From: Microcella pacifica
GTDB lineage: Bacteria; Actinomycetota; Actinomycetes; Actinomycetales; Microbacteriaceae
NCBI RefSeq assembly: GCF_009371975.2
Contig: NZ_VIKT02000015.1
Location: 1 to 64,000 of the forward strand
Length of the DNA: 64,000 nt
Direction: 5' to 3'
Shown here: in pieces, positions 1 through 64,000 of the stretch
Layout of the letters: every line of letters starts with the position of its first letter
Numbering within the stretch: the stretch's first letter is position 1
Notes under the pieces: model-generated
What the model was told of the DNA's origin: nothing
Seen by the model: the letters and a program-made list of their open reading frames with translations, nothing else
Databases searched by the model: none
Program-made: the position numbers and the translations under genes

Positions 1-289
1 GCGGGAGTGCTGGCGCGCCCGGGGCGCGCCTTCTTGTTCTGGGGCATGGCTGTTCGTCTTTCGGATAGTGCAAGAAGCATCGTCGGCGCGCTTTCGCGCC
101 GCTATCCCAGGCAGTCTTCGACTGGGGCCGTCACAACTCGAGGTGTCATCGCACCGCCGATCGGCGGGGATGTACCGGCCCTGGAGACGCACACGTTCTC
201 TGGCGAATCGCTTCGCCCGTCTCTAGCCGACCCTTGAGGGTACCTGACGAGGCTGGAGAAGACCGTTTCGCTCGACTCAGCACTATTCT
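1..289. other. Left edge, no gene supported
   Basis: Apart from the hairpin at 12-40 I see no convincing gene here. The short open frames lack family resemblance. A purine-rich stretch near 251-261 lies too far from the ATG at 290 to be its ribosome binding site. Confidence 0.5.
12..40 (+). terminator. Possible intrinsic terminator of an upstream gene
   Basis: GGCGCGCC at 12-19 and GGCGCGCC at 23-30 form an 8-bp perfect stem with a 3-base loop. It is followed by the T-rich TTCTTGTTCT. This fits termination of a forward gene lying left of the window, but that gene is not visible. Confidence 0.4.
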
Positions 290-1290
290 ATGGCTACCGT
301 GCCCCCCTCCCGCCCTCGCCCGTCGCGCCTCGCGTCGTCCCTCGGCGCGCTTGCTGTGCTCGCCGTTCTCGCGTCGGGATGCGCGGCCGAGCCATCCGGC
401 ACCCCGATCGCCGCGGCCGCGAGCACCGCAGCCGGGCCATCCAGCTCCGGCCTCGCGCCGTTCGCCGACGTCGACGCGACCGAGGTGACCGTGGTCGCGG
501 ATGTGAGCATCCCCGGTTTGGGCTCCGCCGTGGATGTGTGCCTGCCTCCGGGCAGCGGAGCCGGGGGCGCCGTGCGCCCCGCCGTCCTCGCGGTGCACGG
601 GGGAAGCTGGGCTCGCGGCGACCGCGCGCATGAGGCATGGCGCGCGGTGTGTGAGTGGCTGGCCGTCGAGGGCCTCGTCGGGGTGTCGGTCGGCTACCGC
701 CTCGCGCCCGAGTTCCCGTTCCCCGCGGGGGTCGACGATGTCGCGGCGGCGCTCGCCTCGACCCAGGATCCGCACTTCGCGGCGCGCTTCGGCATCGACT
801 CGGCCCGCGTGGCCCTGTTCGGTGGTAGCGCTGGAGGCAATCTCGCGGCCCTCGTGGGCCTGCGGGACGGCCTGTCGGGGGCGGGAGCGGTCAGTGCGGT
901 CGTGAGTCTGAGCGCCCCCTCGACCTCACCGCCGGCGCCGCCGCCTCGCCGCAGTTCGCGCGCCCGACTCTCGACTACCTGGGCTGCGAGAGCCTCGCCG
1001 CCTGTCCCGTCGCCCGCGCGGCCTCGCCGCAGCACGCGATCTCCTCTCACGCGCCTGCCTTCCTCGTCGTGCATGGGCGCGAGGAGCAGCTCATCCCCTT
1101 CGGCCAGGCCGAGGCCTTCGTGAGCGCACTGCAGCGCGCGGGCGCAGAGGTCGAGTTCCTCGTGCGCGAGGACTCCCTGCACTCGCTCGAGCTCGTCGAC
1201 TCCGCGGTCGCCGACCGTGCGCTCGCCTTCCTCCACTCTCACCTCGTGGCCGTCGAGTCCGCGGTCGCGCTCGGAAGCGACGTTCCGTGA
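290..1290 (+). pseudogene. Alpha/beta hydrolase (esterase/lipase) lipoprotein, frameshifted
   Basis: The gene encodes a secreted serine hydrolase. The N-terminus has a lipoprotein signal with lipobox LASGC (about residues 27-31). An oxyanion motif HGGSW and the nucleophile elbow GGSAGG follow, as in acetyl-esterase/BD-FAE-type hydrolases. The frame opened at ATG 290 leaves the family pattern after SLSAP near base 919 and runs on as low-complexity P/R/S. The +2 frame from about 919 continues the fold (LDLTAGAAASPQFARPTLDY, then VVHGREEQ and a C-terminal DSLHSLEL that supplies the catalytic His) to the TGA at 1288-1290. Restoring one C in the CCCCC run at 915-919 rejoins the halves. It is either a true pseudogene or a homopolymer sequencing error. 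Its stop overlaps the GTG of the next gene, which favours a formerly intact operon. Confidence 0.8.
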
Positions 1291-1754
1291 CGGCGACTGT
1301 CACCGTCGGGGTCGAAGACCCCCGCCAGCCGGAGGTGGCGGCGATGCTCCGGGCGGGCGAGGCGTTCGCGCGCACGCTCTACGCGCCCGAGGAGTGCTTT
1401 CTGCTCTCCGTCGACGAACTCGCGACGCCCGGCACAACGGTGCTCGTGGCGCGCGATGCGCAGGGCGCCGCGCTCGGCATGGCCGCGCTCGTCGAGCAGG
1501 ACCCCGGCGCGGGCGAGCTCAAGCGCCTGTTCGTGGACGATGCGGCGCGCGGTCAGGGCGTCGCCGACGCGATCATGGATGCTCTGGAACAGGCCGCGCG
1601 TGAGCGCAGCATCCGCACCCTGCGTCTGGAGACCGGCACCCGCAGCGATGCCGCCCTGCGGTTCTATGCCCGGCGCGGGTACGAGCGCATTCCCGCGTTC
1701 GGTCCCTACGTGGGCAGCGCGACGAGCGTGTGCATGGCGCGCGAGCTCGCCTGA
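1287..1754 (+). CDS. GNAT family N-acetyltransferase
   Basis: A 155-residue single-domain GNAT fold that transfers acetyl from acetyl-CoA to an unknown amine. The acetyl-CoA loop is visible as RLFVDDAARGQGVADAIMDAL (about residues 79-99; R/Q-x-x-G-x-A type). The C-terminal part carries LRLETGTRSDAALRFYARRGYERI, the typical beta5-alpha4 region. The GTG start overlaps the TGA of the preceding esterase (GTGA), so the two were probably translationally coupled. The substrate cannot be inferred. Confidence 0.85.
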   Translation: MTATVTVGVEDPRQPEVAAMLRAGEAFARTLYAPEECFLLSVDELATPGTTVLVARDAQGAALGMAALVEQDPGAGELKRLFVDDAARGQGVADAIMDALEQAARERSIRTLRLETGTRSDAALRFYARRGYERIPAFGPYVGSATSVCMARELA

Positions 1755-1785
1755 GCCGACCTGACCGGCGCCGGCGACCCGTCTG

Positions 1786-4700
1786 CTACGCCGTGCGCCC
1801 CTCGAGCTCGGCAGCGCGCGCCGACCGCTTCTCCTCGCGGCGCTCCTTGGCGCCCTCGACGAGGAAATAGAGCGCGGGCAGCACGAGCAGCGTGAGGATC
1901 GTCGAGGAGACGAGACCGCCGATGACGACGATCGCGAGCGGCTGCGAGATGAACCCGCCGCTGCCTGTGAGACCCAGGCCGAGCGGCACGAGCGCGAAGA
2001 TCGTCGCCGCCGCCGTCATGAGGATCGGGCGCAGGCGGCGCGAGGAGCCCTCGATGACGGCCTCGCCGGTCTTCATGCCGCGCTCGCGGAACTGGTTCAC
2101 GAGGTCGATGAGCACGATCGCATTGGTCACGACGATGCCGATGAGCATGAGCACGCCGATGAGCGAGGGCACACCGAGCGGGATGTCGGCGATGAGCTGC
2201 AGGGCGATCGCCCCGGTCGCGGCGAAGGGGATCGACACGAGCAGCAGCAGCGGCTGGCGCAGGCTCTTGAACGTGGCGACCATGACGACGTACACGATGA
2301 GGATCGCAGCGAGGAGCGCGAGGCCGAGCTGACTGAAGGCGTCGGCCTGCTGCGCGGTCACGCCGCCGAGGGTCGCGTTCGCGCTATCGGGCAGGTCGGC
2401 GCCGTCGACAGCCTCCTGGATGGCGATCGACGCCGCGCCGACGTCCTCGACGGAGGGCGTGATGCTCACCGTCGCGCTGCGGATGCCGCGGATGGTCGTG
2501 ATCGTCGCGGGGCCGAACGACTCCTCGACCGAGGCGAGCTCGCTGAGCGGCTGCGGCCCGATCGCGGTGGGCAGCTCGAAGTCGCGCAGCTCCTCGACCG
2601 TGGTGGGGGCGTTCTCGTTGGGGAGATAGATCGAGAGCGTCTTCTCGTCGATGATGACCGAGCCGACGGAGGCCGGGAACATCGCTTGCGCCACGATGCC
2701 GCCCACGGTGACCTCGCTGAGCCCCAGCTCGGCGGCGCGCTGCCGGTCGACCTCGATCGCGAGGTACGGCTGCGTGGCGGCGAGGTTGCTGCTCGCCTCG
2801 GCCGTGACGTCGAGGTCGGAGACGGCGTCGAGGATCGCGGTCGCGGCCTCCTGCAGGTCGCTCTCGTTGGCGGCGCTGATGTCGACATCGATCGATGAGG
2901 ATGCGAAGCCCGAGCCCGCCGCCTGCAGAGCGATCTCGCCGACGTCGTCGAGGTCGGCGATGGCCTCGCGCACAGCATCCTGCAGCGCGACCTGGTCGGC
3001 GCTCTCGTCGGTCGTGATCGAGTAGGTGATGTCGCCGCCACCACCGAAGAGCGAGAGCGCGGAGCCGTCGCCCGAGCCGATCGCCACCTGCACGGTCTCG
3101 ATGCCCTCGACCTCGAGCAGCTCCTCTTCGACGACGGTGGCCGCGCGGTCGAGCTCGTCGAGGCTCGTCGCGTTGGGGAGGGTCTGCGACACGGTGAGCG
3201 TGTTCTGGCCGGAGTCGCCGATGAAGTTCGTCTTGAGGTTCGTCGCGAGCCCGGCCGTGCCGCCGAGTATGAGCAGCGAGAGCATGATGGTCGCGACGGG
3301 GCGGCGGAGGGTCCAGCGCAGGATCGGCAGGTAGCTCTTCTGCAGGCGCGTCGGCGCTGCCGACTCCTCTTCCAGCGACATCGCGGCCGCGTGCGAGCCG
3401 ACCTTGGGCGGGCGCAGGAACCAGTAGGAGAGCACCGGCACGATCGTGAGCGAGACGAAGAGCGAGGCGCCGAGGGCGATCGCGGTCGTGAGCGCGAACG
3501 GCCGGAAGAGCTCGCCCGTGATGTCGCCGACGAGGGCGAGGGGCAGGAAGACGGCGATGGTCGTCGCGGTCGCGGCGGTGATCGCGGTCGCGACCTCCTT
3601 CACGCCGACGAGGATCGCCTGCATCTTCTCCTCGCCGAGCGCGAGGTGGCGCTTGATGTTCTCGACGACGACGATCGAGTCGTCGACGACGCGCCCGATC
3701 GAGATGGTGATGGCGCCGAGGGTCAGGATGTTGAGGCTGTAGCCGGAGACCTGCATGCCGATGAAGGTGAGCAGGATCGAGGTGGGGATCGAGATGGCGG
3801 TGACGAGCGTGGAGCGCACCGAGAGCAGGAACAGCAGGATGACGATGACGGCGAAGAACAGGCCGAGCGTGCCCTCGGTCGCGAGCGCCTCGATCGAGCT
3901 CTCGATGAACGGCGCCTGGTCGAACACGACCGTGAAGGCGGTGCCGGAGCCGATGGCGGTCGCGAGCCCGGGCAGCGTCTCTTGCACGAGACGCGAGACG
4001 TCGACGGTGTTGCCGTCGGGGGTCTTGGTGACGGCGAGCGTGAGGGAGGGCTCGCCGTTGACGCGCGAGTAGCCCTCGATCGGGTCGCCGACGACGGCGA
4101 CGTCCGCCACGTCGTCGATCGTTGTGACGTCGGCGCTCTCTGCGCCGATGATGGGCAGGGCGGCGAGCTCCTCGAGCGTCTCGATGCGCACGCCCGTGAG
4201 CACGGCGAGCGTCTGGCCGTCCTCGGTGATGGTGCCGGCGGGCAGCAGCACGCCGTACTCGTCGAGCGTGTCGACGATGTCGGAGCGCACGAGCCCGAGG
4301 TCGGCGAGCGCGTCGTCGTCCGCAGTGATCGTCACGCGATCGCCGACGGCGCCGAACACGGAGACCTCGCGCACTCCTTCGAGCTGCGTGAGGTCGGGCA
4401 CGGCCTGCGCGTCGAGCGCTTCGGCGAGGTCGCCGGGGCTGAGATCGCTTGTGACGGCGATCTGGATGACCGGCAGGTCGTCGATCGACCCCGTGAGCAC
4501 CTGCGGCTCGACGTCGTCGGGCAGCTGCAGCCGGTTGACGGCGAGCTGCACGCGCTGCTCGGCGCGCGCGATGTCGGTGCCGAACTGGAAGCTCGCGCTC
4601 ACGAGCGAGAAGCCCGTGTTGGAGGTCGCGTTCGACTCTTCGAGCCCTGGCACGGCCTGGATGGCGGTCTCGATGGGCGTCGAGACGTCCTCTTCCACGA

Positions 4701-4875
4701 CGGCGGGTGCGGCGCCCGGGTACTGCGTGATGACGATGATCTGCGGGAAGCTGATCGAGGGGATCAGTTCTTGCTTGAGGCTGTTGAGCGCGAGAGCGCC
4801 GAACAGTCCCACGACGATCGTGACGAGAGCGATGAGCGCTCGGTTGCGCAGGCTGAACACCGAGAGCAGGTGCAC
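1786..4875 (-). CDS. RND-family efflux transporter permease (AcrB/SwrC-like)
   Basis: A 1029-residue inner-membrane proton-driven exporter. The N-terminus (LLSVFSLRNRALIALVTIVV) is the usual TM1. The large porter domain follows, then TM2-6 with the proton-relay helix GRVVDDSIVVVENI, and a second porter and TM block ending in LLVLPALYFLV and a charged tail. The size and repeated halves match actinobacterial/Firmicute HAE1-type RND pumps. I chose GTG 4875 because GGAG lies 6 bases upstream; the frame stays open further upstream but without family resemblance. No membrane-fusion protein gene is adjacent, as is common in Gram-positives. The substrate is unknown. It is convergent with the GNAT gene and downstream of the MocR gene on the same strand, separated by a hairpin. 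Confidence 0.9.
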   Translation of the reverse strand: MHLLSVFSLRNRALIALVTIVVGLFGALALNSLKQELIPSISFPQIIVITQYPGAAPAVVEEDVSTPIETAIQAVPGLEESNATSNTGFSLVSASFQFGTDIARAEQRVQLAVNRLQLPDDVEPQVLTGSIDDLPVIQIAVTSDLSPGDLAEALDAQAVPDLTQLEGVREVSVFGAVGDRVTITADDDALADLGLVRSDIVDTLDEYGVLLPAGTITEDGQTLAVLTGVRIETLEELAALPIIGAESADVTTIDDVADVAVVGDPIEGYSRVNGEPSLTLAVTKTPDGNTVDVSRLVQETLPGLATAIGSGTAFTVVFDQAPFIESSIEALATEGTLGLFFAVIVILLFLLSVRSTLVTAISIPTSILLTFIGMQVSGYSLNILTLGAITISIGRVVDDSIVVVENIKRHLALGEEKMQAILVGVKEVATAITAATATTIAVFLPLALVGDITGELFRPFALTTAIALGASLFVSLTIVPVLSYWFLRPPKVGSHAAAMSLEEESAAPTRLQKSYLPILRWTLRRPVATIMLSLLILGGTAGLATNLKTNFIGDSGQNTLTVSQTLPNATSLDELDRAATVVEEELLEVEGIETVQVAIGSGDGSALSLFGGGGDITYSITTDESADQVALQDAVREAIADLDDVGEIALQAAGSGFASSSIDVDISAANESDLQEAATAILDAVSDLDVTAEASSNLAATQPYLAIEVDRQRAAELGLSEVTVGGIVAQAMFPASVGSVIIDEKTLSIYLPNENAPTTVEELRDFELPTAIGPQPLSELASVEESFGPATITTIRGIRSATVSITPSVEDVGAASIAIQEAVDGADLPDSANATLGGVTAQQADAFSQLGLALLAAILIVYVVMVATFKSLRQPLLLLVSIPFAATGAIALQLIADIPLGVPSLIGVLMLIGIVVTNAIVLIDLVNQFRERGMKTGEAVIEGSSRRLRPILMTAAATIFALVPLGLGLTGSGGFISQPLAIVVIGGLVSSTILTLLVLPALYFLVEGAKERREEKRSARAAELEGRTA

Positions 4876-4961
4876 GTGGGTCTCCGATGCTGTGGGTGCC
4901 GTCACGCGGCGTGGGGGCAGGGGCGGCGCGCGTGCGGGGACGCGGGACCGTGGGCGAGCAT

Positions 4962-4977
4962 CCCAGAGATTACTGGG
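4962..4977 (-). promoter_or_regulatory. Candidate -10 box inside a small palindrome upstream of the RND gene
   Basis: On the minus strand TAATCT (4972-4967) is a good -10 hexamer about 90 bases upstream of the RND start. It is framed by the inverted repeat CCCAG/CTGGG (4962-4966, 4973-4977), a plausible operator. No strong -35 is visible. Confidence 0.35.
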
Positions 4978-4981
4978 CATT

Positions 4982-5016
4982 CCCCATGCGGCAGGTATGC
5001 ACCCGCCGCATCGGGG
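4982..5016 (-). terminator. Hairpin after the MocR gene
   Basis: CCCCATGCGGC (4982-4992) pairs with GCCGCATCGGGG (5005-5016) with one bulged base and a 12-base loop. It lies 20-55 bases past the MocR stop and before the RND promoter region. No U-tract follows, so termination is inferred from position and stability only. Confidence 0.45.
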
Positions 5017-5036
5017 CGCGGGATGCTCGGCCTGCG

Positions 5037-6461
5037 CTACACGACCGTGTCGAGCAGTTCGTCGACGGGTCGGGAGGGCTCGTGCGCGGCGATGTCGTGC
5101 CACGCCCGCTCGAGGCCGTCGATGGCGGCGCGCGTGTCGGGTTCGGGGTAGCAGAACGGCAGGCGCAGGTAGCGCTCGAAGGCGCCGTCGAGGCCGAAGC
5201 GCGGGCCCGCCCCGATGAGCACGCCGTGCGTGCGGGCCGCGAGGGCGAGCTGCGAGGCGAGGGGCGCGCCGATGTTGACCCACAGGGTGAGGCCGCCGGC
5301 CACCTCGGGCACGCGCCAGGTCGGGAACCGCTCGCGCAGCAGCCCGGTGAGGAGGGCGTGACCGGCGCGCAGCTGCTCGCGACGGGAGTCGAGCACGCGG
5401 TCGTACTGCTGCAGGAGGCGCAGCAGCATGAGTTGCTCGAGGGTGGGGTTGCCGAGGTCGTTCGACGTGCGGGCGAGGGCGAGGCGCGTGATGGTGGAGC
5501 GCTCGGCGCGGATCCAGCCGAGGCGGATGCCGCCCCACACGCTCTTGCCGACGGAGCCGATCGTGATGACGGTGCCGTGCACGCCGAGCGGCGGGGGAGC
5601 GTCGCTGTCGAAGCCGAGGTCGCTCATGGTCTCGTCGGCGACGATCGTCGTGCCGTGGCGCTCGGCGAGGGCGACCACACGGGCGCGCTGGGCCGCGGGC
5701 ATGGTGCGCGTCGTGGGGTTGTGGAAGTCGGGCATGAGGTAGGCGAGCGCGGGAGCCGTGCGGGGGAAGACCTGCTCGAGGGCCTCATCATCCCAGCCGT
5801 TCTCGGTCGTGACGGGCACGGTCACGAGTCGGGCGCCGACCTGCTGGAAGGCTTCGAGCGCGTGCGGGTAGCTGGGCGATTCGACGAGCACGCGGTCGCC
5901 GCGCGCGACGAGGGCGCGGGCGACGAGGGCGATGGCGTGCTGGGCGCCGAGGGTGACCATGACCTCGTCGACGGTCGTGGGCAGGCCGCGCCGCGTGTAG
6001 CGGTCGGCGATCTCCTCCCGCAGCTCGGTGAGGCCGTAGAGGTCGAATCCGGCGAGACCGAGGTGCTGCGGCAGCATCGCGGCGGCGTCGCGGGCGGCGT
6101 CGGCGACGAGGGGGATCGCCGTGAGGGTCGCCTTGGAGAATTCGAGGAGGCCCGCGGTCGTCGCGGTCGGTTCGGGGATGCCCGGCCCGTCGGGCAGGCG
6201 GGCGACGCTGCCTGACCCGCGCACGCTCTGGAGGAAACCGAGCTCGCGCAGGCGCGCGTACGCGCCGGCGACGGTCGTGCGGCTGAGGTCTTCGTGCTGG
6301 GCGAGCTGCCGCTCGGCGGGCAGTCGCGCGCCAAGGGTGATGCGCCCGTCGAGGATGAGGAGGCGGACGCGGTCGGCGAGCGCCGCGTACAGCGGGTCGC
6401 CGTTGGTGGGCCGCCAGTCACCGAGCTGGGCGGCCAATCGTCGGGGCGTGAGCGAGGGCAC
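5037..6461 (-). CDS. MocR/GntR-type regulator with aminotransferase domain
   Basis: A 474-residue transcription factor. It joins an N-terminal GntR winged helix (residues about 20-90, DRVRLLILDGRITLGARLPAERQLA and LSRTTVAGAYARLRELG) to a type-I aminotransferase-like domain. That domain has the PLP-lysine region IGSVGKSVWGGIRLGWIRA, Asp in VADETM and Tyr in the ESPSYPHA segment. MocR proteins usually use the PLP domain as an effector sensor rather than as an enzyme. The start is set at GTG 6461, where homology begins; 14 extra in-frame residues upstream look like non-coding DNA. It is divergent from a YczE-family membrane protein, a pairing known for MocR regulators, which suggests it controls that gene. 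Confidence 0.88.
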   Translation of the reverse strand: MPSLTPRRLAAQLGDWRPTNGDPLYAALADRVRLLILDGRITLGARLPAERQLAQHEDLSRTTVAGAYARLRELGFLQSVRGSGSVARLPDGPGIPEPTATTAGLLEFSKATLTAIPLVADAARDAAAMLPQHLGLAGFDLYGLTELREEIADRYTRRGLPTTVDEVMVTLGAQHAIALVARALVARGDRVLVESPSYPHALEAFQQVGARLVTVPVTTENGWDDEALEQVFPRTAPALAYLMPDFHNPTTRTMPAAQRARVVALAERHGTTIVADETMSDLGFDSDAPPPLGVHGTVITIGSVGKSVWGGIRLGWIRAERSTITRLALARTSNDLGNPTLEQLMLLRLLQQYDRVLDSRREQLRAGHALLTGLLRERFPTWRVPEVAGGLTLWVNIGAPLASQLALAARTHGVLIGAGPRFGLDGAFERYLRLPFCYPEPDTRAAIDGLERAWHDIAAHEPSRPVDELLDTVV

Positions 6462-6463
6462 GG

Positions 6464-6516
6464 GTCCACAGTACCTGAATTGGCCTCTTGCGCAACGGTC
6501 CACTCACGCGGTGGAC
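6464..6516. promoter_or_regulatory. Three GTCCAC/GTGGAC half-sites between mocR and yczE
   Basis: GTCCAC occurs at 6464-6469 and 6498-6503, and its reverse complement GTGGAC at 6511-6516. The last two form an inverted repeat with a 7-base spacer just before the YczE ATG. The first two are direct repeats 34 bases apart. Multiple spaced half-sites in the divergent gap are what MocR dimers are known to bind, so this is the likely operator. No protein-DNA evidence is available. Confidence 0.5.
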
Positions 6517-6523
6517 TGTCGTC

Positions 6524-7306
6524 ATGCCGTCCCCCCAGCACCCTGTTCCTCGTCTCCTCGTACGCCGCTGGACCCAGCTCTTCGTCGGCCTCTTTCTCTA
6601 TGGAATCGCCCTGGCGCTCATGATCGAAGCGGCCGTCGGGCTCGACCCCTGGACGGTGTTCGCGCAGGGCGCCGACCTGCAGACCGGGTGGGGAATTGGA
6701 CTGGTCACGGTGCTGATTGGCGCCCTCGTGCTGCTGCTGTGGATTCCGCTGCGGCAGAAGCCCGGTATCGGCACGGTGCTCAACGTGCTGCTCGTGGGGC
6801 CGGCCCTCGAGGTGGGGCTGTGGGCGTTCGAGGCTCCCGAGGAGCTGTGGGCGCGCATCCTCATCTTCGGCGGCGGTCTCGCCCTGCTGGCCGTGGCGAC
6901 CGGTCTCTACGTGGGCGCGGGGTTCGGCCCCGGGCCGCGCGACGGCCTCATGACGGGCGCGCACGCGCGCTTCGGTTTTCCCATCTGGGCGGTGCGCGGC
7001 ACGATCGAGCTCACGGTGCTGACGATCGGCTGGCTGCTGGGCGGCAACGTCGGGCTCGGCACGGTCGCGTTCGCGCTGCTCATCGGGCCCATGGTGCACG
7101 TGACGCTGCCGCGGCTGCGCGTGCCGCTGCCCTCCGATGCGGCGGATTCGCGCACAGCGCCCGGTGCCGCTGCGCCCGCGCCGACGTCAACAGACCGCGG
7201 ATCGGCGGCTACGCCCGTCGCCGGCCCGCTCCAGCCGGGTGCGCCTCGCCCGAACCCTGACGACCCGACGAACCCGACGGCGCCGATCGTGGTGGTGGGC
7301 TCGTGA
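6524..7306 (+). CDS. YczE/YyaS/YitT-type integral membrane protein
   Basis: A 260-residue polytopic membrane protein with about five hydrophobic segments: FVGLFLYGIALALMI, GLVTVLIGALVLLLWI, LLVGPALEVGLWAF, ILIFGGGLALLAVATGLYVG, and a C-terminal pair ending GTVAFALLIGPMVH. The signature GAGFGPGPRDGLM is characteristic of the YczE family. A Pro/Ala-rich cytoplasmic tail of about 60 residues follows. The transport substrate is not established for this family. I chose ATG 6524; an upstream start at 6488 would run through the putative operator. Divergent mocR is the probable regulator. Confidence 0.82.
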   Translation: MPSPQHPVPRLLVRRWTQLFVGLFLYGIALALMIEAAVGLDPWTVFAQGADLQTGWGIGLVTVLIGALVLLLWIPLRQKPGIGTVLNVLLVGPALEVGLWAFEAPEELWARILIFGGGLALLAVATGLYVGAGFGPGPRDGLMTGAHARFGFPIWAVRGTIELTVLTIGWLLGGNVGLGTVAFALLIGPMVHVTLPRLRVPLPSDAADSRTAPGAAAPAPTSTDRGSAATPVAGPLQPGAPRPNPDDPTNPTAPIVVVGS

Positions 7307-7443
7307 TCGCGCTCACGACGGCCCTCGCCGGCCTCGCGGTGTGGGCGATCATCGCGACGGTCGAGGTGATCGCGAGGGACGGGTATGGGCCCCTACCCGT
7401 CCGCTCGCACCACGGGTACTACGCGAGCTCGTTCCGCGCGTAG
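7303..7443 (+). CDS. Small single-pass membrane protein, 46 aa
   Basis: GTG 7303 overlaps the yczE stop (GTGA). The 46-residue product has one N-terminal transmembrane segment (LTTALAGLAVWAIIATVEVI) and a short soluble tail containing DGYGPLP and RSHHGYYAS. The hydrophobic pattern, GC-rich third positions and the coupled overlap support a real gene, possibly a partner of YczE or a general envelope microprotein. No family function is known to me. Confidence 0.6.
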   Translation: MIALTTALAGLAVWAIIATVEVIARDGYGPLPVRSHHGYYASSFRA

Positions 7444-7534
7444 ACGCGCATCGCGTGACGGACGCGCCGCCCCATGCGCGGCTGGACTCAGGGTTCGGCG
7501 CTCGGCGCGCGGCGCGCGGCAGCGCAGGTCACTG

Positions 7535-7582
7535 CGAAAGTGACAACTCACGCCGAACGTTTCGCGTGGTTTGTCACTTTCG
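7535..7582. repeat. 48-bp imperfect palindrome with ACAACTC core
   Basis: CGAAAGTGACAA (7535-7546) is the exact reverse complement of 7571-7582, and the inner segments CACGC/GCGTG continue the pairing. A second, mutually exclusive stem is possible between CACGCCGAA (7549-7557) and TTCGGCGTG (7579-7587). It lies in a 287-base non-coding gap. It could act as a terminator for the yczE unit or be a mobile palindromic repeat like those at 29674, 46128 and 27032. Confidence 0.6.
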
Positions 7583-7650
7583 GCGTGTTTGAGCGCGGCG
7601 TGGCGCCTTGGGTCGGACCAGGCCGAGGCTCCCTCTTGCGCAGGCCGCAC

Positions 7651-7690
7651 TCGCGATATATCGTGAGTTCCGAACACGCGATATATCGCG
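7651..7690. promoter_or_regulatory. Twin CGATATATCG palindromes, probable PadR operator
   Basis: CGATATATCG occurs at 7654-7663 and 7679-7688, centred 25 bp apart. The second extends to the perfect 14-mer CGCGATATATCGCG (7677-7690). Such AT cores are rare in this GC-rich DNA. They lie 41-77 bases before the DUF4097 start in an operon whose second gene is a PadR repressor, so autoregulation is the simplest reading. Confidence 0.6.
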
Positions 7691-7730
7691 TTATGGATGC
7701 CCCGCCGGGGCTCGAGCGAGGAGCACGTTT

Positions 7731-8582
7731 ATGGCCCAGGAGACCTGGATCGTCACCGACCCGACCGTCATCGATCTGGAGATCGTGCGTCGGCTGAAGG
7801 TGGGCTTGATCGGCGGGCAGATCGACATCGTCGGCCACGACGAGCCGGGCGCCCGCATGGAAGTGCACTCGGTGTCGGGTCGCGACCTCAAGGTGGCGCT
7901 CGAGGGCGACACTCTCGTGATCGACCACCCTCAGCTGAAGTGGGAGACCTTCTTCGAGAACTTCCGCCTGTTCGGGGTGAAGGCGCGCGCGGAGGTGAGC
8001 ATCCTCGTGCCGCGCTCGGCGACGCTGTCGTTCAACGCCGTGTCGGCGGAGGGCCTCATCAGCGGCCTGCACTCCGAGGTGACGGTGAACACCGTCAACG
8101 GTGATGTCGTGCTCGACGGCATCGTCGGCGACGTGTCGGTGCACGCGGTCAACGGCGAGGTGTCGGTGCGCGGGCTGCACGGCGATCTGACGGTGCAGAC
8201 GGTGAGCGGCGACGTGACCGCGTCGGGGGAGATTCGCCGGTTCACGTGCGACGGCGTCTCCGCGCACGTGGTGGCCGACCTGCACGGCGGGCCCGATCGG
8301 GTGCGCAACAGCACCGTGTCGGGCGACCTGACGGTGCGGCTCGACGCGGGCCGCCCGGCCCAGTACTCGATCAGCACCCTGAGCGGTCGACTGCAGCTCG
8401 ACGACGCGCAGATCAGCGGGGTGAAGGGCCAGTACACGGGTCGCTACGGCGAGTTGGCGGGGTCGTTCACCGAGGTGCGCGCCAACTCGGTGTCGGGTGA
8501 TGTGTCGGTCGTGCACACGGTGCGCGGAGCATCCGGTGGTGCTGTCGATGGCGAGCCTGCCGCTTCGGGGGCCGCCTCATGA
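7731..8582 (+). CDS. DUF4097 family beta-helix protein
   Basis: A 283-residue protein with repeated short beta strands: VNTVNGDVVLDGIVGDVSVH, AVNGEVSVRGL, VQTVSGDVTASG, NSTVSGDLTVRL, NSVSGDVSVV. This regular TVxGDV ladder is typical of DUF4097 (adhesin-like right-handed beta fold). There is no signal peptide, so it is likely cytoplasmic or peripheral. The biochemical role is unknown. ATG 7731 is preceded by GAGGAG at an 8-9 base distance. It overlaps the PadR gene by ATGA. DUF4097-PadR pairing is a recurrent actinobacterial arrangement linked to envelope stress in related systems (inference). Confidence 0.85.
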   Translation: MAQETWIVTDPTVIDLEIVRRLKVGLIGGQIDIVGHDEPGARMEVHSVSGRDLKVALEGDTLVIDHPQLKWETFFENFRLFGVKARAEVSILVPRSATLSFNAVSAEGLISGLHSEVTVNTVNGDVVLDGIVGDVSVHAVNGEVSVRGLHGDLTVQTVSGDVTASGEIRRFTCDGVSAHVVADLHGGPDRVRNSTVSGDLTVRLDAGRPAQYSISTLSGRLQLDDAQISGVKGQYTGRYGELAGSFTEVRANSVSGDVSVVHTVRGASGGAVDGEPAASGAAS

Positions 8583-9253
8583 GCCCGGCGGTCTTCGGCC
8601 ACGGCCACCTGCGGCTGTATCTGCTGTTCGTGCTGGATGAGCGGCCGATGCACGGCTACGAGATCATCCAGGCGCTGAGCGACCGCTTCGGGGGCACATA
8701 TGTTCCGTCGGCCGGCACGATCTATCCGCGCCTGGCGAAGCTCGAGACGGAGGGGCTCGTCACGAAGGAGTCGGACGGTCGCAAGTCGGTCTACGCGATC
8801 ACCGACGCGGGGCGGGCCGAGTTGAACGATCGGCGCGACGAGCTGGAGGGCATCGAGAACGGCATCGGCGATTCGGTGCGGCGCCTGGCGGACGAGGTGC
8901 GCGCGTCGGTGTCGGAGGCGATGACGTCGCTGCGCGCGGAGCTCGCGGCGGGTCGCGAGGCGGGTGCCGCATCGTCGGCGACGGCGTCGAGCGCCGCGCG
9001 TGACGCCGCACGGGAGGCTCACGAGGCGGTGCGGGATGCGACGACGTCGCTGCATTCGACGCTGCACGAGTCGCGGTCGGATGCTCGGGCTCAGGTGCAG
9101 CGCGCCGAGGTGCTGCTCGCCGAGTTTCGTCAGGACGTGCGCACGGAGCTGCGCTCGGCGGCGGCGCGCGGCGCCGAGCTCGAGTCGGCGGTCGACGAGC
9201 TCGAGTCGCGGTTGTCGCGCCTGCGCGCCGACGTGCTGGGGCTCGTGCGTTAG
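8579..9253 (+). CDS. PadR family transcriptional regulator with coiled-coil tail
   Basis: A 224-residue repressor. Residues about 8-75 are the PadR winged helix (HLRLYLLFVLDERPMHGYEIIQALSDRFGG, then GTIYPRLAKLETEGLVTKE). The rest (EVRASVSEAMTSLRAELAAG, later VQRAEVLLAEFRQDVRTELRSAAARG) is long amphipathic coiled coil, more extended than the usual PadR-s1 C-terminal dimer helices. ATG 8579 lies in the ATGA overlap with the DUF4097 gene, so the two are co-translated. It probably binds the twin palindromes at 7651-7690. Confidence 0.9.
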   Translation: MSPAVFGHGHLRLYLLFVLDERPMHGYEIIQALSDRFGGTYVPSAGTIYPRLAKLETEGLVTKESDGRKSVYAITDAGRAELNDRRDELEGIENGIGDSVRRLADEVRASVSEAMTSLRAELAAGREAGAASSATASSAARDAAREAHEAVRDATTSLHSTLHESRSDARAQVQRAEVLLAEFRQDVRTELRSAAARGAELESAVDELESRLSRLRADVLGLVR

Positions 9254-9259
9254 GCGCGG

Positions 9260-9916
9260 TTACTCAGCCCAGCGCAGCGGCACGTAGAGGTCTTGCACGC
9301 GGTCGGCCGACGCCGTGTGGTCGTTGCGCGTGTAGAGGCCGCACTCGACGGTGCGGCAGTCGATGTTCTCGTCGGCGGCGGGCGGCAGCTCGATGTAGGC
9401 GGTGAAGGTGCCGGCCTCGCCGTCGTCGAAGGAGCGCGCGCCGAAGAGGCGCCAGGCGAAGGCCTCGTTGATCCAGTTGGAGGCGGCGTACTGCACGACG
9501 CCCTCCTCGAACTCTTCGACCTCCTGCGAGCCGACGCCGCCGAGGCACGGCCCCGGCTTGCCGTCGAGCTGCTCGGGTATCGCGCACACGGCCACGTAGA
9601 GGCCGCGCGACCCGTCGTACCCGTCGCCCGTGACGACGAGGCGGTCGCCCGCGCTGACGGAGTCGAGCTCGGGCGCATCCCCGTCAGGTGTGGCGACGTC
9701 GAGGGTGCGCGTGCGCCCGTCGTCCCCGGTGGCGGTGACGCTCGTCGGATACCCGTCGACGCGCGCCTGCCCGGAGGAGCCTTGCGGCGTCGCGAGCAGG
9801 ATGGGCACGACGACGAGGGCGACGAGCACGAGCACGATCGCGAGCACGCCGCCGACGATCCACGGCCAGAGCCGCCGACGCCGCGGCCGATCGGCGGAGG
9901 GCGCGGCGTCAGTCAC
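9260..9916 (-). CDS. Secreted/membrane-anchored protein, neocarzinostatin-like domain
   Basis: A 218-residue protein with a charged N-terminus (RPRRRRLWPW), one transmembrane helix (IVGGVLAIVLVLVALVVVPILL) and an extracellular domain. The domain pattern VSAGDRLVVTGDGYDGSRGLYVAVCAI, then PCLGG and CRTVECGLYTRND, resembles Ig-like neocarzinostatin/HtaA-type surface domains of Actinobacteria, with four cysteines able to form disulfides. The function is unknown. It is convergent with the PadR gene, 6 bases away. Confidence 0.7.
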   Translation of the reverse strand: MTDAAPSADRPRRRRLWPWIVGGVLAIVLVLVALVVVPILLATPQGSSGQARVDGYPTSVTATGDDGRTRTLDVATPDGDAPELDSVSAGDRLVVTGDGYDGSRGLYVAVCAIPEQLDGKPGPCLGGVGSQEVEEFEEGVVQYAASNWINEAFAWRLFGARSFDDGEAGTFTAYIELPPAADENIDCRTVECGLYTRNDHTASADRVQDLYVPLRWAE

Positions 9917-9986
9917 CCGGCCAGTGTAATGAGCGCACCTCGGCGTCGGCAGGGCCGTTGGTCCCGCGCATCGGGCCCGGCGGGGC

Positions 9987-9992
9987 TAGGCT
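9987..9992 (+). promoter_or_regulatory. TAGGCT -10 box, leaderless crcB promoter
   Basis: TAGGCT ends 7 bases before GTG 10000, placing the transcription start at or next to the start codon. There is therefore no 5' leader and no room for a fluoride riboswitch. Confidence 0.6.
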
Positions 9993-9999
9993 CGCGCAG

Positions 10000-10440
10000 G
10001 TGACGGCACCGGTACGCAGCAGGGCGGGCGCGTCCCCGCGCGACCTGCTCGCCGTGTTCGTCGGCGGCCTCACCGGCACGACCCTGCGGGTGCTTCTCGA
10101 CCTCGCGCTGCCGCACACGCCCGAGCAGTTCGCCCTCAGCACCCTGCTCGTGAACGTGGTCGGAGCCTTCGTGCTCGGCCTGCTCGTCGCAGCCCTCTGG
10201 CCTCGCGTGCCGGGCTGGGTGCGCGTGGGGCTGGGGCCGGGCATCCTGGGGTCGTTCACGACGTTCTCGGCGCTCGCGGTCTCGATCGTCGCCCTCGCGC
10301 AGGCTGGCGATGTTGTGGGCGCGATCCTGTCGATCGTGCTCAGCATCGGGCTCGGGATGCTCGCCGCCTGGCTCGGCCTCGTGCTCGGTTCCCGGCTGAC
10401 GCACGGCGAGTCGCCCGCGATGGTGGAGGTGGACGAGTGA
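10000..10440 (+). CDS. crcB: Fluoride efflux channel CrcB/Fluc, subunit 1
   Basis: A 146-residue four-helix membrane protein of the Fluc family, which exports fluoride as dual-topology or paired hetero-dimers. Visible helices: LLAVFVGGLTGTTLRVLL, LSTLLVNVVGAFVLGLLVAAL (with the conserved Asn), LGPGILGSFTTFSALAVSIVAL (the GxxGxxTTFS motif that coordinates the central Na+), and ILSIVLSIGLGMLAAWLGLVLG. The start is GTG 10000, just after a TAGGCT box. It overlaps the second crcB gene (GTGA), giving a two-gene heterodimer operon as in many Gram-positives. Confidence 0.92.
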   Translation: MTAPVRSRAGASPRDLLAVFVGGLTGTTLRVLLDLALPHTPEQFALSTLLVNVVGAFVLGLLVAALWPRVPGWVRVGLGPGILGSFTTFSALAVSIVALAQAGDVVGAILSIVLSIGLGMLAAWLGLVLGSRLTHGESPAMVEVDE

Positions 10441-10799
10441 CCCCCCTCGTGCTGCTCGCCGTCGCCGTGGGCGGAGCCCTCGGCGCCGTCCTGCGTCAGC
10501 TCACGTCGGTGAGTCTCGCCGGCCGCGGTCGCGTCCCGTGGGGAGTGCTCGTGGTCAACGTCGTCGGGTCGTTCGTCGCCGGAGTCGCCCTCGGCGCACC
10601 CCTCGACCCCACCGTGCAGCTGGTCATCGTGAGCGGCGTGTGCGGGGGCCTCACGACCTTCAGCACCTTCGCCGTCGAGACCATCCAGCTCGTGTCGGAG
10701 GGCAAGCACCGCGCCGCAGCCGCGAGCGTCGCCCTCAACCTCGCCCTCGCCGTGCCCGCCGCGCTCCTCGGCCTCGCCGTCGCGTCTCTACTCGCCTGA
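10437..10799 (+). CDS. crcB: Fluoride efflux channel CrcB/Fluc, subunit 2
   Basis: A 120-residue Fluc subunit with GGALGAVLRQLTSV, WGVLVVNVVGSFVAGVALG and GVCGGLTTFSTFAVETIQL. This is the standard family signature, including the GxxTTFSTF motif with the phenylalanines that line the pore. It is coupled to the upstream subunit by a GTGA overlap. Its last 12 bases overlap the end of the convergent small membrane gene at 10788. Confidence 0.93.
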   Translation: MTPLVLLAVAVGGALGAVLRQLTSVSLAGRGRVPWGVLVVNVVGSFVAGVALGAPLDPTVQLVIVSGVCGGLTTFSTFAVETIQLVSEGKHRAAAASVALNLALAVPAALLGLAVASLLA

Positions 10800-10961
10800 G
10801 CTCTCGCTCGCTTCGCGCTCGGCAGCCTCGGCAGCACGCCGCTCCGCCAGCTTCTTCCGCGTAGGCGGAATCACCACGGTGAAGAAGATCACCCCGATGA
10901 CGAGCAGGATCACCCCGAGCACGATGGGCGTCACGATGAGCACGATCGTGATCAGGTCCAT
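10788..10961 (-). CDS. Small membrane protein, 57 aa
   Basis: ATG 10961 lies 2 bases after the stop of the flavin monooxygenase gene, so the two form an operon. The product starts MDLITIVLIVTPIVLGVILL, has one long or two short transmembrane stretches and a basic-acidic helical tail (TRKKLAERRAAEAAERE). The function is unknown. Its 3' end overlaps the convergent crcB subunit 2 gene. The typical TM-plus-charged-helix composition supports coding. Confidence 0.6.
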   Translation of the reverse strand: MDLITIVLIVTPIVLGVILLVIGVIFFTVVIPPTRKKLAERRAAEAAEREASESSGE

Positions 10962-10963
10962 GG

Positions 10964-12067
10964 CTACCGTCCCATCTTGCTGAGCGTCGCGACGACCTGC
11001 CGCGCGATGTTGCGCCCGGCCCGGTTCGCGCCGATCGTCGACGCCGCGGGCCCGTAGCCGGCGAAGAAGACGCGCGGGTCGCGCTCCGAGTGGTGGCTCG
11101 CCACGGTCACGCCGCCCTCTTTCTCGCGCAACTTCAACGGCGCCAAGTGCCGCAGCTCGGGGCGGAAGCCCGTCGCCCACACGATCGCCTGCGCGGGCTG
11201 GAAGACGTCGAACTCGTCCCAGCGAACACCGTCGGGCTCGATGCGGTCGAACATCGGGCGGTACTCGAGCACGCCCCGATCGACCGCCGCCTGGATGCGC
11301 CGCGTGCGAGGCACGCCCGTGCCGCTCACGATGCTCGGCAGGGCCCGACCGGCGCGTGCAGCGTCATCCTGCGCCGCAACGGCCTTCTCGGCGGCCTCCA
11401 GGTTGAGCACCGCTTCGTCGAGGAACTGGGGCGGCCGCCGCGTCGCCCACGTGATGCTGCGCGCGTGCGGCTCGAGTTCGAGGATGAAACCGATCGCGCT
11501 CGTACCGGCCCCGACCACGACGACGTCCTGATCCGCGAAATCGGTCGCATCCGCATAATCGGCCGTGTGCACGTGGCGGCCGGCGAATTCGCGGATGCCC
11601 GGATAATGCGGCACGAACGGCGAGCCCCACGTTCCGGTCGCATTGACGATCGTCGACCCCGCCAATTCCAACGGGCCGTTCTCCGTGTCGAAGCGCACGA
11701 GCAGCGGCCCGCCGAGATCCTCCACGCGCGTGACCGACGCGGGCCGCACGACCTGCAGGCCGTAGTGCTCCTCGTACTGCGCGTAGTAGTCGGCGACGAC
11801 CTCGCGCGCAGGCGCGTGGTGGTCGGCCGTCTCGAAGCTCAGGCCGAGCTCGTCCATGCCCGGCAGGTCGTTGACGCGGTGGGCCGAGCCGAGACGCAGC
11901 GCCTCCCAGCGGTGCTGCCACGCGCCACCGGTGCGCGGCCCGCGGTCGAGCACCACGAATTCCTCACCCGGCTCGAGGCCCAGGCGGCGCAGATAGAAGG
12001 CGACGGAGAGACCCGCTTGGCCCGCGCCGATGACCACGCAGGAGGTGGTCAGATCGGGCGCGCTCAC
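10964..12067 (-). CDS. Flavin-dependent monooxygenase (NAD(P)/FAD oxidoreductase)
   Basis: A 367-residue enzyme with two Rossmann nucleotide sites: FAD at GAGQAGLSVAFYLRRLG (residues about 14-30) and NADPH at VVVVGAGTSAIGFILELE (about 180-200). The motif ATGTWGSPFVPHYPG and the late ATGFRPELRHL fit the flavin-containing monooxygenase/TrkA-like group. The GTG start sits 7 bases after TAGCCT on the minus strand, indicating a leaderless transcript. The substrate is unknown. It is followed by a 57-aa membrane protein gene. Confidence 0.87.
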   Translation of the reverse strand: MSAPDLTTSCVVIGAGQAGLSVAFYLRRLGLEPGEEFVVLDRGPRTGGAWQHRWEALRLGSAHRVNDLPGMDELGLSFETADHHAPAREVVADYYAQYEEHYGLQVVRPASVTRVEDLGGPLLVRFDTENGPLELAGSTIVNATGTWGSPFVPHYPGIREFAGRHVHTADYADATDFADQDVVVVGAGTSAIGFILELEPHARSITWATRRPPQFLDEAVLNLEAAEKAVAAQDDAARAGRALPSIVSGTGVPRTRRIQAAVDRGVLEYRPMFDRIEPDGVRWDEFDVFQPAQAIVWATGFRPELRHLAPLKLREKEGGVTVASHHSERDPRVFFAGYGPAASTIGANRAGRNIARQVVATLSKMGR

Positions 12068-12228
12068 CCGGAATAGGCTACCGGGCGCACCCGGGCGCGG
12101 GCACCGCCGCCGGGCTCGTCGAGCAGGCCTCGCGTGATAAACTTCGCCACAGTTTTTGTATCATCCCGACTCGACGCTCTCGGTCCTTCACCGGGCCACC
12201 CGTCGACACACTTGTGAGGGGGTCACGC

Positions 12229-12420
12229 ATGGGGCGCGGCCGACAGAAGGCAAAGCACACCAAGGTGGCACGCGAGCTGAAGTACTCCAGCCCGAACACC
12301 AACCTCAGCGCGCTCGAGCGTGAGCTCGGCGTGCCCTCGAGCGAGCCCGACTACGAAGACAAGTGGGCGCACCTCGTTGAGGACGACGACGAGACGGAAG
12401 ACGACGCGCAGACCGCGTGA
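12229..12420 (+). CDS. DUF3073 domain protein
   Basis: A 63-residue protein found throughout Actinobacteria. The basic N-terminus (GRGRQKAKHTKVARELKY) is followed by SPNTNLSALERELG and an acidic C-terminus (EDDDETEDD). This is the exact layout of DUF3073, whose role is unknown. ATG 12229 has GAGGGGG 6-7 bases upstream. The leader is about 60-70 bases, with TATCAT near 12159 as a possible -10. Confidence 0.9.
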   Translation: MGRGRQKAKHTKVARELKYSSPNTNLSALERELGVPSSEPDYEDKWAHLVEDDDETEDDAQTA

Positions 12421-12522
12421 CGCTGGCGGGTACCCGTCCCTCCTTCCCAACGATCCATCAGCGGCAACACTCCCCAGCGGAGGTCCTGGCTGATCATTGC
12501 ACCGTGATCTCGGCCATTGTTC

Positions 12523-12528
12523 TACAAT
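12523..12528 (+). promoter_or_regulatory. TACAAT -10 box of the toxin-antitoxin operon
   Basis: A near-consensus TACAAT ends 7 bases before ATG 12536. The earlier in-frame ATG at 12527 overlaps this box and so is unlikely to be used. A palindromic TGATCA and inverted ATTG/CAAT elements at 12491-12526 may be antitoxin binding sites. Confidence 0.55.
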
Positions 12529-12535
12529 GAAGAAC

Positions 12536-12799
12536 ATGGCAGAAGTCGGAATTCGAGCGCTCAAGCAGAACGCATCCGCGGTCGTGGCTGACGCGGCTGC
12601 CGGCGAGACGGTCACGATCACTGATCGTGGTCGCCCGGTGGCGCAGCTAACCTCCATCGCGGCATCGCCACTGCAGCGCATGCTGGCCAACGGCACGGCG
12701 CGCCGTGCGCGTCGCGACCTCGCCTCGCTTCCCGCGCCGACCGAGGCGCCGCCCCTGACTCCCGTCCTGGCCGAGATGCGCGACGACGAGCGCTACTGA
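12536..12799 (+). CDS. Type II antitoxin, Phd/YefM family
   Basis: An 87-residue DNA-binding antitoxin. The N-terminal Phd fold is clear: MAEVGIRALKQNASAVVADA, then GETVTITDRGRPVAQL. The C-terminal half (RRARRDLASLPAPTEAPPLTPVLAEMR) is the unstructured toxin-neutralising tail. The stop is 3 bases before the VapC GTG. It probably represses its own promoter with toxin as co-repressor, as known for the family. Confidence 0.9.
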   Translation: MAEVGIRALKQNASAVVADAAAGETVTITDRGRPVAQLTSIAASPLQRMLANGTARRARRDLASLPAPTEAPPLTPVLAEMRDDERY

Positions 12800-12802
12800 T
12801 CC

Positions 12803-13195
12803 GTGGCACTGTACTTCGACACATCAGCACTCGTGAAGCTCGTCGTCGCAGAACCTGAGACGACCGCCTTGCGAGACACCGTGCGCGTATCGACGGCCGA
12901 ACCGGTCAGCAGCGACCTCACCCGAACCGAGCTCCTTCGCACGGTTCGTCGCGGTGCTCCCGACCGCCTGGTGTCGGCACGTGAAGTGCTTGAGTCGCTC
13001 ACACTCGTACCGGTGACGACCGAAGTGTTCGAAGCTGCCGGCCGGCTCGAACCTCGAACACTGCGTGCCCTCGATTCTCTGCACCTGGCTTCGGCGCTGG
13101 GCCTCGGGGACGATCTGGAGGCCGTCGTCACGTACGACCATCGCCTCGCCGATGCGTGCCGCGCGAACGGTGTCGTAGTGCTCGCGCCGCACTGA
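12803..13195 (+). CDS. vapC: VapC-like PIN-domain ribonuclease toxin
   Basis: A 130-residue PIN domain. Acidic metal-binding residues are visible: Asp in YFDTSALVKL, Glu in LTRTELLRTV, Asp in ALDSLHLASAL and Asp in VTYDHRLADAC. All four positions are intact, so the toxin should be an active Mg-dependent RNase, likely against tRNA or rRNA. It starts at GTG 12803, 3 bases after the antitoxin stop. The pair's codon usage is slightly less GC-biased than its neighbours, consistent with acquisition. Confidence 0.9.
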   Translation: MALYFDTSALVKLVVAEPETTALRDTVRVSTAEPVSSDLTRTELLRTVRRGAPDRLVSAREVLESLTLVPVTTEVFEAAGRLEPRTLRALDSLHLASALGLGDDLEAVVTYDHRLADACRANGVVVLAPH

Positions 13196-13212
13196 TCGAT
13201 CGGATGCTCCGC

Positions 13213-14307
13213 TCAGGCCCGGTAAGAGCCCACGAGTCGCGCCGCTCCCCCCGTGACGCCCTTGGCGCCCTGCTCGAACCCGTCGAAGTCCCGCGCCGCC
13301 GTCGACACCGTGCCCGCCACCCACGCGGGCATCGAGCGCGACTCGAGAGCCGCGACGACGTCGGCCGCACGGTCCTGCGCGACGACGGCGAGCATCCCGA
13401 CACCGAGGTTCCACGTTCCCTCGGTCGACTCGAGGCTGTCGCCAGCGAGCTCGGCGAGCACGCGGAAGACGCTCGGCGGGCTCCAGCTCGCGCGGTCGAG
13501 CTCGACCCAGCTGCCGACCGGCAGCACGCGCGCGAGGTTCGCCGCGATGCCGCCGCCGGTCACGTGGCTGAGCGCGTGAACGGCTCCCGGATGCTCGGCG
13601 AGCAGTTCGAGCAGCGGCGCCGTGTAGAGCGCGGTGGGGGTCAGCAGCGTCTCGCCCACGACGCCCCCGAACTCGGGCAGCTCATCGTGGTACCCGATGC
13701 CGCGTTCGGCCAAGATGTGTCGCACGAGCGAGAAGCCGTTGCTGTGCAGTCCGCTCGACGCCATGGCAATGATGACGTCGCCGTCGCGCACGCGATCGGG
13801 CCCCAGCAGGTCGTCGGCCTCGACGACGCCGACCGCGGCGCCCGCGACGTCGTAGTCGTCCGGCCCCAGCAGGCCGGGGTGCTCGGCGGTCTCGCCGCCG
13901 ACGAGGGCCGTGCCGGTCGCCGCGCACGCCTCGGCGATGCCGCGCACGATGTCGGCGATGCGCTCGGGGTGCAGCTTGCCGCACGCGATGTAGTCGGTCA
14001 TGACGAGGGGCTTCGCGCCGACCACGACGATGTCGTCGACGACCATCGCCACGAGGTCCTGCCCGATCGTGTCGTGGATGTCGAGGGCCTGCGCGATCGC
14101 GACCTTCGTGCCCACGCCGTCGGTGCTCGAGGCGAGCAGCGGGCGGCGGTAGCCGAGCAGGGCGCTCGCGTCGAAGAGGCCCGCGAATCCGCCGACGCCG
14201 CCGACGATCTCGGGGCCGTGTGTTGCCGCGACGGAGGCCTTCATGAGCTCGACGGCGCGATCCCCCGCGGCCGTGTCGACGCCTGCCGCGGCGTAGGAGT
14301 TCGTCAT
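13213..14307 (-). CDS. purM: Phosphoribosylformylglycinamidine cyclo-ligase (AIR synthetase)
   Basis: A 364-residue ATP-dependent enzyme of purine step 5 (FGAM to AIR). Family signatures: YAAAGVDTAAGDRAVELMK, the glycine-rich SSTDGVGTKVAIA, MVVDDIVVVGAKPLVMTDYIACG, ALVGGETAEHPG, ALSHVTGGGIAANLARVLP. The start is ATG 14307 (MTNSY); a GTG 42 bases upstream lacks homology. It is divergent from purF with a 73-base gap that must hold both promoters. Confidence 0.97.
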   Translation of the reverse strand: MTNSYAAAGVDTAAGDRAVELMKASVAATHGPEIVGGVGGFAGLFDASALLGYRRPLLASSTDGVGTKVAIAQALDIHDTIGQDLVAMVVDDIVVVGAKPLVMTDYIACGKLHPERIADIVRGIAEACAATGTALVGGETAEHPGLLGPDDYDVAGAAVGVVEADDLLGPDRVRDGDVIIAMASSGLHSNGFSLVRHILAERGIGYHDELPEFGGVVGETLLTPTALYTAPLLELLAEHPGAVHALSHVTGGGIAANLARVLPVGSWVELDRASWSPPSVFRVLAELAGDSLESTEGTWNLGVGMLAVVAQDRAADVVAALESRSMPAWVAGTVSTAARDFDGFEQGAKGVTGGAARLVGSYRA

Positions 14308-14380
14308 TCGTTCATCCCATCCGCGGTCTGCCAGACTGGTCGCAAGCACTCACCACTCTACGGTCTGGAGCAGGCACCGC

Positions 14381-15838
14381 ATGTGCGGCATCGTGGGGAT
14401 CGTCTCGTCGAGCCCCGTCAATCAGCAGGTCTACGACGCACTCGCCCTCCTGCAGCATCGCGGCCAGGATTCGACCGGCATCGCGACCGCCGAAGGGCGC
14501 GTTCTGCACTTCGTCAAGGCGAAGGGCCAGGTGCGCGAGGCCTACCGCACGCGCGACATGCGCTCGCTCCTCGGCACGATGGGGCTCGGCCACGTGCGGT
14601 ACGCGACGCGCGGCTCCGCCTCCAAGGAGGAGGAGGCGCAGCCGTTCTACGTGAACGCGCCGTACGGCATCATCCTCGTCCACAACGGCAACCTCACGAA
14701 CACGCGCGAGCTCACGCGCGAGCTGTTCGAGGTCGACCGCCGGCACCTCAACACCAACAGCGACACCGAGCTGCTCGTCAACGTGCTCGCCCACGAGCTG
14801 CAGCAGCAGGTGAGCGGGGAGGATCTCGACCCCGACCAGGTGTTCGCCGCGATCAGCCGCCTGCACGAGCGCGTCGAAGGCTCCTATGCCTCGATCGCCC
14901 TCATCGCCGGCCACGGTCTGCTCGCCTTCCGCGACCCGTTCGGCATCCGCCCCCTCGTGCTCGGGCGCCGCACGACGGGCCTCACCGGCGACGAATGGAT
15001 CGTCGCGAGCGAGTCGCTCGTGCTCGAAGCCGGCGACTACGAGATCGTGCGCGACCTCGCCCCCGGCGAGGCCGTGTTCATCGCCTCCAACGGCGAGATG
15101 GTCTCCCGCCAGTGCGCCGCGAACCCGCGCCTCGCGCCGTGCTCGTTCGAGTACGTGTACCTCGCGCGGCCCGACTCGGTCATGAACGGCATCTCCGTCT
15201 ACGAGGCGCGGCTGCGGCTCGGCAACCGCCTCGCGACCTCGATCGAGCGCTATGCGCCGACCGGCAACATCGACGTCGTCATGCCGATTCCCGACTCCTC
15301 GCGGCCCGCCGCGATGCAGGTAGCCCAGAAGCTCGGCATCGAATACCGCGAAGGCTTCTACAAGAACCGCTACGTCGGCCGCACGTTCATCATGCCCGGG
15401 CAGTCGGAGCGCAAGAAGAGCGTCAAGCAGAAGCTCAACGCCATGTCGAGCGAGTTCGCCGGCAAGAACATCCTCATCGTCGACGACTCGATCGTGCGCG
15501 GCACGACCTCCCGCGAGATCGTCGAGATGGCCCGCGCCGCCGGCGCGAACGAGGTCACCTTCACCTCCGCCGCCCCGCCCGTGCGCTTCCCGCACGTCTA
15601 CGGCATCAACATGCCCACCTCGCACGAGCTCGTCGCGCACGGTCGCAAGATTCCGGAGATCGCCCACGAGATGGGCGCCGACCACCTCATCTACCAGGAG
15701 GTGGAGGACATGCAGGCGGCGATTCTCGAGGGCAGCGGCATCACCGAGCTCGAGATGAGCTGCTTCACGGGCGAGTACATCACGGGCACCGTGAGCCCCG
15801 AGTACCTCGCGTGGGTCGAGGCCAACCAGAACAGCTGA
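14381..15838 (+). CDS. purF: Amidophosphoribosyltransferase
   Basis: A 485-residue committing enzyme of de novo purine synthesis, making phosphoribosylamine from PRPP and glutamine. It begins MCGIVGIVSS, so Cys2 becomes the N-terminal nucleophile of the glutaminase domain directly, without the propeptide seen in some homologues. The PRPP site NILIVDDSIVRGTTSREIVEM is near residues 365-385. C-terminal cysteines (SCFTGEYITG and an earlier MSRQCAANPRLAPCSFEYVY) fit an Fe-S-cluster type enzyme. Confidence 0.97.
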   Translation: MCGIVGIVSSSPVNQQVYDALALLQHRGQDSTGIATAEGRVLHFVKAKGQVREAYRTRDMRSLLGTMGLGHVRYATRGSASKEEEAQPFYVNAPYGIILVHNGNLTNTRELTRELFEVDRRHLNTNSDTELLVNVLAHELQQQVSGEDLDPDQVFAAISRLHERVEGSYASIALIAGHGLLAFRDPFGIRPLVLGRRTTGLTGDEWIVASESLVLEAGDYEIVRDLAPGEAVFIASNGEMVSRQCAANPRLAPCSFEYVYLARPDSVMNGISVYEARLRLGNRLATSIERYAPTGNIDVVMPIPDSSRPAAMQVAQKLGIEYREGFYKNRYVGRTFIMPGQSERKKSVKQKLNAMSSEFAGKNILIVDDSIVRGTTSREIVEMARAAGANEVTFTSAAPPVRFPHVYGINMPTSHELVAHGRKIPEIAHEMGADHLIYQEVEDMQAAILEGSGITELEMSCFTGEYITGTVSPEYLAWVEANQNS

Positions 15839-15842
15839 GCGC

Positions 15843-15882
15843 GCAGCGCGGCCGGGCGCACCCTTGGCCGGGCCGCCGCGCT
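15843..15882. terminator. Hairpin between convergent purF and sigma gene
   Basis: A GC-rich inverted repeat (GCGCGGCC... with ...GGCCGCCGCGC) fills the 58-base gap after purF. It is followed by CTATTGCACG. It is suitably placed to end both converging transcripts, but has no long T-run. Confidence 0.4.
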
Positions 15883-15896
15883 ATTGCACGACCGCT

Positions 15897-17537
15897 CTAT
15901 TGCGCGACGACGATCGTGATCCCCGCCGCGTCCTTCGCGAGGATCGTCACGGGTTCGATGAGGTCGCTGATGAGGTCGTCGAGCCCGCCGAGCAGTCCCG
16001 AGAGCGCCCCGTCGGGCAGGAGACCCTCGAGGTACTCGTGGTCGACGTACTGCACGAGCTCGAGCGACTCCAGCCCGCCGGGTATCGCCGTCGCCGCGAG
16101 CGTGAAGTTGCCCGACTCGTCGACGGTCGTCGTCGCGTAGACCTGCCCGGCGGCCTGCAGCGAGAGGTGCGCGCCGGGGGTTCCCGTGCCCGAGAGCGAC
16201 AGCGAGAGGTCGGCGCCGACGACGCCGCCCGGTGCCGTGTGACCCTCGGGTGCGTCGCCACCCGTGATGGTCGACACCGTGGCGTCGACGAGGTCCTCCA
16301 CCGGGCCCTCGCCGTCGTTCTCCTCAGCGGCCTCGGTCGTCGGCTCCTCCGGCCCCTCGGCGGCGGTCGTGGGCGGAGGCTCGGGCAGGTCGAGCCCCAT
16401 GCCGCTGTGCGCGGAGCCGTCGGCCGTCGCCCCCTCCGACTGCGACGACGTCGTCTCGGTGTCGTCGTCCCCCGACGCGAGGGACCCCGAGAGCACGGGC
16501 CCCGTGACACCGAGCGCGAGCACGAGAGTGCCCGTCACGACGGCGGGGGTGCTCAGGGTCGCCCACAGCCCCACAGCGCCCGCGCCCGCGGCGACGACCG
16601 ACTCGGGCATCGCCGGTGCGGAACCGGCGGCGCCCGCCGCGTGCGCGAGGGTCGCCTCCGCCCCCGTGGTCGAGGTGAGGGAGCGCAGAAGGGCCCCGCC
16701 CGCGATGCCGCCCAGCACGAGCGGCACGAGCACGAGGGCGAGCCGCGCGCCGAGGTCGTCGATCTCCTCGCACACGATCGAGCACGAGCTGCACGAGGCG
16801 AGGTGCGCGCGCATGCGCGCGTCATCCCGATCAGAGACGGAGTGGCGCGCATGGTCGCCCGCGTGCGCGAGCACCCACGCGCACTCCCCGGTCGCCGTCG
16901 CGTGCGTGACGTGCTCCTGCAGCCACGCCGTGCGCAACCCCTCGCGGGCCCGGTACGCGAGCGCCGCGACCCCGTTGGCGCTCAGCCCCATGATCGGGGC
17001 GACGTCGTGCGGGTCGAGTCCCTCGACCTCCGTGTACCAGAGCACCGACTGCCAGCGCGGCGGCAGGCTGCGGAACGCGCGCGCCGTGAGCGTGCGGTCG
17101 AGCGACTGCACGACAGGGTCGTCGAGATCCTCCGGCGCCTGGAAGGTCTCCAGGTCATCGACCGCGATCTCCTTCGCGGATGCTCCCCACCGGGCCGCGA
17201 GGTTGCGCACGGTCGTGTACAGGTACGGCCGGAAGGGTCCGCGCGGCCCGCGGCCCTCGAGGAGGCACGCGTAGATGCGCGTGAACGACTCCGCCACGAG
17301 GTCGTCGGCGTCGATCCACGTGAACCGTCGCGCCGCGGCGAGCGCGGACGGCTGGTGGCGGCGCCACAGCTCCGCGTAGGCGGCGCGGTCCCGGCGCCTG
17401 CTGCGCGCGATGAGCCGCTCGTCCGACAACTCGCTCAGGCGAGAGGTCGCGGTCGCGGCACCCGGGCCGACCCCCGCGTCCACCCCGGACTCGGCACTGC
17501 TGCTGCTTGCGGTCGCTGCTTCTCGTGTGCGGCTCAT
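15897..17537 (-). CDS. ECF sigma factor fused to zinc-finger, transmembrane and extracellular domains
   Basis: A 546-residue hybrid. Residues about 40-110 are sigma region 2 (AYAELWRRHQPSALAAARRF, DADDLVAESFTRIYACL). About 150-205 are region 4 (RSLPPRWQSVLWYTEVEGLD, IMGLSANGVAALAYRAREGL). A zinc-finger anti-sigma motif follows (MRAHLASCSSC, H-x3-C-x2-C). Two hydrophobic helices (LVLVPLVLGGIAGGALL and VVTGTLVLALGVTGPVLSG) come next, then an acidic Thr/Glu/Pro linker and a C-terminal extracytoplasmic region of about 150 residues resembling a Big/Ig-like domain (LSLSLSGTGTPGAHLSLQAA). This is the layout of membrane-tethered ECF groups where sigma and anti-sigma functions share one chain. The start is ATG 17537; GTG 17564 is an alternative. 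Its targets are unknown; the adjacent surface protein is a candidate. Confidence 0.85.
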   Translation of the reverse strand: MSRTREAATASSSSAESGVDAGVGPGAATATSRLSELSDERLIARSRRRDRAAYAELWRRHQPSALAAARRFTWIDADDLVAESFTRIYACLLEGRGPRGPFRPYLYTTVRNLAARWGASAKEIAVDDLETFQAPEDLDDPVVQSLDRTLTARAFRSLPPRWQSVLWYTEVEGLDPHDVAPIMGLSANGVAALAYRAREGLRTAWLQEHVTHATATGECAWVLAHAGDHARHSVSDRDDARMRAHLASCSSCSIVCEEIDDLGARLALVLVPLVLGGIAGGALLRSLTSTTGAEATLAHAAGAAGSAPAMPESVVAAGAGAVGLWATLSTPAVVTGTLVLALGVTGPVLSGSLASGDDDTETTSSQSEGATADGSAHSGMGLDLPEPPPTTAAEGPEEPTTEAAEENDGEGPVEDLVDATVSTITGGDAPEGHTAPGGVVGADLSLSLSGTGTPGAHLSLQAAGQVYATTTVDESGNFTLAATAIPGGLESLELVQYVDHEYLEGLLPDGALSGLLGGLDDLISDLIEPVTILAKDAAGITIVVAQ

Positions 17538-17639
17538 CTGCTCGGCCCCCGGCCCTCGTGTCACAAGCCCGCGCCCCTCGCGCGTGCCTCCTGGTGTACT
17601 CCTCTTAGGGCTAGACCGCAAGGTCTACCCTGCTGCGGC

Positions 17640-17675
17640 GGCGGTCGGGGCCACCCGAAATCGGCCCCGACCGCC
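17640..17675 (-). terminator. 13-bp stem terminator after the surface-protein gene
   Basis: GGCGGTCGGGGCC (17640-17652) and GGCCCCGACCGCC (17663-17675) are exact reverse complements around a 10-base loop. It sits 15 bases past the stop of the LAxTG protein gene and before the sigma gene on the same strand, so it should separate the two transcripts. Confidence 0.65.
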
Positions 17676-17689
17676 TGGTCACCGCGGCG

Positions 17690-19645
17690 TTATCCGGTGA
17701 TGGATACCGCGGTCTTCCTGCGCTTCGCATCCCACAGGAGGGCACCGCCCGTGAGTGCGAGGCCCAGGAGCAGGAGGAGAGCGAGCGCGAGGTTCACTCC
17801 CGTGTAGGCGAGGCTGCCCGGGCCGTCGCTGCTCGGGATGATGCCCCCGCCGTCGCAGTCCTCGACGCAGTCGGGGTCACCCGGGCCTCCGGGGTCGCCG
17901 GGGCCGTCGGTGCCGGAGACGTTCGGGCCGACCGTGGCCGCCGCGAGGTTGACCGTCGCGAGGCCCGAGCCCCCGACACCGCCGAGCGCGGTCACGCGCA
18001 CCGCCGTCTGCGTGAAGGCGTCACCGCCGGCGGCCGCATCGAAGCCGACCTCCTGCACGTTGACCTGCACCGACAGGATGTCGGTGAGAGCCGTGCCGAG
18101 GCCCGCGTCACCCAGCAGGCCCGTCACGCTCGGCTCCACGAGGCCGTCCTGCAGCTTCTGCTCGACCTCGGCGATCACGTCGTCGTTGTCGAACACGAGG
18201 CCGTCGAGGTTCGAGCCGAGACCCCCGAGCAGCGCCGAGACGTTCACCGAGACCGGCGCGCCCAGCAGGGTGAGCGTGGCGTCCGCCGAGGCGGAGCCGT
18301 TCAGCAGCTGACGCAGCTCGCCGTGGATGTCCACGTCGAGGCTCGTGCGCAGGTCGGGCAGAGCGATCGGCACGAGCGTGCACACCAGCTCGGTCACGTC
18401 ACCGACGAGGTCGTCGACCTCGTCGCCCAGGCCGCCGAGTCCCCCCAGGCCGCCCAGCAGACCGCCGACGAGGTCGTCGGCGACGCCGTCCTCACCGAGC
18501 AGCTCCACGGGAACCTCCACGCAGCGCTCCTCCATACGATCCTCCTGCGCGGTGAGCACCGAGAGGTCCGCGGTCACCGAGACGTCGACGGTGTCGAGCG
18601 CCTCCGCGACGGTGTCGAGCACGTCATCCGAGAGTTCGGCGACCGTCGTCGTGATGCCGCGCAGCACCGGCAGAACCACGTCCGCCGTCAGCAGCTCGGT
18701 GTTCGGCGGTAGCGCGTTGAGCTCGGAGCCCAGGAGCGTCTCGAGGTCGATGAGCACCGCCCCCGTCTCGAGGTCGAACGACACGGCGTCGCTCGAGAAC
18801 GAGCTCGTGAGCAGCGGCTCCACGACGCTGCGCAGGTCGCTGTCGACGCTCACCCCCACGTCGATGCCGCCGCCCACGGGCCCGAGAAGTCGGTTCAGTT
18901 CGGGCAACAGCGAACGCGCGATGGCGCCGTCGGAGCCGCCGAGCGCGAGCAGAGCATCCTCAGCGGGATCGATGGCCGCGAGCACCTTGCTCGTGAGGTC
19001 GGCGATGGCGGGGCTGCTCACGGCGAGGGTCGCCCCGGCGAGCGCGTACTCGCCCTGCGCGCCCTCGGGGGTGCCCGTCGCCGCCGCGCCGACGGCCTGC
19101 AGCCGCAGGTCGAGATCGGTGATCACCGAACCGTCGACGCCGCCGAGCATGCCGTCGAGATCGACCGTGGCGTCGCCGCCGCGCGTGCCCGGCCCGTCGG
19201 TCACCTCGACCGCTCCGCGGTTGGTGAGCGCACCGACGGAAGCGTGCGACTCCCCGTTCGCCGAGGCCTCCGCATACTGGCCGGCCGCACCGAGGTCGAT
19301 GATGGAGCCGAGGTCGAGGTTCACGCCGTTCGGCGCGCTCACCGTCACCGTGTCGAGCGCGGTGGCCGACAGCGGATCCGCTTCTGAGTCTCTGCCGTCG
19401 TTGCCGGAGTTGCGCGCCTCCGCGGGAGCAACCGCGACGAGGCGGGCGAGGTCGATGCCCGCGACCGTGCCCGAGAGCAGCTGGCCGCGTGCGTACGACT
19501 CTCCCGAATCCTCGTCGGCCGCCGCGGGGCTCGCGACTCCCACGAGGGTCAGTGCGGCGATGGCCGCGCTCGAGGTGCCGATTGCACCCCAGCGGCGCCA
19601 CCGCGGTGCCCGTGTCGTGCCCGATGTGAGCGTCGACGAATTCAT
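17690..19645 (-). CDS. Choice-of-anchor G surface protein with LAxTG sorting signal
   Basis: A 651-residue secreted protein. The signal peptide ends near LTLVGVASPAAADEDSG. The mature part begins with SYARGQLLSGTVAGIDLARL, a hallmark of the choice-of-anchor G family, and contains many Asp/Val/Leu-rich beta repeats. The C-terminus is SLAYTG followed by a hydrophobic helix (VNLALALLLLLGLALTGGALL) and KRRK. LAxTG is the recognition type of class E sortases in Actinobacteria, so the protein is likely attached to peptidoglycan. ATG 19645 has a weak AAGGGATGGG leader motif. The function may be structural or adhesive (inference). Confidence 0.88.
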   Translation of the reverse strand: MNSSTLTSGTTRAPRWRRWGAIGTSSAAIAALTLVGVASPAAADEDSGESYARGQLLSGTVAGIDLARLVAVAPAEARNSGNDGRDSEADPLSATALDTVTVSAPNGVNLDLGSIIDLGAAGQYAEASANGESHASVGALTNRGAVEVTDGPGTRGGDATVDLDGMLGGVDGSVITDLDLRLQAVGAAATGTPEGAQGEYALAGATLAVSSPAIADLTSKVLAAIDPAEDALLALGGSDGAIARSLLPELNRLLGPVGGGIDVGVSVDSDLRSVVEPLLTSSFSSDAVSFDLETGAVLIDLETLLGSELNALPPNTELLTADVVLPVLRGITTTVAELSDDVLDTVAEALDTVDVSVTADLSVLTAQEDRMEERCVEVPVELLGEDGVADDLVGGLLGGLGGLGGLGDEVDDLVGDVTELVCTLVPIALPDLRTSLDVDIHGELRQLLNGSASADATLTLLGAPVSVNVSALLGGLGSNLDGLVFDNDDVIAEVEQKLQDGLVEPSVTGLLGDAGLGTALTDILSVQVNVQEVGFDAAAGGDAFTQTAVRVTALGGVGGSGLATVNLAAATVGPNVSGTDGPGDPGGPGDPDCVEDCDGGGIIPSSDGPGSLAYTGVNLALALLLLLGLALTGGALLWDAKRRKTAVSITG

Positions 19646-19852
19646 GATGTGCCCATCCCTTCATCCGTGGGGCGAGAGCACGGTCGTGGTGCCCTCGTTA
19701 CGGGGAAAGAGACAGGACAGACCGTTCTATGACGCGAATCTGCCGAGAATTTTTAGAATCGGGCAAACCGATGCGGGGAGCGCTCCGAAGCGAGCACCAC
19801 AGAAGGGTGGATGCTCGGGGTCGAGGCCCTCGCAGAAGCTGCGCTCGCGGGC
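19646..19852 (-). promoter_or_regulatory. Upstream region of the surface-protein gene
   Basis: This 207-base gap has an unusually AT-rich patch at about 19725-19765 (minus strand reads TTCTAAAAATTCTCGG). A TAGAAC near 19727 is a possible -10. It probably contains the promoter and a leader of about 80 bases for the LAxTG protein gene. No gene is visible. Confidence 0.35.
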
Positions 19853-20275
19853 TCAGGTGGTGGGCTGGTCGTCGCCGCGCGCGGTCGCGGGTGACGACGC
19901 GGGGTGCGCAGGGTCGGCGGGCTCGGACTCGGCGGGTGCGGGCTCGGGCTCGGCGGACTCCGGCTCGGCGGGCACCTCCTCGCGCTCCACCTCGATCGTG
20001 CGAGCCCGACGACGGGAGCGTCGATCGACGAGGACCGCGAGCACGGCCCCGACCAGCACGCCGGCCGAGACGCCGTAGAGCGAGAAGTAGGCGAGCGACG
20101 CCGCGAAACCCACTCCGGGGTCGGCCTCGTACAGGCTCGTGACAATGAGAGTCGCCAGGAACCCGAGAAAGCCGCCGACGACGAGGAAGGCGCCGATGCG
20201 CGGCGCGCGGCGCACCGTCACGCGGTCGCGGCCGGCAGTCGCGTCTGCGGGCAGGGGGGTCGACTGATCGTTCAC
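19853..20275 (-). CDS. Two-helix membrane protein with acidic Pro/Glu tail
   Basis: A 140-residue protein. After a short polar N-terminus come two transmembrane helices (IGAFLVVGGFLGFLATLIVTSLY and FSLYGVSAGVLVGAVLAVLVD). A basic RRSRRRAR stretch and a repetitive tail of Glu-Pro-Ala follow (EPESAEPEPAPAESEPA). I chose GTG 20275 because AAGAAT lies 6 bases upstream (leaderless pattern) and homology-like composition begins there; the frame is open to 20377. It is conserved-hypothetical in style, and the function is unknown. Confidence 0.65.
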   Translation of the reverse strand: MNDQSTPLPADATAGRDRVTVRRAPRIGAFLVVGGFLGFLATLIVTSLYEADPGVGFAASLAYFSLYGVSAGVLVGAVLAVLVDRRSRRRARTIEVEREEVPAEPESAEPEPAPAESEPADPAHPASSPATARGDDQPTT

Positions 20276-20370
20276 CGTCTCATTCTTGCGCACGACTCTG
20301 GGCGCCAGGGTCGAGCGCTCCGGGTCCCCCTTGAAGTGTCCACCGAGGAGTCTGCCGAGGGGAACGACCC

Positions 20371-20423
20371 TTGCCACGCCGGAGAGCCAGGACTAGCGTG
20401 ACCGTTAATGGCACTCAGTGCCA
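20371..20423 (+). promoter_or_regulatory. Promoter and palindromic operator of the SDR gene
   Basis: TTGCCA (20371-20376) and TAGCGT (20395-20400) are spaced 18 bases apart as -35/-10. The perfect inverted repeat TGGCACTCAGTGCCA (20409-20423, 3-base spacer) starts near the predicted transcription start, an arrangement typical of repressor operators. The cognate regulator is not in this window. Confidence 0.45.
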
Positions 20424-20455
20424 CACACACATCTCTCGGGACAAAGGAGTACCTC

Positions 20456-21277
20456 ATGGGAATGCTGGACGGAAAAGTCGCCTTCATCACAGGCGCGGCA
20501 CGAGGACAGGGTCGCAGTCACGCCATCACGCTCGCCGAGCAGGGCGCTGACATCATCGCGGTCGACATTTGCGAGCAGATCCCCTCGGTGCACTATGCGA
20601 TGGCAACGTCGGAAGACCTCGAGGAGACGGTGAAGCAGGTCGAAGCACTCGACCGCCGCATCGTCGCAACCCAAGCGGACGTTCGAGACATGGGTGCCTT
20701 GCAGGCGGCTGTGCAGAAGGGCGTCGCCGAGCTCGGTCGCGTCGATATCATTCTCGCCAACGCTGGCATCGTCACGCAGGGCGTCGACGACCCCGACCCG
20801 ATCCAAGCGTTCAACGACGTGATTGCCGTCAACCTCGCGGGAGTGCGCAACACCGTGCACGCCGCGGTTCAGCACATGATCGACCAGGGCGAAGGCGGCT
20901 CGGTCGTGCTCACCAGCTCCACCCAGGGCCTGACGGGCCGAGGGGGTGCCGGCACGGGTGGCGGCGACGGCTACGCGGCGGCCAAGCACGGCGTCGTGGG
21001 CCTCATGCGCACCTGGGCGAACTGGCTGGCCCCGCACAACATTCGCGTCAACTCGATTCACCCCACCGGCGTGGCGACACCGATGATCATGAACGAGACC
21101 ATCGAGCAGATGATGGCGGCCAACCCCGACATGGGCAACGCCATGGCCAACCTCATGCCTGTCCCCGTCGTCGAGTCGATCGACATCAGCAACGCGGTGC
21201 TCTACCTCGTGAGCGACATGGGTCGCTACGTCAGTGGCGTCACGCTTCCCGTTGACGCGGGCTTCATGGCGAAGTAG
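20456..21277 (+). CDS. Mycofactocin-coupled SDR family oxidoreductase
   Basis: A 273-residue short-chain dehydrogenase. The Rossmann site reads FITGAARGQGRSHAITLAEQGADIIAVDIC. The active site has NAG (ILANAGIVTQG), Ser in VVLTSSTQG and YAAAKHG (Tyr-x3-Lys). The long insert IPSVHYAMATSEDLEETVKQVEALDRRIVA is the mark of the mycofactocin-dependent subgroup, which keeps its NAD bound and passes electrons to mycofactocin. ATG 20456 has AAAGGAG 6 bases upstream; an upstream in-frame ATG at 20408 lies inside the operator. No mycofactocin biosynthesis genes are present here. The alcohol substrate is unknown. Confidence 0.9.
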   Translation: MGMLDGKVAFITGAARGQGRSHAITLAEQGADIIAVDICEQIPSVHYAMATSEDLEETVKQVEALDRRIVATQADVRDMGALQAAVQKGVAELGRVDIILANAGIVTQGVDDPDPIQAFNDVIAVNLAGVRNTVHAAVQHMIDQGEGGSVVLTSSTQGLTGRGGAGTGGGDGYAAAKHGVVGLMRTWANWLAPHNIRVNSIHPTGVATPMIMNETIEQMMAANPDMGNAMANLMPVPVVESIDISNAVLYLVSDMGRYVSGVTLPVDAGFMAK

Positions 21278-21322
21278 CGCATCCCACTCGGGCCGCGCCC
21301 TGCGCGCGGCCCGAGCTTCCGC

Positions 21323-21700
21323 TCAGGGAAGGTCAAGCGGGAAGAGCGCCGAGAGGTCGGAGCGACTGCCCGACGCGCGGACGCGACCGGCCTCCGAGGC
21401 CTGCGACCACGAGGTGCCGCCGGTCGCGATCTCGAGGAGCGTGTGCGCGTCGAGCTCCACGACGTTGGGCGGCGTGCCGCGCGTGTGCCGCACACCCTCG
21501 ACGATCTGCACGGCACCGAACGGGGGAACCCGCACCTCGACTGAGCGGCCCGGCGCCGCCTCGGCGAGCAGCTGCAGGGTGTAGCGCGCGGCGAGTGCGA
21601 GCGTCTCGCTCTCGAGCCGAGCATCCGCGTCGCCCCTCGCCGCGGCGATCGCCGCAACGGCAGCGCGGCCCTCGGCGTCGTCGATGCGGGGCCTGGCCAT
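21323..21700 (-). CDS. Sterol-carrier-like family protein
   Basis: A 125-residue protein with the sterol carrier family pattern of Actinobacteria: MARPRIDDAEGRAAVAAIAAA, then LAARYTLQLLAEAAPGRSVEVRVPPFGAVQ, HTRGTPPNVVELDAHTLLEIATG. It is probably a small lipid- or ligand-binding fold. It is divergent from purD with only 50 bases between starts; TACTCT lies upstream on the minus strand, compatible with a leaderless start. The physiological ligand is unknown. Confidence 0.8.
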   Translation of the reverse strand: MARPRIDDAEGRAAVAAIAAARGDADARLESETLALAARYTLQLLAEAAPGRSVEVRVPPFGAVQIVEGVRHTRGTPPNVVELDAHTLLEIATGGTSWSQASEAGRVRASGSRSDLSALFPLDLP

Positions 21701-21738
21701 GCCCCGAGAGTACGCCGCGCAGGGGCGCGCAGCGTCAG

Positions 21739-21744
21739 TAGGCT
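21739..21744 (+). promoter_or_regulatory. TAGGCT -10 box, leaderless purD promoter
   Basis: TAGGCT ends 6 bases before GTG 21751. The same spacing recurs at crcB, purL, xth and other starts in this window. Confidence 0.6.
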
Positions 21745-21750
21745 GGGCGG

Positions 21751-23004
21751 GTGAGAATCCTCGTCCTCGGCTCGGGCGCGCGCGAGCACGCCATCATCAC
21801 CGCACTGCTCACCGAAGGCAGCGCGACACCCCACGACATCACGGCCGCGCCCGGCAATGCCGGCATCGCCGCAGCCGTGCCGACCGTCGCGCTCGACGCC
21901 ACCAAGGGCGCCGTCGTCGCCGACTACTGCGTCGACAACGACATCGAGCTGCTCATCATCGGGCCGGAGGCTCCGCTCGTCGCGGGCGTCGCCGACGCCG
22001 TTCGTCAGCGCGGCATCGCCGTGTTCGGGCCCGGCGCCGCCGCCGCGCAGCTCGAAGGCTCCAAGGCGTTCGCGAAGCGCATCATGGACACCGCGGGGGT
22101 TCCCACCGGTCGCGCCGTGCGCGTCGGCACCCTCGCCGAGGTGGAGGCCGCGCTCGACGAGCTCGGCGCCCCGCACGTCGTCAAGGCCGACGGACTCGCC
22201 GCCGGCAAGGGCGTCATCGTCACCGACGACCGCGCCGCCGCCCTCGCGCACGCCGAGAACTACCTGCAGCAGGGCGGCGTGCTCGTCGAAGAGTTCCTCG
22301 CCGGCCAGGAGGTCTCCCTCTTCTTCGTGAGCGACGGCCACACGGTGCTGCCGCTGAGCCCCGCGCAGGACTACAAGCGGGCCCTCGACGGCGACGCCGG
22401 CCCCAACACGGGCGGCATGGGCGCCTACTCGCCGCTGCCGTGGGCACCCGAGGGCTTCGTCGACGAGGTGATCCGCACGGTCGCCGAGCCCACCGTCCGC
22501 CAACTCGACGCCGAGGGAACCCCCTTCATTGGCCTGCTCTACTGCGGCCTGATCGTCACCGAGCAGGGCATCCGTGTCATCGAGTTCAATGCGCGCTTCG
22601 GCGACCCCGAGACGCAGGTCGTGCTGCCGCGCCTCACCACACCCGTGAGCGAGTTGCTGTACGCCGCCGCGACCGGACGATTGAGCGGGATGCCCCGACC
22701 CGAGTTCAGCGAGGACGCCTGTGTGACCGTCGTGCTCGCGAGCGAGGGCTACCCCGACTCGCCCCAGACCGGCCGCCCGCTCACCGGGGTCGAGGCCGCC
22801 GGGGCCGTCGAAGGCGTGCACCTCTGCCACGCGGCGACCGCGCGCACCGACGACGGCTACGTCGCCACCGGCGGACGCGTGCTGAGCGTCGTCGCGACCG
22901 GCGCCGACTTCGCGCAAGCCCGCACGCGCGCCTACGAGGCGATCGGGCTGCTGCACCTCGAGGGCGGCCAGTACCGCACCGATATCGCGGCGCGCGTCGC
23001 CTGA
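21751..23004 (+). CDS. purD: Phosphoribosylamine-glycine ligase (GAR synthetase)
   Basis: A 417-residue ATP-grasp enzyme of purine step 2 (phosphoribosylamine + glycine + ATP to GAR). Signatures: RILVLGSGAREHAII at the N-terminus, PGNAGIAA, SKAFAKRIM, PHVVKADGLAAGKGVIV, VLVEEFLAGQEVSLF, GPNTGGMGAYSPLPW and the late RVIEFNARFGDPETQVVLPRL. The start is GTG 21751 after a leaderless -10 box. It is followed by purC with an unusual chain of micro-ORFs between them. Confidence 0.97.
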   Translation: MRILVLGSGAREHAIITALLTEGSATPHDITAAPGNAGIAAAVPTVALDATKGAVVADYCVDNDIELLIIGPEAPLVAGVADAVRQRGIAVFGPGAAAAQLEGSKAFAKRIMDTAGVPTGRAVRVGTLAEVEAALDELGAPHVVKADGLAAGKGVIVTDDRAAALAHAENYLQQGGVLVEEFLAGQEVSLFFVSDGHTVLPLSPAQDYKRALDGDAGPNTGGMGAYSPLPWAPEGFVDEVIRTVAEPTVRQLDAEGTPFIGLLYCGLIVTEQGIRVIEFNARFGDPETQVVLPRLTTPVSELLYAAATGRLSGMPRPEFSEDACVTVVLASEGYPDSPQTGRPLTGVEAAGAVEGVHLCHAATARTDDGYVATGGRVLSVVATGADFAQARTRAYEAIGLLHLEGGQYRTDIAARVA

Positions 23005-23043
23005 TGGGTGCGGTCTGATGGACGCTGTCTGATGGGTACGGTC
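23002..23043 (+). repeat. Three 14-bp tandem repeats forming TGATG-linked micro-ORFs
   Basis: TGATGGGTGCGGTC, TGATGGACGCTGTC and TGATGGGTACGGTC are adjacent 14-bp units between purD and purC. Each TGATG joins a stop to a new start. The purD stop overlaps ATG 23004 (M-G-A-V-stop), which overlaps ATG 23018 (M-D-A-V-stop), which overlaps ATG 23032 (M-G-T-V-S-stop). The last stop overlaps the purC ATG 23046 (ATGA). It may relay ribosomes by termination-reinitiation or may simply be replication slippage. Confidence 0.75.
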
Positions 23044-23045
23044 TC

Positions 23046-23912
23046 ATGACGGATGCTCTCGCCGAGCTCGGCTGGCAGCACGCGTACTCGGGCAAGGTGC
23101 GCGAGCTCTACGAGCACGCCGCGCACCCGGCACTCATGCTCGTCATCGCGAGTGATCGGGTCAGTGCGTTCGACCACGTGCTCGAGCCGGGCATCCCGGG
23201 CAAGGGCGCTCTTCTGACCGAGCTGAGCCGCTGGTGGTTCGAGCAGCTCGACGTGCCCAACCACCTCGCCGCTGGCGACGACCTGCCCGAGGTTCCCACC
23301 GAGGTCGCCGACCGCGCGATGCTCGTGCGGCGGCTCGACATGCACCCCGTCGAGTGCGTCGTGCGCGGCTACCTGAGCGGATCCGGCTGGGTCGAGTACC
23401 AGGCCACGCAGAGCGTGTGCGGCATCCCCCTGCCCGCGGGACTGCGCGACGGGGACCGACTGCCCGAGCCCATCTACACGCCCGCGTGGAAAGCGCCGAT
23501 GGGCGAGCACGACGAGAACATCACGTTCGAGCGCTCGGTCGAGCTCGTGGGTGCGCCCGTCGCTGCAGCGCTGCGGGATGCGTCGCTCGCGATCTTCGCG
23601 CGCGCGAGCTCGCTCGCCGCCTCCCGCGGAGTGATCCTCGCCGACACCAAGTTCGAGTTCGGCACCGACCCGGCCACGGGTGTGCTGACCCTCGCCGACG
23701 AGGTGCTGACCTCGGACAGCTCGCGGTACTGGGACGCCGAGCTGTACGCGGCCGGCGGGCCGGATCGCCTGGCGAGCTTCGACAAGCAGATCGTGCGCAA
23801 CTGGCTCGCGTCCAACTGGGACCGCACCGGCACCCCGCCGACCTTGCCCCCGGAGATCGTCGAGCGCACGGCCGCGCGATACCGAGAGCTCCTCGCCCGC
23901 CTCACCGCGTGA
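23046..23912 (+). CDS. purC: SAICAR synthase
   Basis: A 288-residue enzyme of purine step 8 joining aspartate to CAIR. Typical blocks: YSGKVRELYE at residues 14-23, LVIASDRVSAFDHVLEPGIPGKGALLTELSRWWF, RRLDMHPVECVVRGYLSGSGWVEY, LPEPIYTPAWKAPMGEHDENITFE and DTKFEFGTDPATGVLTLADEVLTSDSSRYW. The length matches the longer actinobacterial/fungal form. It is translated after purD, probably in the same transcript through the tandem TGATG repeats. Confidence 0.97.
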   Translation: MTDALAELGWQHAYSGKVRELYEHAAHPALMLVIASDRVSAFDHVLEPGIPGKGALLTELSRWWFEQLDVPNHLAAGDDLPEVPTEVADRAMLVRRLDMHPVECVVRGYLSGSGWVEYQATQSVCGIPLPAGLRDGDRLPEPIYTPAWKAPMGEHDENITFERSVELVGAPVAAALRDASLAIFARASSLAASRGVILADTKFEFGTDPATGVLTLADEVLTSDSSRYWDAELYAAGGPDRLASFDKQIVRNWLASNWDRTGTPPTLPPEIVERTAARYRELLARLTA

Positions 23913-23919
23913 CTTCCGG

Positions 23920-23984
23920 GCCAGATCTGGCGCATAAGGGCGCTCACCTCGTGCTCGAGCGCCCATTCGTGCCAGATCTGGCGC
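23920..23984. repeat. Palindromic GCCAGATCTGGC element, copy 1
   Basis: GCCAGATCTGGCGC at 23920-23933 recurs exactly at 23971-23984. Inside, GGGCGCTC (23938-23945) pairs with GAGCGCCC (23957-23964). The whole 65-bp unit can fold into a long stem. It lies just after the purC stop. A similar copy lies at 24946-25009, on the other side of the CatE-like gene. Confidence 0.75.
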
Positions 23985-24049
23985 AAACAGGCGCGTGGCG
24001 CGGCGGCGCGGCATGGAATGGGGCGGGATGCTCGCGCGTTGACGCACGC

Positions 24050-24931
24050 ATGACCGACTCTGCACGGCTCGCCGCCGACACCGCCATGGGCGCCGTCACC
24101 CTCGACGTGGCCGACCTCGACGTGATGACGGCCTACTACCGCGACGCGGTCGGGTTGAGTGTGCTCACCTCCGACGGGCCGGTCGTGGTGCTCGGTCGTG
24201 CGGGCGGCTCGAGCGCAGCATCCGTACCGGTCGTCGTTCTGCGGCACAGCCCGACCCTGAAGCATGCCGGGCCGCGCGAGGCGGGACTGTTCCACACGGC
24301 GATCCTGTTCGAGACGCAGGCCGCCCTCGCCGCGGCGGTGTACACGGTCGCGACGGCGCATCCGCAACGGTTCACCGGCTCCGCCGACCACCTCGTCAGC
24401 CAGGCCTTCTACTACGACGACCCGGAGGGCAACGGCGTCGAACTGTACTGGGACCGTGACCGCACCGAGTGGTCGTGGGTGCACGGCACGGTCGAGATGG
24501 GCACGCTCTTCCTCGACCCGAACGCCTTCCTGCGCGAGCATCTGACCGAGGAGGCGCTCGCCGCGCACGGCTCGGCGCCGAGCGTCGTCGGCCACGTGCA
24601 CTTGAGCGTCGGCGATACGGCGACCGCACGCGAGTTCTACGTCGACCGCCTCGGCTTCGACCTGACGACTTCGTTCGGCGGGCAGGCGATCTTCGTGAGC
24701 GCGGGCGGCTACCACCACCACATGGCGATGAACGTGTGGCGCAGCGCCGGTGCCGGTCGCCGGATGCCCGCGCTCGGGCTCGGCCAGGTCGACATCGCCG
24801 TGCCGGACGCCGATGAGCTCGGCGCCACCGCCGAGCGGCTGCGGCACTACGGGCTCGACCCGCGCGACGACGGCCGCACGCTCGAGCTCGACGACCCGTG
24901 GGGCACGCGCATCCGCCTCGCCTCTGCGTAA
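24050..24931 (+). CDS. VOC-family extradiol dioxygenase, CatE (catechol 2,3-dioxygenase)-like
   Basis: A 293-residue protein with two vicinal-oxygen-chelate modules. Family blocks: VTLDVADLDVMTAYYRDAVGLSVL, the first metal His in GLFHTAILF, SADHLVSQAFYYDDPEGNGVELYWDR, then module 2 with GHVHLSVGDTATAREFYVDRLGFD, GGYHHHMAMNVW and LDDPWGTRIRL. The His/His/Glu ligands expected for Fe(II) or Mn(II) appear present. The substrate may be a catechol but this is inferred. ATG 24050 is chosen by homology; no clear ribosome site is visible. The gene stands alone between two copies of a palindromic repeat. Confidence 0.85.
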   Translation: MTDSARLAADTAMGAVTLDVADLDVMTAYYRDAVGLSVLTSDGPVVVLGRAGGSSAASVPVVVLRHSPTLKHAGPREAGLFHTAILFETQAALAAAVYTVATAHPQRFTGSADHLVSQAFYYDDPEGNGVELYWDRDRTEWSWVHGTVEMGTLFLDPNAFLREHLTEEALAAHGSAPSVVGHVHLSVGDTATAREFYVDRLGFDLTTSFGGQAIFVSAGGYHHHMAMNVWRSAGAGRRMPALGLGQVDIAVPDADELGATAERLRHYGLDPRDDGRTLELDDPWGTRIRLASA

Positions 24932-24945
24932 CCCGCACCCCCTGT

Positions 24946-25009
24946 GCCAGATCTGGCGCGAAAGGGCGTTCACGCTCGGGCTCGAGCGCCCATGTGCGCC
25001 AGATCTGGC
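24946..25009. repeat. Palindromic GCCAGATCTGGC element, copy 2
   Basis: GCCAGATCTGGCGC at 24946-24959 and GCCAGATCTGGC at 24998-25009 enclose an AAGGGCG-to-CTCGAGCGCCCAT core that closely matches copy 1 at 23920-23984, in the same orientation. It starts 14 bases after the CatE-like gene stop. It may serve as a bidirectional terminator or be a non-autonomous repeat. Confidence 0.75.
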
Positions 25010-25034
25010 ACAGGAGGGCGGGGGTTCGGGCGCC

Positions 25035-25040
25035 TAGACT
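25035..25040 (+). promoter_or_regulatory. TAGACT -10 box, leaderless SGNH-1 promoter
   Basis: TAGACT ends 7 bases before GTG 25048. The identical TAGACT plus 7-base arrangement precedes the second SGNH gene (25865-25870, GTG 25878). Confidence 0.6.
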
Positions 25041-25047
25041 CGCGGGC

Positions 25048-25836
25048 GTGAGCGAGTGGAGGCCCCCGCGGCGGCTGCGGCTGAGCCGCGCGATCGCCGC
25101 CGCGCAGGCGCCCGTGCTGCTCGGGCAGGGCCGCAGGCTGCGCCGCGAGACGCCGCGGCTGCCCGACGCTCCCCTGCCCTGGGAGGGCAGGGTCGACGGC
25201 CCCGGCGGGGAGGGTGGTGGCAGCGAGCGAGTGCTGCGCCTGCTGGTCATCGGCGACTCGACCGCGGCCGGCGTGGGCGTCGACCACGCCGCGCTGGGGC
25301 TCGGCGGTCGCCTGGCGGAAGCGCTCTCCGCCCGCACCGGGCGACCCGTGCAGTGGTGGGCGGCGGGCCGCAACGGGGCGACCGCGCGCGACCTCGTGCG
25401 GCAGTACCTCGCCCCGGCCCTCGAGCGGCCCTACGACCTCGTCTTCCTCACGGTCGGAGCCAACGACGCCCTCGCCCTGCGCTCGGCCCGCGCCTTCCGC
25501 CGAGACATCAGACGCATTCTCGCGCGCACCTTTGCCGCGCATCCCGACACCGCCCTGCTCATGTCATCGCTGCCCGCGTTCTTCCGGTTCCGGCTGCTGC
25601 CCGACCCGTTGCGCCGCAGCCTGTACCGGCACTCGCAGGCCCTCGAGCGGGAGGCCCGCGCCCTCGTCGACGCGCACCCCCGCGCCCACATGTCTCCCCC
25701 TCCACCGCCCTACACGGAGGGGTTCTTCGCAAGCGACGACTTTCACCCGAGCGCGATCGGGTACAAAGACTGGGCCGACTTCGCCGTCGACGACGCCGAG
25801 AGCATCGGGTTTCTGCGGCTGCTCGACGAGCACTGA
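25048..25836 (+). CDS. SGNH/GDSL hydrolase 1
   Basis: A 262-residue esterase-like protein. Block I is LRLLVIGDSTAAGVGVDH (nucleophile Ser), block II AAGRNGATARDL (Gly), block III LTVGANDALALRS (Asn) and block V SDDFHPSAIGYKDWADF (Asp-x-x-His). There is no signal peptide; a basic N-terminus (RPPRRLRLSRAI) precedes an amphipathic segment. It is a paralogue of the next gene. The substrate is unknown, with acyl or lipid esters typical for the family. Confidence 0.9.
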   Translation: MSEWRPPRRLRLSRAIAAAQAPVLLGQGRRLRRETPRLPDAPLPWEGRVDGPGGEGGGSERVLRLLVIGDSTAAGVGVDHAALGLGGRLAEALSARTGRPVQWWAAGRNGATARDLVRQYLAPALERPYDLVFLTVGANDALALRSARAFRRDIRRILARTFAAHPDTALLMSSLPAFFRFRLLPDPLRRSLYRHSQALEREARALVDAHPRAHMSPPPPPYTEGFFASDDFHPSAIGYKDWADFAVDDAESIGFLRLLDEH

Positions 25837-25877
25837 GCCCGCTCGCGTCCATTCCGCCCCGCCGTAGACTCGCGGTC

Positions 25878-26699
25878 GTGCCTCCGACCTCGCGCCCGCA
25901 GTCGCCCAGTCCGCAGCCGCTCGGCCCGCAGACTCCCCAGCCGCAGACTTCACGACCGCTGCGCGGCCGCCGACTGAGCCGGGCCATCGCCCTCGCGCTC
26001 GCCCCCGTGCTCGTGCCGCAGACGGTGAAGGTGCGGCGCACGGTGCCGAAACTGCCGGAGGCGCCGCGCCCGTGGGAGGGCGGCGGCGGCACCGATCCGC
26101 TGCAGCTGCTCGTGCTGGGCGATTCGATGGCGGTCGGCGTGGGCGTCGACGATGCCTCCGACGGGCTGGCCGGGCACCTCGCGGCGGGGCTCACGGTGCG
26201 GACAGGGCATCCGGTGCGATGGCGCGCCCGGGGGCGCAACGGGGCGACCGCGCGCGACGTCATCGACGACCACCTCGCCGAGGCGCTGAGCGAGCCAGCC
26301 GATCTCATCGTGCTGAGCATCGGCGCGAACGATGCGATGCAGGTGCGCTCCCATCGGGCCTTCCGGCGCGACGTGAAGCGCATCCTGCACGACATCTTCG
26401 CCGCGCACCCCGGGGCGATCGTGCTCATCGGGGCTCTGCCCGCGTTCCACCGCTTCGAGATTCTGCCCGAGCCGCTGCGCAGCACGCTCTCGCTGCACGC
26501 CCGCGCGCTCGACGTGGCCGCCCGGCGCGCGCTCGAGAGATTCCCGCGAGCGCATATGTCACCGGAGCTGCCCCCGTACAGCGAGGGATTCTTCGCCACC
26601 GACGACTTCCACCCGAGCGCGCAGGGGTACCGGGAGTGGGCAGAGTTCGCCCTCGACGACGCGTGGTCGCACGGCATCGCCCGCGTCCTGCCCTCGTGA
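25878..26699 (+). CDS. SGNH/GDSL hydrolase 2 (tandem paralogue)
   Basis: A 273-residue paralogue of the preceding gene. It has the same blocks: LQLLVLGDSMAVGVGVDD, ARGRNGATARDVI, LSIGANDAMQVRS and FFATDDFHPSAQGYREWAEF. The N-terminus is extended by about 25 Pro/Gln-rich residues (SRPQSPSPQPLGPQTPQPQ), the main difference from its twin. It has its own TAGACT box (25865-25870) 7 bases before GTG 25878, so it can be transcribed separately. The stop overlaps the next gene (GTGA). Confidence 0.9.
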   Translation: MPPTSRPQSPSPQPLGPQTPQPQTSRPLRGRRLSRAIALALAPVLVPQTVKVRRTVPKLPEAPRPWEGGGGTDPLQLLVLGDSMAVGVGVDDASDGLAGHLAAGLTVRTGHPVRWRARGRNGATARDVIDDHLAEALSEPADLIVLSIGANDAMQVRSHRAFRRDVKRILHDIFAAHPGAIVLIGALPAFHRFEILPEPLRSTLSLHARALDVAARRALERFPRAHMSPELPPYSEGFFATDDFHPSAQGYREWAEFALDDAWSHGIARVLPS

Positions 26700-27376
26700 C
26701 CCGTGCGCGCGGCGGCACCGCCGACGACCGCGCACGGCCCGAACGTCTCGCCGGTATCCCGGCCCTCGCGGCCGTCGTTGCGCGGCTACGCGACCAACAC
26801 CCGCCCGCCTCAGGTCGCCTGCTGGTGGGCCTGGCGGGTGCTCCCGGTGCGGGCAAATCGACGGTCGCCGCGGCGCTCGCCACCGCGCTCCCCGGCACCG
26901 CGGTGCTGCCGATGGACGGCTTCCACCTTCCGCAGTCCCGCTTGCGAGACCTCGGCCGCCGCGACCGCATGGGCGCACCCGACACGTTCGACGTGGCCGG
27001 CTTCACGACCCTGCTGGCGACCCTGCGTGATGTCGACAACTCAGGACGAACCGTGCTCGCCCCCGGCTTCGACCGAGAGAGCGAAGAGCCGGTGCCCGAC
27101 GCCGTGGCTCTGAGTCCTGAGTTGTCGACCGTCATCGTGGAGGGCAACTACCTGCTGCTCGACCACGGCGGCTGGGAGGCGGTCGCCCCGCTGCTGCATG
27201 CCGCCGTCGGCATCGTCGTCGACGACGCGGTGCGCCGCGATCGTCTCATCGCGCGCCACATCGCCTTCGGCAAGGATCCGGATGCTGCGCGCGCCTGGGC
27301 TCTCGGCCCCGACGAGCGCAACGCGGCCGCGATCGCGGCGACCCTCGAGCGAGCGGACTACCTGCTCAGCCCCTGA
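26696..27376 (+). CDS. Nucleoside/nucleotide kinase family protein (P-loop)
   Basis: A 226-residue P-loop kinase resembling uridine kinase/FrcK-type proteins. Walker A is GLAGAPGAGKSTVAAALA (about residues 43-60). The substrate segment is LPMDGFHLPQSRLRDLGRRDRMGAPDTFDVAGF. The family block APGFDRESEEPVPDA and the strand VIVEGNYLLLD (Walker B-like) follow. GTG 26696 overlaps the upstream stop. Two segments, DVDNSGR and SPELSTV, are encoded by the arms of a perfect 16-bp inverted repeat (27032-27047 and 27114-27129). The conserved core between them is intact, so the enzyme is probably functional. Confidence 0.85.
   Translation: MTRARGGTADDRARPERLAGIPALAAVVARLRDQHPPASGRLLVGLAGAPGAGKSTVAAALATALPGTAVLPMDGFHLPQSRLRDLGRRDRMGAPDTFDVAGFTTLLATLRDVDNSGRTVLAPGFDRESEEPVPDAVALSPELSTVIVEGNYLLLDHGGWEAVAPLLHAAVGIVVDDAVRRDRLIARHIAFGKDPDAARAWALGPDERNAAAIAATLERADYLLSP
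27032..27129. repeat. Perfect 16-bp inverted repeat inside the kinase gene
   Basis: GTCGACAACTCAGGAC (27032-27047) and GTCCTGAGTTGTCGAC (27114-27129) are exact reverse complements separated by 66 bases, all within a coding frame. The arm core ACAACTCAGGA also forms the arms of the intergenic palindrome at 46128-46237. Chance formation at this spacing is very unlikely. Confidence 0.85.
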
Positions 27377-27397
27377 CGGGGCACAGAGCCGCCCGCC

Positions 27398-28573
27398 CTA
27401 CGAGTCGGCCGTGCCGATACCGTCGCCCGCGGCGAGCGCCGACGCCGCGTCGTCCTCGTCCGCGTGCTCGACGCCGTCGACGAGCGCCCGCCGCGACTCG
27501 GCGCGCTCGATGCTCTGGTTGCGCGAGGTCACGCGGCTGCGGGGCAGGATCTCGGGCTGCTGGTCGTGCACCCACTGCACGAGCTTCTCGCGCACGAGGC
27601 AGCGCAGGTCCCACAGGGTGCCCGCGTCGGCGGCGCTCACGAGGGCGCGAATCTGCACGAACCCGCCCGTCGCGTCGGTGACGATGACGCCCGAGGAGCG
27701 GCCGTCCCACATCTCGGTCTCCTCGAGGATGCGGTCGAGCTCGTGCCGCACGGCAGCGGGGCTGACCGTCCAGTCGACGTCGAGGTAGACGGTGCCGAGC
27801 AGTTCGGAGCTCGCGCGCGTCCAGTTCTGGAACGGCGTCGTCGTGAAGTACGTGGAGGGCAGCACGAGTCGACGCTGATCCCACGTGTTGACGACGACGT
27901 AGGTGAGGGTGATCTCCTCGACGCGGCCGTACTCGCCCTCGGCGATGACGACGTCATCGATGCGCAGGGCGTCGCTGAAGGCGAGTTGCATGCCCGCGAA
28001 GAGGTTCGCGAGGCTCGACTGGGCGGCGAGACCTGCGACGACGCTCACGAGGCCGGCGGAGGCGAGGAGGCTCGCTCCGGCGGCCTGAGCCCCGGGGAAG
28101 GTGAGCAGGATCGCGGCGACGGCGAGGATGACGATGAGGGCGGCCGCGAGACGGCGCAGGATGGTGATTTGCGTCTGCGCTCGACGCGCCACGCGGTTGT
28201 CGGGCCCGGTCACCGCGCTCGCGTCGTACCGCAGAAGGATCCGGTCGAAGAGCAGACGGACGACGGCAGAAATGAACCACGCGCCGGCGGCGATGGTCAC
28301 GATGACGAAGACGCGTGTGTAGACGTCGAGCCAGTACTCCTCGGGCAACGCGACGGCGAGCGCAATCCACACGGCGAGGATGAGCAGCAGGATCCGGAAC
28401 CGCCGCCGAGACGGTCCGAACGTCGCGTACACGCCCACCCACCGTCGCGCGACGAGCCGCACGATGAGGGAGATGACGGCGACGACGAGCACGACCGCGA
28501 CGAGGGCGATGAGCAGCGCGATGCCGACGTCGGCGAGCAGGGGCCAGTGGATGTCGAGCGACCAATTGGGCAC
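27398..28573 (-). CDS. MscS-family mechanosensitive ion channel
   Basis: A 391-residue membrane channel. Four or so helices occupy residues about 10-175 ([23 protein letters not shown] and [17 protein letters not shown] among them). The pore helix and MscS beta domain follow: [69 protein letters not shown]. The C-terminus is acidic (ADEDDAASA). GTG 28573 has GGAG about 6 bases upstream. It is convergent with the kinase gene and divergent from purS. It likely relieves hypo-osmotic stress. Confidence 0.92.
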
Positions 28574-28692
28574 AGCGTCTCCTTGTTCTCGAGCGGTTCC
28601 CGCTCGGACGGTCGGGGGTGGTCGTGCCCTCCAGCGTAACCACGCCGGTAGACTCGGTCTCGACCCCACCCGCCTCATGCAGGGAGCCTTCT

Positions 28693-28962
28693 GTGCCCAC
28701 GATCGTCGTCGAGGTCATGCCCAAGCCCGAGCTGCTCGACCCGGCGGGCAAGGCTGTCGCAGGCGCCCTGCACCGCCTCGGCCACGACCACGTGACGGAT
28801 GTGCGCATCGGCAAGCGCTTCGAACTCTCGGTCGACACTGTCGACGACGAGCTGCTGAAGAGCATCGAGAAGGTCGCCGCCGACATGCTGTCGAACTCGG
28901 TGATCGAGACGGTGCTGTCGGTCGAGGTCCTCGACGAGAGCCCTGCAGGAGAGACGCACTGA
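28693..28962 (+). CDS. purS: FGAM synthase subunit PurS
   Basis: An 89-residue small subunit that bridges PurQ and PurL in the three-part FGAM synthase. Pattern: [41 protein letters not shown], and CADM-type helix [18 protein letters not shown] 28693 has GGGAG 6 bases upstream. A TAGACT box at 28649-28654 gives a leader of about 35 bases. It is coupled to purQ by TGATG. Confidence 0.96.
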
Positions 28963-29660
28963 TGCGCGTCGGGGTCATCACCTTCCCCGGCTCTCTCGAC
29001 GACCGCGATGCGATGCGCGCGATCCGTCTCGCGGGCGCCGAGCCCGTGGCACTCTGGCACGGCACGCACGACCTCATGGGCGTCGACGCAATCGTCTTGC
29101 CGGGCGGCTTCAGCTACGGCGACTACTTGCGGTGCGGCGCGATCGCGGCGAACTCGCCGATCATGGCGGAGGTCATCGATGCGGCGAACAGCGGGATGCC
29201 CGTGCTGGGCATCTGCAACGGCTTCCAGATCCTCGTGGAGACCCATCTGCTGCCGGGCGGCCTCGTGCGCAACGATCATGGCGACTTCATCCGCCGCGAT
29301 CAGCGACTGCGCGTCGAGAGCACCGACTCGGCGTGGACGAGCGGTTTCGAGCCGGGCCAGGAGATCACGATCCCGCTCAAGAATGGCGAGGGCGGTTTCA
29401 TCGCCGACGAGGAGACGCTCGACCGCCTCGAGGGCGAGGGTCTCATCGCCTTCCGCTACCTCGACGTGAACCCGAACGGATCGCTGCGCGACATCGCGGG
29501 TCTGCGCAACGAGCGCGGCAACGTCGTCGGCCTCATGCCGCATCCGGAACACGCCGTCGAGCCGGGCTTCGGGCCCGACACCCCCGCGGCGATGCGCTCG
29601 GGCATCGACGGCCTGACGTTCTTCACGAGCATCCTCACCGCCACCCTCGCCAGCGCCTGA
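28962..29660 (+). CDS. purQ: FGAM synthase glutaminase subunit PurQ
   Basis: A 232-residue class I glutamine amidotransferase supplying ammonia to PurL. It starts [18 protein letters not shown]. The catalytic Cys is in [20 protein letters not shown], and His/Glu in [11 protein letters not shown]. The PurQ-specific [23 protein letters not shown] is present. Start and purS stop overlap (TGATG). It is followed directly by a 20-bp-arm palindrome that may act as terminator. Confidence 0.97.
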
Positions 29661-29673
29661 CGCGCCCGCGCGC

Positions 29674-29738
29674 CTTCCACAACTTCGGAGTGGTGCCCGC
29701 GCGCCTCGCAGGGTCCTTCCACTCCGAAGTTGTGGAAG
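29674..29738. repeat. 20-bp perfect inverted repeat after purQ
   Basis: CTTCCACAACTTCGGAGTGG (29674-29693) and its exact reverse complement (29719-29738) flank a 25-base loop. The stem is far longer than needed for termination, and no T-run follows. It shares the CCACAACT arm start with the element at 46128. Confidence 0.85.
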
Positions 29739-29770
29739 CCCCCGCAGCGCGAACCCGGCGACACGCGCTC

Positions 29771-29799
29771 TTGCGTCAGTACCGACCAGTCGGTATGTT
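29771..29799 (+). promoter_or_regulatory. TetR-type operator within a sigma-70 promoter
   Basis: TTGCGT (29771-29776) and TATGTT (29794-29799) are a -35/-10 pair with 17-base spacing. The perfect palindrome TACCGACCAGTCGGTA (29780-29795) fills the spacer, and resembles the classic TACCGACNNGTCGGTA site of TetR/AcrR repressors. The predicted transcription start coincides with ATG 29807, giving a leaderless mRNA. The third gene of the operon encodes a TetR regulator. Confidence 0.8.
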
Positions 29800-29806
29800 C
29801 TGCATC

Positions 29807-30409
29807 ATGAGTTCTGTCCCCGTCCCCTCGGCCCTCCACGAGGTGCTCGGCGAGCAGCAGTCCCGCCTCGCGCTCGTCCTCGTCGCAGTCGCGGCTGTCA
29901 TGCCCGTTCTCGCCGTCTCACCCGCGCTCGCCGACGTGGCCGTGTGGCGCGGCATCCTCGCCGCCCTCCTGGTCGCCGACATCGGTGCGGGCGCGATCGC
30001 GAACCTCACGCGCGGCACGACCGACTTCTACGCGGCGCGACCGCGCCTGCGCTGGGTATTCATCACCGTGCACGTGCACCTGCCCCTCGTCGCGCTCCTG
30101 CTCGACTTGGCCCTCACGCCGGCCCTGGTCGCCTGGGCGGCGACAATCGTCGCCGCGACGGTCGTGAACCTGCTCGTTCGCCACCCTGAGCAGCGTGTCG
30201 TGGCGGGACTCCTGCTCGCGGTGATCCTGTGCGGCCTTCCCCTGCTGCCCGACCAGAGCCCGACCCTTCTCATCGTCAGCGCACTCTTCGCCACAAAGGT
30301 CGCGTACGCGTTCGCCGTCGACCAGCGTGCTGAGGCGCGCAACCACGAGCTGAGTCACACACTCCCGCACGACACGACCGCTCCGCCGCAGACGGGGGCT
30401 CCGGCATGA
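29807..30409 (+). CDS. Multi-pass membrane protein of a TetR-controlled operon
   Basis: A 200-residue hydrophobic protein with about six membrane segments: LALVLVAVAAVMPVLAV, VWRGILAALLVADIGAGAIANLTRGTTDFY, VFITVHVHLPLVALLLDLAL, LVAWAATIVAATVVNLLV, VVAGLLLAVILCGLPLL and LLIVSALFATKVAYAFAV. Conserved-looking polar residues are His in FITVHVHLP and Arg/Thr in LTRGTTDFY. I do not recognise a named family. It is first gene of the operon with GNAT and TetR, linked by ATGA overlaps, so it may be induced by the TetR ligand. Confidence 0.75.
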   Translation: MSSVPVPSALHEVLGEQQSRLALVLVAVAAVMPVLAVSPALADVAVWRGILAALLVADIGAGAIANLTRGTTDFYAARPRLRWVFITVHVHLPLVALLLDLALTPALVAWAATIVAATVVNLLVRHPEQRVVAGLLLAVILCGLPLLPDQSPTLLIVSALFATKVAYAFAVDQRAEARNHELSHTLPHDTTAPPQTGAPA

Positions 30410-31050
30410 CCGCGACCGCAGTGACGATCCGGCCAGCAGCCGCGCACGAGCACGAGCCGGCGGCGCGCCTGCTCGCCGACGCCTTCGCCCACGACCCACT
30501 CGTCCGTGCGGCCACGGCCCGAGCATCCGCACCAAACGCCGCGCGTGCCGCGATCTTCCGCACGAGCCTGAGCACCACGCTCGACCAGGGCGGCACCGTG
30601 CTCGTCGCCGTCGACGAGGGCACCCTGCTCGGCGCGGCCATCATCCTCGACCCCTCTCGTGGCCGACTGCGCACCCTCGCCGGTCGCGTGCGGGCGGGCG
30701 GCAGATTTCTGAGAATGCTCCCGCTCCTGGGCAGGCGCGGCCTCACCCTCCTCAACGACGCCGATCGGGCCTCCCGCCGCCACGCCCCGGGCGACCCGCA
30801 CCACGTGCTCACCGCCGTCGGGGTCACCGCGGCCGCGCGGGGCCGCGGCATCGGCCGGTCCCTCGTCGAGGCGACCGTCGATCGAGCGCGCGAGCAGGGC
30901 AACTCCTGGGGCGTGCGCCTCGAGACCGAGAACAGCGAGAATGTCGACCACTACCGTCGGTGGGGTTTCGACCTCGCCGCGAGTGTGGCGGTGCGCCCCG
31001 TGACCGTGCATGTCATGGTGCACCCGGTGAGAGAGGCGGGCTCCGCATGA
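30406..31050 (+). CDS. GNAT family N-acetyltransferase
   Basis: A 214-residue acetyltransferase. The acetyl-CoA motif is LTAVGVTAAARGRGIGRSLVEATVDRAREQG (R-G-x-G-I-G), followed by LETENSENVDHYRRWGFDL. The long central insert (RTLAGRVRAGGRFLRMLPLLGRRG) is typical of the PuuA/PA4794-like GNAT subgroup. It overlaps both neighbours by ATGA, so it is translated with the membrane protein and TetR. It may modify a toxic amine sensed by the TetR protein (inference). Confidence 0.85.
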   Translation: MTATAVTIRPAAAHEHEPAARLLADAFAHDPLVRAATARASAPNAARAAIFRTSLSTTLDQGGTVLVAVDEGTLLGAAIILDPSRGRLRTLAGRVRAGGRFLRMLPLLGRRGLTLLNDADRASRRHAPGDPHHVLTAVGVTAAARGRGIGRSLVEATVDRAREQGNSWGVRLETENSENVDHYRRWGFDLAASVAVRPVTVHVMVHPVREAGSA

Positions 31051-31604
31051 CGACGCGTGCACGTGATGAGATCGTCGAGGCCGCCTTCCGGCTCTTCCTC
31101 GAGCGCGGCTACGAGGCGACGAGCCTCGCGCGCATCCTCGACACCGTCCCCTACTCGAAGGGTGCCGTTTACCACCACTTCGCGAGCAAGGAGGCCCTGC
31201 TCGAGGCCGTCATCGAGCGGTTCTTCACGTCGCTGCTCGACCCCACCGACGCCCCCCGACCGACCGAGCCCGTCGCTCTCGCCCACCGCATGGTCGACGA
31301 CTACGTCGACGCGATCGACGCCGTCGCCCCCTACGCCTCCCCGACCGCGTACTACGCCTTCCTCACCTCCGTCGCGCCCCGGGCGAGCGAGGCGATCGGG
31401 GCAGCGCACACGGCGAGCGCAGCCGAGCTCGCCGGCGCCCTCGAACCCCTCACCGGCTCGAAGGGCGCAGCACGCGACCTCGCGCACGACCTCATCGCCC
31501 TCGTCGAGGGCACCGGCCTGCTGGCCGCGCTGCGGGGCGTGCATCCCGACCGCGCCGCGCTTCACGCCGCCCTCAACCGCGCGCTCCCACCGACTTCTGG
31601 GTGA
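31047..31604 (+). CDS. TetR family repressor (autoregulatory)
   Basis: A 185-residue regulator. The N-terminal helix-turn-helix is RARDEIVEAAFRLFLERGYEATSLARILDTVPYSKGAVYHHFASKEALLEAVIERFF (residues 4-60). The C-terminal helices form the ligand pocket. It is the third gene of the operon whose promoter contains TACCGACCAGTCGGTA, making it the obvious binder of that site. ATG 31047 lies in an ATGA overlap. Confidence 0.9.
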   Translation: MTTRARDEIVEAAFRLFLERGYEATSLARILDTVPYSKGAVYHHFASKEALLEAVIERFFTSLLDPTDAPRPTEPVALAHRMVDDYVDAIDAVAPYASPTAYYAFLTSVAPRASEAIGAAHTASAAELAGALEPLTGSKGAARDLAHDLIALVEGTGLLAALRGVHPDRAALHAALNRALPPTSG

Positions 31605-32167
31605 ATCGTGATGTGCTGGACCCCATGACGACTACCCCGCACGGCGACGCCCCCAGCGTCGCCGCCCCCCGCGCAACACAGCACCCCTCTGGCCCGGCCC
31701 CGACCGGCCTCACCCCGAAGAAGCTGTACCGCATCGTCGCGATCGCCGAGGCGATCACGTGGACCCTCCTCATCACGGGCCTCATCCTCCGTGCCACCAG
31801 CGACCTCGCGATCGCGGTGACGATCGGCGGCAGCATCCACGGTTTCGTGTTCCTCGCCTACGGCGCGACGGCGATCCTCACCGCCATCAACCAGCGCTGG
31901 AGCGTCGGCCTCGGCCTGCTCGCCGTCATCACGGCGGTCATCCCCTACGCGACGATCCCCTTCGACATCTGGGCGCACCGCACCGGCAGGCTCGAGGGCG
32001 CGTGGCGCCGCGAGGCGACGGACGACCCGCGCGACGCGCGCTGGTTCGATCGACTGGTGCGCTGGATGCTCAACCACCCGTATCTGCTGGCGGCACTCAT
32101 CCTGCTCGCCGTCGTGGTGCTCTTCACGGTGCTGCTGATCCTCGGCCCGCCCGTGCCCAAGGCCTAG
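31601..32167 (+). CDS. DUF3817 domain membrane protein
   Basis: A protein of up to 188 residues. After a Pro/Ala-rich N-terminus the DUF3817 core appears: KLYRIVAIAEAITWTLLITGLILRATSDL, GGSIHGFVFLAYGATAIL, WSVGLGLLAVITAVIPYATIPFDIWA. A last helix (YLLAALILLAVVVLFTVLLIL) follows. GTG 31601 overlaps the TetR stop (GTGA); ATG 31625 is an equally possible start. The function of DUF3817 is unknown. It is probably the last gene of the TetR operon. Confidence 0.85.
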   Translation: MNRDVLDPMTTTPHGDAPSVAAPRATQHPSGPAPTGLTPKKLYRIVAIAEAITWTLLITGLILRATSDLAIAVTIGGSIHGFVFLAYGATAILTAINQRWSVGLGLLAVITAVIPYATIPFDIWAHRTGRLEGAWRREATDDPRDARWFDRLVRWMLNHPYLLAALILLAVVVLFTVLLILGPPVPKA

Positions 32168-33897
32168 CTGGGAAGACGGTACGCCCGCCGTCGACTCGTG
32201 GCGGGAGCAGTCGGCACAACCTTGCCTTCGGATACGAGTCTGCGCAGTTCACGTCTGGTCTGATCAAGTCCAATTTCAAGACTGGTCGAGATTTCGTGGA
32301 CGGTCAGAGGCTGACGGTTCAGCAGCATCGCCAGGATCGGTTCAGGGTGGAGATCCTTCTCTCGCGTGCGTGAATCGAAGAGTGGCGCCTGCACCAATTG
32401 GGTCGTTGCGTAGAAGTGTCCACCGCGTCTGCCCCGCTCCAGCCAGCCCTCACTCTCGAGCTCAACGAGCAAGCGCCATGCGTCAAGGCTGTCCATGTCG
32501 AGCTGATATCTGACGACCTGATCGTCAATTTCATTCTTTTGAATCGCGAGGGCGAGAGCACCCAAAGACCTCTCGTCGAGATCTCCTGCCCCGACAAGTC
32601 GAAGATGCTCGACTATCGCCGGATCCATAAGCCCGTGACGCGCTAGCGATGTCGTGAAGCGCAGATTGTTGGCACGGAAGGTTGGAAGGGGAAGTCCCTG
32701 GGACTTCATCGAGCCCACCATGAATCGGATCCCCGTTCCCTGGTTCTCGGAGACGGTCGAGCTATCGGGCAATGGCACATCCGGTAGCAATCTGGTCAAG
32801 TAGGAGTTCCTGGATCGCGAAGTGCCGTCCAACAAGTCGACTTCGCGTCGGCCTCCCCAAATGCCACCCGGGTTCGTGATATCGAGTCGATCGGGGTACA
32901 ACTCCACGCGCACCTGTTCCGCTTCGGAGAAGGCCGAGTAATCGCGATGGGCTACAGCGTTCACAAGTGCTTCTCTGATGACGTCGGCCGGTATCTCGCC
33001 AACATCTCGAGAAGAGGACCCCAAGCTCACACGACGGCGGGGCAAGGTGCCCTCCAACTTCGCGACAGCATCGCTAATCATCCATGGAATGGGGCCTTCG
33101 AAGTTCGCGCGGTCAAGCATACGAACTTCGCCCATTGCCCCATCAGGCGAAGCTGCCGGGAAGTGTGCATAGCTGATCATTAATTGAGGCAGCCGTTCTT
33201 GTGGGTACGAGCCCAGCGCTAGGTAGCCAGCTAAAGTCACGCTCCGGAGATCTGGGTCAAGTACTCGAAGGTGCGCAAGAACTTCCTCGTCCGTCCGAGC
33301 CACCTTTGCGAGGCGTGGCCTAGTTCGTCGAACTCGCGAAAGCAATCCCGCCACGAGCTCCTCGTCCAGATCTGCAAGGGATGTGCCCGGAACCACGTCG
33401 ATGTCTCGAACTGGCTGCTGGTGATTCGAGCTGAGTAGGAATATTGCGTGAGTGCTCATCCGGTGGTCGCCATCCAGCAATCGCTCGTAGCTACCTTGCT
33501 CCTTGCCCTTCGTCGTCACGAAGCACGGCTTCTTCTCTGGGGGAAGCTCCTCCACGGTTCCCACGACGATTTCTGCACCCTCGAACTCCATGATCCGGAT
33601 CTCAACGATGGGATCTGGTTGCAGGTTGGGTTGGGATTCTCCAGACTGGCGCGGACGCACAAGTTCCTTGAATGCGTCCGCTATCGGCAGAGCCTGGAAA
33701 CCATCGGCGGGCGCGAAGCCTTGCTTCTCGTCGAGGCCAAGGATGATTGTGCCGCCATGCGTGTTGCTGAATGCGCTGACGGTTGTACCGAGTGACGTGG
33801 GTAGGCCACCGACAGATGCCTTTACCTCGACTTCAGAAGTATCCCTGCCAAGCCGGCGCATTTGATCGACCGATTCTTGGAGTTCTGGCGCGTCCAC
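32164..33897 (-). CDS. AlbA_2/Schlafen-like plus HATPase_c_4 putative regulator, lower GC
   Basis: A 577-residue protein. The N-terminal AlbA_2 (divergent AAA_4) domain is at residues about 20-160 (EVEVKASVGGLPTSLGTTVSAFSNTHGGTIILGLDE). The C4-type histidine-kinase-like ATPase region is at about 290-400 (IREALVNAVAHRDYSAFSEAEQVRVELYPDRLDITNPGG and NQGTGIRFM). A winged helix lies at the end (LTVHEISTSLEIGLDQTRRELRRLVSEGKVVPT). Such proteins act as ATP-dependent transcription regulators and often sit in defence or mobile regions. GTG 33897 follows GAGG by about 8 bases. The base composition is clearly less GC-rich than both sides, with A/T third positions, suggesting recent transfer. Confidence 0.85.
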   Translation of the reverse strand: MDAPELQESVDQMRRLGRDTSEVEVKASVGGLPTSLGTTVSAFSNTHGGTIILGLDEKQGFAPADGFQALPIADAFKELVRPRQSGESQPNLQPDPIVEIRIMEFEGAEIVVGTVEELPPEKKPCFVTTKGKEQGSYERLLDGDHRMSTHAIFLLSSNHQQPVRDIDVVPGTSLADLDEELVAGLLSRVRRTRPRLAKVARTDEEVLAHLRVLDPDLRSVTLAGYLALGSYPQERLPQLMISYAHFPAASPDGAMGEVRMLDRANFEGPIPWMISDAVAKLEGTLPRRRVSLGSSSRDVGEIPADVIREALVNAVAHRDYSAFSEAEQVRVELYPDRLDITNPGGIWGGRREVDLLDGTSRSRNSYLTRLLPDVPLPDSSTVSENQGTGIRFMVGSMKSQGLPLPTFRANNLRFTTSLARHGLMDPAIVEHLRLVGAGDLDERSLGALALAIQKNEIDDQVVRYQLDMDSLDAWRLLVELESEGWLERGRRGGHFYATTQLVQAPLFDSRTREKDLHPEPILAMLLNRQPLTVHEISTSLEIGLDQTRRELRRLVSEGKVVPTAPATSRRRAYRLPS

Positions 33898-33954
33898 TCT
33901 TGATCCTCAATTCGCTTCACGCAAGTCAGACTCGTGCGTCACTTGCATCAGTTC

Positions 33955-33991
33955 GTCACTGTACCAGTGAGCTCCAGTGACAGTCAGTGAC
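33955..33991 (-). promoter_or_regulatory. Cluster of CAGTGA/TCACTG repeats at the AlbA_2 gene promoter
   Basis: GTCACTG (33955-33961), CCAGTGA (33964-33970), CCAGTGAC (33974-33981) and TCAGTGAC (33984-33991) crowd into 37 bases. On the minus strand TACAGT (33964-33959) is a plausible -10. The repeats overlap the promoter, as expected of an autoregulatory site. Confidence 0.5.
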
Positions 33992-34177
33992 AACGGGCGG
34001 CGGAAAGGGTGGGCGGTGGCATACGCATGGGGAGACGAGCAATAGCGCTGTCGAATGTCACGCGAGGCACCCTGGGCTCCGCAAGGAAGCACCGGGTCGA
34101 TAGCGACCTGTCAGGCACATCGGCGGGAAGTAAGTGGGGCGGCACCTCGCGAGAGCCGCATGTGCTCGCCCGCCCCG

Positions 34178-34267
34178 CTACTGGTTGATCGCGGCGCCGA
34201 TGAAGAAGGCACCGATGAAGACGAGGATGGCGATCATCGCGTACATCCAGAGATACTTGGCGTTCAT
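34178..34267 (-). CDS. 29-aa single-pass membrane microprotein
   Basis: ATG 34267 is preceded by AGGAGA at 4-5 bases. The 29-residue product starts MNAKYLWMYAMIAILVFIGA and ends FIGAAINQ; it is essentially one transmembrane helix with short polar ends. The strong ribosome site, clean start and stop, and membrane-like composition support a real gene. It is divergent from purL, 65 bases away. The function is unknown. Confidence 0.65.
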   Translation of the reverse strand: MNAKYLWMYAMIAILVFIGAFFIGAAINQ

Positions 34268-34319
34268 GATTCTCCTGTGGGGGCGTTGGGGGCGAACGTC
34301 GTCCAGCCTAGGCCGCCGA

Positions 34320-34325
34320 TAGGCT
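34320..34325 (+). promoter_or_regulatory. TAGGCT -10 box, leaderless purL promoter
   Basis: TAGGCT ends 7 bases before GTG 34333, matching the spacing at purD and crcB. Confidence 0.6.
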
Positions 34326-34332
34326 GGAGTGC

Positions 34333-36645
34333 GTGACGAGCCCCGCGACGATCCCCGCTCCCGACACGGTCGACAACGCCGCCGCGACGCCCGAGAAGCA
34401 CCAGCCTTTCGAAGCTCTCGGCCTCAAGCCCGACGAGTACGAGGCGATCAAGGCCCTCCTCGGTCGTCGCCCGACGAGCGGCGAGCTCGCCATGTACTCG
34501 GTCATGTGGAGCGAGCACTGCTCCTACAAGTCGTCGAAGGTGCACCTCCGTCAGTTCGGCCAGAAGGTCTCGGACGAGATGACGACCCACCTCATGGTCG
34601 GCATGGGCGAGAACGCGGGAGTCGTCGACATCGGCGAGGGCTGGGCGGTCACGTTCAAGATCGAGAGCCACAACCACCCGAGCTACATCGAGCCGTACCA
34701 GGGCGCGGCGACGGGCGTGGGCGGCATCGTGCGCGACATCATCTCGATGGGCGCCCGCCCGGTGGCGGTCATGGATGCGCTGCGCTTCGGTGCCATCGAC
34801 CACCCCGACACGGCTCGCGTCGTGCCCGGTGTCGTGAGCGGCATCAGCCACTACGGCAACAGTCTGGGGCTGCCCAACATCGGCGGCGAGACCTACTTCG
34901 ACGCCGTGTACCAGGCGAACCCGCTCGTCAACGCGCTTGCTGTCGGAGCCCTCCGGCACGAGGACCTGCACCTGGCGAACGCGCGCGGCGTCGGCAACAA
35001 GGTCGTGCTGTTCGGCGCGCGCACGGGCGGCGACGGCATCGGCGGCGCGAGCATCCTCGCGAGCGACAGCTTCAGCGAGGGCGGCCCGACCAAGCGCCCG
35101 GCAGTGCAGGTGGGCGACCCGTTCGCCGAGAAGGTGCTCATCGAGTGCTGCCTCGAGCTGTATCGCGGCGAGCTCGTGGAGGGCATCCAGGATCTGGGCG
35201 CCGCCGGCATCTCGTGCGCAACGAGCGAGCTCGCGGCCAACGGCGACGGCGGCATGGTCATCGACCTCGACGCCGTGCTGCTGCGCGACCCCACGCTCAC
35301 GGCGGAGGAGATCCTCATGTCGGAGAGCCAGGAGCGCATGATGGCGATCGTGACGCCCGACAAGCTCGAGGCGTTCCTCGCCGTGACGGAGAAGTGGGAT
35401 GTCGAGACGAGCGTGCTCGGCGAGGTCACCGACACGGGTCGACTCGTCATCCACTGGAAGGGCCAGAAGATCGTCGACGTCGACCCGAAGACGGTCGCGA
35501 TCGACAGCCCCGTGTACGAGCGCCCCCTCGCCCGCCCCGAGTGGCAGGACGCCCTACAGGCCGACAGCGCCGCCGCGCTGCCCCGGCCGGCCGACGACAC
35601 CGAGCTGCGCGCGCAGGCGCTGCGCGTTCTCGGGTCGCCGAACCTCGCCGACACGAGCTGGATCACCGACCAGTACGACTACTACGTCATGGGCAACACG
35701 GCCCTCGCGACGCCCGACGATGCCGGCATGATCCGCATCGACGAGGTCAGCGGCCTCGGTGTCGCGCTCGCGACCGACACGAACGGCCGCTACTGCCAGC
35801 TCGACCCCTACGCGGGCGCGCAGCTCGCCCTCGCCGAGGCGTACCGCAACGTGGCGGCGACCGGCGCCGTGCCCCGCGCGGTGAGCGACTGCCTCAACTT
35901 CGGCAGTCCCGAGAACCCGGCAGTGATGTGGCAGTTCCAGCAGGCCGTGACGGGTCTGGCCGACGCGTGCCTCGAGCTGGGCATCCCGGTCACGGGCGGC
36001 AACGTCTCCTTCTACAACCAGACCGGCGACGTGCCCATCCACCCGACCCCTGTCGTCGCCGTCATGGGCGTCATCGACCACGTCGACCGCCGCCTGCCCT
36101 CGGGCTGGCAGGACGAGGGCGAGAACCTCTACCTGCTGGGCGTCACGCGCGACGAGCTCGACGGCTCGGCGTGGGCGGGCACGATCCACGACCACCTGGG
36201 CGGGCTGCCGCCGCGCGTCGACCTCGCCGCCGAGCGCAACCTCGGCGGGCTGCTCGCCGCCGCCGCCGAGGAGGCCCTCGTGACGAGCGCGCACGACCTC
36301 TCCGACGGCGGACTGCTCGCGACCCTCGCCGAGGGCGTGCTGCGCTTCGGTGTGGGTGCGCGCGTCTGGATCACCGAGCTCATGGAGCGCGATGACGTGG
36401 ATGCTCTCACCGCACTCCTGGCAGAGTCGACCGCCCGCGTGCTCGTGTCGGTGGCCCGCGAGGACGACGTGAAGTTCCGCGGCCTGTGTGCGGGGCGCGA
36501 CGTGCCCGTGCTGCGCGTCGGCGTGACCGACGGCGAGGTCGACGGCCTCGAGATCCAGGACCGCTTCACGCTCAGCCACGCCGACCTCGCGGCGGCGCAC
36601 CGCGGCACCCTGCCCGAGCACTTCGGCCCGCTCGTCGGCGGCTGA
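34333..36645 (+). CDS. purL: FGAM synthase large subunit PurL
   Basis: A 770-residue small-type PurL converting FGAR to FGAM with PurS and PurQ. It belongs to the PurM fold superfamily with two repeated halves. Blocks: [123 protein letters not shown] and [13 protein letters not shown]. The start is GTG 34333 after a leaderless -10. It is 2 bases before the P-type ATPase ATG. Confidence 0.97.
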
Positions 36646-36647
36646 GC

Positions 36648-39056
36648 ATGCAGGGGCTCGGCGCGGCGGAGGTGCGCGAGCGCCTCGAGCGCGGCCAGGG
36701 CAACGCGATGCCGAGCAGCACGGGGCGCTCGTTCTGGCGCATCATGCAGGCGAACCTGTTCACGCTGTTCAATCTCATCGTCGGCGGCGCGTTCGCGCTG
36801 CTGCTCGTGCTCGGCTACTGGCAGGACGCCCTGTTCGGGCTCTTCGTCATCGCCAACGTCGTCATCGGGGTGGCGCAGGAGTTCCGCGCCAAGATCACTC
36901 TCAGCAGGCTCGCGGTGCTCAACGCCCCGAAGGCGCGCGTGCTGCGGGAGGGCACGACGGTCGAGGCGCCCACCGCGGAGGTCGTGCTCGACGACATCCT
37001 CGTGCTCGCCGCGGGCGACCAGGTCACCGCCGACGCCGAGGTCATCGAGGCGCACGGGCTCGACGTCGACGAGTCGCTGCTCACGGGTGAGGCCGACCCC
37101 GTCGCCTCCGGCCCCGGGCGTGAGCTCATGTCGGGCTCGACGGTCGTCGCGGGCAGCGGGCTCGCGCGCGTGACCCGGGTCGGCTGCGACTCCTACGCCG
37201 CGCGCATCACGGCCGAGGCGAAGCAGTTCTCGCTCGTGCGCAGCGAGCTGCGCGGCGGCATCGCGCGCATCATCCGCTGGATCACCGTGCTGCTGCTGCC
37301 GGTCGGCACGATCGTCGTCAACGGCCAGATGCAGGCGGCGGGCGGGTGGGCGGTCGCGATCGAGTCGGGCGCGTGGCGCGAGGCGGCGGTCGCGGCGACG
37401 GCGAGCCTCATCGCGATGATCCCGCAGGGGCTCGTGTTCATGACGAGCGTCGCGCTCGCGGTCGGCGCCGTGAAGCTCGCCCAGCACGAGGTGCTCGTGC
37501 AGGAGCTCGCGGCCGTAGAGGGCCTTGCGCGCGTCGACATGCTGTGCCTCGACAAGACGGGCACTCTCACCGAGGGCCGCATGGTGCTCGACGGCGTGGA
37601 GCCGCTCAGGGCAACCGACCTCACGCCTCCCGCGCAAGCCGTGCTCGCGTGGATGGGCGCCGACCGCGACGCCAACGCGACGACCCGCGCGCTCGTCGAG
37701 CGCTTCACCGAGCCGCCGACCGAGCAGCCGGTGCGAGCGATCGAGTTCTCGAGCCGCCGCAAGTGGAGCGCCGTCTCCTTCGCCGACGGCCCGGCCCGCG
37801 GCACGTGGGTGCTCGGAGCCCCCGACATCGTCCTCGCCGACGTGCCCGATTCTGAGGATGCCCTGCTGCGGTTCGACGAGCGCGCGACGGCCGGCGAGCG
37901 CACCGTCGTACTCGCTCGCACCGACGTCGTGCTCGCCCCTCCCATCGAGGCGCCCGAGGGCGAGAGGCCGCCCGAGCCCGACCTGCCCGCCGACCTCACG
38001 GCGGTCGCCCTCGTGTCGTTCCGCGAGAAGGTGCGCGACGACGCTCACGAGACGCTCGGCTACTTTCGCGAGCAGGAGGTCGAGCTGTGCGTCATCTCCG
38101 GCGACGACCCGCGCACGGTGGCCGCGGTCGCGCGCGAGGCGGGCATCCAGCACGACGGTCCCGGATTCGACGCCCGCCAGCTGCCCGACCCCGATCAGGA
38201 GGGGAGCGAGGCCGAGCTCGACGCCATCATGGCCGAGCACCGCGTCTTCGGGCGCGTGACGCCGGAGCAGAAGAAGGCCATGGTTCTGTCGCTGCAACGG
38301 CTCGGCCACACGGTCGCGATGACGGGCGACGGCGTCAACGACGCCCTCGCGCTCAAGCACGCCGACCTCGGCATCGCGATGGGTTCGGGAGCCGCCGCGA
38401 CGCGCGCGGTCGCCCGCCTCGTGCTGCTCGACGGCCAGTTCAGTCGCCTGCCGCGCGTCGTGGCGGAGGGTCGGCAGGTCATCGCGAACGTCGAACGGCT
38501 CGCCAAGCTCTTCCTCTCCAAGACGACCTACGCGATCCTCTTCGCCGTCGTGTTCGGGGCGCTCCTGTGGCCCTTCCCGTTCCTGCCGCGGCAGCTGTCG
38601 ATCGTCGACGGGCTCACGATCGGGCTGCCCGCGCTCGTGCTCGCGCTGCTGCCCAACATCCAGCGCTACAGGCCAGGGTTCCTCACCCGTGCCGCGCGGT
38701 TCTGCATCCCCTCCGGGCTCGTCGTCGGCGGCACGCTCATTTCCGTCGTCGCCTACGCCTACCTCGGCGGATACGCCCCGCCGGTCGTGCAGACGGCGGC
38801 CGTCATCACCCTCACGCTCACAGCGCTGTGGGTTCTCGTGATCCTCTCCCGACCGTTCACGTGGATCACGAGCCTCGTCGTGGTCGCCGCCTACGCGGGT
38901 CTCGGTGTGGTGTTCGCGATCCCCGCTGCCGTCGACTTCTTGCAGCTCGGTGCCGCTCCGCTCGACCTCGTGCTCGTCGCGGTAGGGGCGAGCGCGATCG
39001 GCTCCCTCCTGCTCGAGGTCATGCACCGGATCGTCTCGCGCAGCGACCCGCGCTAA
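36648..39056 (+). CDS. P-type cation ATPase, CtpE-like
   Basis: An 802-residue P-type pump. Actuator TGEADPV in DVDESLLTGEADPVASG; TM4 with IAMIPQGLVFMTSVALAVG (the family P-Q-G-L ion motif); phosphorylation site LCLDKTGTLTEGRMV (Asp302); nucleotide domain FSSRRKWSAVSF; hinge MTGDGVNDALALKHADLGIAMGSG. Six C-terminal helices follow. The IPQGL motif and length match mycobacterial CtpE, reported to take up Ca2+; specificity here is inferred. It follows purL with a 2-base gap, so it may be co-transcribed. Confidence 0.88.
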   Translation: MQGLGAAEVRERLERGQGNAMPSSTGRSFWRIMQANLFTLFNLIVGGAFALLLVLGYWQDALFGLFVIANVVIGVAQEFRAKITLSRLAVLNAPKARVLREGTTVEAPTAEVVLDDILVLAAGDQVTADAEVIEAHGLDVDESLLTGEADPVASGPGRELMSGSTVVAGSGLARVTRVGCDSYAARITAEAKQFSLVRSELRGGIARIIRWITVLLLPVGTIVVNGQMQAAGGWAVAIESGAWREAAVAATASLIAMIPQGLVFMTSVALAVGAVKLAQHEVLVQELAAVEGLARVDMLCLDKTGTLTEGRMVLDGVEPLRATDLTPPAQAVLAWMGADRDANATTRALVERFTEPPTEQPVRAIEFSSRRKWSAVSFADGPARGTWVLGAPDIVLADVPDSEDALLRFDERATAGERTVVLARTDVVLAPPIEAPEGERPPEPDLPADLTAVALVSFREKVRDDAHETLGYFREQEVELCVISGDDPRTVAAVAREAGIQHDGPGFDARQLPDPDQEGSEAELDAIMAEHRVFGRVTPEQKKAMVLSLQRLGHTVAMTGDGVNDALALKHADLGIAMGSGAAATRAVARLVLLDGQFSRLPRVVAEGRQVIANVERLAKLFLSKTTYAILFAVVFGALLWPFPFLPRQLSIVDGLTIGLPALVLALLPNIQRYRPGFLTRAARFCIPSGLVVGGTLISVVAYAYLGGYAPPVVQTAAVITLTLTALWVLVILSRPFTWITSLVVVAAYAGLGVVFAIPAAVDFLQLGAAPLDLVLVAVGASAIGSLLLEVMHRIVSRSDPR

Positions 39057-39093
39057 CGGGACTCCACCGCGCGGCGCGCGAAAGACAACGGCG

Positions 39094-40146
39094 CTAGACG
39101 ACCCCGACGCGAGCCCGTCGCCGCGCGGGCAGCCGCAGCCGTCGCTGGGCCAGCAGCACGCCGAGCAGCACGAGCAGGGCGCCGACCGGCTCGTTCCACA
39201 CGAGCACCTCGCCGAGGACGAGCACGCCGAGCGCGACACCCACGACCGGCGAGATGTAGGTGACGGTCGCCGACCGGGTCGCGCCCCACACGCGCACGAC
39301 GTTCTGGTTCCACGCGTAGGCGAAGCCCGTGCCCAGGGCCCCGAGCAGCACGATCGCGATGACCACCGAGGGCGTGAGGGTGACCGGGTCGAGGCCGATC
39401 GCGGGCGTGAGGATGAGCATCCAGACCGCCGCGAGGGCGATCATGACGAACGACAGCATGATGGCGCTCAAGCCGCTGTCGCGCAGGAAGCGGCGCATGT
39501 AGCTGAGGCTCACGCCGTAGCAGGCGGTGGCGCCGAGCACGGCGAGGTACGGCACGATGCCGCCCGTGCCCGCGCCGAGCCCCTGCCACGGGCCGACGAT
39601 GACGACGACGCCGAGGGTGCCGACGACGATGCCCAGGATCTGCTCACGGGTGAGGGTCTCCACTTTGAAGAGCAGACCGGCGAGGAGGGCCGTCATGATC
39701 GGGGTCGTCGCGTTGAGGATGCTCGTCACCCCGGAGGCGAGGTACTGCTGAGCCCACGCGAAGAGCAGGTACGGCAGGGCGGCGAACGTGACCGACAGCA
39801 CGGCGAGGTGGCCCCATACCCTTCGGTCGCGGGGGAGCCGGTCGCGCGTGACGAGCGCGATGAGGCCGAGGGTGAGCGCGCCGAAGAGGGTGCGCCCCGT
39901 CGCAACCTGCGCGGGCGAGAGGCCCTCGAGGGCGAGCGCCATGAAGAGGAAGCTCGCGCCCCACACGAGACCGGCGAGGCCGAACTGGATGGCGATCCAG
40001 GTCTCCGAGGTGGACGTCGCGGCGGGCGCCGCCTCGGTGGTCTCGGGGAGGGCGACCGGTACGGTCGCGGGTGCCGGCTCATCGCCGTCGAACGGGGCTG
40101 CGCCGGAGTTCTCTGGCGTCGCCCCCGCTGGGTTCTCGTGACTCAC
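39094..40146 (-). CDS. DMT superfamily (EamA) transporter
   Basis: A 350-residue transporter with ten helices in two EamA halves: FGLAGLVWGASFLFMALAL, ATGRTLFGALTLGLIALV, LNATTPIMTALLAGLLF, ILGIVVGTLGVVVIVGPW and the second half to YISPVVGVALGVLVLGEVLVWNEPVGALLVLLGVLLA. The N-terminus has an Ala/Pro/Thr-rich leader of about 45 residues. GTG 40146 lies 6 bases after TAGTCT (minus strand), the leaderless pattern. The substrate is unknown, with amino acids or metabolites typical. Confidence 0.9.
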   Translation of the reverse strand: MSHENPAGATPENSGAAPFDGDEPAPATVPVALPETTEAAPAATSTSETWIAIQFGLAGLVWGASFLFMALALEGLSPAQVATGRTLFGALTLGLIALVTRDRLPRDRRVWGHLAVLSVTFAALPYLLFAWAQQYLASGVTSILNATTPIMTALLAGLLFKVETLTREQILGIVVGTLGVVVIVGPWQGLGAGTGGIVPYLAVLGATACYGVSLSYMRRFLRDSGLSAIMLSFVMIALAAVWMLILTPAIGLDPVTLTPSVVIAIVLLGALGTGFAYAWNQNVVRVWGATRSATVTYISPVVGVALGVLVLGEVLVWNEPVGALLVLLGVLLAQRRLRLPARRRARVGVV

Positions 40147-40227
40147 GGAGTGAGACTACTGCCCGGCAAGGCGGCGGATGTCATGCGCCGATCGCGCCGT
40201 CCGAAACCCGCGGGCGGGCGGACGTCG

Positions 40228-40545
40228 TCAGGCGTCTCCCGGCGTGCCGATGCTGCCGGTGGAGGCGATCTGCTCGTGGTGGTGGATGACCTCGGCGACG
40301 ATGAAGGTCAAGAACTTCTCGGCGAAGGCGGGGTCGAGCTCCGCCTCCTCGGCGAGCGCTCGCAGGCGTTCGATCTGCACGCGCTCCCGGTCGGGGTCGC
40401 TCGGCGGCATGCCGGTCACCGCCTTGAGCCGACCCACGGTCTGGGTGCACTTGAAGCGCTCGGCGAGGAGGTGCACGAGCGCCGCGTCGATGTTGTCGAT
40501 GCTCTTGCGCAGCGAGGCGAGCTCATCGGTGGCAGCGGCGTCCAT
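40228..40545 (-). CDS. Chorismate mutase, AroQ class
   Basis: A 105-residue helical enzyme making prephenate for Phe/Tyr synthesis. Motifs: LRKSIDNIDAALVHLLAERFKCTQTVGRLKA (Arg and Lys active-site residues), PPSDPDRERVQIERLRALAEEAELDPAFAEKFLTFIVAEVIHHHE. ATG 40545 is 6 bases after TACGCT on the minus strand, again compatible with a leaderless mRNA. It lies downstream of the 131-aa hypothetical gene in the same direction. Confidence 0.93.
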   Translation of the reverse strand: MDAAATDELASLRKSIDNIDAALVHLLAERFKCTQTVGRLKAVTGMPPSDPDRERVQIERLRALAEEAELDPAFAEKFLTFIVAEVIHHHEQIASTGSIGTPGDA

Positions 40546-40568
40546 GCTCCACAGCGTACTGTCTCGCG

Positions 40569-40964
40569 CTACCTCCCTGCGGTGGAGCGCTCCTCGAGCA
40601 TCGCCGTGCGCAGGGTGGACCGGGCCTCCTGCAGTTCGGGGTCCTCCACCCAGCGATGGTCGACCTCCGCCCAGAGATCCTCGTGCAGGCCCTCGAGCAT
40701 GCGGTCGGCGAGGAGGAGGTCCTCGTCGGCGAGCAGCTCAGGCGTCGCGATGATCGCGCGCTCGATCTGCCCCACGAGGGAGAGGATGATGCGCGGCTGG
40801 TCGGGGGAGGCGGAGAGTGTCACGCGGATCGCCGCGCTGACGGGCCCGGCGGCCCGCGGCAGCGTGAGCCGCTCGGTCGTCGGGTCGAGGACCGTCGACG
40901 AGGCGGCACGGTGGCGCGGCGTCGTGGCGGTCGAAACCTGGTGTGTCGTCAGAGTCATGTCCAT
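40569..40964 (-). CDS. Hypothetical protein, 131 aa
   Basis: A soluble protein of 131 residues with an N-terminal Thr/Ala-rich stretch and a C-terminal helical half (RAIIATPELLADEDLLLADRMLEGLHEDLWAEVDHRWV). I do not recognise a family. Coding is supported by consistent G/C third positions and its placement 23 bases upstream of the chorismate mutase gene on the same strand. The second Met (MTLTTHQ) is an alternative start two codons in. Confidence 0.6.
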   Translation of the reverse strand: MDMTLTTHQVSTATTPRHRAASSTVLDPTTERLTLPRAAGPVSAAIRVTLSASPDQPRIILSLVGQIERAIIATPELLADEDLLLADRMLEGLHEDLWAEVDHRWVEDPELQEARSTLRTAMLEERSTAGR

Positions 40965-41180
40965 GACGGTAGAAGTCTGAACGTCCCACGAAAAGGGGGT
41001 TGACGGGCTGTCGTGAAGAGCGATATGGGGCCGCTCGCGTCCAGGCTGTCGATCAAGGCACAGCGGGGAGCGGATAGTAGCTCACCGCAGCGGCGCGCGC
41101 CAGGGGGTGGGGGTCGGATTGACGACACTCGGACGGTTCGCTTGGGTTGCCTGAGGGGATGACAGTTCTGGGGGGACACC
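40965..41180 (+). promoter_or_regulatory. Divergent intergenic region upstream of the glycosyltransferase
   Basis: A 216-base gap with no gene. A TTGACG (41000-41005) and CGATAT (41021-41026), with 15-base spacing, form a fair promoter for the forward gene, giving a leader of about 150 bases. Otherwise nothing specific is visible. Confidence 0.35.
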
Positions 41181-42005
41181 ATGGCGATGAGCACGCTCAC
41201 AGGCGCGGCGCGACATAGTCCGCGGGCGACCGTCTCGGTCGTCATTCCGGTGCGGGATGACTGGCACCACGTGGAGCGCTGCCTCGACGCGCTCTCCGCG
41301 CAGACGCATCCGCCCTTCGAATTCATCGTCGTCGACAACGCCAGTTCCGACGACAGCGCCGCCGTCGCCGCCCGCTACGGCGCGGTCGTGCTGCACGAGA
41401 GCGAGGTGGGCATCCCGGCCGCGAGCGCGACGGGCTACGACGCCGCGCGCGGCGAGTTCATCGCCCGCGTCGATGCCGACAGCGTGCCGGGCCCGACCTG
41501 GATCGCCTCGGTCTGCGAGCTGCTCGAGCGCCACCCCGAACTCGCCGCCGTCACGGGCCGCGGCACGCTCATGGACGACGACGGTCGACCGCACCTGCGC
41601 TCCTCGCGCCTCTATATGCGGTCGTACTTCACGCTCGTGGGGCTCGCGCTTGGCCACCCCCCGCTGTGGGGCTCGGCCCTCGCCATGCGGCGCACGGTGT
41701 GGAACGAGGTGCGCGGCGAGGTGTGCCGCCACGACGCGCGCATGCACGACGACATCGACCTGAGCATCCACATCGGCCCGCAGCGCACGATCGCGACCGA
41801 TCGGCGCCTGACGCTGCCCGCCTCCGCGAGCCCACTCGCCCTCGATGGCGCACTCCTCGTGCGCCTCTGGCGCGGCCTGTACACGATCGTGCGGCACTGG
41901 CCGCGAGAGTTCCCCCTCCTGCGCTGGCTGCGCCGGCAGCAGTCCCCGCGCGCCGGCCTCACGGCGACGCCGCCGCCGCTCGCACCCGTGGGCGGCGCGC
42001 TCTAG
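41181..42005 (+). CDS. Family 2 glycosyltransferase
   Basis: A 274-residue GT-A enzyme. The N-terminal nucleotide-sugar site is SVVIPVRDDWHHVERCLDALSAQTHPPFEFIVVDNASSDDS. The metal-binding DxD is GEFIARVDADSVPGPTWI. The acceptor region carries HDDIDLSIHIG in place of the usual ED acid motif. There is no transmembrane domain, but WRGLYTIVRHWPREFPLLRW near the end could bind the membrane. ATG 41181 has GGGGGGA 6-7 bases upstream. It probably acts on cell-wall or lipid-linked glycans; the exact substrate is unknown. Confidence 0.9.
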   Translation: MAMSTLTGAARHSPRATVSVVIPVRDDWHHVERCLDALSAQTHPPFEFIVVDNASSDDSAAVAARYGAVVLHESEVGIPAASATGYDAARGEFIARVDADSVPGPTWIASVCELLERHPELAAVTGRGTLMDDDGRPHLRSSRLYMRSYFTLVGLALGHPPLWGSALAMRRTVWNEVRGEVCRHDARMHDDIDLSIHIGPQRTIATDRRLTLPASASPLALDGALLVRLWRGLYTIVRHWPREFPLLRWLRRQQSPRAGLTATPPPLAPVGGAL

Positions 42006-42029
42006 AACCGGTGCCCCAGGACCGAGTGC

Positions 42030-42632
42030 CTAGGCGCGGCGCTGCGCAACCCGCCGTTCGAGCACGGCCCGTACGTCGGGCCAGTCGTCGATCGTCACCG
42101 CGAACTGGGCGGTGTCGCGCCACGAGCCATCAGACCGCGGCTGCTCGCGCCGCACGACGCCCTCGAACTGCGCGCCGATGCCCGCCATCGCCGCGCGCGA
42201 GCGCTCGTTGAGCATGTCGGCCTGCAGCTTGACTCGGCCGTAGCCGTGCGCGAAGACGTGGCCGAGCAGCAGGAGCTTGCAAGCGGCGTTGACGCCCGAG
42301 CCCCAGTGCTCGGGCGCGTAGGCCGTCCAGCCCAGGTGGGCGTACTGCAGGATCGGGGCGAAGTCGGTGAGGCTCGAGGTTCCCACAACCTCGCCCCGGG
42401 CATCCCGCACCACATACGGATGCCCGCGACCGATCGGCAGGTACGTCGGCAACCAGCCGGCGAAATCCTCCCCCTCCCGAAAGCCCGCCGGGCCGCCGCC
42501 CCAGCCGCCCGCGAAGACCTCGCGGTGCGCGAGCGCCGCCGTGAGCCCGGGCAGGTGCTCGTCGCGGTACGGCTCAAGCGTCACGCCGTAGCCGGAGAGC
42601 TCCTCGAACGGTGGCGGGGTCGTCGGGTACAT
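42030..42632 (-). CDS. GNAT acetyltransferase, RimJ/RimL-like
   Basis: A 200-residue protein with the RimJ/RimL-type pattern: VTLEPYRDEHLPGLTAAL at the N-terminus, YVVRDARGEVVGTSSLTDF, then LGWTAYAPEHWGSGVNAACKLLLLGHVFAHGYGRVKLQADMLNERSRAAMAGIGAQFEGVVRRE. It may acetylate a protein N-terminus or a small amine. ATG 42632 lies 11 bases past the purA stop, so it probably shares the purA transcript. Confidence 0.88.
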   Translation of the reverse strand: MYPTTPPPFEELSGYGVTLEPYRDEHLPGLTAALAHREVFAGGWGGGPAGFREGEDFAGWLPTYLPIGRGHPYVVRDARGEVVGTSSLTDFAPILQYAHLGWTAYAPEHWGSGVNAACKLLLLGHVFAHGYGRVKLQADMLNERSRAAMAGIGAQFEGVVRREQPRSDGSWRDTAQFAVTIDDWPDVRAVLERRVAQRRA

Positions 42633-42643
42633 GCGCGAGGCCG

Positions 42644-43930
42644 TCAGTCGAGCAGGTCGTGCCGCTGGATGATCGCGTCACGGCCCGGCCCTACGCCGAT
42701 CGCCGAGATGCGCGCGCCGCTCATCGCCTCGATCGCGAGCACGTAGGCCTGCGCGTTCGCCGGCAGGTCGTCGAAGGTGCGTGCGCCGGTGATGTCCTCG
42801 GTCCACCCGGGCAGCTCCTCGTAGATCGGCTTCGCGTGGTGGAAGTCGCTCTGCGAGACGGGAATCTCGTCGAACCGCACGCCGTCGACCTCGTAGGCGA
42901 CGCACACCGGGATTCGCTCGAGGCCCGTGAGCACGTCGAGCTTGGTCATGACGAAGTCCGTGACGCCGTTGATGCGCGCCGTGTACCGCGCGATCGGGGC
43001 GTCGTACCAGCCGCAGCGGCGCGGGCGCCCCGTCGTCGTGCCGAACTCGAAGCCGGTCTTGCGCAGGAACTCGCCCGACTCGTCGAAGAGCTCGGTCGGG
43101 AAGGGCCCGGCGCCGACGCGCGTCGTATAGGCCTTGACGATGCCGATGACGCGGTCGATGCGGTTCGGCCCGATGCCCGAGCCGGTCGCCGCGCCGCCCG
43201 CCGTCGAGCTCGAGGAGGTGACGAAGGGGTAGGTGCCGTGGTCCACGTCGAGCATCGTCGCCTGGCCGCCCTCGAAGAGGACGGTCTCGCCACGCTCGAG
43301 CGCCTCGTGCAGAACGAGGGCGGTGTCGGCGACCATCGGGCGCAGGCGCTCAGCGTAGGCCAGCAGGTCGTCGACGACCTCGTCGACGAGGATCGCCCGG
43401 CGGTTGTAGACCTTGACGAGCAGGTGGTTCTTCTGGTCGAGCGCGCCCTCGACCTTCTGCCGCAGGATCTTCTCGTCGAACAGATCCTGCACGCGGATGC
43501 CGACACGGTTGATCTTGTCGGCGTAGGCGGGGCCGATGCCGCGCCCGGTCGTGCCGATCTGGCGCTTGCCGAGAAAGCGCTCGGTGACCTTGTCGATCGT
43601 GCGGTGGTACTGGGTGATGACGTGGGCGTTGCCGCTCAGGAGGAGCTTCGACACGTCGACACCGCGCGCGCCGAGTGCCGTGAGCTCGTCGAAGAGCACC
43701 TCGATGTCGACGACGACGCCGTTGGCGATGACGGGGATGACGCCCTCGGTGAGGATGCCGCTCGGCAGCAGGTGCAGGGCGTACTTCTCGTCGCCGACGA
43801 CGACCGTGTGCCCGGCGTTGTTGCCGCCGTTGAACTTGACGACGTAGTCGATGCGGCCGGCGAGGAGGTCGGTCGCCTTGCCTTTTCCCTCGTCGCCCCA
43901 CTGGGCTCCGATGATGACGACGGCAGGCAT
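42644..43930 (-). CDS. purA: Adenylosuccinate synthetase
   Basis: A 428-residue GTP-dependent enzyme taking IMP to adenylosuccinate. It starts [21 protein letters not shown] (GTP-binding P-loop variant). The [12 protein letters not shown] block, the IMP-binding [16 protein letters not shown], the [31 protein letters not shown] segment and [12 protein letters not shown] are all present. ATG 43930 has AAGGGA about 6 bases upstream. It is the only IMP-branch gene among the purine genes here. Confidence 0.98.
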
Positions 43931-43993
43931 GGCGGTCCCTTTCGGATCGAGTCGGGATGACCCCTGAGTCTATCGGCCTCGCCCGCACCGGAC

Positions 43994-44009
43994 TGCGGGC
44001 GGGCGCCCG
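43994..44009 (-). terminator. Short hairpin after the TetR gene
   Basis: A compact GC-only stem (GCGGGC with GCCCGC) lies about 30 bases past the TetR stop, before the purA promoter region. It is weak evidence without a T-run. Confidence 0.3.
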
Positions 44010-44037
44010 CACGGGGAGTCGGGGAGGCGACCGCGCG

Positions 44038-44667
44038 TCAGACCGCGGCCCAGTGCCCGCGCGCGGGCGCGGGGTGCGCTCGCGCAAGGCTGCCGGGAGC
44101 GAGGCCCAGCCGCTGCTCCGCGGCGCCGAGCACGATCGTGTCGGCCTCGTCGACCCCGATGATGTCCATGGCGTGGTGCTGCACCGCGACGCCGTCCGCG
44201 ACGGCGGTGAGCATGCGCGCGTCGGCGGCGGGGTCGGCGCTCGTCGCGATGCCCGCGTCGACGACGCGCTCAATGAGGTCGATGAGGATGCGCTCGCAGT
44301 CGCGGTGGTGCCGGTCGAGGGCGGTGGCGAGCGCGGGCGTGCGGGGCGCTTCGCTCCACGCGTCGATCCACACGCGGTAGTGGTGCTCGGGCGTGGCGGA
44401 GAGCCAGCCGGCGAGAGCGGCGAGCGGCTCCAGCCCCTCGAGCTGGGCCCGGTCGCTCGCGAGCTCGCGCGTGACGGCGTCGTCGAACGCGGCGGCGACG
44501 AGGTCGTCGCGGCTCGCGAAGTAGTGGCGTATCAGCCCGTGCACGACGCCGACCTCGGCCGCGACATCCCGCAGCGTCACGCCGGCGAAGCCCTTGGTGG
44601 CGACAAGGCGCAGCGTGGCGCGCACGATCTCGTCGCGCCGCTCGTCGGAGGTCTTGCGTTCTGCCAC
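44038..44667 (-). CDS. TetR family regulator of the divergent MFS gene
   Basis: A 209-residue regulator. The N-terminal HTH is RRDEIVRATLRLVATKGFAGVTLRDVAAEVGVVHGLIRHYFASRDDLVAAAF. The ligand domain ends in an Ala/Pro-rich tail. GTG 44667 is 6 bases after TATGCT on the minus strand, consistent with a leaderless start; the longer open frame upstream covers the operators and cannot be coding. It is divergent from an MFS exporter and should bind the TGTCCA sites between them. Confidence 0.9.
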   Translation of the reverse strand: MAERKTSDERRDEIVRATLRLVATKGFAGVTLRDVAAEVGVVHGLIRHYFASRDDLVAAAFDDAVTRELASDRAQLEGLEPLAALAGWLSATPEHHYRVWIDAWSEAPRTPALATALDRHHRDCERILIDLIERVVDAGIATSADPAADARMLTAVADGVAVQHHAMDIIGVDEADTIVLGAAEQRLGLAPGSLARAHPAPARGHWAAV

Positions 44668-44698
44668 GCCTCGAGCATAGGCGCGACCGGCGCCCCAT

Positions 44699-44743
44699 TG
44701 TCCAGGTGGACAGCACGTGTTACTTTTATTGTCCAGTTGGATA
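44699..44743. promoter_or_regulatory. Twin TGTCCA operators between TetR and MFS genes
   Basis: TGTCCAGGTGGACA (44699-44712) is a perfect palindrome. TGTCCAGTTGGATA (44730-44743) is an imperfect second copy, centred 31 bases away. The AT-rich TTACTTTTATT between them probably contains the MFS -10. This is a standard layout for a TetR repressor acting on both divergent genes. Confidence 0.75.
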
Positions 44744-44782
44744 ACAGTGGCGCACCGCGCCCAGAATCGGAAAGAGAACGGG

Positions 44783-46126
44783 ATGCTCAGCCGCACCCGC
44801 ACCGCCCCCCACGCCCGCGCGCCCCGCCCCACAGCGCGGCTCGTGCCGAGCGTCGTCGCGAGCATGGTGCTGCTCTCCAGCGGATCCTTCGTCATCTTTC
44901 CGCTCATTCCCGCTCTGCAGCGCACCCTCGGCGTGAGCACCGCCGAGATCGGCTACCTCGCCGCCGCCGGATTCGGTGCTGCCCTCATCGCCGAGCTGCT
45001 CGTCGCGCCCGCCGCCGACCGCGGCCACGCTCGCCTCATGGCGGTCGCGGGCGTGCTGCTCGTCGCCGCCTCCCTCGCCCTGAGCGCCGCCGCCGGCGAG
45101 GGGTGGCAGCTCATCGCCGCGCGCGGGCTCGGCGGCTTCGGCTTCGGCATCTTCGTCATCGCGGCGAGCGCCCTCCTCGTGCGCAGCGACCCTGCGCGCA
45201 GCGGCGAGCTGCTCGGTCGCCTCGGCGCGGCCGAGCTCGCGGGCATCGCGGTCGGGCCGCTCGCCTCGGGCGCGGCGGTCGCGATCGCCTCGCCCTCCCT
45301 CATCCTCGCCGTCTCTGCGGCGTGCGTGGTCGCGGCCCTCGTGCCCGTCCTCCTCGGGTTCCGTGAGCACCGCACCGTGCCCGCACTCGGCGACGAGCCG
45401 CACCCGTACACGGGCGGCATCGCCGCGGGCGTGGCGGGCATCGCGGCCGGTGTCGTCGGGTTCGACCGCGCCGCCGAGCCCGCGGCCCAGCCCACCGCCG
45501 AGTCTGCGGCTCAGCCCACCGCTCAGCCCACCGCGACGCCTCCCGCGACCTCCACTCCACGCTCGAGCTTCGACCTCCTGCGACGCCCCAGCATCGTCGG
45601 CATCGTGCTGCTCTACGCGGCCGTCATGGTGCCGACGGGCGCCTACGACGGCATCTGGCCGCGGTACATGGCCGACCTCGGCGCCGGGCCCTTGCTGACG
45701 GCCGCGAGCTACGTGCTCTTCGCCATCCCCTACGTTCTCCTCGCCGCCTGGGCAGGGCGCCTCGCCGACCGTCGCGGCGGAATCGCCGCCTACTGGCGCG
45801 GGCTCCTCGTCCTGCTGCCGATCGTCGGCCTCTACGGCATCATCGGCAACCCCTGGGTCGCCACGGGCATGGGCTTCGTGGAGTCCACGGGGCAGGCGCT
45901 CGCCGTCATCGGCGCGGGCGCCGCCATGGCCCACGCGGTCGACCCCGCCCGGGCCGGCGCGGCGCAGGGCCTGGTGCGGGGCATCGGCCTCGCCGCCGCG
46001 ACGATCGCTGCCGCGGTCTCCGGCCTCGCCTACGAGGCGGGCGGCGCGCTGCTGCTCTTCGGCGGGACCGGCGTGGCCGTCGCGCTCATCGCCGTGGTCG
46101 GGATGCTGCTCGTGCGACGACGCTGA
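44783..46126 (+). CDS. MFS transporter
   Basis: A 447-residue major facilitator with twelve helices: LVPSVVASMVLLSSGSFVIFPLIPAL, EIGYLAAAGFGAALIAELLVAPAADRGHARLM (loop 2-3 motif region), LIAARGLGGFGFGIFVIAASALLV, and others to LLLFGGTGVAVALIAVVGMLLV. The central loop contains a repetitive AEPAAQPTAESAAQPTAQPT stretch. ATG 44783 has AAAGAGA upstream. Control by the divergent TetR gene suggests drug or metabolite export. Confidence 0.9.
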   Translation: MLSRTRTAPHARAPRPTARLVPSVVASMVLLSSGSFVIFPLIPALQRTLGVSTAEIGYLAAAGFGAALIAELLVAPAADRGHARLMAVAGVLLVAASLALSAAAGEGWQLIAARGLGGFGFGIFVIAASALLVRSDPARSGELLGRLGAAELAGIAVGPLASGAAVAIASPSLILAVSAACVVAALVPVLLGFREHRTVPALGDEPHPYTGGIAAGVAGIAAGVVGFDRAAEPAAQPTAESAAQPTAQPTATPPATSTPRSSFDLLRRPSIVGIVLLYAAVMVPTGAYDGIWPRYMADLGAGPLLTAASYVLFAIPYVLLAAWAGRLADRRGGIAAYWRGLLVLLPIVGLYGIIGNPWVATGMGFVESTGQALAVIGAGAAMAHAVDPARAGAAQGLVRGIGLAAATIAAAVSGLAYEAGGALLLFGGTGVAVALIAVVGMLLVRRR

Positions 46127-46127
46127 C

Positions 46128-46237
46128 CTCCACAACTCAGGAGATCCTGCGCGCTTCCGACTCGCGACACGCCGGTGCGGCCCTCACCCTCGGGACTGTG
46201 GGCGCCGAGGCCGAGCCGCATCTCCTGAATTGTGGAG
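46128..46237. repeat. 110-bp element with 18-bp inverted arms
   Basis: CTCCACAACTCAGGAGAT (46128-46145) matches the reverse complement of 46220-46237 at 17 of 18 positions, with a 74-base GC-rich middle. The left arm starts 2 bases after the MFS stop. Its arm core ACAACTCAGGA equals that in the kinase-gene repeat at 27032-27129, and CCACAACT is shared with 29674-29738. Confidence 0.8.
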
Positions 46238-46334
46238 ATGGGCGGGGTGCTGGGTGTGCCGCGTGGAGTGCGGCACCCGGCCGACTCACGGTGTTGGCGC
46301 CGACACTGTATGCGTGGGCCGACAGAGAGACCTC

Positions 46335-46784
46335 GTGGATGGCGACTCGGCCGCGCGAGCACCGAAGACCTGCGCATCGTGCGGCCGGCGCATCGAGTGG
46401 CGCGCACGGTGGGCGCGCGACTGGGAGCACGTGCGCTGGTGCAGCGACGCGTGCCGTCGGCGGGGCGTGACCGCGGTGGATCGCGAGCTCGAGGCGAGCA
46501 TCCGGAGCCTGCTGGCCAGCCGCGCGGCCGACACGACGATCTGCCCGAGCGAGGCGGCGCGCGCCGTCGCCGCCGCCAGCCTGGATGCGCGTGCCGTCGC
46601 TTCTGCCGGCCCGGATGCGCCCACCGCCGATCCGGCGACCGAGCCCTGGCGCGTGCTCATGGAGCCCGCCCGACGCGCGGCCCGACGCCTCGTCGCCGCG
46701 GGCGAGGTCGAGATCACGCAGGGTGGCCGCGTCGTCGACCCGTCGACGGCGAAGGGACCGATCAGGGTGCGTCGCGTGCGCTGA
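46335..46784 (+). CDS. DUF2256-DUF3253 fusion protein
   Basis: A 149-residue protein. The N-terminal part is a zinc-ribbon-like DUF2256 (KTCASCGRRIEWRARWARDWEHVRWCSDACR, four Cys). The C-terminal part is DUF3253 (RSLLASRAADTTICPSEAARAV, then WRVLMEPARRAARRLVAAGEVEITQGG and VDPSTAKGPIRVRRVR). DUF3253 looks like a small winged helix. The fusion is known among bacteria; the role is unknown, perhaps nucleic-acid binding. GTG 46335 follows AGAGAG by about 5 bases; GTG 46314 is an alternative. TGTATG near 46307 is a possible -10. Confidence 0.8.
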   Translation: MDGDSAARAPKTCASCGRRIEWRARWARDWEHVRWCSDACRRRGVTAVDRELEASIRSLLASRAADTTICPSEAARAVAAASLDARAVASAGPDAPTADPATEPWRVLMEPARRAARRLVAAGEVEITQGGRVVDPSTAKGPIRVRRVR

Positions 46785-46805
46785 GGCACGCCCTGCGAGC
46801 GGCCG

Positions 46806-47174
46806 CTACAGCACGGGCGTCTGCTGGTGCGCCGCCGTGCGCCAGCGGCCCTCCTGATACACGTAGGTCGTGCTCATGCGCCGATCCACGACGTCGTCGC
46901 CCCGCACGGCACGCACCCGGTAGACGAGGATCGCCGCGCGGTCGCCGAGGCGCACGACGCGCTGCTCGCTCAGCTCGTACGAGTCCCACGGGGAGCCTTC
47001 GAGCGCCGCGAGCACGGCTCCGCGCTCGATGACGCCCGTGTCGACGACCATGACCGCGTCCTCGGTCATCGCGTGGTGGTAGTGGGTGCCGCCTTCGCCG
47101 CGACACAGCGCCTCCCACCCGTCGTGCTCCTGGCGGATGAGCTGGGCGGGCAGATCGTCGGTGATCGCAGTCAT
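46806..47174 (-). CDS. NTF2-like (DUF4440) family protein
   Basis: A 122-residue cone-shaped fold typical of SnoaL/NTF2 proteins: QLIRQEHDGWEALCRGEGGTHYHHAMTEDAVMVVDTGVIERGAVLAAL, YELSEQRVVRLGDRAAILVYRVRAV and RRMSTTYVYQEGRWRTAAHQQTPV. It is probably a small-molecule-binding or accessory protein; no catalytic assignment is possible. ATG 47174 is 31 bases after the stop of the SpoU gene on the same strand. Confidence 0.85.
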   Translation of the reverse strand: MTAITDDLPAQLIRQEHDGWEALCRGEGGTHYHHAMTEDAVMVVDTGVIERGAVLAALEGSPWDSYELSEQRVVRLGDRAAILVYRVRAVRGDDVVDRRMSTTYVYQEGRWRTAAHQQTPVL

Positions 47175-47205
47175 GAGGTCAGTCCACCGGTTGCGGCGGG
47201 CGCCG

Positions 47206-47868
47206 TCAAGCGCCGTGAGATTCGGGATGCTCCGCTCCCGCCGCGTGCACCCTCACCCACTCGTGCATGACGACGGCGGCCGCGGCGCTCGCGTTGATCG
47301 ACCGCGTCGACCCGTACTGGCGGATCTCGATGACCTGGTCGGCCGCGGCAAGTGCCGCCTCGCTCAACCCCGGCCCCTCCTGCCCGAAGAGCAGGATGCA
47401 GGCGTGCGGCAGGGGCGCAGCATCCACGGGAACGGAGCCGGGCACGTTGTCGACCGCGACGATCGGCAGGTCGTGCGCACGCGCGAAGGCGATGAGGTCG
47501 TCGACGCTCTCGTGGTGGCGCACGTGCTGGTAGCGGTCGGTGACCATGGCGCCGCGCTTGTTCCAGCGGCGGCGGCCGACGATGTGCACTTCGGCCGCGA
47601 GGAACGCGTTGGCGCTGCGCACGATCGAGCCGATGTTCATGTCGTGCTGCCAGTTCTCGATCGCGACGTGAAAGGGGTGCCGCCGCTCGTCGAGGTCGGC
47701 GACGATCGCGGCCATGCTCCAGTAGCGGTAGCGGTCGAGCACGTTGCGGGTGTCGCCGTGTTCGAGCAGTTCGGGGTCGAGCCGCGGGTCGTCGGGCCAC
47801 GGGCGGGGGTGCGGGCCGAGGCCGTGGGTGGTCCACTCGGGGGTGGGTTCAGGAGAGGGCTCGCTCAC
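47206..47868 (-). CDS. SpoU/TrmH-type RNA 2'-O-methyltransferase
   Basis: A 220-residue SPOUT methyltransferase. The N-terminus is a Pro-rich extension. The knot domain shows HPFHVAIENWQHDMNIGSIVRSANAFLAAEVHIVG (motif 1, N-x-G-x-x-x-R), HACILLFGQEGPGLSE (motif 2) and IRQYGSTRSINASAAAAVVMHEWVR (motif 3). It methylates a ribose in rRNA or tRNA; the target is not predictable. GTG 47868 lies 6 bases after TAGCCT on the minus strand, a leaderless start. Confidence 0.92.
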   Translation of the reverse strand: MSEPSPEPTPEWTTHGLGPHPRPWPDDPRLDPELLEHGDTRNVLDRYRYWSMAAIVADLDERRHPFHVAIENWQHDMNIGSIVRSANAFLAAEVHIVGRRRWNKRGAMVTDRYQHVRHHESVDDLIAFARAHDLPIVAVDNVPGSVPVDAAPLPHACILLFGQEGPGLSEAALAAADQVIEIRQYGSTRSINASAAAAVVMHEWVRVHAAGAEHPESHGA

Positions 47869-47987
47869 ACCTGGAGGCTATCGGCCGATATCTCACACGG
47901 ATGCTCTCACTCCGCCGCGCGTCGGTGCCGACACGTAGACTGACCGCACACGACAACGTGACCGTCCCAGATCCCGGAGGGGGAACG

Positions 47988-48245
47988 ATGAGCGCCGCAG
48001 CAGCCAACGATCGCTCTGCCGCCGAGGCCGCGCGCGAGCAGGCTCTCGGCGAGATCAGCGACGTGTTGCTGAATCTGGAACACACGCGCACGCGCGCAAA
48101 GAAGGCCCTGCAGCGGGTGCGCAAGTCGGGCGGCGAGCACAATGTCGAGCTCGCCCTGACCGAGCTCATTGCCGACCTCGAGCGCACGCACAAGCGCTTC
48201 ATGCACGACACCTACTACGCCGGCGACACCCTCCGTCTGCTCTGA
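47988..48245 (+). CDS. Small helical protein, 85 aa
   Basis: An 85-residue, highly helical and basic protein (AAEAAREQALGEISDVLLNLEHTRTRAKKALQRVRK and ELALTELIADLERTHKRFMHDTYY). ATG 47988 has GGAGGGGG at a suitable distance, and TAGACT (47936-47941) gives a leader of about 40 bases. It ends 2 bases before the GTG of the MmeI-like gene, so the two are probably co-transcribed. I know no function; it may be a coiled-coil partner or simply a neighbour. Confidence 0.75.
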   Translation: MSAAAANDRSAAEAAREQALGEISDVLLNLEHTRTRAKKALQRVRKSGGEHNVELALTELIADLERTHKRFMHDTYYAGDTLRLL

Positions 48246-48247
48246 CC

Positions 48248-50965
48248 GTGCGCAGCGGTCTCGAGATTCAGGCGGCCCTCGCCGCCTTCGTCGCGAAGTG
48301 GGGCGGCTACACGGGGTCGGAGAAGGCTGAGGCGCAGACCTTCCTCAACGAGCTGTTCGCCTGCTACGGCAGCGACCGTGGCGAGATTGGGGCGCTCTTC
48401 GAGGATTTCACCGAGTCCGCCGGGTTCATGGACCTGCACTGGCCCGGCGTGCTCATCGTCGAGATGAAGGCGCCGAACGTCGACCTGGCGAAGGCCGCCG
48501 AGCAGCGGCAGCGCTACTGGTTGGAGTCGTCGAACCCTGAGGAGGACGTGCAGGCGGCCCGATGGGTCGTGGCCTGCAACTTCCGCGAGTTCGAGGTGTG
48601 GGAGCCGGGGCGGTTCCCGAAGGCACCCCGCGCGCGGTTCGCGCTCGACGAGCTGCCCGACCGGTATGACGCGCTGCTCTTCCTGCAGAGCGAGACGATC
48701 GAGCCGGTGTTCGCCGAGCACCGCCGCGAGCTCACGACCGACGCCGCCCGCCACATCGCCGACCTGTACCAGTCGCTCGCCGACCGCGGCGCGGCGCCGA
48801 TTGACGAGATTCAGCGCTTCACGATGCAGGTGGTGTGGTGCCTCTTCGCCGAAGACCTCGGCATGCTCGACGGCTACCCGCTGCAGTCGACGATCCTCGA
48901 GCTGCTGAGCCAGCCCGACCCGGATAGCGCGCGCGACATCGGCTATCTGTTCGAGCTGCTCAACCAGAAGGGCGACCACAACCGCAAGGGCCGCTACACG
49001 GGCACGCGCTATGTCAACGGCGAGCTGTTCGCTAGACCTGCGAAGGTGCTCATGAGCAAGGACGAGCTCGAGCACTTGCGGCGTGCCTCCGAGTTCGACT
49101 GGCGCGCGGTCGACCCGACGATCTTCGGCTCGCTCATGGAGGGCATTCTGGGTGACGAGCGCCGCGAGCGACTCGGAGCCCACTACACGCACGAGGCCGA
49201 CATCATGAAGATCGTCGCGCCGACGATCGTGCGGCCCTGGCGCGACCGCATCGACGCCGCCGCGAGCCCGGCGGAGTGCCGAGCGCTGCTCGACGAGCTG
49301 TGCGCGTTCCGCGTGCTCGACCCGGCGTGCGGCTGCGGCAACTTCCTCTACGTCGCCTACCGCGAGTTGCGCGCGCTCGAGTACGAGCTTAAGCAGCGCT
49401 ACGCCCGTCTCGCTGCCGAGCAGGGCACACCGGTCGAGGCCGACCTGCCGTACTACCCGCTCTCGAACATTAGGGGCATCGACATTGAGCGCGTCGCCGT
49501 CATGGTCGCGCGCGTCACGCTGTGGATGGGCCACCGTCAGATGGTGGAGCGCTTCGGCACCGCCGAACCGGTGCTGCCGCTCACCGACCTGTCGGGAATC
49601 CGCGCCATCGACGCCCTCCAGTCTGACTGGCCCGAGGTCGACGCGATCATCGGCAACCCGCCGTTCCTCGGCTCGCAGCTGCTGCGCGCGAGCCTCGGTG
49701 ACGGCTACCTGAAGTGGCTCAGCTCGACCTTCGGCATCGGCATCAAGGACTTGTGCGTGTACTGGTTCCGCAAGGCGCACGACCACTTGAAGCCCGGGCA
49801 GCGGGCGGGGCTCGTCGGCACCAACTCGGTCTCGCAGAACACCGCGCGCGGGGCATCGCTCGAGTACATCGTCGAGCAGGGCGGAGTCATCACCGACGCC
49901 GTGTCGTCGCAGCGCTGGCCGGGCGACGCGAAAGTGCACGTGAGTCTCGTCAACTGGGTTAAGCAGCCCGCCGAGCCCGTCGAGCGTTTCGTGCTCGACG
50001 GCGACGACGTGCCCGGCATCACGGCCTCCCTGCGCGACGGCCTCGCGGGTGGGTGGGAGCCGCAGACCCTCGCCGCCAACAAGAACAAGTGCTTCCAGGG
50101 GCCGATCCCGGTCGGCAAGGGCTTCATCGTCACCAAGGACGAAGCGAAGGGGATGCTCGCCGATGACTCTGCGGACTACGCGCGGGTAGTTAGGCCATTC
50201 CTGACCAGCGACGACATCGCATCGCGCCCCGACCAATCGCCGAGCCGGTGGATCATCGACTTCGCGCAGATGTCACTCGAGGCGGCAGTGCGATTTCCCG
50301 CCGCGCTCAGCATCGTCCGTGAACGTGTGAAGCCCTTCCGCGAGACGGTTCGACGGGAGAATCACCGACTTCGCTGGTGGCAATACGGTGAGCCCCGCGT
50401 TAGCTTGCGAAAGGCAGTTGCTCCTCTCACGCGGTCAATCGCCGTCGGCGCCCACGCCAAACGCCTTAACCTCACATGGCTCGACCCGTGGACGCTAGCC
50501 AACAATGCCAACATGGTCTTCGCCTTCGACGACGACTACAGCATGGGAATCCTGCTCTCCCGAGCGCACGACGCGTGGGCGTGGGCGCAGTCGTCGACCC
50601 TTAAGGGCGACCTCCGCTACACGCCGACGACGGTCTTCGCGACCTTCCCCTGGCCCGACCCCGTGACCGACGACCAGCGCCATGCGGTGGCGAGCGCAGC
50701 ATCCGCCCTCTATGCGCGCCGCAGCGAGCTGTGCCGCGAGCACAGCATGGGCCTAACCGCGCTGTACAACCTCATGGAGGACGGCGGGTTCCGCGACCTG
50801 GCCGCCCTGCACCGCGAGCTCGACGTCGCCGTTGCGACGGCGTACGGCTGGCCGGCGTCCGTCGCGCAGGACCCCACCGAGCTGGTGCGCCGCCTCACCG
50901 ACCTCAACCGTCAGATCGTGCAGCGCGAGCGTGCGTACGACCCGTTTCGAGCATCCGGAGCCTGA
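48248..50965 (+). CDS. MmeI-like type IIL restriction-modification enzyme
   Basis: A 905-residue single chain combining endonuclease and N6-adenine methyltransferase. The N-terminal PD-(D/E)xK nuclease has MDLHWPGVLIVEMKAP: Asp62-x9-Glu72-x-Lys74, the same spacing as in MmeI. A helical linker follows. SAM motif I is DPACGCGNFLYVAYRELR (Asp358) and the catalytic motif IV is IIGNPPFLGSQ (about 468). The target-recognition domain lies around residues 600-830, where base composition becomes noticeably less GC-rich (about 50150-50560), as expected for a swapped specificity module. Total length matches MmeI (about 919). All catalytic residues look intact, so the host DNA should be methylated on one strand at its site. 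Confidence 0.92.
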   Translation: MRSGLEIQAALAAFVAKWGGYTGSEKAEAQTFLNELFACYGSDRGEIGALFEDFTESAGFMDLHWPGVLIVEMKAPNVDLAKAAEQRQRYWLESSNPEEDVQAARWVVACNFREFEVWEPGRFPKAPRARFALDELPDRYDALLFLQSETIEPVFAEHRRELTTDAARHIADLYQSLADRGAAPIDEIQRFTMQVVWCLFAEDLGMLDGYPLQSTILELLSQPDPDSARDIGYLFELLNQKGDHNRKGRYTGTRYVNGELFARPAKVLMSKDELEHLRRASEFDWRAVDPTIFGSLMEGILGDERRERLGAHYTHEADIMKIVAPTIVRPWRDRIDAAASPAECRALLDELCAFRVLDPACGCGNFLYVAYRELRALEYELKQRYARLAAEQGTPVEADLPYYPLSNIRGIDIERVAVMVARVTLWMGHRQMVERFGTAEPVLPLTDLSGIRAIDALQSDWPEVDAIIGNPPFLGSQLLRASLGDGYLKWLSSTFGIGIKDLCVYWFRKAHDHLKPGQRAGLVGTNSVSQNTARGASLEYIVEQGGVITDAVSSQRWPGDAKVHVSLVNWVKQPAEPVERFVLDGDDVPGITASLRDGLAGGWEPQTLAANKNKCFQGPIPVGKGFIVTKDEAKGMLADDSADYARVVRPFLTSDDIASRPDQSPSRWIIDFAQMSLEAAVRFPAALSIVRERVKPFRETVRRENHRLRWWQYGEPRVSLRKAVAPLTRSIAVGAHAKRLNLTWLDPWTLANNANMVFAFDDDYSMGILLSRAHDAWAWAQSSTLKGDLRYTPTTVFATFPWPDPVTDDQRHAVASAASALYARRSELCREHSMGLTALYNLMEDGGFRDLAALHRELDVAVATAYGWPASVAQDPTELVRRLTDLNRQIVQRERAYDPFRASGA

Positions 50966-50971
50966 CGCGCC

Positions 50972-52285
50972 GTGACCGACTCAGCCAGCCGCGATTCCGG
51001 CACCGCCGCCTCACCACCACCCGTGCCCAGCACGGGGCGCGACACCGCGGTCGACTTCGTGAAGGCTGCGTGCCTGCTCGTCGTCGTCGGCCTGCACGCG
51101 ATGATGGCGGGCTTCACGGTCGGCGCCGAGGGGCTCACGATCACGAATGCTCTGGACGGGCATCCGATCTTCGCGTGGTCCACGTGGGCCGTGCAGGTGA
51201 TGCCTCTCTTCTTCCTGCTGGGCGGGTTCTCGAGCCTCACGCAGTGGCGGCGCCTGCGGGGCGCTGGCGTGTCGGCCTCCGACTACGTGCGCATGCGCAT
51301 CACGCGCCTCGTGCGGCCGGCCGTGCTGCTGTTCGCGCTCGTCGGGCTCACGCTCGCGATCCTCGCCCTCACCGGGCTGCCGGCCGACATTCTGCGCGAG
51401 GTCGGCTTCCGCATCGGGCAGCCGCTGTGGTTCCTGGCGGTGTACATCGGATGCGCGGGGCTGGTTCCCTGGATGACCGCCCTGCACGAGCGCGCCCCGC
51501 GCCTCACCCTCGCCGCCCTGCTGCTCGCGGCGGTCGCGGTCGACTCCGTCGTGGCCGCGACGGGCCTCGAGCTGCTCGGAGCCCTCAACCTCTTCTTCGT
51601 GTGGGTGCTCATCCAGCAGCTCGGATTCGCCTACGCCGACGGCATCATCGGGGTCCTGCCTCGCTGGGCGCTCTTCGTGCTCGCCGTCGCGGCGTTCGCC
51701 CTGCTCCTGTTCCTCACGACCGTGTTCGGCTACTCGACCGACATGTACGAGAACCTGAACCCGCCGACCGTGTGCATCCTCGTGCTGGGGGTGGGTCAGC
51801 TGATGCTGTTCGCCACGGCGCACCCGTGGCTGCGGGCGGTCGCCGACAGGCCGCGCGTCGCCCGCGTGGGGCTGTGGGTGAACGCGAACTCGATGACGAT
51901 CTACCTGTGGCACGTACCCGTGATCGTGCTCGTCGTGGTGGTCATGCTCATCTCGAACCTGCCGTTCCCCGAGCCGTTGAGCCTGCAGTGGTGGCAGACG
52001 CGGCCGCTCTTCCTCGTGGCGATCGCCCTTGCGCTCGTGCCGATCGTCATGCTCGTGCGGCAGTTCGACCGCAGCAGGCACGACGACCGCGAGGTGACGA
52101 TGTCGCCCCTGCTCGCGGCCACGAAGGTGCTGCTGGGGGTCGCGGGCGTGACCGTGATCCTGCTCGTCGGGTTCTCGCCCGCGGCGGGCGCGGCGCTCGG
52201 CGTGCTGCTGCTCGCGCTTGCCGTGCAGTTGCGCGGGCGGCGGCGGAAATTGGTGGAGCCGGAAAGTGGTGGAGCCGGTGGGTGA
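50972..52285 (+). CDS. Acyltransferase 3 family membrane protein
   Basis: A 437-residue integral membrane acyltransferase (OafA-like). Blocks: GRDTAVDFVKAACLLVVVGLHAMMAGF with the catalytic-type His, MPLFFLLGGFSSLTQW, VRMRITRLVRPAVLLFALVGL, GQPLWFLAVYIGCAGLVPW and NSMTIYLWHVPVIVLVV. There are about ten helices. It probably transfers an acyl group to surface glycans. GTG 50972 is 6 bases after the R-M gene stop. A 16-bp repeat at 52251 may have truncated its C-terminal tail. Confidence 0.88.
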   Translation: MTDSASRDSGTAASPPPVPSTGRDTAVDFVKAACLLVVVGLHAMMAGFTVGAEGLTITNALDGHPIFAWSTWAVQVMPLFFLLGGFSSLTQWRRLRGAGVSASDYVRMRITRLVRPAVLLFALVGLTLAILALTGLPADILREVGFRIGQPLWFLAVYIGCAGLVPWMTALHERAPRLTLAALLLAAVAVDSVVAATGLELLGALNLFFVWVLIQQLGFAYADGIIGVLPRWALFVLAVAAFALLLFLTTVFGYSTDMYENLNPPTVCILVLGVGQLMLFATAHPWLRAVADRPRVARVGLWVNANSMTIYLWHVPVIVLVVVVMLISNLPFPEPLSLQWWQTRPLFLVAIALALVPIVMLVRQFDRSRHDDREVTMSPLLAATKVLLGVAGVTVILLVGFSPAAGAALGVLLLALAVQLRGRRRKLVEPESGGAGG

Positions 52286-52439
52286 GCCGGGCGGTGAGCC
52301 GGAGCCCGCAGCCGCAGCTGCGGCTGCGCCAGCGGCCACTCCCGCACCTGCACCCGCAGTCCCGCCAGCGGCCGCACACCCACCCGCGGCCGCACACCCA
52401 TCCGGTGACAATCCCGCCGCTCCTTCACAGAAGCCCTGA
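52251..52439 (+). other. Frame-shifted low-complexity tail of the acyltransferase gene
   Basis: TGGTGGAGCCGG occurs at 52251-52262 and again at 52267-52278, a 16-base period. In the present sequence the gene stops at 52285. With one copy removed, the frame would continue as VEPVGEPGGEPEP followed by an Ala/Pro/His-rich tail to a TGA at 52439. The downstream frame stays open and is compositionally tail-like, so a 16-bp duplication probably caused loss of about 50 residues. Confidence 0.5.
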
Positions 52440-52517
52440 TCAGAAGGCTTTTCCCCAGGGCACACGCCTCCGCGTCTCCCCCTCTCGAGTGTCGGTGGTC
52501 CCTGCTCGAATAGACGC

Positions 52518-53885
52518 ATGACCACCTCCGAGCTCCCCCGCACGGCGACCGCTGCCGTCGACGGCGGAGTCTCGGCGATCCTCGACGCGATCGTCGCGCT
52601 CGAGCGGCTGACCGCTTCTCTCGCGGCGTCGCGGGCGGTCGCGATCGACGAACTGCGGCGCCTCATCCTGACGGCTGCCGAGCAGGATGCGCGGGGTGGG
52701 CGCTCGGGCGGCTGGGATACCGCGGTGACCGCCCGCCGCGTGGCCGCGACGGAGCTCGCCACCGCGCTACGTGTTTCGGAGTCCGCCGCGCAATCCCTCC
52801 TCAATGAGAGTGCGGCCCTCACCACGACCCTCCCGGGCACGCACGCGGGGCTGCGCGAGGGTGCGCTGAGCTACGCCCACACTGTGGCGATCGTCGAGGA
52901 GGCCAGCAACCTGCCGGCGTCATCGCACGCCGAGTTCGAGAAGACCCTCCTGCCGGAGGCCACCACGCGTACGGCGGCGGGCCTCCGCCAACGCGCCCGC
53001 GTCGTGCGCGAACGTCTGCACCCCGAATCGATCGACGAGCGGTGTCGGGACGCTCGCGAACGCCGTGATGTTCGCCTCGAGCCTGCCCGCGACGGCATGG
53101 CCTGGCTCACCGCCTACCTTCCGGCCGAGAACGCGATCGCGGCCTATCGGCGTGTGAGCGAGATCGCCACGGGTCTCGCCGGCTCCGGTGACGCCGAGCA
53201 GCGCGACGACCGCACTCTCGCGCAGCGCCGCGCCGACGTCATGACCGACCTCCTGCACGACGGAATCGTCTCCGGCTCGGGCGCGGGGCGCGGCGTGCGG
53301 GCGCAGGTCCTCGTGACCGTGCCCGCCCTCACCCTCCTCGACCGCGGCGCTGAGCGCGCCTCCGATGTCCCACCCTCTGCCAACACTGGCTCCGCCAGCA
53401 CCAGGGTCAGGGCAACTGTCAGGGCCCATGACAGGGGCAGCGGCGCGCTCGACTCTCCCGTCCCGCCGGCGACACTCGAGGGCTACGGCCCCATCTCGGC
53501 CGACGTCGCCCGGCGCCTCGCCGCTCACGCCCCCAGCTTCACCCGCCTCCTCACCCACCCGGAGACGGGCGCGGTGCTTTCCGTCGGCCGCGACCGCTAC
53601 GCGGTTCCACGCGACCTGCGGTTGTGGTTGCGCATCCGCGACGAGACCTGTCGGTTCCCGGGCTGCGGTCGCAGCGCGGCGAGCGCCGACGTCGACCACA
53701 CGGTCGACTGGCAGCACGCCGGGGCCACACGACATGACAACCTCGCGCACCTGTGCGAGGCCCACCACCGACTCAAGCATCAGACCGCCTGGCTCGTGCA
53801 CCAGGCAGGCGGCGGCGTGCTCGAGTGGACGGCACCCAGTGGCCGGCAGTACCGCACCGACCCGGCGACCCGCCTCGCCTGTTAA
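52518..53885 (+). CDS. DUF222/HNH endonuclease family protein
   Basis: A 455-residue protein of the large actinobacterial DUF222-HNH group. Residues about 15-270 are the helical DUF222 region (AILDAIVALERLTASLAASRAVAIDELRRLILTAAEQD and LRQRARVVRERL). The C-terminal HNH nuclease is IRDETCRFPGCGRSAASADVDHTVDWQHAGATRHDNLAHLCEAHHRLKHQTAW, with metal-binding Cys and His intact. These genes are often multicopy, with unsettled roles. ATG 52518 is 6 bases after TCGAAT, a leaderless arrangement. Confidence 0.92.
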   Translation: MTTSELPRTATAAVDGGVSAILDAIVALERLTASLAASRAVAIDELRRLILTAAEQDARGGRSGGWDTAVTARRVAATELATALRVSESAAQSLLNESAALTTTLPGTHAGLREGALSYAHTVAIVEEASNLPASSHAEFEKTLLPEATTRTAAGLRQRARVVRERLHPESIDERCRDARERRDVRLEPARDGMAWLTAYLPAENAIAAYRRVSEIATGLAGSGDAEQRDDRTLAQRRADVMTDLLHDGIVSGSGAGRGVRAQVLVTVPALTLLDRGAERASDVPPSANTGSASTRVRATVRAHDRGSGALDSPVPPATLEGYGPISADVARRLAAHAPSFTRLLTHPETGAVLSVGRDRYAVPRDLRLWLRIRDETCRFPGCGRSAASADVDHTVDWQHAGATRHDNLAHLCEAHHRLKHQTAWLVHQAGGGVLEWTAPSGRQYRTDPATRLAC

Positions 53886-53894
53886 CCTCGGCCC

Positions 53895-54971
53895 ATGAGC
53901 GCGCCGCGAGAGACCCCCGCGCCCTCGGCTGCGCCGCTGTCGACCCCCGCGCGCTCGGCCGCGCCTCTCTCCGACCCCGCGCGCTCGGATCTGCCACCGT
54001 CGGCCCCCGAGCGCGCGATCCCGCAGTCGGCACCTCCGCAGATCTGGACTCCCGACGGCGACGACCTGCTCCTCCACGGCGACAACCTCGCCGCCCTCGA
54101 GCACCTGCCCGACGAGACCATGCAGCTCGTCTACCTCGACCCGCCCTTCAACACGGGCCGAACGCAGCAGCGCCGCAGCACGACGAGCACGCGCGACCCC
54201 GACGGCGCCTACCTCGGCTTCCAGGGCACGAGCTACCGCCGCACCGTCGAGACTCTCGGCCGCTACGACGACACGTTCCTCGACTACTGGGGCTTCCTCG
54301 CCCCGCGACTCGAGCAGGCCCACCGCGTGCTGCGCGACGACGGCACCCTCTACCTGCACCTCGACTGGCGCGAAGCGCACTACGCGAAGGTCGCCCTCGA
54401 CGCCCTCTTCGGTCGCGAATGCTTCCTCAACGAGCTCATCTGGGCCTACGACTACGGCGCCAAATCCCGCCGGCGCTGGCCGACCAAGCACGACACAATC
54501 CTCGTCTACGTCAAGAACCCCGACACCTACTACTTCGACTCCGACTCTGTCGACCGCGAGCCGTACATGGCGCCCGGCCTCGTCACGCCCGAGAAGGCAG
54601 CGCGCGGCAAGCTGCCCACCGACGTCTGGTGGCACACGATCGTCACGACCAACGGCCGCGAGAAGACCGGCTACCCGACCCAGAAGCCGCTCGGCGTCCT
54701 GCGGCGCATCGTCGCCGCCTCGAGCCGCGAGGGCGACTGGGTGCTCGACCCCTTCGCCGGCAGCGGCACGACAGCCGCCGCCGCCCGCGACCTCGGCCGG
54801 CGCAGCGTGAGCATGGACGCCAACCCCGAGGCGGTGCAGGTCATGAGCGACCGGCTCGGGATGCCCGTCACGACGCTCAGCGATGCGCAGAGCATCCCGT
54901 CGCCGGCAACGGAGGCCGCACCCCCGGAGCTCTCGCAGCGACGCACGTCGGGCCCCCGACCGCCTCGGTAG
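53895..54971 (+). CDS. Orphan site-specific DNA methyltransferase (beta class)
   Basis: A 358-residue N6-adenine or N4-cytosine methyltransferase. Catalytic motif IV is MQLVYLDPPFNTGRTQ (about residues 75-90), preceding SAM motif I DPFAGSGTTAAAARDLGRR near the C-terminus, which defines beta-class order. The first 45 residues are four degenerate 10-residue repeats (TPAPSAAPLS, TPARSAAPLS, DPARSDLPPS, APERAIPQSA). ATG 53895 is 6 bases after TAACCT. No restriction gene is adjacent, so it is likely an orphan with an epigenetic role or a relic. Confidence 0.9.
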   Translation: MSAPRETPAPSAAPLSTPARSAAPLSDPARSDLPPSAPERAIPQSAPPQIWTPDGDDLLLHGDNLAALEHLPDETMQLVYLDPPFNTGRTQQRRSTTSTRDPDGAYLGFQGTSYRRTVETLGRYDDTFLDYWGFLAPRLEQAHRVLRDDGTLYLHLDWREAHYAKVALDALFGRECFLNELIWAYDYGAKSRRRWPTKHDTILVYVKNPDTYYFDSDSVDREPYMAPGLVTPEKAARGKLPTDVWWHTIVTTNGREKTGYPTQKPLGVLRRIVAASSREGDWVLDPFAGSGTTAAAARDLGRRSVSMDANPEAVQVMSDRLGMPVTTLSDAQSIPSPATEAAPPELSQRRTSGPRPPR

Positions 54972-54981
54972 GCTGAGCCGC

Positions 54982-55806
54982 ATGAGCGACCGTCGCGAGA
55001 TCGAGTGCTGGCTGACCGACATGGACGGCGTGCTCGTGCACGAGAACGCGGCCCTCCCCGGCGCCGCCGCACTCATCCAGCAGTGGCGAGACACGGGCAC
55101 GCCCTTCCTCGTGCTCACCAACAACTCCATCTACACGCCGCGCGACCTCGCCGCGCGCCTGCGCGCCAGTGGCCTCGACGTGCCCGAGGAGTCGATCTGG
55201 ACCTCCGCGATGGCCACCGCCGACTTCTGCGCGAGCCAGATGCCGAACGGCACCGCCTACGTCATCGGCGAAGCCGGCATCACGACCGCCCTGCACGAGG
55301 CGGGCTTCATCATGACCGAGACGAACCCCGACTACGTCGTCGTCGGCGAGACCCGCAACTACTCCTTCGACGCGATCACGAAGGCGATCCGCCTCATCGG
55401 CACCGGCTCGCGCTTCATCGCCACCAACCCCGACGCGACCGGGCCGAGCGCCGACGGCCCCATGCCCGCGACGGGCGCGATCAGCGCCCTCATCACGAAA
55501 GCCACCGGCAAGGAGCCCTACGTCGTCGGCAAGCCCAACCCGATGATGTTCCGCTCCGCCATGAACCGCATCGGCGCGCACAGCGAGAACACGGCCATGA
55601 TCGGCGACCGCATGGACACCGACATCGTCGCCGGCATCGAAGCCGGCCTGCACACCGTGCTCGTCCTCACGGGCATCAGCGACGAAACCGAGATCGCCAA
55701 GTACCCGTTCCGCCCGAGCGAGATACTCACGGGAGTGCACGAGCTCGTCACCACTGAACCGCTCGAGACCGAGCTCTACGAGCCAGACCTGTCCGTCGAG
55801 CCCTGA
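54982..55806 (+). CDS. HAD-IIA family sugar-phosphatase (NagD-like)
   Basis: A 274-residue phosphatase. HAD motif I is CWLTDMDGVLVHENAALPGA (Asp nucleophile), motif II TPFLVLTNNSIYTPRDLAARL, then VVGETRNYSFDAITKAI and KPNPMMFRSAM (Lys) and motif IV MIGDRMDTDIVAGIEAG. It matches NagD/PNPP-type enzymes acting on small phosphates. ATG 54982 is 7 bases after TAGGCT (54969-54974), giving a leaderless mRNA. Confidence 0.93.
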   Translation: MSDRREIECWLTDMDGVLVHENAALPGAAALIQQWRDTGTPFLVLTNNSIYTPRDLAARLRASGLDVPEESIWTSAMATADFCASQMPNGTAYVIGEAGITTALHEAGFIMTETNPDYVVVGETRNYSFDAITKAIRLIGTGSRFIATNPDATGPSADGPMPATGAISALITKATGKEPYVVGKPNPMMFRSAMNRIGAHSENTAMIGDRMDTDIVAGIEAGLHTVLVLTGISDETEIAKYPFRPSEILTGVHELVTTEPLETELYEPDLSVEP

Positions 55807-55810
55807 GCGA

Positions 55811-56521
55811 CTACTGCTCGACCGGCGGCACCGCGAGGCTGCCCGTGAGGGGCTCACCCGAGCTGCGGCTCACGAAGCACGAGTACTCGCGGTACCCCTG
55901 GTCCCACTGCTCCGCGGTCACCGGATACGCGCTCTGCACAGCGAGGTCGTCGTAGGCGTCCGCCGCCGCGCGGTCGAGCACCGCCGGGTCGGTGCACGCC
56001 AAGTAGAGCGGTGCACGCAGCTCTTCCCGGCCGGGGTAGGGCGCGTCGTCCTCCGCTCCGAGGTCGTAGGTCACACGCGCAATCAGCTGCCCGCCGTGCG
56101 CCTCGGCGCAGTCGACGACCGTGTACTCGTCCTGCCACGCATCCACGTAGGGGTCGAGGCACTCGCCGCCGAGCAGGTCGTCCCACCGGTACTCGCCGGG
56201 CTCGACGGGCCCCACCGGCTCGACCGTCTCGGTCGGCGTCGGGGTGGGCGTCGGGGTCGGCGTCACGACCGGTGCCGGTGCGAGCAGGTCGGGCAGGCGC
56301 GTGCCGAGCAGGAAGAGGCCGATGAGCGCGAGCACGGCCACGATCGCACCCGCGATCCAGAGAAGGATGCGCGGACGCTTCCCGAGCGTGCCCGGCGAGC
56401 CGCCCGCGCCCGCGTCGACGTGCCCGCGTGGGGCCGCATTGCGCGGCAACGCCGAGCCCGCGCCCGCCGCTCTACCGCTGCCCGCGGGCGCCGACGTCTC
56501 CTGCGCGCGCTCGTCGGTCAC
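55811..56521 (-). CDS. Membrane-anchored protein, septum-formation-like domain
   Basis: A 236-residue protein. The polar cytoplasmic N-terminus precedes one helix (ILLWIAGAIVAVLALIGLFLLG), then a (TP)n linker (VVTPTPTPTPTPTETVEP) and an extracellular domain with GGECLDPYVDAWQDEYTVVDCAEAHGGQLIARVTY and ACTDPAVLDR. This resembles the Septum_form (PF13845) domain of actinobacterial cell-division-associated proteins. GTG 56521 overlaps the pyrE stop (GTGA), so it is translated after pyrE. Confidence 0.75.
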   Translation of the reverse strand: MTDERAQETSAPAGSGRAAGAGSALPRNAAPRGHVDAGAGGSPGTLGKRPRILLWIAGAIVAVLALIGLFLLGTRLPDLLAPAPVVTPTPTPTPTPTETVEPVGPVEPGEYRWDDLLGGECLDPYVDAWQDEYTVVDCAEAHGGQLIARVTYDLGAEDDAPYPGREELRAPLYLACTDPAVLDRAAADAYDDLAVQSAYPVTAEQWDQGYREYSCFVSRSSGEPLTGSLAVPPVEQ

Positions 56522-57066
56522 GCGAGCCCGAGGTCGGCCAGCCCGATCGCCGCGCGGTACTCGTAGCCGGCCTCCTCGATCACGCGCCGAGCATCCGTCG
56601 CCCTGTCGACGACGACCGCGACCGCGACGACCGTCGCGCCGGCGGCCTCGAGAGCGCGCGCCGCGGTGAGGGGAGACCCGCCCGTCGTCGACGTGTCTTC
56701 GAGCACGACGACGCGCTTGCCGTCGACGTCGGGCCCCTCGACCTGCCGGCCGCGACCGTGATCCTTGGGCGCCTTGCGCACGACGACGGCGTCGTAGGTG
56801 AGTCCGCGGGCGACCCCCTGGTGCAGCACGGCGGCGGCGATCGGGTCGGCGCCCATCGTGAGCCCGCCGACCGCGGCGATGTCGGGGATGTCGGCGATGA
56901 GGTCGCACATGACCTGGCCGATGAGGGGCGCGACGCGGTGGTCGAGGCTCAAGCGCCGCAGGTCGATGTAGTAGCTCGCCTTCGCGCCGCTCGTGAGCGT
57001 GAACTCGCCGTGGAAGACGGCCTCATCGCGGATGAACTGGATGAGCTTCTCGCGGGCGTCCGTCAC
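56518..57066 (-). CDS. pyrE: Orotate phosphoribosyltransferase
   Basis: A 182-residue enzyme joining orotate and PRPP in UMP synthesis. Blocks: FTLTSGAKASYYIDLRRLSLD, AVGGLTMGADPIAAAVLHQ, VVRKAPKDHGRGRQVEGPD and the PRPP motif RVVVLEDTSTTGGSPLTAARAL. I set the start at GTG 57066 because TAGAGT on the minus strand ends 7 bases before it; GTG 57075 is an alternative. The product is longer at neither end than typical homologues. Confidence 0.95.
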   Translation of the reverse strand: MTDAREKLIQFIRDEAVFHGEFTLTSGAKASYYIDLRRLSLDHRVAPLIGQVMCDLIADIPDIAAVGGLTMGADPIAAAVLHQGVARGLTYDAVVVRKAPKDHGRGRQVEGPDVDGKRVVVLEDTSTTGGSPLTAARALEAAGATVVAVAVVVDRATDARRVIEEAGYEYRAAIGLADLGLA

Positions 57067-57145
57067 GCACGCCACTCTACTGCGGTCGCGGCGACGCGCT
57101 TCAGGCCAGAAGCCCGGGCGGGGCCGGGCGGCACGGCCGGGTGCC

Positions 57146-57151
57146 TAGGCT
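57146..57151 (+). promoter_or_regulatory. TAGGCT -10 box, leaderless xth promoter
   Basis: TAGGCT ends 6 bases before ATG 57158, within a 91-base gap that also contains the divergent pyrE promoter. Confidence 0.6.
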
Positions 57152-57157
57152 GGTGTC

Positions 57158-57994
57158 ATGCGCATCGCCACCTGGAACGTCAACTCGATCCGCACCCGCC
57201 ACGCTCGCGTCGTCGACTTCCTCGTGCAGTCCGACGTCGACGTGCTCGCGATGCAGGAGATCAAGTGCAAGCCCGAGCAGTTTCCGATGACCCCGTTCGA
57301 GGAGGCCGGCTACGAGGTCATCGCGCACGGCCAGGGCCAGTGGAACGGCGTCGCGATCGCGAGCCGCCTGCCCCTCACCGACGTCGCGACCGAGCTGACC
57401 GACCAGCCCGGCTTCGCGAAGGGGCACGAGGGCCTGGATGCCCCACTCGAGGCCCGCGCGCTCGGCGCGACGATCGACGGCGTGCGCGTGTGGAGCCTCT
57501 ACGTGCCCAACGGCCGCGCCCTCGACGACCCGCACCTCGACTACAAGCTGCGCTTCCTGCGCGCGGCGGCTGAGGAGGCGCGCCGGTGGCTGAACGAGAA
57601 TCCGGATGCTCCGCTCGCGCTCACCGGCGACTTCAACGTCGCTCCCACCGACGCCGACATGGGTGATCCGAGCTTCATTCCCGGCGTCTCCACCCACATC
57701 TCCGCCGCCGAGCGCGAGGCCTTCGCGGAGCTCGAGGCCGCGGGGCTCAACGATGTCGTGCGCCCCCTCGTGCCGGAGGGTTTCACGTTCTGGGACTACA
57801 AGCAGCTGCGGTTCCCTCGCAACGAGGGCATGCGCATCGACTTCATCCTGGGTTCGCGCGGCTTCTCCGACCTCGTGGCGGGCGCGAGCATCGAGCGCGA
57901 GCAGCGCAAGGGCGACAGCCCGAGCGACCACGTGCCCGTCGTCGTCGACCTCGCGCTCGAGCAGGAGGACGACGACCGCCCGATGATCTTCTAG
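57158..57994 (+). CDS. xth: Exodeoxyribonuclease III
   Basis: A 278-residue AP endonuclease/3'-exonuclease of base-excision repair. Motifs: RIATWNVNSIRTRH (Asn metal/active site), LAMQEIKC (Glu metal ligand), VWSLYVPNGRALDD, LALTGDFNVAPTDADMGDP (Asp/Asn), MRIDFILGSRG and the catalytic His in SPSDHVPVVVDLAL. All key residues are present. Confidence 0.96.
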   Translation: MRIATWNVNSIRTRHARVVDFLVQSDVDVLAMQEIKCKPEQFPMTPFEEAGYEVIAHGQGQWNGVAIASRLPLTDVATELTDQPGFAKGHEGLDAPLEARALGATIDGVRVWSLYVPNGRALDDPHLDYKLRFLRAAAEEARRWLNENPDAPLALTGDFNVAPTDADMGDPSFIPGVSTHISAAEREAFAELEAAGLNDVVRPLVPEGFTFWDYKQLRFPRNEGMRIDFILGSRGFSDLVAGASIEREQRKGDSPSDHVPVVVDLALEQEDDDRPMIF

Positions 57995-58053
57995 CGGGGG
58001 CTCGAGCTGAGGCCTCGGGCCGAGGGCTCGGGCCGGGGCCCAGGGCAGCAGGG

Positions 58054-58977
58054 CTACGGCGCGAGGAGCGCCGCAACGACGATGAGGATCGGCACGGCGA
58101 GGGCCGTCGTGATGAGGCCGGAGTCTCGCGCGAGCGGCATCGCCGTCTGGTAGCGGGCCGCGTAGGTGTAGACGTTCTGCGCCGTCGGCAGCGCGGCGAG
58201 CACGACGACGGTGAAGAGCGCGACGCCGTCGAGCCCGAACGCGAGCGCACCGAGACCCCAGGCGACGAGCGGCATGACGATGCTCTTGAGGATGACGGCG
58301 AGCAGAACATCCCGTCGCCCGCTGCCCGGCTCCAGGATGCGGCGGCCATGGAGTGACAGCCCGAAGACGAAGAGGACCGTCGGTACGGCGGCGGCACCGA
58401 GCAGGCGGAAGGGCTCGACGACCGGGTCGGGCAGGTCGACGCCGATGAGGGCGACGACGAGCCCGAGCACGGAGGCGATGATGAGCGGGTTGCGCACCGG
58501 CTGCGTGAGCACCCGGCCGATCGACAGCCGCCCACTCGTCGTGACATCGAGGATCGTGAGGGCGATGGGCGCGAAGACGACGAGCTGCAGGAGGATCACC
58601 GGCGCGACGAGGGTGGGGTCGCCGATGACGTAGGCGGCAACGGGCAGGCCGATGTTGTTGGCGTTGACGTAGCCGGAGGCGAGCGCGCCGATCGTGAGCG
58701 CGGGCGCCCCGCGACGCCACAGGAGGCGCGCGAGCAGCACGAACGCGAGCATGCACGAGAGCGCGGCGATCGCCGAGACCGGCAGGAGTGCCGAGAACAA
58801 CTCAGCGAGGTCGGCCTCGGCCATGACGCTGAACAGGAGCGCGGGCAAGAACACGAAGAAAGCGGCCCGCCCGAGGACGACGGTGGCGGTCGGCCCGAGC
58901 ACTCCGAGGCGGCCCACGACGTAGCCGACGGCGATCACCGACCCGATGATCGCGAAGCCGATGAGCACGCCCGCCAT
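58054..58977 (-). CDS. AEC family transporter
   Basis: A 307-residue membrane protein with about ten helices of the auxin-efflux-carrier family: MAGVLIGFAIIGSVIAVGYVVG, GRAAFFVFLPALLFSVMAE, IGALASGYVNANNIGLPVAAYVIGD (family N-x-G motif), NPLIIASVLGLVVALIG, VPTVLFVFGLSL and ALPTAQNVYTYAARYQ. It probably moves organic acids. ATG 58977 is 6 bases after CAGACT on the minus strand. It is divergent from a lipoprotein gene, with a 17-bp palindrome between them. Confidence 0.9.
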   Translation of the reverse strand: MAGVLIGFAIIGSVIAVGYVVGRLGVLGPTATVVLGRAAFFVFLPALLFSVMAEADLAELFSALLPVSAIAALSCMLAFVLLARLLWRRGAPALTIGALASGYVNANNIGLPVAAYVIGDPTLVAPVILLQLVVFAPIALTILDVTTSGRLSIGRVLTQPVRNPLIIASVLGLVVALIGVDLPDPVVEPFRLLGAAAVPTVLFVFGLSLHGRRILEPGSGRRDVLLAVILKSIVMPLVAWGLGALAFGLDGVALFTVVVLAALPTAQNVYTYAARYQTAMPLARDSGLITTALAVPILIVVAALLAP

Positions 58978-58992
58978 CGCCCCAGTCTGGTC

Positions 58993-59009
58993 TAGGTAGT
59001 GCCTACCTA
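58993..59009. promoter_or_regulatory. Palindrome TAGGTAGTGCCTACCTA
   Basis: TAGGTAG (58993-58999) and CTACCTA (59003-59009) are exact reverse complements with a 3-base spacer. It lies 16 bases upstream of the AEC start, overlapping its likely promoter. It looks like a repressor operator; the regulator is not adjacent. Confidence 0.5.
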
Positions 59010-59131
59010 TGGAATATCGCCCGCGACCTCGGCACACTGGGGGTACAGCGCGGCGTTCCTGGGTCTTGCCTGCGAACGACGCACCCCGATCCGCCCCGCC
59101 TCGTGCGGGCGGCCCCGAATCAGGAGAAGTC

Positions 59132-59608
59132 ATGCGACGCACTGCACCCGCCGTGGGAGCCCTCGCCCTCGCCGTCACCCTGGGTCTGACCGGATGCTTC
59201 GGCAACCCGCTCGAGCAGCTCACCGACAATCTCGTCGAAGGCGGAATCGAGAACCTCATCGAAGACCAGACGGGCGTCGACATCGACGTCGACGGGGGCG
59301 GCGGCGCGAGCCTGCCCTCGAGCTGGCCCTCCGATGTTCCAACCCCCGACGGTACCGTTCTGTTCTCGGCGGGAGTCGACGGCAACTTCACGGCGACGTT
59401 CGAGATCTCTGGGGCCGACGTGGTCGACCGCCTGCGCAGCGACCTCGAGGGTTCCGGATACGCACTCTCGCAGGAGGCCGACTACGGCGGGTTGCTCAAC
59501 TACCTGTACGAGAACGACACCAACACGGTGACGGTCGTCTACATCGCCGGCGAGGACGGCAACTCCGACTCGCTGCAGTACAGCATCGTTCCGAAGGAGC
59601 AGCAGTAG
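59132..59608 (+). CDS. Lipoprotein of unknown function
   Basis: A 158-residue lipoprotein. The signal sequence ends in the lipobox LGLTGC (MRRTAPAVGALALAVTLGL then TGC). The mature part has an Asp/Gly-rich segment (GVDIDVDGGGGASLPSSWPSDVPTPDGTV), followed by an alpha/beta domain (FSAGVDGNFTATFEISGADVVDRLRSDLEGSGYAL, NTVTVVYIAGEDGNSDSLQYSIVP). ATG 59132 has AGGAGA 4 bases upstream. The family is not recognised. Confidence 0.85.
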   Translation: MRRTAPAVGALALAVTLGLTGCFGNPLEQLTDNLVEGGIENLIEDQTGVDIDVDGGGGASLPSSWPSDVPTPDGTVLFSAGVDGNFTATFEISGADVVDRLRSDLEGSGYALSQEADYGGLLNYLYENDTNTVTVVYIAGEDGNSDSLQYSIVPKEQQ

Positions 59609-59638
59609 GGGTTCCCCCAGCGGCGCAGGCTGCGCGAG

Positions 59639-62335
59639 TTACAGGAACTCGCGCAGCTCGCGCTCCAGCTCGGTGCGGCCCCGCACGCCGAGCTTGCGGT
59701 AGATGTTCGACAGGTGGTTGTCGACCGTGCGCACCGAGACCCCGAGCCGCTCGGCGATCTCGCGACTGCGCTCGCGGCGCGCGGCCGCCGTCGCGACCGT
59801 CCACTCCCGTTCGGTGAGCCCGGCGTCGTCCCGCGCGTGCCGCGGGAAGGAGGGCGACACCACCGTGCGCGAGAGCTCGCTCGCGGTCACGCGGGCGCGG
59901 CGCACGAGCATCCGGTCACCGGGCTCCCACGCGGGTGCCGCTGACACGAGGTCGAACGCGAGCGCTCCGAGACCGGCCGTCGTGAGCGCCGGGGCGAGCT
60001 CCACGGCCGCCACCGCGTCGTGGTGCTCGCGGGCCTCCGCCGCCCTCCTCACGAGCTCGAGGAACGGGGCACCCGACATCGCTGCGGCTCTGGCCACGAG
60101 GTCGAGCACCTCGCCGTTGGAGGAGAGCCGCAGCACCACGGTGGTCGTGAGCGCGGCGAGGAGAAGGTGCCCCGCCTCGACGCCTTCGCGCACCGCAGCC
60201 GTGAGCACGGCGAGAGCCGACTCGGAGTCTCCCTCCGACACGGCGAGCCAGGCCTGCGCCTCGGCCGCCTGCAATCGAACCTTGACGTCGTCGTGGTGCG
60301 CCGGCTCGAGCGCGTCGAGGAACGCGCGGGCGCTCGCCCGATCGCCGCGCTGGGCGTGCACGGTCGCCGCGAGCGCGAGCGCGGGGCCGAGGAGGCCCGT
60401 GAAGTCGCGCCACCGCAGCTGATCGACCGCGAGCACCGCGAGGGGGGCGGCATCGTGCAGTCGCCCGCCGTGCAGGTGGATGAGCGCGAGCGCGTACGAC
60501 CACACCCCCGACGACTCCGCGAAGGGCTCGAGCCTGCGCGCCTCCGCGAACGCGCGCGCATCATCGATACGACCCCGCGCCACATCGACGAGGAACGCAC
60601 TGAGATCGAGCAGGCTCGTCCCGTAGGGCACGACCTCGGCAAAGCGCGCGGCGAGCGGTCGGCCCGTCGCGATGGCCGCGCTCGCCTCGTCGATGCGGCC
60701 CGCCATCGTCGCGATCATCGCTGTGCCGAGGGCGGCCGTGAGCCCGGCGGCATGCTCGGCGGCATCTGTGGTGCCGGAGGCGGTGTCGGAGCCGGAGGCG
60801 GGATCGGTGCCGGGCGCTGGGTCGAGGCCGGCCGGCGGTAGGGCGCGCGCAGCGAGAACCTCGTGATCGCCGGCCATGAGGCGCCACTTGGCGAGGTCGG
60901 GCTCGAGCAGGGCGCGCCCGGTCGCATCCAGATCATCGAGGATGCTCACCATGCGGTCCGCCGCCACCCGGGGTTCGTGCCGCCGCAGCGCCGTGTGCTG
61001 CCCCCACCTCAGGTGCACGAGGGCGAGAGTCTCCGTCGCCGCACTCGCCCCGCCGCTCGCCCGCGCACGCTCCTCCGCGCGCGCGAAGGCCTCGTCCGCC
61101 TCCTCCACCCGACCGAGGGCGGAGAGCGCGGCGGCGCGAGTCACGTGGGCCGTGGCGAGGGCGGGCGCATCCTCATCCGTCGCCGTGGCGAGCACGCGGT
61201 CGGCCGCCGCGATCGCGCGCTCGTGATCGCCCACCGCATGCGCGTAGCGGGCTGCCCACAGCGTGTCGTCACGTGTCACCGTCGCGCCGGCATCGAGCAG
61301 GAGGCACACGGCGGTGAAGCGCACCGGCGGGGACGGAAGATCGAGCAATCGGCGCGCCGCAGCCTCCCGCAGGCGGTTTCGCGCGGCGGGCTCGAGGCCA
61401 GCGAGAAGAGCCTCCGCGAAGATGGGGTGCGCCAGTCGTAGGTGTGCATGGTCGCCCTCACCGCTTGCACCCTCACCGCTCGCCACGACGAAGCCCCCGG
61501 CGACGAGATCGTCGACCGTCTCGCGCTCCTCGGCACGCGTGGCAGTTGCCGGCCATGGCTGGGCGACGGCGAGCAGTTCGGCGAAGCGTCGCTCGTCGTC
61601 TCGGAGAGTGTCGAGGCGGCTCGCGACGGTGCCGATGATGTGCGGCGGCACGCGGCTGGGGTCGAGCTCGACGCCGTAGGGGCCCGCGTGCACGCCGCCG
61701 GAGCGCTCGGCCGAGAGCACGAGCTCGCGCAGGAAGAGCGGGTTGCCGTTCGTGACCTCGAACAGCGTGCGCAGTGTCTCGGGTCGCGGGTCGGCGCCGA
61801 GGCGGCGTCGCAGCAGTTCGCGCGTCTCGTCGAGCCCGAGGCCGGGAACCTCGGTCACCGTCACAAGGTCTTCGTGCAGGAGGCGCGCGAGCGCTCCCGT
61901 GATGGGGTGCTCGTCGCGGGCGGTGAGCAGAGCGGGCACGGCGAAGACGCGCACGAGCTGGTAGAGCGCGGCCGCCGAGGTGGGGTCGAGCAGCGGGGCG
62001 TCGTCGACGACGAGCAGATAGGTGTCGGCGTGCGCACCGACGAGCGCGATGAGCTCCTGCAGCCGGTCAGCGACGTCATCGTGCGGGGCGAAGCGCGCTG
62101 CGGCGAGCAGGGGCGACAGCGCCCCCAGCGGCACGTCGCGCAACTCGTCGAGCGCGACGACGGGCACGATCGTGCGGCCCTTCGCGGCGAGTGCGGACGC
62201 GGCCGCCGCGGCGACGGTCGTCTTGCCGACACCGCTGGGCCCGCGCAACATTTGTGCGCGCGCGGGGTGCGCCGCGAGCGCTTCCACGAGTCGGTCCACA
62301 TGATCGGGGCGCGCGATGATCGGCCAAGACCCCAT
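59639..62335 (-). CDS. LuxR-type regulator with AAA ATPase domain (LAL-like)
   Basis: An 898-residue signalling ATPase. The N-terminal P-loop is QMLRGPSGVGKTTVAAAAASAL (about residues 28-48) with Walker B LLVVDDAPLLDP. Winged/NB-ARC-like and then long TPR-type helical repeats cover residues about 300-810. The C-terminal LuxR HTH is LTEREWTVATAAARRERSREIAERLGVSVRTVDNHLSNIYRKLGVRGRTELERELREFL. ATG 62335 has GAGAGG 9 bases upstream. The ligand and targets are unknown; the divergent DUF6421 gene is a candidate target. Confidence 0.9.
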   Translation of the reverse strand: MGSWPIIARPDHVDRLVEALAAHPARAQMLRGPSGVGKTTVAAAAASALAAKGRTIVPVVALDELRDVPLGALSPLLAAARFAPHDDVADRLQELIALVGAHADTYLLVVDDAPLLDPTSAAALYQLVRVFAVPALLTARDEHPITGALARLLHEDLVTVTEVPGLGLDETRELLRRRLGADPRPETLRTLFEVTNGNPLFLRELVLSAERSGGVHAGPYGVELDPSRVPPHIIGTVASRLDTLRDDERRFAELLAVAQPWPATATRAEERETVDDLVAGGFVVASGEGASGEGDHAHLRLAHPIFAEALLAGLEPAARNRLREAAARRLLDLPSPPVRFTAVCLLLDAGATVTRDDTLWAARYAHAVGDHERAIAAADRVLATATDEDAPALATAHVTRAAALSALGRVEEADEAFARAEERARASGGASAATETLALVHLRWGQHTALRRHEPRVAADRMVSILDDLDATGRALLEPDLAKWRLMAGDHEVLAARALPPAGLDPAPGTDPASGSDTASGTTDAAEHAAGLTAALGTAMIATMAGRIDEASAAIATGRPLAARFAEVVPYGTSLLDLSAFLVDVARGRIDDARAFAEARRLEPFAESSGVWSYALALIHLHGGRLHDAAPLAVLAVDQLRWRDFTGLLGPALALAATVHAQRGDRASARAFLDALEPAHHDDVKVRLQAAEAQAWLAVSEGDSESALAVLTAAVREGVEAGHLLLAALTTTVVLRLSSNGEVLDLVARAAAMSGAPFLELVRRAAEAREHHDAVAAVELAPALTTAGLGALAFDLVSAAPAWEPGDRMLVRRARVTASELSRTVVSPSFPRHARDDAGLTEREWTVATAAARRERSREIAERLGVSVRTVDNHLSNIYRKLGVRGRTELERELREFL

Positions 62336-62626
62336 TCTCGTCAGCCTCTCGCTCAGATCACCGCGATTGCCCCGCCCGGCCTGCCCCCGGGAAGCCGGTG
62401 ACCGACTGTTGACGCTAGCAGTCGCGAGCGCGCTGTTCGCGGGCCTTTCCTGCGGATCCGGCACGAATCGCCATCACGCGCGTGCGACGACGGCAGCATC
62501 CTGCGTCGACGCAACTTTCCCGCGTCGATCACAACCACCGCTCGCGGCTCCGTCCCTAGGCTCGTCAGCAGGAGGGAGCCTGCACGGCGCGGGCACCGAA
62601 CCCGGCGATCGACGAAGGAGGGACCC
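62336..62626. promoter_or_regulatory. Divergent region between LuxR-type gene and DUF6421 gene
   Basis: A 291-base gap. On the plus strand, TAGGCT at 62557-62562 would give a leader of about 58 bases for the DUF6421 gene. No gene or strong palindrome is seen. Confidence 0.4.
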
Positions 62627-64000
62627 ATGACACGCGAAGCCACCGAGACCAGCGCGCGCACCATCATCGGAGAGCCCGAGGTCGTTGAGGACCGCGGTGC
62701 CGATACGGATGCTGCGCTCACCGCCGCCGCGATCGTCGCCGACCCGGCATGGTCGCGCCTGAAGCAGGCCGCCGAGGCCATCCGACCGCTGCAGGTGCAC
62801 GACGGGAGCATCGTCGAGACGCGCTACCACGCTGAAGCGGCTCGGCAGGTCGCCGTGATCGTCGACGCGCTCGAGCACTTCGCCCCGAGCATCCCGTATG
62901 ACGAGGAGTACCTGAGGGCCTGTGCAGCGGACTTCCGTGCGTGGGTCGCGGGAGGGTTCGGGGTACCCGACTTCTTCGATGCGCTCGATGCGTTCCGGCC
63001 GGCGGCGGAACGACGCGACGGTGCGGCGCACCTCGTGGTGTTTCCCATGTACACCCAGAACGGCTCGCCCGACCGACTCGTCGAGGCAGTGGTGTGCGAG
63101 GTCATCTGGCCCGAGTTCGTCGCGCAGCTCGAGGCCGGCGAGTACGGCAACGCCCTGTACCTCGGGCTGCGGTTCGCCGACTTCACCTCCGGCTACGACA
63201 CGAACTCGGCGGTGCTCTTCCCCGAGTCGGTCGCGGTGACGCCCCGAGTTCCTGCGGGCGCGCCCGCCGGCGCACCGGCGCAGTTGCCGGTCTTCACGTG
63301 GGGGGCGATCTTCGCCGACCGCGAAGCCGCCCGCTACCGCCGAGTCGTGAGGGCGGCGGCCGAGACCACTCGACTCGAATTGCCCACCGACGCCGCCCGA
63401 CTGCTCGACGACCAGCAACTCACCGAGCGCACCTTCGTGATGTGGGACATGATCCACGACCGCACTCACATGCGCGGCGACCTGCCCTTCGACCCGTTCA
63501 TGATCAAGCAGCGCATGCCGTTCTTCTTGTACTCCTTGGAGGAGCTGCGGTGCGACCTCACGGCCTTCCGCGAGGCCGTGGCCCTGTGGCGGGCCGAGGA
63601 CACGGATGACGTCACGCGCGAGCATGCGCGCCTCGTGCAGTACGCCGTCATCTTCGACCGCATCTTCCGCTTCGCCCTCACCGGCACGCGCGTGCGCAAC
63701 TACGACGGTCTCGGCGGGCAGCTGCTGTTCGCCTGGATGCACCAGCGCGGGGTGCTGCACTGGACGGACACGCGACTCACGATTGAGTGGGAGGCGGTGC
63801 CCGACGTCGTCGTCGCGCTCTCCGACGCGATCAATGAGCTGTACTGGCGCTCGATCGACCGGCCGAAGGCGGCGCACTGGCTCGCCGCGTACGCCTTCCT
63901 CACGACGACGCTCACGCCGCACCCCGCCTCCGTGTGGGCGCGCGGCCTGCCCGACGACGTGCTCGCCGGGCCGCTCAAGGGGTACACCGACCTCGTGCTC
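62627..64000 (+). CDS. DUF6421 family protein (3' end beyond window)
   Basis: The open frame runs 458 codons from ATG 62627 to the window edge without a stop, so the C-terminus is missing. AAGGAGGG lies 5 bases before the ATG. Recognisable DUF6421 segments are DFTSGYDTNSAVLFPESV, MWDMIHDRTHMRGDLPFDPFMIKQRMPFFLYSLEELRCDL and RVRNYDGLGGQLLFAWMH. The HDRTH motif plus nearby Glu residues suggests a metal site, but no activity is established. Confidence 0.88.
   Translation, partial: MTREATETSARTIIGEPEVVEDRGADTDAALTAAAIVADPAWSRLKQAAEAIRPLQVHDGSIVETRYHAEAARQVAVIVDALEHFAPSIPYDEEYLRACAADFRAWVAGGFGVPDFFDALDAFRPAAERRDGAAHLVVFPMYTQNGSPDRLVEAVVCEVIWPEFVAQLEAGEYGNALYLGLRFADFTSGYDTNSAVLFPESVAVTPRVPAGAPAGAPAQLPVFTWGAIFADREAARYRRVVRAAAETTRLELPTDAARLLDDQQLTERTFVMWDMIHDRTHMRGDLPFDPFMIKQRMPFFLYSLEELRCDLTAFREAVALWRAEDTDDVTREHARLVQYAVIFDRIFRFALTGTRVRNYDGLGGQLLFAWMHQRGVLHWTDTRLTIEWEAVPDVVVALSDAINELYWRSIDRPKAAHWLAAYAFLTTTLTPHPASVWARGLPDDVLAGPLKGYTDLVL

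Follow-up and report, generated by a model that had tools for sequence, protein, structure and literature searches.

Why does a kinase-like gene of Microcella pacifica carry a long, perfect inverted repeat in the middle of its codons? The gene lies in a stretch of 64,000 nucleotides, here called the window, from a genome of 2.72 Mb in 62 contigs (G000). An earlier note on this DNA had described a perfect 16-bp inverted repeat within the gene, and both arms are indeed there, 16 nt each, 100% complementary and with 66 nt between them. The note had also seen the same arm core in a palindrome at 46128-46237, where we likewise find ACAACTCAGGA at 46132 on the + strand and ACAATTCAGGA, which differs by one base, at 46223 on the - strand. 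A profile scan assigns the gene to the Pfam PRK / uridine kinase family with 24.7 bits, above the cut-off of 22. The window holds the following features:

26696-27376, + strand: kinase-like gene that holds the repeat, with a GTG start; Pfam PRK / uridine kinase family
27032-27047, + strand: left arm, GTCGACAACTCAGGAC, encoding part of DVDNSGR
27068-27091, + strand: FDRESEEP codons; CGGCGTGTCG is the core motif here in 9 of 21 orthologues and is lost in G000
27114-27129, - strand: right arm, the exact reverse complement of GTCGACAACTCAGGAC, encoding part of SPELSTV on the + strand
46132-46233, no strand assigned: second, intergenic family member, ACAACTCAGGA / ACAATTCAGGA, arm distance 91
46165-46173, + strand: core motif of the 46132-46233 member, CGACACGCC

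The kinase repeat is more than a chance occurrence; it is one member of a genome-wide family of paired DNA sites. G000 contains 13 copies of ACAACTCAGGA and 31 of ACAATTCAGGA, against 0 for a reversed-pattern control in both searches. Of these 44 arms, 38 make up 19 exact facing pairs; one of the other six (C34:58823) has a one-mismatch partner and five have no such partner. The earlier note had proposed a repeat family, and a genome-wide family of facing pairs is what G000 contains; many further pairs are present, so the idea survives the search. Beyond this genome, the exact pair pattern was found in nine of the 299 genomes of a family sample and in 47 stretches of a genome collection with titles that refer to genera of the Microbacteriaceae or to higher-ranking actinobacterial groups; none was found in viral contigs.

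In a family site, two 11-bp arms (ACAAYTCAGGA) face each other, and a core, GGCGTGTCG, often lies off centre between them. We measured arm distances over 174 distinct pairs, taken from all loci collected, with at most one mismatch per arm and a distance limit of 60-106. They fall at 67-68 (15 pairs), 78-81 (125), 88-92 (28) and 99-103 (6), with none between these classes. The gaps at 73-77, 82-87 and 93-98 are not an artefact of the search window, because some loci were fetched with patterns allowing 73-103. The step between classes, ∼11 bp, is about one turn of DNA. The core is present in 24 of the 28 pairs of two scanned clusters (12 in C34 of G000, 16 in G009). In all 24 it ends 22-23 bp from the near arm; the distance to the far arm is 47-49 bp in 23 and 72 bp in one. 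Where the arms combine CTCAGGA with TTCAGGA, the near arm is usually the C arm (exceptions L111 and L112), and the outer-base flavours, CTCC or GTC(G/A), follow species. The kinase pair has an arm distance of 79 bp, the commonest among family pairs, and departs from most members in three ways: both arms are of the C type, the outer bases are GTCG/GAC, and an exact core motif is absent.

This anatomy bears on whether the pairs act as RNA, in the form of a long hairpin, a terminator or a riboregulator. Complementary arms would pair in a transcript. However, the usual C/T difference between the arms breaks a pair, and the spacing is quantised by ∼11 bp in a loop whose sequence is free; we regard an RNA role as very improbable.

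To follow the kinase site through the genus we compared orthologues from 26 genomes, which yielded 21 loci, the other five genomes giving weak matches alone. TCAGGA...TCCTGA stands at the family spacing in 12 of the 21; nine of these 12 have the exact core, which occurs in none of the nine orthologues that lack the arms. Because these pair-less orthologues are equal in length there or 2-3 codons shorter, the kinase received no element-sized insertion, and none in frame was seen across the 21 orthologues. The pair appears to be written onto existing codons. The earlier note had supposed that such repeats can enter genes in frame, and this holds in part: family members do lie in open frame within genes (the kinase, the 3′ end of the bracketed DUF559-type gene described below, and the gene of a probable zinc-finger protein). 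No element-sized insertion, however, brought the copy into the kinase. In the zinc-finger case, at G000:C16:9157 (L006:1031-1978), the member is a 114-bp element in open frame (LHNSGV...TPELWR), and the protein that holds it weakly matches the DUF4379 zinc-finger family (22.8 bits against a cut-off of 24.5).

The codons TCA, GGA, CGG, CGT, CCT and GAA at the arms and core are identical in all nine core-bearing orthologues. A further 31 columns, outside the element, likewise have one codon in 9/9, mostly a common one (such as GAC, CTG or GGC), so the argument from codon conservation rests on rarity; CGT makes up 4 of the 136 Arg codons elsewhere in these kinase genes. The kinase core itself lies ∼9-10 bp, roughly a turn, off the usual core place. 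G000 and G009 have lost the core, and their arms have the flavour of the other clade, which leaves the present function of the site in these two genomes uncertain.

The arms of G000 and G009 are also where a local event in the kinase gene, as suggested in the earlier note, has to be weighed. On this account one arm is a template-switch copy of the other, and there is no wider system. The two arms match exactly for 16 bp (G000), 18 bp (G009) or 13 bp (G015), and none of 32 arm bases differs between G000 and G009, against 8 of 66 between the arms and 44 of 678 over the whole gene. Arm word and spacing nonetheless match the genome-wide family, and the pair, its spacing and (in nine orthologues) its core motif are common across the genus. 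The pair is older than the G000/G009 lineage, which speaks against a template switch as its origin, and we give a purely local account very little credence. Template switching or conversion between the arms could still explain the extended arm identity in G000, G009 and G015.

Where do the pairs concentrate? In G009, 12 of 19 exact pairs fall within 1.0457-1.2022 Mb of the 2.585-Mb chromosome (∼6%), and looser arms bring the number there to 16; in G000, 11 of 19 exact pairs lie on contig C34, which is 6% of the assembly. Such crowding would suit chromosome-organising sites of one region, like MatS or parS. We think this improbable: the cluster yielded no dif-like site, GC skew is flat there in the sampled stretches, and paralogous genes elsewhere have pairs of their own (see below).

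Single members occur in other settings as well. One element lies between a LacI-type gene that lacks its helix-turn-helix domain and an FGGY kinase gene whose N-terminal domain is missing (L018 and L078, near 1501-1590; G000:C8:20402 and G009:C1:109014), placed as if at a deletion junction. A conserved site at first assigned to xseB was rejected from that position, as it sits between recO (Pfam RecO) and a gene that we take to be NifS-like. Outside the genus, a Glaciihabitans stretch (L075:1099-1735) holds an array of the arm word, with several pairs before a gene that is presumably pyrR, and in Salinibacterium (L142:6471-6569) the arm word forms direct repeats ∼21 bp apart.

At the peak of pair density, two pairs bracket a gene of ∼320 codons (G000:C34:55396-56364; G009:C1:1115148 onward). 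An orthologue of this gene, at about 50% identity or more, is present in 23 of the 26 genomes of the genus; it adjoins glyS in 22 and lies 7 kb away in G006. A pair stands upstream of the gene in 23/23, and in 22 of them its distance to the start is 187-211 bp (the start in G014 is uncertain). A second pair stands at the 3′ end in 19/23, often within the last codons, and is absent in G005, G006, G014 (where the contig ends) and G015. The gene is split over two frames in G013. Twelve of the proteins, 66-100% identical to that of G000, go with CTCC arms, and 11, at ∼50-56%, with GTC(G/A) arms, apart from single-base exceptions; this match between arm flavour and protein clade may merely follow the species tree. 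No cassette separates glyS from the next gene in G018, G019 and G021. G021 nevertheless has the kinase pair, in an assembly that is 71% complete. Relatives of the glyS-locus protein occur in 95 of 149 genomes of the order.

The bracketed gene encodes a putative DNA-binding nuclease, with an AbiEi-like N-terminal part followed by a part of the Vsr / I-Bth0305I-like (DUF559/MTES_1575) type. Domain scores of the glyS-locus proteins straddle or fall under the Pfam cut-offs. AbiEi_4 scores 25.1 bits in L117 against a cut-off of 25, 18.8 in L139 and 16.1 in L144, with none reported for L140, and the AbiEi models of PADLOC give E-values of 1.7e-05 (L139), 0.00095 (L144) and 0.0027 (L082). DUF559 (PF04480) reaches 28.3 against a cut-off of 20.6 in L139, from an Agromyces relative, and stays below the cut-off in the scanned glyS-locus proteins; MTES_1575 falls short of its cut-off in every protein scanned, and an NCBIfam scan of two proteins returned no families. 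DUF559 paralogues above the cut-off are found in 25/26 genomes of the genus. A sequence search of the PDB gave two matches, the relevant one being 3hrl (E 0.001). The predicted structure of the L144 protein (pLDDT 64.8, pTM 0.51) has as its best relevant PDB fold matches, both weak, the endonuclease-like 3hrl (probability 1.00, E 0.079) and I-Bth0305I, 3r3p (0.99, E 0.11); the AbiEi structure 6y8q matches at a probability of 0.15, and no PDB fold matched the model at E <0.001. Residues E231, D233, H238, E243, D245 and D249 are invariant in 7/7 sequences, and we take such acidic and His positions to be typical of the EDxHD / Vsr-like nuclease fold. The MTES_1575 name for a Vsr-like domain was introduced in PMC3710099 for a different and larger protein.

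A gene flanked by inverted repeats, with dispersed copies elsewhere, recalls REPINs and their RAYT partners. In both, two short inverted repeats enclose a variable spacer of similar overall spacing, pairs flank a gene, and further copies are scattered (PMC3116915). In Microcella, however, repeats flank a gene that is not a RAYT (19/23 at the glyS locus and 14/37 at other loci), and the putative partner is a nuclease of another fold. Unlike REPINs, the Microcella pairs are phased in their spacing, and one member sits inside a kinase gene without insertion. Moreover, the Y1 transposase domain (PF01797) is found in 0/26 genomes of the genus, against 5/14 control genomes. We therefore reject movement of true REPINs by a RAYT transposase, which we consider barely conceivable here, and we do not file the family as REPINs because the defining transposase is absent.

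If the pairs belong with the gene, its paralogues might have pairs of their own, and several do. We counted a gene as bracketed when the same 8-letter word formed a facing pair both before and after it. Among the glyS-locus genes 11/21 were bracketed, seven with equal spacing; among other genes of the type 14/37 were, with equal spacing in 14/14; among control reading frames 1/249 was, with equal spacing in none. These counts come from 62 loci less four that were duplicates or too near a contig end, and some of the 37 are mutual orthologues and so not independent. Loci from across the order gave 9/29 brackets, seven with equal spacing, under distance limits slightly wider than those of the control. 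A stricter word test found 21/60 loci (some places counted twice among the 60) against 0/30 kinase loci and 0/100 random pieces; a looser test with 8-letter words found 30/60, but its controls also gave 3/30 and 4/100. Several paralogues carry a motif of their own, for example CCGAACGACGGA, TGCGCAACTCAGG, AATCACGGA, TTCAAGGAG or CTCCGGAGA. The bracket is thus a recurrent layout around genes of the DUF559/AbiEi-like type, one that most loci do not show (23/37, 10/21 and 20/29 failed the test). One paralogue group, with a G000 member near a gene that is presumably dapA, has no bracket.

Has any such unit moved? G002 has a paralogous cassette of ∼1.25 kb between flanks that adjoin each other in G003 (92% identical) and nearly do so in G010, a difference that fits either gain or clean loss; in G001, G006 and G011 another gene of the type stands beside the same flank. 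Three C34 elements share interiors, with alignment scores of 96, 61 and 56 against a shuffle maximum of 30, and 9/66 pairs of elements exceed that maximum. The family looks stable rather than active, because each of the 12 elements on C34 of G000 is matched by an element at the corresponding position in G009. One G009 element is missing in G000, where an arm-like remnant suggests loss.

Stability of this kind is also what a host regulator would give, and this is the strongest rival to a cassette. The AbiEi-like protein would repress its own gene through the upstream pair and control others through dispersed pairs, with nothing moving. The upstream pair holds an almost constant position ahead of the gene, much like an operator; both AbiEi and Rv2827c bind to inverted repeats upstream of the genes that encode them (PMC7319586); the kinase site is kept without insertion; and the C34 elements of G000 and G009 correspond 12 for 12. 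The Microcella gene resembles an AbiEi operator system in its AbiEi-like N-terminal part and its paired inverted repeats upstream, and the gaps published for that system, 3 and 13 bp, lie about one turn apart (PMC7319586). A regulator leaves unexplained, however, the second, equally spaced pair 3′ of the gene, the shared interiors of the copies and the clustering near the gene. Unlike AbiEi operators, Microcella arms are 67-103 bp apart, a second pair follows the gene, copies are dispersed, and a nuclease domain is predicted. We judge that the pairs are unlikely to be operators and nothing else, while taking that reading seriously.

We think it probable, by contrast, that the pairs are recognition sites and at the same time the ends of a nuclease-gene cassette, with phased sites that bracket paralogues under each paralogue's own motif, and that the kinase repeat is a solo site. 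The phased distances, the fixed place of the core, the brackets, the match of arm flavour to clade, the G002 cassette, the shared interiors, the rare kinase codons and the fold all point this way. Against it stand the kinase site that was not inserted, the stability of the elements, the fixed upstream pair, the failed brackets, G021, the weak structure matches and the ambiguity of G002. In this cassette model the N-terminal winged-helix part would bind cooperatively to the two arms of its own motif, as suggested by the precedent of AbiEi and Rv2827c, and the nuclease part would act at or near the arms. The bracketed gene would behave as a cassette whose ends can be copied elsewhere, or maintained there, as solo sites. 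We infer both the binding and the movement of the putative cassette. The kinase site would be such a solo site, formed on existing codons without insertion and probably held by selection on DNA in most of the lineages where it occurs; the G000/G009 lineage would have lost the core and turned the arms into one longer perfect repeat.

More tentatively, we raise the possibility that these genes form a new class of selfish or domesticated element. An AbiEi-type binder joined to a homing-type nuclease would recognise helically phased arm pairs at its own ends and would seed, rewrite or maintain solo pairs, even on host codons, with arm word and spacing switching between paralogues across the Micrococcales. 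The predicted catalytic part resembles EDxHD / Vsr-like homing endonucleases such as I-Bth0305I, as the matches of the model to 3r3p and 3hrl suggest. Unlike those enzymes, the Microcella gene lies outside an intron or intein, has paired-repeat ends and carries a joined AbiEi-like part. Palindromic repeats of the CGTC type are another point of comparison, and some of them sit within genes. In Microcella, unlike those repeats, the kinase copy was not inserted, and there is an apparent cognate gene. The two are alike in being palindromic and without a dedicated transposase, going by an account of rickettsial and other CGTC repeats (PMC3733652), in whose main text the words Actinobacteria, Microbacter and Clavibacter are absent. 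The layout is REPIN-like, with a partner protein of a different kind. Searches of a largely open-access collection of papers found none linking DUF559-type genes to flanking paired repeats, none joining DUF559 with AbiEi and none joining REPIN/RAYT with Actinobacteria. DUF559-type genes are common in the genus, and the pairs provide candidate recognition sequences for individual members. The natural variants of arm word and spacing make their specificity directly testable, and a site kept inside a kinase gene offers a case of DNA-level constraint within coding sequence.

The window and its genome hold other inverted repeats. A sister palindrome, a facing pair of ACAACTTCGGA with an arm distance of 44, lies at 29661-29751 of the window and at G000:C4:28624-28679. 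ACAACTTCGGA has 12 copies in the genome (control 0), which include three facing pairs, and one such pair stands just 5′ of an AbiEi-like reading frame at C4:28833 that has no nuclease part. Another palindrome, GCCAGATCTGGC, occurs in four exact copies that form two close pairs (23920-23931, 23971-23982, 24946-24957 and 24998-25009 of the window); shuffled sequences gave a mean of 0.31 copies, and 0/100 reached four. It was also found in stretches of G000 and G009. Two further inverted repeats lie near each other at 7530-7587 and 7652-7690 of the window, one of them with the word GTGACAACTCAC.
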